This document shows, piece after piece, positions 1 to 23,114 of a stretch of 23,114 nucleotides of DNA (position 1 is its first letter; each line of letters begins with the position of its first letter). Made by a program: the position numbers and the translations under genes. This stretch comes from a candidate division KSB1 bacterium (GTDB lineage: Bacteria > Zhuqueibacterota > JdFR-76 > DREG01), in contig JADFJB010000077.1 in NCBI GenBank assembly GCA_022566355.1, forward strand, positions 1 through 23,114, written 5' to 3'. The notes beneath the pieces were generated by a model. It ran no database searches. It was not told the DNA's origin and saw nothing but the letters and a program-made list of their open reading frames with translations.

Positions 1-239
1 GAACGGCATAAAAACCAGGATGGCGCATTTAGAAACGTCAGACGGAAAAAACAATAACGGGGAACAGGAGAAACGAAAATAGACCAGAAATTTATTCCTG
101 GTATAGAATGAAAAAAATAAGGCGAAGTCCCGCAGGGACGAATGAAAAAGAAAGGCACAGAGGAACATCCTAGTCTCTAATCTCTATCCTCCTGTCTTTT
201 ATATACATTATGCATAGACCGACAAATCAACTATTACAT
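1..239. other. Edge region with no supported gene
   Basis: No gene can be supported here. Two plus-strand frames are open from the left edge for 18 codons (1-57) and 26 codons (2-82) before a stop. Either could be the tail of a gene starting outside the window, but neither is recognisable. A short perfect palindrome, GTCCC-GCA-GGGAC, lies at 127-139, and a looser ACCAG/CTGGT pair lies around 84-106. No T-rich tail follows either, so I do not call a terminator for the flavin oxidoreductase that ends at 240. Confidence 0.4.
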
Positions 240-1676
240 TTAATCCAACAGACTTTTAAACTTCTTTAATTCCTCCGCTTCAGGCTTCTTTTTATAGTAT
301 TCATCCAGTGGAAAACAACCTGATACAATGCCATTACGTGGCGCGGTCGTGCAATCACTAAATGTACGGCAAATTCGCTTTCTTTGCAGGAAATTTCCAG
401 CTAGAATATCTTGAACAATTTCAGGATATGTCAGAACCATCCTTCCGATACCAACAAAATCCGCTTTGGCATATCGAACAACATTTTGTGCTACGTTGGG
501 CAGCCATTCCTGCAAATAACTATATCCCGATCCTACGATAACCAAATCCGGAAACTCACTTTTTAATTCTGCCGTGACTTGAATTTGTCTTGCAACACCG
601 ACTAAAGGATCTTCAGGAGGAAAATATCCGTCAGACGGTGGAAAAAAAGCTGGTCTCTGAATATGGGGATTATAATACGGGCTGCCTGCTGAAATGCAAA
701 CCAACTGGATTTCTAAAGAACATAACAGCTGCAGAAATTTTCGTGGCTCCGTTAAGTCTATCCCAACGCCTGATTTGTCTCCCCCGAAAGCATAACAGTA
801 ACTCTCCTTTGGAACAGGCTCAGGCTCACCGACATTTTCAGCGCCTGCTCTAAACGGAATCCAATCAAAGGCACTTAAACGGACACCGATTTCAAGACCC
901 GGAGCTTCAGTTCTAATTCCGGAGACAATCTCACGCAGGAATCTGGTTCGATTCTCAAAACTCCCGCCAAAGGGACCTTTTCGATCCATGGCGCTAAGAA
1001 ATTCATGACCTAAATATCCATGGCAGTGTTTGATATCCACAAAATTGAATCCAGCCTTTTGAGCCAATACAGCTGCTTGAACAAAATCATCAATGAGTTG
1101 TTTGATTTCGTTATCACTCAATACGGGTTCCTGATCCTGTAATCCAAATTTCCGATTTAAAACAGAATGATTATAAAGAATCTTCGGTTCCAGTCTGTCT
1201 TTAAGATTTGGTTTCGCAAATCGACCGGAATGGGTTAACTGCAACCCAATAAACAGATTTTCGGTAGCCCCTATATGCTGTCTGTGCTCATCGACCAGGT
1301 TCTGGCGTAAATCGGCAATATCTTTAAGATTGTTTTCATAAATCATCAGCTGATTTGGATTTGCCCGGCCGTCATGGCGTACGGCAACTGCTTCCCCACC
1401 CCAAATCAATTTAGCACCACTCATCCCAAAACGACGCCATCTTCTCTTCGTGGTTTCTGATGGGCAACCATCAGGTGTCCCATCCCAACCTTCCATAGGC
1501 AAAATAGCGAAACGGTTTCCGATCTTGAAGCCATTTGATAATGTTACCGATTGGGCTAATGGAGCTTTTGGGCCATCTTGCAAACTCTCATCAAATGGCA
1601 GTTCAATCCCCAATTCTGAAAGGTACTCCTTAAAGTCTGTCGCGGTTTTTAGAGAAGCTATTTTCCTGTATTTCAT
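240..1676 (-). CDS. NADH:flavin oxidoreductase, Old Yellow Enzyme family
   Basis: This is a 478-residue single-domain FMN-dependent TIM-barrel oxidoreductase of the OYE/2,4-dienoyl-CoA reductase group, expected to reduce an activated C=C bond with NAD(P)H in the cytoplasm. Visible family signatures are the strand [13 protein letters not shown] near residues 143-155, the active-site stretch [13 protein letters not shown], then [13 protein letters not shown], and VGIGR near the C-terminal phosphate-binding end. There is no C-terminal FAD/NAD(P)H domain. The tail carries Cys436, Cys442 and Cys454 (C-x5-C-x11-C), reminiscent of, but not matching, the Fe-S cysteine cluster of dienoyl-CoA reductases. 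The ATG overlaps the TGA of the decayed aldolase upstream (ATGA), so it was once translationally coupled to kdgK-eda. The true substrate is unknown; a role in uronate metabolism is inferred only from the neighbours. Confidence 0.85.
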
Positions 1677-1877
1677 TTTTCTCTGATTTCAGCAATCCAT
1701 TCCAGCACCTCTTTTACTTGTGATGCAATGGCTTTATAATTTTTGCTTTGTACAAAATCATTTTTTATGAGTCTACTGCCCATCCCGACACAAACAGCAC
1801 CCGCATCAATCCATGATTGCACACTTTCTTTTACTTATTATTGTATTCAAAACTGTTAATCTGTCAAATGCTGCCAT
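1673..1877 (-). pseudogene. eda: KDPG/KHG aldolase relic with internal deletion
   Basis: The ATG at 1877 opens MAAFDRLTVLNTII, a typical aldolase N-terminus, but after about 16 codons the frame runs into a stop (MAAF... ends after 23 codons). In another frame, a stretch beginning KESVQ continues as SWIDAGAVCVGMGSRLI and runs about 50 codons to the TGA at 1673-1675. That stretch is the C-terminal phosphate-binding strand and last helix of 2-dehydro-3-deoxy-phosphogluconate aldolase. Intact enzymes have about 210 residues, so roughly 140-150 residues including the catalytic lysine are missing at a junction near 1822-1832. The stop overlaps the ATG of the flavin oxidoreductase. The enzyme would have split KDPG to pyruvate and glyceraldehyde-3-phosphate, after kdgK. 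Identification is from remembered family motifs. Confidence 0.82.
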
Positions 1878-1909
1878 AGTTCTCTATCCTATTTAATTTA
1901 TTATTAAGA

Positions 1910-2045
1910 TCAACGACTCACTCGCCCCGATGCATCACCATACATTAATTTTTCTACCTCCGCAACACTCACAAGATTAAAATCACCCCAGATCGAGCGG
2001 GGATAATCGCATCATGATTTCGCCAAATGTAACAATTGATTTCAT
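1910..2045 (-). pseudogene. kdgK: 2-keto-3-deoxygluconate kinase relic with internal deletion
   Basis: The ATG at 2045 starts MKSIVTFGEIMMRLSP, the characteristic N-terminus of PfkB-family KDG kinases. The same frame hits TGA four codons later. A second frame then reads GDFNLVSVAEVEKLM and ends DASGRVSR at the TGA at 1910-1912, the usual C-terminus of the same kinase. Intact members have about 340 residues; about 50 codons remain, so nearly 290 residues, including substrate and ATP sites, are gone. The junction lies near 1994-1999. The gene lies 32 bases upstream of the aldolase relic, the normal kdgK-eda order. The enzyme would have phosphorylated KDG derived from uronates. No functional product is possible. 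Confidence 0.8.
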
Positions 2046-2073
2046 AATTTTTATATAGCTGTTAGCTATTAGC

Positions 2074-2088
2074 TGTTGGCTTTCAGCC
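2074..2088. repeat. Left arm of inverted repeat around four-helix ORF
   Basis: TGTTGGCTTT at 2074-2083 is the exact reverse complement of AAAGCCAACA at 2332-2341. Extended to 15 bases (2074-2088 against 2327-2341), 13 positions match. Outside the arms, both sides continue with AATAGCT-like sequence, but the right side is interrupted by a 16-base palindrome at 2342-2357. The stop codon of the four-helix ORF (2083-2085) lies inside this arm. Confidence 0.6.
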
Positions 2089-2301
2089 TTTGACTTTGAG
2101 CTTGCTGATTAGGTAATTTATCATCTTTTGTTCTCGACTGCAACCCTCGGCAATGTTTGAAGGTATCGATATAGCAGAACGACAAATCTGACTTCTTAAG
2201 CCATATTTTTCTTCAGCAGGAAGGAATGCCGCCAATCGGTAAACTTGCTTAACGATCGCAATCCCACCTTTCCAAATATTCAGAGTTCTAAAATCTCTCA
2301 T
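2083..2301 (-). CDS. Truncated four-helix bundle protein (23S rRNA IVS family)
   Basis: The 72 residues from ATG at 2301 match the N-terminal half of the four-helix bundle family (PF05635, also encoded in 23S rRNA intervening sequences): MRDFRTLNIWKGG, then YGLRSQICRSAISIP and SNIAEGCSRE. Family members usually have about 115-125 residues; here the match stops just after the AEGCSRE motif. The last ten residues look like translated intergenic sequence, with the stop inside an inverted-repeat arm. A TTG 24 bases upstream is also in frame, but MRDF is the conserved start; no clear Shine-Dalgarno is present for either. The ORF separates the GH88 gene from the kdgK relic. The family has no settled biochemical function, and this copy is probably non-functional. 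Confidence 0.7.
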   Translation of the reverse strand: MRDFRTLNIWKGGIAIVKQVYRLAAFLPAEEKYGLRSQICRSAISIPSNIAEGCSREQKMINYLISKLKVKG

Positions 2302-2326
2302 TGAGTGCAACCAATTTATGAACAAT

Positions 2327-2341
2327 GGCCAAAAGCCAACA
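2327..2341. repeat. Right arm of inverted repeat around four-helix ORF
   Basis: This is the partner of 2074-2088: 13 of 15 positions pair, including a perfect 10-base core. It lies 26 bases before the ATG of the four-helix ORF, so the ORF is enclosed by the two arms. Confidence 0.6.
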
Positions 2342-2357
2342 TCCCGAAGAGTCGGGA
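2342..2357. repeat. Short palindrome TCCCGA-AGAG-TCGGGA
   Basis: A perfect 6-bp stem with a 4-base loop directly abuts the right inverted-repeat arm and seems to interrupt the longer similarity between the two arms. It resembles the short GC-rich palindrome at 127-139. No T-run follows, so it is unlikely to be an intrinsic terminator for the GH88 gene, which ends at 2382. Confidence 0.5.
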
Positions 2358-2381
2358 CAATAGCTGAATAGTTACTATTTC

Positions 2382-3485
2382 CTATATTTCATTTATTACC
2401 TTAGAAACTGCTTCAATAAAGAAATAGTCGCCCCACATAACGCTTTCATCGACCCCCAACCCCTTTTTTTGATGATAGATGCCATGTTTTAATATACCCT
2501 CCCAACCTGCCGTCTCAAAAGCTAAAAATTCAGAATTTGTAAGAGTATCAATTATTTTCAAGGAATAGTCACGATACAATTTTTTTTGATTGGGATCACG
2601 TGTTAGAGTTGCCAGGTTCCACATTCCGCTGGCGGCAATTGCAGCAGCAGAACTCTCATATTTCGTTACAGGACCAGGTTCATCCCAGTCATTGGGTGGG
2701 ATGCCGTGCTTTGGAGTTCGATGGATATAAAAATTTGCGCAGGCTTCAGATGCTTTTAAATATCTATCCTCTTTAGTAAAGGTATACACAGTACCAAATC
2801 CATAGAGCGCCCAGGCCAGGCCCCTGGCCCAGGAAGAATCACTTCGCCATCCCTGGTGCGTACTTTGCTTCAAGAACTCTCCGTTTTCAGTATCGAATAT
2901 CCCTTCGTGGGCGGCGCTGCCATCATTTCTAACTAAACGTTTTAATGTAGTTAAGCTATGTTGATTAGCAATTTTGTACAATTTTTCATCGTTGGTTTGT
3001 TGGGCAGCATAGAAAATAATTCCAACATTCATCATAATGTCGATAAAAAGACTGTTGGGTGCAATAAAAGAACAGAGATATTGCCCTTTTTCCTGAAATC
3101 TCAGTGCCAGAGTGCGTCCTGCTTCTATTACAACCTGGTTGATTTTTTCATCGCCTGTTAAGTCGTACCAGCGTTTCCAGGTGGAATGAAAGAGGAATCC
3201 CAGGTCATGCACATCACGGTCGGTTTTTCGATTCTCGATTAATCGTGAATAGCGCTCTGCTTGCTCAAACCACCAATGATCTTGATTATTCTGAAATAAA
3301 ATCCACAGTTGTCCACCCAAAAATCCCTCGCACCAATTCGTCCAGGTTTCAGAATCATGTTTCCATTTCCCGTTCATTGTATACATGGGGAAAAAGCCAG
3401 GATGTTTTCCAATCAAGTTGCGCAGCTGTTTTTCGGCAAACTTGAATGCAATGTTACATTTCTTTTTTAGGTGTTCTAAATTCAA
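2382..3485 (-). CDS. Unsaturated glucuronyl hydrolase, glycoside hydrolase family 88
   Basis: This 367-residue protein matches the GH88 (alpha/alpha)6-barrel. It hydrolyses the unsaturated uronic acid left at the non-reducing end of oligosaccharides by polysaccharide lyases, acting on its vinyl-ether bond. The two Asp expected in the active site are visible in DVHDLGF (Asp94) and LFIDIMMNV (Asp149). The aromatic segment GWRSDSSWARGLAWALYGF and the C-terminal DESVMWGDYFFIEA are also typical. There is no evident signal peptide, so it should act in the cytoplasm on imported oligosaccharides. The start is TTG at 3485, supported by GGAG at 3491-3494 with a 5-base spacer. A promoter lies at 3510-3538. 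Its product would feed the KdgK/Eda steps whose genes downstream are broken. Length and motifs look intact. Confidence 0.88.
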   Translation of the reverse strand: MNLEHLKKKCNIAFKFAEKQLRNLIGKHPGFFPMYTMNGKWKHDSETWTNWCEGFLGGQLWILFQNNQDHWWFEQAERYSRLIENRKTDRDVHDLGFLFHSTWKRWYDLTGDEKINQVVIEAGRTLALRFQEKGQYLCSFIAPNSLFIDIMMNVGIIFYAAQQTNDEKLYKIANQHSLTTLKRLVRNDGSAAHEGIFDTENGEFLKQSTHQGWRSDSSWARGLAWALYGFGTVYTFTKEDRYLKASEACANFYIHRTPKHGIPPNDWDEPGPVTKYESSAAAIAASGMWNLATLTRDPNQKKLYRDYSLKIIDTLTNSEFLAFETAGWEGILKHGIYHQKKGLGVDESVMWGDYFFIEAVSKVINEI

Positions 3486-3490
3486 AATAG

Positions 3491-3494
3491 CTCC
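3491..3494 (-). promoter_or_regulatory. Ribosome binding site deciding the TTG start of the GH88 gene
   Basis: GGAG lies 5 bases before TTG at 3485. No ATG or GTG with a comparable site exists near the conserved N-terminus. Confidence 0.6.
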
Positions 3495-3509
3495 ATTAAA
3501 TTGATTCTA

Positions 3510-3538
3510 CCTATACAAACTAAAATTAAGTTTGTCAA
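3510..3538 (-). promoter_or_regulatory. Sigma70-type promoter for the GH88 gene
   Basis: TTGACA at 3533-3538 and TATAGG at 3510-3515 are separated by exactly 17 bases. Transcription would start near 3503, giving a leader of about 20 bases before the TTG. It would drive the GH88 gene and, formerly, the kdgK-eda-oxidoreductase genes behind it. No operator is evident. Confidence 0.65.
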
Positions 3539-3606
3539 GTTTTTTTGCTAAAGGGTTTAACATCATTAGTATGAATATGTTAAAATTACACAAGTATTAC
3601 CCAAAC

Positions 3607-3634
3607 AAAAAAGGAGGCATTTCAGGAGCCTCTT
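3607..3634 (-). terminator. Possible weak terminator hairpin
   Basis: GAGGC (3614-3618) pairs with GCCTC (3628-3632), and read on the minus strand it is followed by six T. The stem is only 5 bp plus a G-T pair, and no minus-strand gene lies immediately upstream. It may be a remnant or chance. Confidence 0.3.
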
Positions 3635-3683
3635 GAGCAATATCCTTGTCCCCTACCCTAAAATCCATCATCCCCTTTATTTC

Positions 3684-3712
3684 TTGACTGAAACCATCAA
3701 AATTTGTTATAT
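3684..3712 (+). promoter_or_regulatory. Sigma70-type promoter for hicB-hicA
   Basis: TTGACT at 3684-3689, a 17-base spacer and TTATAT at 3707-3712 (or TATATT with 18) lie about 45 bases before the GTG start of hicB. HicB proteins usually repress their own promoter, but I see no clear operator palindrome; the short antitoxin here also lacks a recognisable DNA-binding domain. Confidence 0.55.
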
Positions 3713-3744
3713 TCAAATTAAATAAGTCTCATAACATTTAGAAT

Positions 3745-3748
3745 GGAG
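3745..3748 (+). promoter_or_regulatory. Ribosome binding site favouring the GTG start of hicB
   Basis: GGAG ends 9 bases before GTG at 3758. The in-frame ATG at 3743 overlaps this site and has no good site of its own. Starting at 3758 also gives the usual short lead-in before YEYTVIIEP. Confidence 0.55.
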
Positions 3749-3757
3749 TTCATCCAC

Positions 3758-3997
3758 GTGACACAATATGAATATACTGTTATTATCGAGCCAGCTGAAG
3801 AAGGTGGCTATCTTGCTCGTGTGCCAGCACTCGACGGTTTGACTACTGAAGGAGATACTTTAGACGAAGTCATCTCTATGGCTAAAGATGCCATTAGGTG
3901 CTATATTGAAACGCTTAAAGCCGAGAATTTCCCGATCCCGCAAGACTTCTTTAAAAAAGAGCAGCCTCGAGTTCAGAGGTTATCCGTCTCATTCTAA
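3758..3997 (+). CDS. hicB: HicB-family antitoxin
   Basis: This is a 79-residue (84 from the ATG at 3743) HicB antitoxin with the partial RNase H-like fold: YEYTVIIEPAEEGGYLARVPAL, followed by the helix DTLDEVISMAKDAIRCYIE. The length matches the short HicB class without a C-terminal DNA-binding domain. It should bind and neutralise the mRNA-cleaving toxin HicA. Its TAA is directly followed by the ATG of hicA (zero spacing), an order opposite to the E. coli hicA-hicB but common in this family. The reading frame is intact, whereas the toxin downstream is broken, so HicB is probably an orphan here unless it answers another HicA. Confidence 0.85.
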   Translation: MTQYEYTVIIEPAEEGGYLARVPALDGLTTEGDTLDEVISMAKDAIRCYIETLKAENFPIPQDFFKKEQPRVQRLSVSF

Positions 3998-4232
3998 ATG
4001 ACCCACCAGCTTCCCGCTATTACCCCAAAAAAATAATCCGTGCTTTGGAAAGAGCCGGATTTGTATTTAAACGTCAAACTGGCAGCCACCGGTCATATAT
4101 ACATCCAGATAGAGCAAAAAAAATTGTCACCGTACCATTTCACAACAAAGATTTGAAAAAGGCACACTTAAAAGTATTCTCCGTCAAGCAGACTCGACTG
4201 TTGAGGAATTCATTAAACTACTCAAAACTTAG
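3998..4232 (+). pseudogene. hicA: HicA toxin with two one-base frameshifts
   Basis: The ATG at 3998 reads MTHQLPAITPKK and then hits TAA after a run of seven A. Restoring one A continues as IIRALERAGFVFKRQTGSH, the double-stranded-RNA-binding-like HicA core with its catalytic His in the GSH motif. A second missing A, in the five-A run near 4155-4159 (KDLKK), again shifts the frame. Restoring it gives GTLKSILRQADSTVEEF to a TAG at 4230-4232. The repaired protein would have 78 residues, normal for HicA. Intact T-runs of seven to nine in mcsA argue against systematic homopolymer undercalling. As read, no full toxin is made unless slippage at the A-runs occurs. Confidence 0.85.
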
Positions 4233-4241
4233 AGTTTTTAA

Positions 4242-4427
4242 GCGCTCCAACGCTCTGGCTTTTATATCCACCACCAAACGAGCAGCCATGCCAGATCACT
4301 TCATTCAATTGAATTGAAACCAAAGGTTACAGTCCCCATTCACACCAAAGACTTACCGCGTGGAACGATAGCAAACGTTTTCCGACAGGCAGATATAACC
4401 CTAGAAGAATTTTTCTATTATCTTTGA
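4242..4427 (+). pseudogene. Second HicA relic, N-terminus missing
   Basis: Nine bases after the first hicA, a 61-codon frame without its own start reads ALQRSGFYIHHQTSSH, then KVTVPIHTKDLPRG, then FRQADITLEEFFYYL and TGA at 4425-4427. These are the HicA core and C-terminus, aligned in order with the first copy but clearly diverged, so it is not a recent duplicate. About 15-18 N-terminal codons are absent. The catalytic region has SSH where most HicA proteins have GSH; the His is kept. The stretch contains no good start codon with a ribosome site, so it is most likely a relic of a second hicBA locus fused to the end of the first. Confidence 0.75.
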
Positions 4428-4482
4428 TCTCCTTTATTGCCACCTCGCCTAAAATCATCGAATTAAACGGCCAATCTCAAAA

Positions 4483-4519
4483 CAAAAAAGCCCCGAAAAT
4501 TCTAATCATTCAGGGGCTT
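4483..4519 (-). terminator. Intrinsic terminator of the tRNA gene
   Basis: AAGCCCC (4513-4519 side) pairs with GGGGCTT (4488-4494 side) in a 7-bp stem with an 18-base loop. On the minus strand it is followed by six T. It begins 8 bases after the tRNA 3' end. Confidence 0.85.
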
Positions 4520-4527
4520 ATGATAAG

Positions 4528-4601
4528 TGGCGGTTCAGGGACTCGAACCCCGGACACGCGGATTATGATTCCGCTGCTCTAGCCAACTGAGCTAAACCGC
4601 C
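4528..4601 (-). tRNA. tRNA with anticodon CAT (probably elongator Met)
   Basis: The 74 bases fold into a full cloverleaf. The acceptor stem GGCGGTT/AACCGCC has discriminator A; the D arm is GCTC/GAGC, the anticodon stem GCGGA/TCCGC with loop ATCATAA, and the T arm CGGGG/CCCTG with loop TTCGAGT. CCA is not encoded. The first acceptor pair is a normal G-C, so this is not the initiator type of many bacteria. CAT could also be tRNA-Ile2, where C34 becomes lysidine; base 32 being A rather than C is slightly unusual. A promoter and a terminator flank it, so it is transcribed alone. Confidence 0.93.
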
Positions 4602-4616
4602 AAAAAAACGTCACTA

Positions 4617-4645
4617 AAATTAAAAGGGTTTTGAGCAAAATGCAA
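4617..4645 (-). promoter_or_regulatory. Promoter of the tRNA gene
   Basis: TTGCAT at 4640-4645 and TAATTT at 4617-4622 are spaced by 17 bases. Transcription would start about 8 bases before the mature tRNA. Confidence 0.55.
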
Positions 4646-4869
4646 GCGTTTTTAAGCCTTGCCAGTTTCATTTATTTTTAACCATTATTCCTGTTACTCA
4701 CTAAACGAATCATCTCTGTTTGAAATTCTAGTATTTTAGAAATTAGCTATTCTGATTTAGGATTTTTGATCCAATTTTGTCTCAAATTCAATTGTTGCTT
4801 ATTCATTCTTATGAAGAAAATAAAATCATTGTCGATAATTAGTTGAATCATAACCTTTTGGGAAAAATA

Positions 4870-5988
4870 ATGAAACTTTCAATAAGAATAATAATACTTA
4901 TTTTAGCTTATGGCTGTGCTCAGCAAACACAACAAATTCCATTAGTGAGATCTGAACAAGAAGAAATTCAAGAGCCTGAGACACCACCCATTGTTGCCTT
5001 AAAGCCAATCCTCATAGAAGCAGAATTAATCACGAGGATATCAATAATTAAGGTATTTGAAGGAGATCAATTAAAACGAAATCATCTAAAAAAAGGCATA
5101 CCAGCCCTGTCCCCTCCACAGCTGCATGTTTGGTCTTCCGGCATCATTAAAAGACCTAACCAAACCATTTTAGATTTGGAAATCCAGGGGCCGCTGCCCA
5201 ATGATATCACTACAGATTTTGAAAATGGTAATAAAATATTTTATTGGAATTTGACTAATCAACTTGGCAATCAGGATAATATTGTTATTCGACGGAAACT
5301 CACAATTGAGAGCGCCGAACTTGTGGCTATTATTGATGAGGAGAATATTGGAGAATACGATAAAACTGAGAACCTCTTTTTGTTATATACAAAATCCGAA
5401 CCTTTCATCGAACTGACGCCTGAAATCTATTTTAAAGCCAGAGAGATTATTGCAGAAGAAAACAATCCGTACCGAAAAGCCAGATTGATCTTTCAATGGG
5501 TCAATAAAAATATGAAATTTCGATTTCCAAAAACCGGCAGGGGCGCTAAAATTGCATTAAAGAAACTTTATGGCGATAGTGGCCAATATTCGGATTTGTT
5601 TGTAGCTTTGTGTAGAGCAAGTAAAATTCCGGCACGGATGGTTGCCGGTTTTCGGTTGGATGAAAACGATAAACTCAAAAATCACCTATGGGCTGAATTT
5701 TATCTTCCTGGATATGAATGGATACCTGCCGATCCTACCCAGGGTATGGCAGGATTTACTAGAATGGAAAATCGCAGATTCATCGCTTCTGTAGGACGAA
5801 ATATTCGTCTCAAAGAATCACCACACTGGGCAACCTTCCAAAATAGCGAAGTGCAGGATTCGAGAACTGGATTTATGCTAAGGGCAACTTATGCATTTTG
5901 TGGCCTAAAATTGAATTTCAAAACCAGTATCAAGACAATTAGTGTAAGGGAATTACAAAAAGAGTTTTCAACGAATAAAAAGGAGTAG
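4870..5988 (+). CDS. Lipoprotein with transglutaminase-like domain
   Basis: From ATG at 4870 the protein has 372 residues. It starts with a lipoprotein signal MKLSIRIIILILAYGC, with the lipid-attachment Cys at residue 16, so it should be exported and anchored in a membrane by the Lol system. Residues 40-190 have no recognised domain. The C-terminal half carries a transglutaminase-like fold: GDSGQYSDLFVALCRA, IPARMVAGF, NHLWAEFYL and WIPADPT. The His (272) and Asp (288) of the papain-like triad are present, but the catalytic Cys position in the usual GDC motif is Ser237 (AGT; one base from TGT). The domain may be inactive or binding only. A TTG at 4843 would add nine residues and spoil the signal peptide. 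It stands alone, with opposite orientation to its neighbours. Confidence 0.8.
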   Translation: MKLSIRIIILILAYGCAQQTQQIPLVRSEQEEIQEPETPPIVALKPILIEAELITRISIIKVFEGDQLKRNHLKKGIPALSPPQLHVWSSGIIKRPNQTILDLEIQGPLPNDITTDFENGNKIFYWNLTNQLGNQDNIVIRRKLTIESAELVAIIDEENIGEYDKTENLFLLYTKSEPFIELTPEIYFKAREIIAEENNPYRKARLIFQWVNKNMKFRFPKTGRGAKIALKKLYGDSGQYSDLFVALCRASKIPARMVAGFRLDENDKLKNHLWAEFYLPGYEWIPADPTQGMAGFTRMENRRFIASVGRNIRLKESPHWATFQNSEVQDSRTGFMLRATYAFCGLKLNFKTSIKTISVRELQKEFSTNKKE

Positions 5989-6036
5989 AACTTCCTAATA
6001 ATACTTGGGTATAGTTTTGGCGATAAGGTGTGCTCT

Positions 6037-6180
6037 TAAATACTAAATCCAAATATCGAAATTCGAAACAATATCGAAACTCTAAAAATCAAATATTCAA
6101 ATCATTCAGGTTTCGTTTCGTCATTTCGAAATTCGTTATTGTGATTTGTTTAGAAATTCAAAATTATAATTTAGGATTTG
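6037..6180. repeat. Imperfect inverted-repeat element in intergenic region
   Basis: The 223 bases between the transglutaminase-like gene and hpnE are rich in AAATCC, GAAATTCGAAAC and TTTCGAAATTCG words. The left end (AAATCC from 6045, through GAAACAA) and the reverse complement of the right end (GGATTT ending at 6179, through TTGTTTAG) align with gaps, so the RNA could form a long imperfect hairpin. It lies where both flanking genes end (convergent), and may serve as a bidirectional stop. Such low-complexity elements are often dispersed in genomes; copy number cannot be seen here. A plus-strand open frame across it is not a gene. Confidence 0.45.
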
Positions 6181-6211
6181 CATTACATTTGGTTGATTCA
6201 AAACACAATTT

Positions 6212-7561
6212 TTACACAATTCCCTGCAAATTTGCATACAGCCTTTTCTCTATTTCCTCCGCCACCATCTTACCACTCCTAACCGCACTTTCCATCGTTG
6301 GCGGCAGACCGGTTTGGGTCCAATCTCCTGCAATATAAAACCTGTCAAAAATTTCGCCTGGTTTAGGTCTCAGTTTTTCAACATTGGGACTGCAAACCAA
6401 GGTGGCATTGTTTTCCACTACCAGGTAATACTTTTTAATTTTATCCGGATCAAACTCACTGAAAATTAACTTCAGTTCTTCTAACAAAATTCGGCTTAAC
6501 TGGTCTTTTGACTGTTGCTCCAATAGTTGATCGGCGCTGCTTATGACCAGGGTATGATGAATTAAATTTTGACACCTTTGATTGACAAATAACCACTGCG
6601 ATTGAACTTCATGAAGACTCGCAAAGGATTCCGAGATTAGCCTTTCCGGATACCAAAAATGAAGGTTAAGAATTGCATTGCCGAAAAAACTTTCGATCTT
6701 TATGACATTTTTTAATTTTATCTTCGAATTTTTTAACAGGGGAATTATTTGATTAAAGGGTAATGCACTGACCCAATAATCAAATTCCTTAAAAAGCCCT
6801 TTATTGGTTTCGACGGTGATCTTATTACACTCTTCCTCAAACTTGATTTCATCCACCCTATGATTGTATAGTAATTTGCAACTGCGCTTTTCCAGCCAAT
6901 GAATTGACGGCTCGATAAGGGTCTCGGTTAAACCTCGTGGAATTAAAATCATCCGGCTTGCATTTTTGCCTTTGAGAAATCCCAATTTCAAAACCCGAAA
7001 GAGTTGCAAAAAACTCACGTTTTCCGGTTCTTCATTCAATGTTGCCAGGACCATTGGCCGCCAGAATAATTGTACCGAATGTTCATCCTGGCTATTTTTA
7101 TTTAACCACTCAATTGCTGTAAGTTCATCCAGGCTATCATGTTCTGACATAAACGCAATTTTAAAAAATGCCTTTGCTAAATTCCACTTCTGCCGCCAAT
7201 TAAACGCAGAGAAACGCACCAATCCGGAAAGGAAATGGAATGGCGCCGGTAAACTACTTGCAGATAAACTCGTGGATTTTGCACCTGGAAATAAATATTG
7301 GATATTTAATTTTAACTGGGGATCCAGCAAATGCACGCTTCCGACGAGATCCAGTAATTCTAATAAGGCACTATAACAGCCTAACATCACATGCGGGCCA
7401 TTATCAATCTTTTCCGGCCAAAAATCCCGGGTGAACGAATAGGTTCTGCCACCGGCAAATGGCCGTTTTTCTAAGATTGTGACTTTGAATCCTTTTTCGG
7501 AAAGATGAACAGCTGTAGTCAGTCCAGCTAATCCGGAACCCAAAACCAGAACAGTTTTCAT
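6212..7561 (-). CDS. hpnE: Hydroxysqualene dehydroxylase HpnE
   Basis: This 449-residue FAD-dependent amine-oxidase/phytoene-desaturase-like protein reduces hydroxysqualene to squalene, the last step of the three-enzyme HpnCDE route. The N-terminal dinucleotide motif is GSGLAGLTTAVHLSEKG (8-24), followed by ILEKRPFAGGRTYSF. The C-terminal FAD motif FYIAGDWTQTGLPPTMESA is typical of the family. The length is normal. ATG at 7561 overlaps the TGA of hpnD (ATGA), so translation is coupled. It is the last gene of the run; no clean intrinsic terminator follows, only the inverted-repeat region at 6037-6180. No hopene cyclase or sterol gene is in the window, so the squalene's destination is unknown. 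Confidence 0.92.
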   Translation of the reverse strand: MKTVLVLGSGLAGLTTAVHLSEKGFKVTILEKRPFAGGRTYSFTRDFWPEKIDNGPHVMLGCYSALLELLDLVGSVHLLDPQLKLNIQYLFPGAKSTSLSASSLPAPFHFLSGLVRFSAFNWRQKWNLAKAFFKIAFMSEHDSLDELTAIEWLNKNSQDEHSVQLFWRPMVLATLNEEPENVSFLQLFRVLKLGFLKGKNASRMILIPRGLTETLIEPSIHWLEKRSCKLLYNHRVDEIKFEEECNKITVETNKGLFKEFDYWVSALPFNQIIPLLKNSKIKLKNVIKIESFFGNAILNLHFWYPERLISESFASLHEVQSQWLFVNQRCQNLIHHTLVISSADQLLEQQSKDQLSRILLEELKLIFSEFDPDKIKKYYLVVENNATLVCSPNVEKLRPKPGEIFDRFYIAGDWTQTGLPPTMESAVRSGKMVAEEIEKRLYANLQGIV

Positions 7562-8454
7562 TGCTGTTGAAGTTGAATTCTGAACCAGGTTCTGACTGCT
7601 ATAAATAGTTTGGTGAGATTTGAGAATTGTATTCGGTTGTGAAATATATTGTAGCCCTTTCCTACAATTTCATTCAAAAGATGGAAGTAAATATTTTTCA
7701 TGATTTCCGGGGATGTAAGAAGGTTGCGATCCTCCGGGGGAATCGACCTGGTTGCTTTCTGATAGTAGAAGACTGCTCGTGCAACCTGGTATTCCATCAA
7801 CCGAACAAATTTCGATCCGTATTCATTTGCGAACAAATCTTTCTCAGAATAACCAAACCGGTTCATGTCTTCCCTGGGCAGGTAAATCCGGCCACGTTTG
7901 GCGTCTTCTTTCACATCACGAATGATGTTGGTTAGCTGCATGGCAATGCCCAAATTTTTTGCATATTCCCGGGTCATATAGTTTTTGTAACCAAATATCT
8001 CAATCAAAATGAGTCCCACTACGGAAGCCGCTTTATAGGCGTATTCATATAATTCATCAAAAGTCTCGTAACGATTGACGGAAATATCCATTTCCATACC
8101 TTCAATCAATTCCAGGAAATATTTTTTAGGGATAGAATAACGTTTAACGGTATCGTAGAGAGCCACAAAGATCGGATCATTTTTAATCTCTCCTCGATAG
8201 CAAGCTGCAAGATCAACTTTCCATTTTTCTAATAAACCAGCCCGGTCTTTAATAGCAGGATCATCGACTAAATCATCGCTACAGCGGCAAAACGCATAAA
8301 TCGAGTAGATCGATCGCCTTTTTATCCAGGGTAAAATTTGAAAAGCTAAGTAAAAATTTTTGGCATTGTTTCTGGTCAAATTACGGCAGAAGAGGTATGC
8401 TTTGTCGAGTGTCAATTCGGATAGGTCTTGTTTATTTGTAGTCAATTGGCTCAC
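7558..8454 (-). CDS. hpnD: Presqualene diphosphate synthase HpnD
   Basis: This 298-residue squalene/phytoene synthase-family protein condenses two farnesyl diphosphates to presqualene diphosphate. The two Mg-diphosphate binding Asp motifs are intact: SDDLVDD (Asp60-Asp65) and TNIIRDVKED (Asp180, Asp184), followed by RGRIYLPRED. The start is GTG at 8454, overlapping the TGA of hpnC (GTGA) with AAGG just upstream. The gene overlaps hpnE by 4 bases. HpnD was separated from its paralogue HpnC by position in the operon and by the canonical RDVKED motif; the assignment between the two paralogues rests on remembered family features. Confidence 0.9.
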   Translation of the reverse strand: MSQLTTNKQDLSELTLDKAYLFCRNLTRNNAKNFYLAFQILPWIKRRSIYSIYAFCRCSDDLVDDPAIKDRAGLLEKWKVDLAACYRGEIKNDPIFVALYDTVKRYSIPKKYFLELIEGMEMDISVNRYETFDELYEYAYKAASVVGLILIEIFGYKNYMTREYAKNLGIAMQLTNIIRDVKEDAKRGRIYLPREDMNRFGYSEKDLFANEYGSKFVRLMEYQVARAVFYYQKATRSIPPEDRNLLTSPEIMKNIYFHLLNEIVGKGYNIFHNRIQFSNLTKLFIAVRTWFRIQLQQQ

Positions 8455-9368
8455 CTTATTAACTCAATTTCCTGCTGAATTTTCGATTTCTCTTCTATTC
8501 CCATTTGAGGTATTGATCCCTTAGATATCAACGTTTTCAAAATTAAATTAAACTTTTGAATTTTATTTATCACCGGCCGCGAATTCAAGACATCATACTC
8601 CTGTTGACGAATTTTCCGGAGAATCGATTCACCGCCTCGGATAAATAGTGCAATTTCAAATTTGGGTCGATTCGACACTAATTTCAATAGGTTTTTCCCT
8701 TCATTAAACATTCGCTGTGTTCGATCCACCTGGAAAGCGATTAATTCCTTCACCTGTGGACTTGCCGATTTTGTTTGGAGATCTTGTTCAATGCAGTTAA
8801 ACCTGGTTAAATCTTCGAAAGGAATGTAAATGCGTTTTTTTTGAAAATCGATGCTTACATCCTGCCAGAAATTAGTCAATTGCAGAGCAGTGCAAATTTG
8901 ATCTGAGTAGTGAAATCTTTCCGATGATGCCAGTTTGAATAGGTATAGGTAAATTCTGCCAACGGGATTCGCCGAATTCTCACAATAACCAAGCAGTTGG
9001 TCAAACGTGTCATATCTTTTGATGGCCTGGTCTTGTTTAAAGGCTACAAGCAGATTTTGAAATGGTTCGACGGGAATGGAAAATTCATCGATTGTTTGGC
9101 GAAGCGCTACAAAAACGGGATGGTGATTTTCACCTTTATAACATGCAATCAATTTCTTTTCCCAATCTTCTAAATTTTTAAGGCGTTCCCGTGGTGAGCC
9201 ATGTTCATCAGCTAAATCATCGGAAATTCGGCTATATGCATATACATTGTAAATATGTTGACGCAATTTCGGGGGCAGTAAGAATGATCCAACTGTGAAA
9301 TTCTCATAATGGGAAAGTGCCAATTTACGGCAATAGTCTTGTGCCTGCTTTAGATTGATTTGAGACAT
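8451..9368 (-). CDS. hpnC: Hydroxysqualene synthase HpnC
   Basis: This 305-residue paralogue of HpnD is predicted to convert presqualene diphosphate to hydroxysqualene. Asp motifs are SDDLADE (from Asp50) and TNFWQDVSID (Asp170, Asp174), then KKRIYIPFED. The NFWQD form is characteristic of HpnC, against NIIRD in HpnD. The C-terminal 40 residues after the catalytic domain are charged and variable. It starts with ATG 28 bases after pgi and overlaps hpnD by 4 bases, giving the gene order hpnC-hpnD-hpnE seen in many hopanoid or squalene producers. Confidence 0.9.
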   Translation of the reverse strand: MSQINLKQAQDYCRKLALSHYENFTVGSFLLPPKLRQHIYNVYAYSRISDDLADEHGSPRERLKNLEDWEKKLIACYKGENHHPVFVALRQTIDEFSIPVEPFQNLLVAFKQDQAIKRYDTFDQLLGYCENSANPVGRIYLYLFKLASSERFHYSDQICTALQLTNFWQDVSIDFQKKRIYIPFEDLTRFNCIEQDLQTKSASPQVKELIAFQVDRTQRMFNEGKNLLKLVSNRPKFEIALFIRGGESILRKIRQQEYDVLNSRPVINKIQKFNLILKTLISKGSIPQMGIEEKSKIQQEIELIR

Positions 9369-9396
9369 AATCTTTGGGGCTAATGAATCGGAATGC

Positions 9397-10806
9397 TTAA
9401 ACTGAGTAATTCGTTTTAGCCATTAATTTTTGATTTATCCTGTTCTTTTCTTCCTCAAACCCGGGTTTGCCCATAAGAGCATAGGTTGCAATTTTACCAG
9501 CCTCCACACCCGGTTGATCAAACGGATCGATTTGAAATAATTCACCCGCAACTACTGTAGCTATTTCCAGACATTGCAAAAGCTGGCCAACGACGAATGG
9601 ATTAACAGAGTGAAGCTTAAAGGTCATGTTCGGTCTGTAATTTTCTGTCAATGCCAATTCTGTAGCATTTTTCTCAGCATGGATTAATTGATTTATCGAT
9701 TTTCCGTTCAGATATTCGGTATCTTTGGAATCAGAAAATGGAGAATTCAATTGAACAGTCGACTCATGATTACCGACTTCCATGAAAATATAAACTTTAT
9801 CGTTGGGACCTTCCATGTAAAGTTGGACTTGAGAATGTTGATCCGTCGCTCCCAAGGCCTTCACAGGTAGCGGTCCAATCTCAACGATCTCACCATCAAT
9901 ATTTTTTCTTTTACCTAAGCTTTCAGCCCACAACTGGCAAAACCAATCGGCAATGCGATAAAGCCCGTCAGAATATGGCATCATCACCGCTGTTCTTTTT
10001 CCTTTTAAGTAGAAATGATAGTTGATCAATCCAAAATAAAAAGCCGGGTTTGAATAAGACTCCTTGCACCGATCTACCATTGCAGCTGCACCCTGGAGTA
10101 AAGCACCAATATCGATACCCGCAAATGCTGCTGGTAAAAGTCCTACCGGCGTAAACACTGAAAACCGTCCACCAACCAAAGGAGGGATTTCAAATGAAGG
10201 ATTATTCTCAATATTCACATGATTCCTGAGGAATCCCTTTTCAGGATCGGTAATATAGACAAAGTGCTCAGCATAATTTGATCCGACTTTGTCTTTCACG
10301 CGCTCCAGAAAAAACAAAAAACTGGACAAGGTTTCAGCAGTTCCCCCGGATTTAGTAACTACACAGAATAAGGTTCTACTCACATCAATCACATCCAGCA
10401 ATTCACTGGTTGTATCCGGATCGATATTATCCAAAAATATGATTTTCGGGTGTCCTTGCCGTACTTCCGAATCAAGTAAATTATAATATTGGTGACTTAA
10501 GGCTGATTGCAAAGCAATAGGTCCGAGTGCAGAGCCGCCAATGCCCAAGTGCACATAGTAATCAAATCGATCTATATTATTTTCAACATAAGTTAGAATA
10601 TCCGACACAATTTTCTGATTGAAAGGCAAATCCAGGAAAGCCATCCGTTCGTTTTTACGCTGTAAAATCAAATTATTGTGAATGCCCTTTAGCTGATCTT
10701 CATTTTCAAAAATTGAATTATCCAGGCCATGCTCTGGACCAATATTATCCACCAAAACATTGGAATAGTCCAGAACGATGTTTAAATCTTTTGATTGATT
10801 TAACAT
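9397..10806 (-). CDS. pgi: Glucose-6-phosphate isomerase
   Basis: This 469-residue isomerase interconverts glucose-6-phosphate and fructose-6-phosphate in the cytoplasm. Family blocks appear in order: HLGIGGSALGPIALQSAL, VVTKSGGTAETLSSFLFF, GGRFSVFTPVGLLPAAFAG, LGATDQHSQVQLYMEGPND and PGVEAGKIATYALMGKPG. The size is that of the shorter Bacillus-type enzyme rather than the 549-residue E. coli form. ATG at 10806 follows AAAGG. A strong terminator hairpin lies only about 28 bases upstream, so expression must come from readthrough or from a promoter hidden at the end of clpC. It is followed by hpnC after 28 bases; co-transcription with the squalene genes is likely. Confidence 0.95.
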   Translation of the reverse strand: MLNQSKDLNIVLDYSNVLVDNIGPEHGLDNSIFENEDQLKGIHNNLILQRKNERMAFLDLPFNQKIVSDILTYVENNIDRFDYYVHLGIGGSALGPIALQSALSHQYYNLLDSEVRQGHPKIIFLDNIDPDTTSELLDVIDVSRTLFCVVTKSGGTAETLSSFLFFLERVKDKVGSNYAEHFVYITDPEKGFLRNHVNIENNPSFEIPPLVGGRFSVFTPVGLLPAAFAGIDIGALLQGAAAMVDRCKESYSNPAFYFGLINYHFYLKGKRTAVMMPYSDGLYRIADWFCQLWAESLGKRKNIDGEIVEIGPLPVKALGATDQHSQVQLYMEGPNDKVYIFMEVGNHESTVQLNSPFSDSKDTEYLNGKSINQLIHAEKNATELALTENYRPNMTFKLHSVNPFVVGQLLQCLEIATVVAGELFQIDPFDQPGVEAGKIATYALMGKPGFEEEKNRINQKLMAKTNYSV

Positions 10807-10834
10807 GTTTAACCTTTATTCTAGAATAAAAACA

Positions 10835-10865
10835 AAAAATCCCGATTTATAAAATCGGGATTTTT
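10835..10865 (-). terminator. Strong intrinsic terminator after clpC
   Basis: A perfect 14-bp stem (10835-10848 with 10852-10865, core ATCCCGAT/ATCGGGAT) has a 3-base loop and a T-rich tail on the minus strand. Because the stem is flanked by A and T on both sides it could work in both directions. It sits 34 bases after the clpC stop and just before pgi, so it probably sets the ratio between the two transcript parts. Confidence 0.9.
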
Positions 10866-10898
10866 CAATACTGAATCAAATAAAACTACGACAGGAGC

Positions 10899-13367
10899 TT
10901 AAACCTTTTCGATTTTTTCTCCTTTAGGGTCCTCATCGACTACTTTACGTCCGATTTCTAAAAATTCCAAGCTATCCCCTTTCTTGCGAACTTGAATATG
11001 GCTTCCGTCTTGAAATTTTCCTTTCAACAATTCTTCAGCAAAAGGATCTTCCAAAAATTTTTGGATGGTTCTCTTTAACGGACGTGCTCCATATACCGGA
11101 TCAAATCCTTTATCAACGAGAAATTCCTTAGATCCATCGGTCAATGAAACTTCCATATTCCGATCTTCAATCCGTTTCATAACCTCTTCCAATTCAATGC
11201 CAACAATTTTTAGCATACTCGATTTGTCTAACGAATGGAAGACCACAACTTCATCCAAGCGATTTAAAAATTCCGGATTAAAATATTTCTTTACTTCTTC
11301 CAGAACTTTGTCGCTCATGAAAGAATAATCGGCTTTGTCATCCTTCTTACTAAAACCAATTTTACTTCCCTTACTAATATCCCGGGCGCCAATATTTGAA
11401 GTCATAATTAAAATTGTATTGCGAAAATCTACTTTCCGGCCAAGTCCATCAGTGAGTTTGCCATCATCCATTATTTGCAGAAGAATATTATAGACATCGG
11501 GATGGGCTTTTTCGATTTCATCAAAAAGAACGACTGAATATGGATGGCGGCGTACTTTCTCTGTTAATTGACCGCCCTCTTCATATCCCACATATCCGGG
11601 AGGAGCGCCAGTGAGTCTGGAAACTGAAAATTTCTCGATAAATTCAGACATATCGATTCGAATTAAAGCGTTAACATCCTCAAAAAGATATTCTGCCAAA
11701 ACTTTAGCCAAATGAGTTTTGCCTACACCCGTAGGACCGAGGAACATAAATGAACCGATTGGCCTGAGAGGATCTTTTAAACCTGCTCTTGTTCGTTGTA
11801 TTGCTTTAGATAACATTCGTAGTACATCATCCTGTCCAACAACCTTATGCTTTAACTGATTTTCCATATCCAATAAACGCTGAGATTCGGTTTTCGCAAC
11901 ACGAGCGACAGGGATACCTGTCATCATAGCGATGACCTTTGCCACATCCTCTAAATCAACAGTACCGACAATTTCGTCCTCAGCTTCTTGCCAGCGAAGC
12001 TTGGCAGCTTCCAATTGTTGATTTAGTTTCTTTTCCAGGTCTCTTAATTCAGCAGCTTTTTCAAATGCTTGATCTTTGATAACTTCATCTTTTTGCTTTC
12101 GCACATCTTTGATTTTATCTTCAAGGACCAGGATCTCTTTCGGAACGACAACATTCGCAAGGTGTACCATGGAGCCGCTCTCATCCAGAACATCTATGGC
12201 TTTATCAGGTAAATATCGATCGGAGATATATCTATCTGCCATTAAGACACAGGAATCAAGGGCTTCTTTGGTGTACTTGACACGATGATGTTTTTCGTAT
12301 TTTTCTTTCAAACCGTTAAGTATTTCATTTGTCTCAATCAGGCTCGGGGGATCAATCATAATTTTCTGAAATCTTCGTTCCAACGCCCCATCCTTTTCGA
12401 TAAACTGACGATATTCGTCTAGTGTTGTTGCACCGATGCACTGTAATTCACCTCGCGCCAATGCAGGTTTAAACATATTAGAAGCATCGAGGGATCCAGA
12501 TGCGCCACCGGCGCCTACGATGGTATGCAATTCATCAATAAACAATATGGTATCTCGAGATTTTTCCAATTCGGTTAAGACTGCTTTTATTCTTTCTTCA
12601 AACTGGCCGCGATATTTTGTTCCGGCGACAATAGCTCCCAAGTCGAGTGTTACAACACGTTTGTTATGCAAAACTCTAGGAACTTTTTTACTGACAATTC
12701 GAAGCGCTAATCCTTCTGCAATGGCGGTTTTGCCAACACCCGGCTCGCCAATCAAAACTGGATTATTTTTCTTTCTTCTACTCAAAATCTGGGCGACTCT
12801 TTGGATCTCATCATCTCTTCCAATAATTGGATCCAAAACTTCTTTTTGTGCCAGCTCCGTCAAATCTCTTCCAAAATGATCTAGTGCGGGAGTCTTCGAT
12901 TTTTTTGTCGTTTCTTCATGCATTGTAGGTGTTCCCTTAATAATATTTTCAAGTTCTTGACGAATCGTATCGTAGTTTACTCCAAAGCTCATCAAAATTT
13001 GAGCTGCAACGCCATCCCGTTCTTTCGAAAGGGCTAATAACAAATGCTCAGTACCTATGATGTCAGATTTAAATCGATCAGCCTCCATATAGGACATTTT
13101 CAAGACTTTTTCAGCCCGTTTTGTAAATGGAATATTTCCAATCGTCGCTGTATCCCCTGAAGATCGTACAGTATCTTCAATTGCACTTCTTAACTCTTCA
13201 AGATCAAGCCCAATATTTTTTAAGATTTCGGCAGCGATTCCTTCTCCTTCACGCAATAAGCCTAGGAGAAGGTGTTCGGTACCAATATAATCATGGCCAA
13301 GCCGCATTGCTTCTTCGCGAGCAAATTGAATGACCATCTGAACTCGACTTGAAAAATTATTTTTCAT
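10899..13367 (-). CDS. clpC: ATP-dependent Clp protease ATP-binding subunit ClpC
   Basis: This 822-residue AAA+ unfoldase feeds substrates into ClpP. The N-domain has the two Clp_N repeats: AREEAMRLGHDYIGTEHLL near 17-35 and SDIIGTEHLLLAL near 101-113. D1 has Walker A GEPGVGKT (207-214) and Walker B ILFIDELHT. The middle domain contains a UVR-like coiled coil (DQAFEKAAELRDLEKKL), the McsB/MecA docking region of ClpC. D2 has Walker A GPTGVGKT, VVLFDEIEKAHPDV and the sensor region GARPLKRTIQ. Length is normal. ATG follows GGAG with an 8-base spacer. It is the last gene before a strong terminator and lies 31 bases after mcsB. No CtsR-type heptad repeat operator or CIRCE element is seen upstream. 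Confidence 0.96.
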   Translation of the reverse strand: MKNNFSSRVQMVIQFAREEAMRLGHDYIGTEHLLLGLLREGEGIAAEILKNIGLDLEELRSAIEDTVRSSGDTATIGNIPFTKRAEKVLKMSYMEADRFKSDIIGTEHLLLALSKERDGVAAQILMSFGVNYDTIRQELENIIKGTPTMHEETTKKSKTPALDHFGRDLTELAQKEVLDPIIGRDDEIQRVAQILSRRKKNNPVLIGEPGVGKTAIAEGLALRIVSKKVPRVLHNKRVVTLDLGAIVAGTKYRGQFEERIKAVLTELEKSRDTILFIDELHTIVGAGGASGSLDASNMFKPALARGELQCIGATTLDEYRQFIEKDGALERRFQKIMIDPPSLIETNEILNGLKEKYEKHHRVKYTKEALDSCVLMADRYISDRYLPDKAIDVLDESGSMVHLANVVVPKEILVLEDKIKDVRKQKDEVIKDQAFEKAAELRDLEKKLNQQLEAAKLRWQEAEDEIVGTVDLEDVAKVIAMMTGIPVARVAKTESQRLLDMENQLKHKVVGQDDVLRMLSKAIQRTRAGLKDPLRPIGSFMFLGPTGVGKTHLAKVLAEYLFEDVNALIRIDMSEFIEKFSVSRLTGAPPGYVGYEEGGQLTEKVRRHPYSVVLFDEIEKAHPDVYNILLQIMDDGKLTDGLGRKVDFRNTILIMTSNIGARDISKGSKIGFSKKDDKADYSFMSDKVLEEVKKYFNPEFLNRLDEVVVFHSLDKSSMLKIVGIELEEVMKRIEDRNMEVSLTDGSKEFLVDKGFDPVYGARPLKRTIQKFLEDPFAEELLKGKFQDGSHIQVRKKGDSLEFLEIGRKVVDEDPKGEKIEKV

Positions 13368-13398
13368 ATTCTGTCTCCAGCAACCAGATTCCGATACA

Positions 13399-14454
13399 TT
13401 AGAGTCCTAATCTTGAACGTACCATCTCCGCTCTAAATATCTCTTGTTCCATTAATGACATTTCGTCACCAAAATAATATTGTAAGTGGGCGGGCTGAAC
13501 CCACAGGAGCAATTCTTGCAAAATATCAGAATCAATTTCTGTTATAATATCTAATGAAGTACCTAATTTTAGATTTGAATAATGCTCCATAAACTCCCGA
13601 GATCTTAACTTTCTCGCCCTTTCTAAAATTCCCAAAGACCGAAATACTTTATCTTCCACATCAATTCTTTTTCTATATTCCTGTAATTTCTGTCTGGCTT
13701 CTTGTTCTTTATCGACAACTCGGCGAACTATCTTGATAATGATTTGGAGCAGTTCCGGGACATTCCATCCTATGGCTAAATTATTGTAAATCTGATAAAT
13801 ATAGCCTGTTTCGTCTTGTCCTTTTCCATAAAAACCATTCACCATCATCCCTGAAAATATTGCTCTATTCATAATCGCCCCTAATCCACCTGTGATTTTA
13901 AGAGCCGGCAGGTGCAACAATACAGAAACACGTAGTCCGGAGCCGGAGTTGAGTGGATTCGAAGCGAGATATCCGAATTGTGAATCATAGGCGAATGAAA
14001 TATTTTGATTTAATTGTTCTTCAACTAAATTCAGACTTTGCCATAGCACTTCCAGATCCATTCCACTATCCAAAATCTGAATTCTAAAATGGTCCTCTTC
14101 ATTAATCATGATTGAGAAGTTGCAACTTTCATCTATCGAAATTGCAGCATGGTTTGTCTTTTTTGCAAATTCAGGACTAATAAATCGCCTTTCCAATAAT
14201 ACCTGTTTTTCACTGTAAGTAAATAGATCTAATGAACTAAATTCCCAATCTAAAAATTCGGAATTAGATTGAAAAATTTGCCTGGCTTCTTTGACGATAT
14301 CATCAAGTACTTTAACTTGCGAGTTGTTGGGAAACGGGAATTGCTTCAAATTACGGGCTAATCGTAAACGACTGGAGATAACCACATCCGTGTTTAACCC
14401 TGTACATTCCAGCCATGGAACCGGTTTTTCTAATATGTCATCTATACGTAACAT
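13399..14454 (-). CDS. mcsB: McsB-type protein arginine kinase, divergent active site
   Basis: This 351-residue phosphagen-kinase-fold protein is collinear with McsB, which phosphorylates arginines and so marks proteins for ClpC-ClpP. Conserved blocks are SSRLRLARN (27-35), INEEDHFRIQIL (117-128) and SGLRVSVLLHLPAL (172-185). Three active-site positions differ from the consensus as I recall it. The catalytic Cys before PTN is Asn166 in ASNPLNSG. The Arg of RGxYGEG is Asn206, and the Glu of the same loop is Lys211 (NGFYGKG). The later SNQ is YNN. Kinase activity may therefore be weak or lost, though substrate-side residues remain. It is flanked by clpC (31 bases) and mcsA (121-base AT-rich gap). 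Confidence 0.88.
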   Translation of the reverse strand: MLRIDDILEKPVPWLECTGLNTDVVISSRLRLARNLKQFPFPNNSQVKVLDDIVKEARQIFQSNSEFLDWEFSSLDLFTYSEKQVLLERRFISPEFAKKTNHAAISIDESCNFSIMINEEDHFRIQILDSGMDLEVLWQSLNLVEEQLNQNISFAYDSQFGYLASNPLNSGSGLRVSVLLHLPALKITGGLGAIMNRAIFSGMMVNGFYGKGQDETGYIYQIYNNLAIGWNVPELLQIIIKIVRRVVDKEQEARQKLQEYRKRIDVEDKVFRSLGILERARKLRSREFMEHYSNLKLGTSLDIITEIDSDILQELLLWVQPAHLQYYFGDEMSLMEQEIFRAEMVRSRLGL

Positions 14455-14575
14455 TTTTTAAATATAAAGACTTAATCGAATAATAATCGATTCAGTTCAT
14501 AAATAATTGCCGTAATCAAATTAACTTAATTTTAAAATCAATGCAAATATAAATCAAACAAGATATTAAATATTA

Positions 14576-15109
14576 TCAATTTTGTAATAATTTACCCGTT
14601 TTTTTCATCATTTTTTTTTCAAGTTGATTTATTCTGTCTCTAATCTTTGCTGCCTTCTCGTATTCCTCTCTATCCACTGCTTTATCCAAAGCCCTTTTCA
14701 AAATGGCTTTTTCATTTTTCTTTAAACCTGTTCTATTTGAAATATATGGTTTTGAATCTAATTGACTTTTTTTGATAACTTTTTTTTGCAATACTAAAAT
14801 CTTGTCTTTGAATGACTCATAGCATGAATCACATCCAAGTAATCCTGTTTTACGAAAATCTTGCCAATCATATCCACACGCTGAACACCGGCTTTTTGAT
14901 TTTTCATCATCTAGACTAGGTTCTTCTTGTTTATGTTTTAATATACTAGAGATGATTCCTGTAAATACATGAGGTAAATTCGATATGGTTACTTCAAGTC
15001 CATATCCTTTGGAACAACTTTTACAAATCATTAATTCGATTTGTTTTCCTTCATAATTCCTTGAAATTTTTAAGCTTGCTTGTTTCTTAAAACATCTTTG
15101 GCAAAGCAT
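14576..15109 (-). CDS. mcsA: McsA, zinc-finger and UVR-motif partner of McsB
   Basis: The 177 residues carry four CXXC pairs (Cys3/6, 29/32, 75/78, 93/96) that should bind two zinc ions. A lysine-rich linker follows, then a C-terminal UVR motif (VDREEYEKAAKIRDRINQLE) that can pair with the UVR-like segment of ClpC. In Firmicutes McsA activates McsB and helps sense heat or metal stress. ATG shares one base with the TAA of lolD (TAATG), an unusual coupling of proteostasis with lipoprotein export genes. The reading frame is intact across T-runs of seven, eight and nine, a useful control for base-calling quality. The 121 bases to mcsB are very AT-rich and include a 6-bp palindrome (AATCGA/TCGATT, 14474-14492) of unknown role. 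Confidence 0.9.
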   Translation of the reverse strand: MLCQRCFKKQASLKISRNYEGKQIELMICKSCSKGYGLEVTISNLPHVFTGIISSILKHKQEEPSLDDEKSKSRCSACGYDWQDFRKTGLLGCDSCYESFKDKILVLQKKVIKKSQLDSKPYISNRTGLKKNEKAILKRALDKAVDREEYEKAAKIRDRINQLEKKMMKKTGKLLQN

Positions 15110-15798
15110 TAGTTCACTCTGTAATCACTATGAATGGTACCATCATACATTTCTACTACCCGTTGAGCCCTTTTTTTTAATTCCAGGTTATGAGTAGCCA
15201 CTACAATTGTTTGGTTTTTCTCGGTGGATAGTTTAAGCAATAAATCATGCAATAATTCTCCAGATTTTACGTCAAGATTGCCGGAAGGTTCATCGGCCAA
15301 AATAATATGGGGATCGTTCATAAGCGCGCGAGCAACGGCTACTCTTTGCTGCTCACCTCCTGATAGTTCGCTTGGTTTGTGATCAATTCGATCCTGCAAA
15401 TTAAATTCCGCCAGCAAAGATTCTGCTTTTTTCAAACAGGATTTTCGAGAATGGCCGGCAATAAAACCCGGCATTGCAACGTTTTCTAGTGCTGTAAATT
15501 CCGGTAACAAATGATGAAACTGAAATACAAACCCTACTGTCCGATTCCGCAAATTGGCTAATTCCTTGTCACTCTTTTCAAAAATCAATGTATCCGATAT
15601 ATAAACCTGGCCGGATGACGGTCGATCTAACGCCCCTAAAATATGGAGCAGTGTACTTTTCCCTACTCCCGAAGGTCCCACAATGACTAACAATTCACCC
15701 CGGTGGATTTTTAAATCGATTCCTTTTAATACCGGGATTTCCCGCTTTCCCAGCATAAAGTTCTTGTGAATATTTACAGCATTGACAATTATTTCCAT
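15109..15798 (-). CDS. lolD: Lipoprotein-releasing ABC transporter ATPase LolD
   Basis: This ATPase of the LolCDE-type complex extracts lipoproteins from the inner membrane for transfer to the outer membrane. All ABC motifs are present: Walker [10 protein letters not shown] near residue 41-49, Q-loop [17 protein letters not shown], signature LSGGEQQR, Walker [13 protein letters not shown] and the H-loop VVATHN. It belongs to the MacB/LolD group. ATG at 15798 overlaps the TGA of the permease gene (TGATG); a GTG one codon earlier is also possible and would give 230 residues instead of 229. The stop overlaps the mcsA start by one base. Confidence 0.93.
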
Positions 15799-17039
15799 CA
15801 CTCGTACCTGATTGCTAATACGGGATCTAATTTACTGGCTCGCAAAGCAGGGTATATCGTCGCAAGAAAGCATAAACCGATAGATGCTACCGAGATAAAT
15901 ATAAAATCTGTTGTTTCCATTAGAATGGGTAAAAAATTAATGAAATAAATATCCGAAGGCAGCGAAATAAATTCGTATTTTAATTGCGACCAGCAGACCA
16001 GGTATCCCAAAATTCCGCCCGTCAAAGTTCCACCCACACCGATTACCAATCCTTCGATCATAAAAATCTTCATCACACTTTTGGTGGTTGCGCCCATTGA
16101 TTTTAAAATCCCGATCTCCTTGGTTTTTTCCATGACAATCATGATCAAACTGCTAACAATATTAAAAGCTGCAACCATAATGATGAGACTTAATATGACA
16201 AACATGGCCAGTTTTTCTAACTTCATCCACGAGAAGAGATTGCGATGCATCTCAAACCAGGTTATGGTATAGTATGGATAACCGAGAATTTTGTCCAACT
16301 TCTTCGAAACAGCCGAGGCTTGATCCATGTCATCCAATTTAATTTCTATTCCATGAACTTGATCCCCCATTTTCGTAAGCTTCTGAGCCGCTTCTATAGA
16401 AACCAAGCCAACCGCATTGTCGAATTCAAACATACCGGTTTCGAAAAGACCGGTAAGTCGAAACACCTTAACACTGGGCATTGCAAAAGGTAGCTTAACT
16501 CCCTTTGGGCTCATCACAATAATCTTTTGGTCAAGTTCAAACGCCTCCAAACGATCGGCCAATTGTCTACCCAAGATTATTCCAGGAAGAGGCTTTCTAC
16601 TATACTCAACTTCTTTCTCGCTCAAATCCAAATCACCGTAAACAATGTTAGCCACAAGATCTGTTACATCAGCAATCCGATTTTGATCGGTACCTTTGAT
16701 CAAAATACCTTCTGTACTTTTCCCGACTTTAATCATTGCCTTATCCGTAATGTACGGAACGGCAGCAACAACGTGTTCCACTTTCTCAACCTGAGCTAAC
16801 AAATTCTCATAATTTTTGATACCCTGGTTGTGAAAAGCCTGCAAGCGAATATGGGCATCAAACCCTAAGAAACGCTCACGAACTTCATTTTCAAATCCAT
16901 TCATAATTGACAAAACGATTATCAAGGCAGCAACGCCAATAGTTACACCACCAATTGAAATATAAGTAATTAGTGAAATGAAGCCGGTTTTACGTTTTGA
17001 TTTAAAGTATCTTCTCGCGATAAAAAATTCGTACGACAT
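15798..17039 (-). CDS. Lipoprotein-releasing ABC transporter permease LolC/LolE
   Basis: This 413-residue inner-membrane permease starts with the typical cytoplasmic motif FFIARRYFKSKRKTGFISLI. It has a first membrane span near 22-48, a large periplasmic MacB-type domain (about 50-260), and three more spans near 275-300, 325-350 and 370-395. KTKEIGILKSMGATTKSVM is the cytoplasmic coupling loop typical of LolC/LolE. Only one permease gene is present, so a homodimer with LolD is likely; it cannot be assigned to LolC or LolE specifically. It follows lysS by 34 bases and overlaps lolD. Confidence 0.92.
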   Translation of the reverse strand: MSYEFFIARRYFKSKRKTGFISLITYISIGGVTIGVAALIIVLSIMNGFENEVRERFLGFDAHIRLQAFHNQGIKNYENLLAQVEKVEHVVAAVPYITDKAMIKVGKSTEGILIKGTDQNRIADVTDLVANIVYGDLDLSEKEVEYSRKPLPGIILGRQLADRLEAFELDQKIIVMSPKGVKLPFAMPSVKVFRLTGLFETGMFEFDNAVGLVSIEAAQKLTKMGDQVHGIEIKLDDMDQASAVSKKLDKILGYPYYTITWFEMHRNLFSWMKLEKLAMFVILSLIIMVAAFNIVSSLIMIVMEKTKEIGILKSMGATTKSVMKIFMIEGLVIGVGGTLTGGILGYLVCWSQLKYEFISLPSDIYFINFLPILMETTDFIFISVASIGLCFLATIYPALRASKLDPVLAIRYE

Positions 17040-17073
17040 TCGATCAATCTCAGCCTTAAGTTTTACAATTCAT

Positions 17074-18573
17074 TTATTCCTCAGGACGCATTTGTGGAAA
17101 GAAAATCACATCACGAATAGACGGTGAATTCGTTAACATCATGACCAATCGATCAATGCCGATACCCAGCCCCGTTGTAGGCGGCATGCCATATTCCAAT
17201 GCACGAATATAGTCTTCATCCAGAACTTGGGCCTCATCGTCGCCTTGTTCCTTTAACAACTGTTGCGCTTCAAAACGGCCACGCTGATCGATAGGATCGT
17301 TTAATTCGGAGAATGCATTCCCGATTTCACGGCCGAAAATATATGGCTCGAATCTTTCAACCAATTTTGGATTCTCTCTATGCCTTTTGGCAAGGGGTGA
17401 TATTTCTATGGGAAAATCAATCACAAACGTTGGATCGACAAGATCCGGTTCTACGCATTCTCCAAATATTTCGTCGATAATCTTGCCTTTATTCGGGAAT
17501 TTATTCACATCAATATGAAGCTTCTTGCCAATTGCCCGTATTTCAGCATCATCTTTGCCGGATAACTTAAAACCGGTTTTTTCTTCGATTGCATCTAACA
17601 TTCGAATCCGTTTCCACTTTACGGATAAATCCACTTCTTGTCCTTGAAACTGAACTTTTGTACTACCGGTGGCTTCATGTGCGATAAATGTTATCATCGC
17701 TTCCACTAAATCCATCATGTATAAATAATCTTCATAGGCCACATAAAGTTCCATGGATGTAAATTCCGGGTTATGGAAGCGGTCCATGCCCTCATTTCTA
17801 AATGTCTTGCCGATTTCATAAACGCCATCAAAACCTCCAACAATAAGCCTTTTTAAATAAAGCTCGTTGGAAATCCTTAAGTACAAGTCAACATCTAAAG
17901 TGTTGTGATGTGTTACAAATGGGCGAGCCGATGCGCCGCCATAAATGGGCTGCAAAATCGGGGTTTCTACTTCTAAAAATCCTTTCGAATTTAAGAAATG
18001 CCTCATTGCATCTATAACCTTTGTGCGAGTAATAAAAACATCTCTTGCATCCGGATTGACCACCAGGTCCACATAGCGTTGCCGATATCGTAAGTCTATA
18101 TTTGTAAATTTGTCGAATACAATTTTTTCATCTTCTTCCATTTTTTCTTTGACGATTGGAAGAGGGCGCAAGCTTTTTGACAACAGCTCAAACCCGGATG
18201 CAAAAACGGAAACCTCACCCATTTTTGTCTTACCTACTTTTCCAGTAACACCGACAAAATCACCAATGTCCATTTTCCGGAACATCCCATAGACATTCTC
18301 TCCAACCCCATCTTGTTTCATATAAATTTGAATACGTCCGGACATGTCCGCGATATGAAAAAAACTAGCTTTGCCCATACGCCGTAAACTCATAATCCGC
18401 CCACATACACTTACAATTTTGTCTTCGAGTTCGGCGAAACGATTTATGATCTCTTTTGAATTGTGAGTACGGTCAAATTCGTATGGGTACGGTTCGAATT
18501 CCATTTTCCGTATCTCTTCCAGCTTTGTAAAACGGACTTTTTTTAGTTCATCAAGATTCTCAGGTACCTGCAA
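17074..18573 (-). CDS. lysS: Lysyl-tRNA synthetase, class II
   Basis: This 499-residue enzyme charges tRNA-Lys. The N-terminal OB-fold anticodon domain runs to about 170 (GRIMSLRRMGKASFFHIAD), followed by the class II catalytic core. Motif 1 lies around VIDAMRHFLNSKGFLEVETP, motif 2 is FRNEGMDRFHNPEFTSME, and motif 3 is GLGIGIDRLVMMLT, ending near RDVIFFPQMRP. Length is normal for bacterial LysS. The start is TTG at 18573, decided by AGGAG at 18580-18584 with a 6-base spacer. The gene is 42 bases after alr and 34 bases before the lolC/E-like gene. Confidence 0.96.
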   Translation of the reverse strand: MQVPENLDELKKVRFTKLEEIRKMEFEPYPYEFDRTHNSKEIINRFAELEDKIVSVCGRIMSLRRMGKASFFHIADMSGRIQIYMKQDGVGENVYGMFRKMDIGDFVGVTGKVGKTKMGEVSVFASGFELLSKSLRPLPIVKEKMEEDEKIVFDKFTNIDLRYRQRYVDLVVNPDARDVFITRTKVIDAMRHFLNSKGFLEVETPILQPIYGGASARPFVTHHNTLDVDLYLRISNELYLKRLIVGGFDGVYEIGKTFRNEGMDRFHNPEFTSMELYVAYEDYLYMMDLVEAMITFIAHEATGSTKVQFQGQEVDLSVKWKRIRMLDAIEEKTGFKLSGKDDAEIRAIGKKLHIDVNKFPNKGKIIDEIFGECVEPDLVDPTFVIDFPIEISPLAKRHRENPKLVERFEPYIFGREIGNAFSELNDPIDQRGRFEAQQLLKEQGDDEAQVLDEDYIRALEYGMPPTTGLGIGIDRLVMMLTNSPSIRDVIFFPQMRPEE

Positions 18574-18579
18574 TGATTA

Positions 18580-18584
18580 CTCCT
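18580..18584 (-). promoter_or_regulatory. Ribosome binding site deciding the TTG start of lysS
   Basis: AGGAG lies 6 bases before TTG at 18573, while no in-frame ATG lies near the conserved N-terminus. Confidence 0.65.
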
Positions 18585-18615
18585 GGTCTTACTTTTCGCT
18601 TCGTAATATTTAAAA

Positions 18616-19734
18616 TTAATTGACATACACTCGTGGCACTCTTTCGGAAATCCGGCAACTCACTTCATAAGGAATGGTTTGTAAAATCTTACAGAAATTG
18701 TTCATGTGAACATCTTCGCCTTCATTGGGCGCCAAGAGAATAACATCGTCACCGATATCGATTTTTGAATTTGGACCTACATCTATTAATATTTGGTCCA
18801 TACAAACTCTGCCGACAACTGGGTAAACCTGATCTCGAATTTTTACTTTGGCACGATTGGAAAGAAGTCGATTATAGCCATCTGCATACCCAATAGGAAT
18901 GGTCGCAATAAAAGTTTCCTGCCTGGCAATATACTTCCTACCATAACTTACACTTACTCCTCTATCGATATTTCTCACCATAATCACTTTCGATTTCAAC
19001 GTCATAGCCGGTTTGATAAGAATAGATTCACTGGTTTCCGGTGAAGGATAGTAACCATAAAGCATAATTCCAGGTCGGACCAAATCTAGATATGAATTGG
19101 GTAAATCCAGAATTGCTCCACTATTTGCCGCATGTTTAGATGGAATGTGAATGCCTTCATTTTCAATGTGTTTGTTTAATTCCATAAATCTCTGCAATTG
19201 CAGATTTGCAAAGGATTTATCCTTTTCATCTGATGTAGCAAAATGTGTATAAATTCCAACAAGTTCAATTCTTGAATTCCTTGAAGTATTTTTCACAAAG
19301 TCTAGTGCTTGAGCTATTGGAACGCCTACACGGCCCATTCCCGTATCAACTTTAATATGAACTTTTGCAGATGTATTCTTTTCTTCTGTAATTTTCTGTA
19401 ATGCTTGTAAATTTCTCTCTGTATCTAAAGTATAATGAAGATTGTATTCTACATATAAAGGGATATCTGCAGGGAAAAATCCACCAAAAACCAATATTGG
19501 CGCTATTATTCCTTTTTTTCGTAAAGCAATCCCTTCTTCGACCAAAGCCACACCCAAGCAAGATGCGCCTGAATCTAAAACCGCTTGTGTTACTTCATAG
19601 TCTCCGTGTCCATATGCGTTTGATTTTACAACTGCCATCACTTCAGCTGGTGCTACTTTTCTTTTTACCTGGTTGACATTAAAACGAATAGCATCCAAAT
19701 CAATGACTGCAACGGTTGGTCTTAGAACTTTCAC
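18616..19734 (-). CDS. alr: Alanine racemase
   Basis: This PLP-dependent fold-III racemase makes D-alanine for peptidoglycan. The PLP lysine is in AVVKSNAYGHG (Lys37 from the chosen start), and the second catalytic base is the Tyr of SYGRKY. IGYADGYNR and VGRVCMDQILIDVG are also typical. From GTG at 19734 it has 372 residues. An earlier in-frame GTG at 19746 would add four residues, but the GGAG at 19741-19744 has a proper 6-base spacer to 19734. It lies between prfB (84 bases upstream) and lysS. A murein role fits the spoIID-like gene at the head of the same run. Confidence 0.95.
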   Translation of the reverse strand: MKVLRPTVAVIDLDAIRFNVNQVKRKVAPAEVMAVVKSNAYGHGDYEVTQAVLDSGASCLGVALVEEGIALRKKGIIAPILVFGGFFPADIPLYVEYNLHYTLDTERNLQALQKITEEKNTSAKVHIKVDTGMGRVGVPIAQALDFVKNTSRNSRIELVGIYTHFATSDEKDKSFANLQLQRFMELNKHIENEGIHIPSKHAANSGAILDLPNSYLDLVRPGIMLYGYYPSPETSESILIKPAMTLKSKVIMVRNIDRGVSVSYGRKYIARQETFIATIPIGYADGYNRLLSNRAKVKIRDQVYPVVGRVCMDQILIDVGPNSKIDIGDDVILLAPNEGEDVHMNNFCKILQTIPYEVSCRISERVPRVYVN

Positions 19735-19740
19735 CGTAAT

Positions 19741-19744
19741 CTCC
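19741..19744 (-). promoter_or_regulatory. Ribosome binding site favouring the second GTG of alr
   Basis: GGAG overlaps the first GTG (19744-19746) and stands 6 bases before the GTG at 19734, making the latter the better start. Confidence 0.55.
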
Positions 19745-19818
19745 ACTTCAACATCACAAGGCGATTTACTTCCAATTCAATTCAAAAGAGTTCCGGTTTG
19801 ATAAACACTTTGGTAAGA

Positions 19819-20911
19819 TTATTTAGTGGATAGAAAGGCATTAATAAAATCGTCCAATTCTCCATCCATAACAGCCTGCACATTGCCGGTTTCCACATTA
19901 GTACGATGATCTTTTACCATACTGTAGGGTTGAAAAATATAAGACCGAATTTGACTACCCCAGGAAATTTTCTTTTTATTCTTTTCGATCTCAGATCGTT
20001 TTTCCGCTTCTTCTTCCTTTAGTTTCTGATAAAGCCGTGCTCGCAATATCTTCATTGCATTTTCGCGATTCATATGCTGGGAACGTTCTGACTGACATTG
20101 TGCCACGATACCTGAAGGTAGATGTGTAATTCGTACGGCAGAATCCGTTTTGTTGACATGCTGGCCTCCGGCGCCGCTGGCTCGATATGTATCTACGCGC
20201 AAATCCTTAGGATTTATCTCTATCTCCACATCATCTTCAACTTCAGGAAAAACAAATACCGAAGCAAAGGACGTATGGCGGCGGCTGTTTGCATCAAAGG
20301 GTGAAATCCGCACCAAACGATGTACCCCGGCTTCGGCTTTCAAATAACCATATGCGAATTTCCCTTTTATTTCCAAAGTAACACTTTTAATCCCTGCTTC
20401 TTCACCATCTTGTTTATCTATAATATGAAAATCAAAATTTTTTCTTTCCAACCAGCGTGAATACATGCGAAGAAGCATTTCTGCCCAATCCTGGGCTTCC
20501 GTACCGCCTGCTCCCGGATGGATCGTTAAAATCGCATCTTTCGGATCATCCTCCTCTCCGAGCAAGCTTTCAACTTCCATTTCAGCAACTTCCTGCTGCA
20601 AAAGTCTAATACTTTCTTCAAGTTCTTGGATTAACTCCCCATCCTCTCCTTCTTTGTTTAACTCGATAAATACATCTAGATCTTTACGTTTGGCATCAAC
20701 TTGGTAGAATTTTTCAACAGTCTCTTTCATTTGACTGATTTTTTGAAGAATTCCCTGGGCAGTTTGGCTGTTATCCCAAAAACCTTGTTGCAGGGTTTCT
20801 TGCTCCAGGCTGGATATTTTTTGTTTTAAATGATCAACCTCAAAGGTACCCCCTGAGTAAAGTTACCCGCTCTTTTAAATCTTCATTTGAAGCTATAAAC
20901 TCATCTATCAT
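19819..20911 (-). CDS. prfB: Peptide chain release factor 2 (with programmed +1 frameshift)
   Basis: RF2 recognises UGA and UAA and triggers peptide release. The frame from ATG at 20911 reads MIDEFIASNEDL and meets TGA at codon 24 (20840-20842). Skipping one base there gives EVDHLKQKISSLEQE and an uninterrupted protein of 363 residues in all, the normal RF2 size. The RF2-specific recognition tripeptide SPF is visible in VRISPFDANSRRHTS, and the catalytic GGQ in SGAGGQHVNKTDSAV. Gene callers that ignore the shift start at an internal ATG (20730) and lose about 60 residues. It lies 71 bases after the spoIID-like gene. Confidence 0.96.
20839..20854 (-). promoter_or_regulatory. RF2 autoregulatory +1 frameshift site
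   Basis: AGGGGG, TAC, CTT, TGA and G follow in order. The internal Shine-Dalgarno AGGGGG stands 3 bases before the slippery CTT-T, as in E. coli, where low RF2 lets the ribosome shift. Here the codon before CTT is TAC rather than TAT, and the base after TGA is G rather than C. Confidence 0.95.
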
Positions 20912-20982
20912 GCTAATTTAGTATTCCTATGATTTTTAGTCCGCTATTTTAGTTAAACAGTCAATAAACCGGTTGTTAATTT

Positions 20983-22611
20983 CTAATGACTTGCAATTGT
21001 GCTAGCCGGGTATTTCGATACAAGTTCTACATTTCCGAAGTAGTGGTTTAGGATTTTCATAAAATCGTAACCGCCCAGAGCAATAGCAATCGCACCAGCT
21101 TGGCACATTCCCACTCCGTGGCCTCGACCGGCACCAGTAAATATAAAATTTGAAGGTGTACCATCCACGCCCAATTCAACTTCTATTTGGAAAAAACTGC
21201 TCGGTAATACCGTTTCAGACAATGTATTACGAATATCCTGCTCACCCATCAGCAATATATTTTTATGGCTGCCCAGCACTTCAACTTCTAATAATCGTCC
21301 GGATCCACCTCTAAATAACGGGATGATGTCAAAAATTGTACCGATATACTCTTCAGTTTTTTGCTTGATCAATTCTTCAATTTGCTGGCGGGGATATTCT
21401 ACCGTCCAACGAAATCCAGAACGATAACGCTTAAAATCGCCAACCACTTTATTATCGCGAAAATTGCATAGTACTTTCGGTCTTGAACGAATCCATTTTT
21501 CTGCTTTTTTCTCGTTGCTTAAATTCTTAGGCAATTCTTCGTCATTTTTATCTTCTATATCGAATCGACCTGACACCGCATGTACTTTATTACGATTCAT
21601 AATTAGATTTATATGCTCTGTGTGACCACCACAAAGTGGATGCTGTCTAGCATCGCAGATAATATCGCCTTTCCATAAGAATTGTCCCTTCACTACTTTC
21701 AACATTTTTTTGAGTTTGGAATCAACTGACTCTCGCCATTCAAACTCCATACAATGCTCAGTCCGGCAAAAATCATATGGTTCATTTATGTGAATCATAC
21801 CCAGGTTAGAAATAACCATACTATGGAATGCAACAATCGATGCTTTCAAGAACTCTTCGGGATATTCAGGATCATAAATTGCTGTTACAACTCCCAGTAC
21901 ATATTCATCTACATCAAGCTCACCAACCATAAACAACCTACCGTCATCTGCAATATGGAATTCAATGCTATGATGAAAAGTATATGGCATACTTTCCCCA
22001 TTGTTATAAATTCCTAACACGGTAATTGTGCAGTCATCTTCATTAGGCTGCAACCGGATATATCCACCCCCGCGAAAAGAATTGTTGATTTTGATATCTG
22101 CTATTTCTAAAAAGCCCCTGGCTTTGCGATAAGGGACTTTAATAATTTGACTTCGATAATTGCCCAATAATTTAGTTTGAATTCCTCGGGCATCTTGTTT
22201 ATTTGGAAGTGGTCCAATAAAAACACGGTAGCGAAAATTCTCAAATACGTTGCCATCTTTAAAATGAATTTGATAGCCAAAATGCCGATGCCAGGCATCA
22301 TAACCTTTCCTTTTCAAAGAATCTGTAATTTTGTTCGCTTCGACTTTAGTCAATACTTCAACGACAAATAAAATATATTGGTTAGTAGGTGGGGTAAATG
22401 CATCCACCTGGGCGCGCCATCGCAAATTGGAGTCCAGGTTTTCAACAAGTATATTACCGAGACCGTCCTTTATCGTATAACTCCCTGTTACTTCGAATTC
22501 GAGGAACTCTTTTCTGCCAACCATTTTGAGGCGGACTTTGGGCGCCTCCTGGTATGATAAAAGTTGGCTTTCTGCATAATCAGAAAAAAGATCGTGCTTT
22601 GAATATGTCAT
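20983..22611 (-). CDS. SpoIID/LytB-domain protein with SPOR-like N-terminal region
   Basis: The 542 residues contain a SpoIID/LytB domain, the fold of the lytic transglycosylase that trims denuded glycan strands during engulfment in Bacillus and is widespread in non-sporulating bacteria. Seen are DVDEYVLGVV (233-242), HPLCGGHTEHI and the C-terminal GRGHGVGMCQAGA (495-507). The Glu expected in the following AAEMP-like motif is replaced: TAIYDPEYP has Ile245 there. Residues 78-155 look like a SPOR-type repeat, a murein-binding fold, but this is tentative. No signal peptide is visible from ATG at 22611, so export is unexplained. It heads the long minus-strand run behind a strong promoter. Confidence 0.82.
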   Translation of the reverse strand: MTYSKHDLFSDYAESQLLSYQEAPKVRLKMVGRKEFLEFEVTGSYTIKDGLGNILVENLDSNLRWRAQVDAFTPPTNQYILFVVEVLTKVEANKITDSLKRKGYDAWHRHFGYQIHFKDGNVFENFRYRVFIGPLPNKQDARGIQTKLLGNYRSQIIKVPYRKARGFLEIADIKINNSFRGGGYIRLQPNEDDCTITVLGIYNNGESMPYTFHHSIEFHIADDGRLFMVGELDVDEYVLGVVTAIYDPEYPEEFLKASIVAFHSMVISNLGMIHINEPYDFCRTEHCMEFEWRESVDSKLKKMLKVVKGQFLWKGDIICDARQHPLCGGHTEHINLIMNRNKVHAVSGRFDIEDKNDEELPKNLSNEKKAEKWIRSRPKVLCNFRDNKVVGDFKRYRSGFRWTVEYPRQQIEELIKQKTEEYIGTIFDIIPLFRGGSGRLLEVEVLGSHKNILLMGEQDIRNTLSETVLPSSFFQIEVELGVDGTPSNFIFTGAGRGHGVGMCQAGAIAIALGGYDFMKILNHYFGNVELVSKYPASTIASH

Positions 22612-22668
22612 TCAATCGCCCTAATTTAAGTTCATATTCAGTTAATTTAATTTTAATAACGGAAAGAA

Positions 22669-22697
22669 AATATATTACAAAAGTTTTTAGTTGTCAA
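22669..22697 (-). promoter_or_regulatory. Strong sigma70-type promoter for the spoIID-prfB-alr run
   Basis: A perfect TTGACA (22692-22697), a 17-base spacer and TATATT (22669-22674) predict transcription from about 22662, giving a leader of about 50 bases before the ATG at 22611. It is the best promoter in the window and could serve the genes down to the terminator after clpC. Confidence 0.75.
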
Positions 22698-22883
22698 GCG
22701 TACTAAAATACAAATAAACTATTAAATATCAACAAATTAAATAAATTTATATTGGTAGTTGTTCGAACAGAATTTATGTCCTGAGTATCAAGAAGTTAAA
22801 CCACTGATTAATTTGATTTGGGATTACACTAATTAATTTAATTAGAAAAGAAATCATTAAGTATAGAGTATAAGAGTGTCTTC

Positions 22884-22919
22884 CTGAAAATAGTTGACAA
22901 TCTGAAAATAGTTGACAAT
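22884..22919. repeat. Exact tandem duplication of an 18-base unit
   Basis: CTGAAAATAGTTGACAAT occurs twice without a gap (22884-22901 and 22902-22919). Each copy contains TTGACA, but no good -10 box follows at 16-18 bases. On the other strand it reads ATTGTCAACTATTTTCAG, which resembles the TGTCA-type ends of some insertion sequences with repeated end units; this is only a resemblance. Confidence 0.85.
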
Positions 22920-22975
22920 AAAATGGTAAATATTTTTTCTATCTTCCTTTTTCCTTGATTTTTAAAATTTTCCTT

Positions 22976-22996
22976 CTCAAGTCTCAAGTCTCAAGT
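22976..22996. repeat. Three tandem copies of CTCAAGT
   Basis: Three perfect 7-base units at 22976, 22983 and 22990. The last units encode the final residues and the stop of the cyclase-family gene on the minus strand. Confidence 0.85.
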
Positions 22997-23114
22997 CTTG
23001 CGTTACATACCAACACCGCTCTTACAAGCCCGGCATCATCACTGTCAATATTAAGTGGAAAACAGACAAGCTGGTAATTTCCCGGTTTCACATCATTAAG
23101 ATCCAGATTCTCCA
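22984..23114 (-). CDS. Cyclase (kynurenine formamidase-like) family protein, C-terminus only
   Basis: The last 42 codons of a gene entering from the right edge read NLDLNDVKPGNYQLVCFPL, then DSDDAGLVRAVL and a short tail to TGA at 22984-22986. This is the characteristic end of the metal-dependent cyclase/kynurenine formamidase family (PF04199), where N-L-D-L, P-G-Y-L and PL-DGAP-RA-L are conserved. The metal-binding HxGTHxD motif lies outside the window, so activity and substrate cannot be judged. The last residues, ARLET, are encoded by the CTCAAGT repeats and extend past the family's usual end. It is separated from the spoIID-like gene by 372 bases. Confidence 0.7.
   Translation of the reverse strand, partial: ENLDLNDVKPGNYQLVCFPLNIDSDDAGLVRAVLVCNARLET

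Follow-up and report, generated by a model that had tools for sequence, protein, structure and literature searches.

Within the window, the 23,114-nucleotide stretch of a candidate division KSB1 genome analysed here, adjacent kdgK (2-keto-3-deoxygluconate kinase) and eda (KDPG aldolase) genes have each kept both ends and lost their middles. We consider it likely that a five-gene operon lost its middle three genes (a short-chain dehydrogenase gene, SDR, together with kdgK and eda) in this lineage by several independent deletions, as judged by comparison with an intact operon in G002, an assembly of the same family.

Results

All features of the locus lie on the minus strand, in the order GH88-family hydrolase gene (3485-2382), S23 remnant reading frame (2325-2083), kdgK pieces (2045-1910), eda pieces (1877-1673) and flavin-enzyme gene (1676-240). 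The genes on either side were described as intact in the earlier note, and both are indeed whole. The flavin enzyme (240-1676) belongs to the Oxidored_FMN, or old-yellow-enzyme, family (PF00724) and shares 70-71% identity with its G002 counterpart over approximately 416 residues; among named records its closest match, at 71%, comes from a candidate division KSB1 assembly, although very near records may be left out of that comparison. The GH88 product (2382-3485) is 72.7% identical to the G002 protein, which itself matches PF07470. On the plus strand (3743-4430), a HicB gene precedes a HicA gene whose translation suggests a frameshift past an A run near 4156; this interval also contains, at about 4270-4426, what reads as the 3' part of a second HicA, and a tRNA-Met (CAT) gene (4527-4601, minus strand) adjoins the HicA remnants.

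Two pieces of kdgK are present. The 5' remnant (1998-2045, minus strand) comprises 16 N-terminal codons, MKSIVTFGEIMMRLSP; in BLASTN, positions 1997-2045 aligned to the first 49 bases of G002 kdgK with 79.6% nucleotide identity over 49 nt. The 3' remnant (1910-1996, minus strand) comprises 28 C-terminal codons (1996-1913) and the stop (1910-1912), SIWGDFNLVSVAEVEKLMYGDASGRVSR, and positions 1914-1993 aligned to the last 80 bases of the same gene with 83.8% identity over 80 nt. Pieces this short escape Pfam, and the kdgK remnants are invisible to PF00294. The reading frame differs across the junction, such that translation from the 5' piece stops after 20 codons, and approximately 299 residues are missing relative to the 343-residue G002 protein. 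The two ends thus correspond to a single kdgK that stands intact at this operon position in G002, and the frame is broken, as expected of a pseudogene. Little or no shared sequence was found at the junction, as far as the orthologues allow this to be judged.

The eda gene shows the same arrangement. Its 5' remnant (1836-1877, minus strand) consists of 14 N-terminal codons, MAAFDRLTVLNTII, recognized by alignment with the intact eda orthologues of L088, L065, L105 and L106; its 3' remnant (1673-1831, minus strand) retains 52 C-terminal codons (1831-1676) and the stop (1673-1675), and matched G002 Eda in tblastn with 57.7% amino acid identity (E about 2e-14). At the nucleotide level the two ends align only weakly with G002 (BLASTN; 1846-1877 and 1767-1828). 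Both ends are again homologous to one intact gene in the same operon position, the frame of the 3' remnant differs from that of the 5' remnant, and approximately 158 residues are missing relative to the 224-residue G002 protein. Because the pieces of kdgK, like those of eda, lie in different frames, no fused protein is made from either gene and both are dead. The earlier note had taken the pieces for the true ends of kdgK and eda, with about 290 and 145 residues lost; the matches to G002 and the orthologue alignment bear out the identification, and the estimates were off by only about ten residues. Two separate deletions, one of the possibilities that it offered, are also supported, at least two being required here.

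The stop codon of eda overlaps the start codon of the flavin-enzyme gene as ATGA, an overlap also present in G002. A deletion reaching the 3' end of eda would therefore also strip the intact flavin-enzyme gene of its start region, and this end of eda is very probably protected by selection. Within the eda 5' remnant, a promoter-like TTGACA-16-TACAAT sequence (1840-1867, minus strand) matches 11 of 12 consensus positions and is a candidate promoter for the flavin enzyme; when the 369-nt region was shuffled 1000 times, 9 shuffles reached this score. We suggest only tentatively that, if this site is a promoter, it too would be kept by selection.

To place these remnants in context, the locus was compared with those of relatives. 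A family search with the flavin enzyme recovered contig C216 of G002, on which GH88 (281-1384), SDR (1390-2157), kdgK (2184-3212) and eda (3312-3983) are all open, followed by a flavin-enzyme gene that begins at 3983 and is open until cut by the contig end. An Anaerolineae assembly, L065 (DUEG01000032.1), has the complete order GH88 - SDR - kdgK - eda - flavin enzyme as well. These two loci, with both genes intact, answer the question that the earlier note had raised about relatives, and the intact G002 genes in the same operon position confirm its central observation that both window genes kept their ends and lost their middles. G002 is related only at the family level, with about 65-69% DNA identity over the flanks, and the true ancestral breakpoints are consequently unreadable. 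In five Chloroflexi contigs (L009, L010, L016, L017 and L028), GH88, SDR and flavin enzyme occur together and neither kdgK nor eda intervenes; the flanking genes can therefore do without kdgK and eda as neighbors, and the survival of both in the window is unsurprising. Among Chloroflexi, the GH88 - SDR - Oxidored_FMN block as a whole is conserved in these five together with L065 and L088, kdgK and eda lying inside it only in the latter two.

The SDR gene, which stands between GH88 and kdgK in G002, is missing from the window. In its place is a degenerate repeat element (2055-2375, minus strand) with a gene for S23, the 23S rRNA intervening-sequence protein (PF05635), which also replaces the kdgK Shine-Dalgarno region; G002 has GGAGTGGAGG before the kdgK start. 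The S23 frame covers positions 2-55 of the 106-position Pfam 23S_rRNA_IVP profile; beyond these, as other copies show, it skips to the C-terminal end, indicating an internal deletion. The DNA of the element matches other places in the window genome, G000, and its left end, GTAACTATTCAGCTATTRGC, occurs 21 times there at no more than 3 mismatches, versus once for a reversed control. Several copies possess inverted ends and 8-10 bp target duplications, with flank repeats TTTGAAATAT (C107), TAAAAATT (C81), GAATCTAT (C38) and about CTATAC (C171), whereas in the window copy the right end is decayed and a target duplication is not clearly seen. Members of the family with inverted ends GTAACTATTCAGCYATTRGC were seen in the window and on contigs C38, C55, C65, C66, C81, C91, C107, C134, C153, C171 and C174.

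Loss of the middle recurs among these copies. Numbered against the 410-bp copy on C91, the missing segments are 45-91 in C134, C171 and C107 (possibly one event), 95-285 in C65, 99-312 in C174, 159-338 in C66 and about 200 to 345 in the window; at least five different breakpoint pairs are thus found in G000, with both ends kept each time, although this retention may reflect selection on the ends or a search made partly from them. A lost middle with kept ends is accordingly a repeated outcome in this genome, not peculiar to kdgK and eda, which lends partial support to a general rule. Most other S23 genes of G000 are flanked by inverted arrays of 7-9-base tandem repeats, each gene having repeats of a different sequence (L109, L110, L111, L113, L115 and L119, on C79, C19, C1, C97, C6 and C112, respectively); the same scan found no such arrays at S23 genes L114 and L118.

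Values of pN/pS were calculated against G002. The kdgK remnants gave 0.106 for the 3' piece (28 codons, 96% amino acid identity) and 0.077 for the 5' piece (16 codons), the eda remnants 0.239 for the 5' piece (14 codons) and 0.391 for the 3' piece (52 codons, 58% amino acid identity), and the intact flavin-enzyme and GH88 genes 0.226 and 0.196, respectively; since synonymous sites are near saturation, only their contrast carries meaning. These values suggest that most of the divergence preceded the loss, and on these small numbers the deletions would be recent compared with the split from G002.

We also simulated the pattern. When two deletions of the observed sizes were placed uniformly on the kdgK-eda tract, both stayed inside the two genes and spared 15 bases or more of every end in 3.8% of trials; with the SDR tract added, this happened in 0.8%. 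Under random placement the two-ended pattern is unusual, not extremely rare; the low frequency weighs against independent deletions, but the figure is post hoc and ignores selection.

The rest of the G000 assembly (4.62 Mb, 213 contigs, 98.5% complete, apparently metagenomic) was searched for replacements. The eda family, PF01081, had no match anywhere in the assembly, contig gaps remaining possible, and is present in 30 of the 39 genomes searched around G000. G000 holds three genes of PfkB, the family of KdgK; G002 KdgK as query matched only the two window remnants and hence has no orthologue among the three. Intact kdgK and eda elsewhere in the genome, for which the earlier note had proposed a search, were therefore not found in this assembly. 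An SDR orthologue is likewise absent from G000, the best match being a 37% identical paralogue, and KduI was found neither in G000 nor in two other family members searched. The earlier note had placed the cut exactly at the step from KDG to pyruvate; with the operon's SDR also lost and KduI absent, so narrow a cut is not supported. An alternative aldolase was sought in G000, and the only candidate, one DHDPS-family gene, is most simply dapA. In a 320-kb sample of G000 stretches that includes the window, 85% of the sequence is coding and 48 gaps of 350 bases or more occur.

Discussion

We propose that insertion of the S23 element, or an adjoining deletion, may have ended useful expression of kdgK; its arrival is a plausible, unproved trigger, and the element would on this account have come first. 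The unused kdgK and eda genes would then have been trimmed by independent deletions needing little or no shared sequence, with GH88 and the flavin enzyme presumably remaining under selection. The 3' end of eda would have survived as the carrier of the ribosome-binding region and of the stop/start overlap of the flavin-enzyme gene, and the 5' end perhaps for its promoter-like sequence. The remaining ends may owe their survival mainly to chance and recency, the kdgK remnants having hardly decayed.

The chief rival to this explanation is that a metagenome assembler joined the ends of full-length genes and omitted both middles. The fragmented, apparently metagenomic state of the assembly would favor such an error, and two similar gaps within 400 bp are an odd coincidence; however, repeat collapse does not give junctions that change frame and, in kdgK, show no evident k-mers in common. 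The missing middles occur nowhere else in this nearly complete assembly, although an assembler that omitted them would give the same result, and the SDR gene is lost at the same place while internally deleted elements lie on other contigs. We therefore regard an assembly artefact as unlikely. Less probable still is a single process acting on both genes, whether a recombination that removes interiors or one complex rearrangement: the breakpoints differ in codon position and sequence context, and the junctions showed no repeat or motif in common. That kdgK, eda and the neighboring S23 element all keep both ends might speak for such a process, but internal deletion is expected anyway of elements with inverted ends. 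The earlier note had offered, as an alternative to two separate deletions, a recombination process or artefact acting twice in the same way; the pattern recurs among the S23 copies and is not extremely rare under random placement, leaving the need for a special process unsupported.

A different question is why the ends persist, and here the remnant stretch might have been retained as a functional leader for the flavin enzyme, with a promoter, small reading frames or a site of translational coupling. This possibility, which is compatible with operon decay, draws on the ATGA overlap, on the open and conserved 3' frame of eda and on the small number of shuffles that reached the promoter-like score. 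A structured leader RNA and an Rfam element were both rejected for this stretch: its RNA structure is not unusual (z -1.38), and only the tRNA was matched by Rfam in the window. Recent loss explains the conservation equally well, and we hold a retained leader function to be rather doubtful, though less so than an artefact. Operon decay by independent deletions remains our preferred explanation.

The kdgK and eda remnants thus represent a clear case of operon decay in an uncultured bacterium, an instance of ordinary gene loss, and they carry a caution that flanking genes alone do not prove the presence of a pathway. More unusual, and perhaps of greater consequence, is the S23 element beside them, in that an S23 gene resides in an element that appears to be mobile, undergoes internal deletion and lies away from the ribosomal RNA genes. 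It is possible, and we suggest only tentatively, that S23 genes of this lineage travel as elements, with inverted short-repeat arrays and target duplications, and that their insertion triggers operon decay.

Bacterial pseudogenes are trimmed by deletional bias, and the kdgK-eda locus resembles them in that its dead genes, from a pathway no longer used, have been shortened by deletions while their neighbors are intact; it is tidier than the usual case, in that two adjacent genes both keep both ends. The KDG branch of uronate degradation (KdgK/Eda) within a GH88 operon has the same gene order in the intact loci of G002 and L065, from which the window differs in the loss of the middle three genes. 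Like miniature inverted-repeat elements (MITEs), the S23 family shows inverted ends and target duplications of 8-10 bp at several copies outside the window, and it includes internally deleted members; unlike them, it carries remnants of an S23/IVP gene, and no transposase was seen or assigned.
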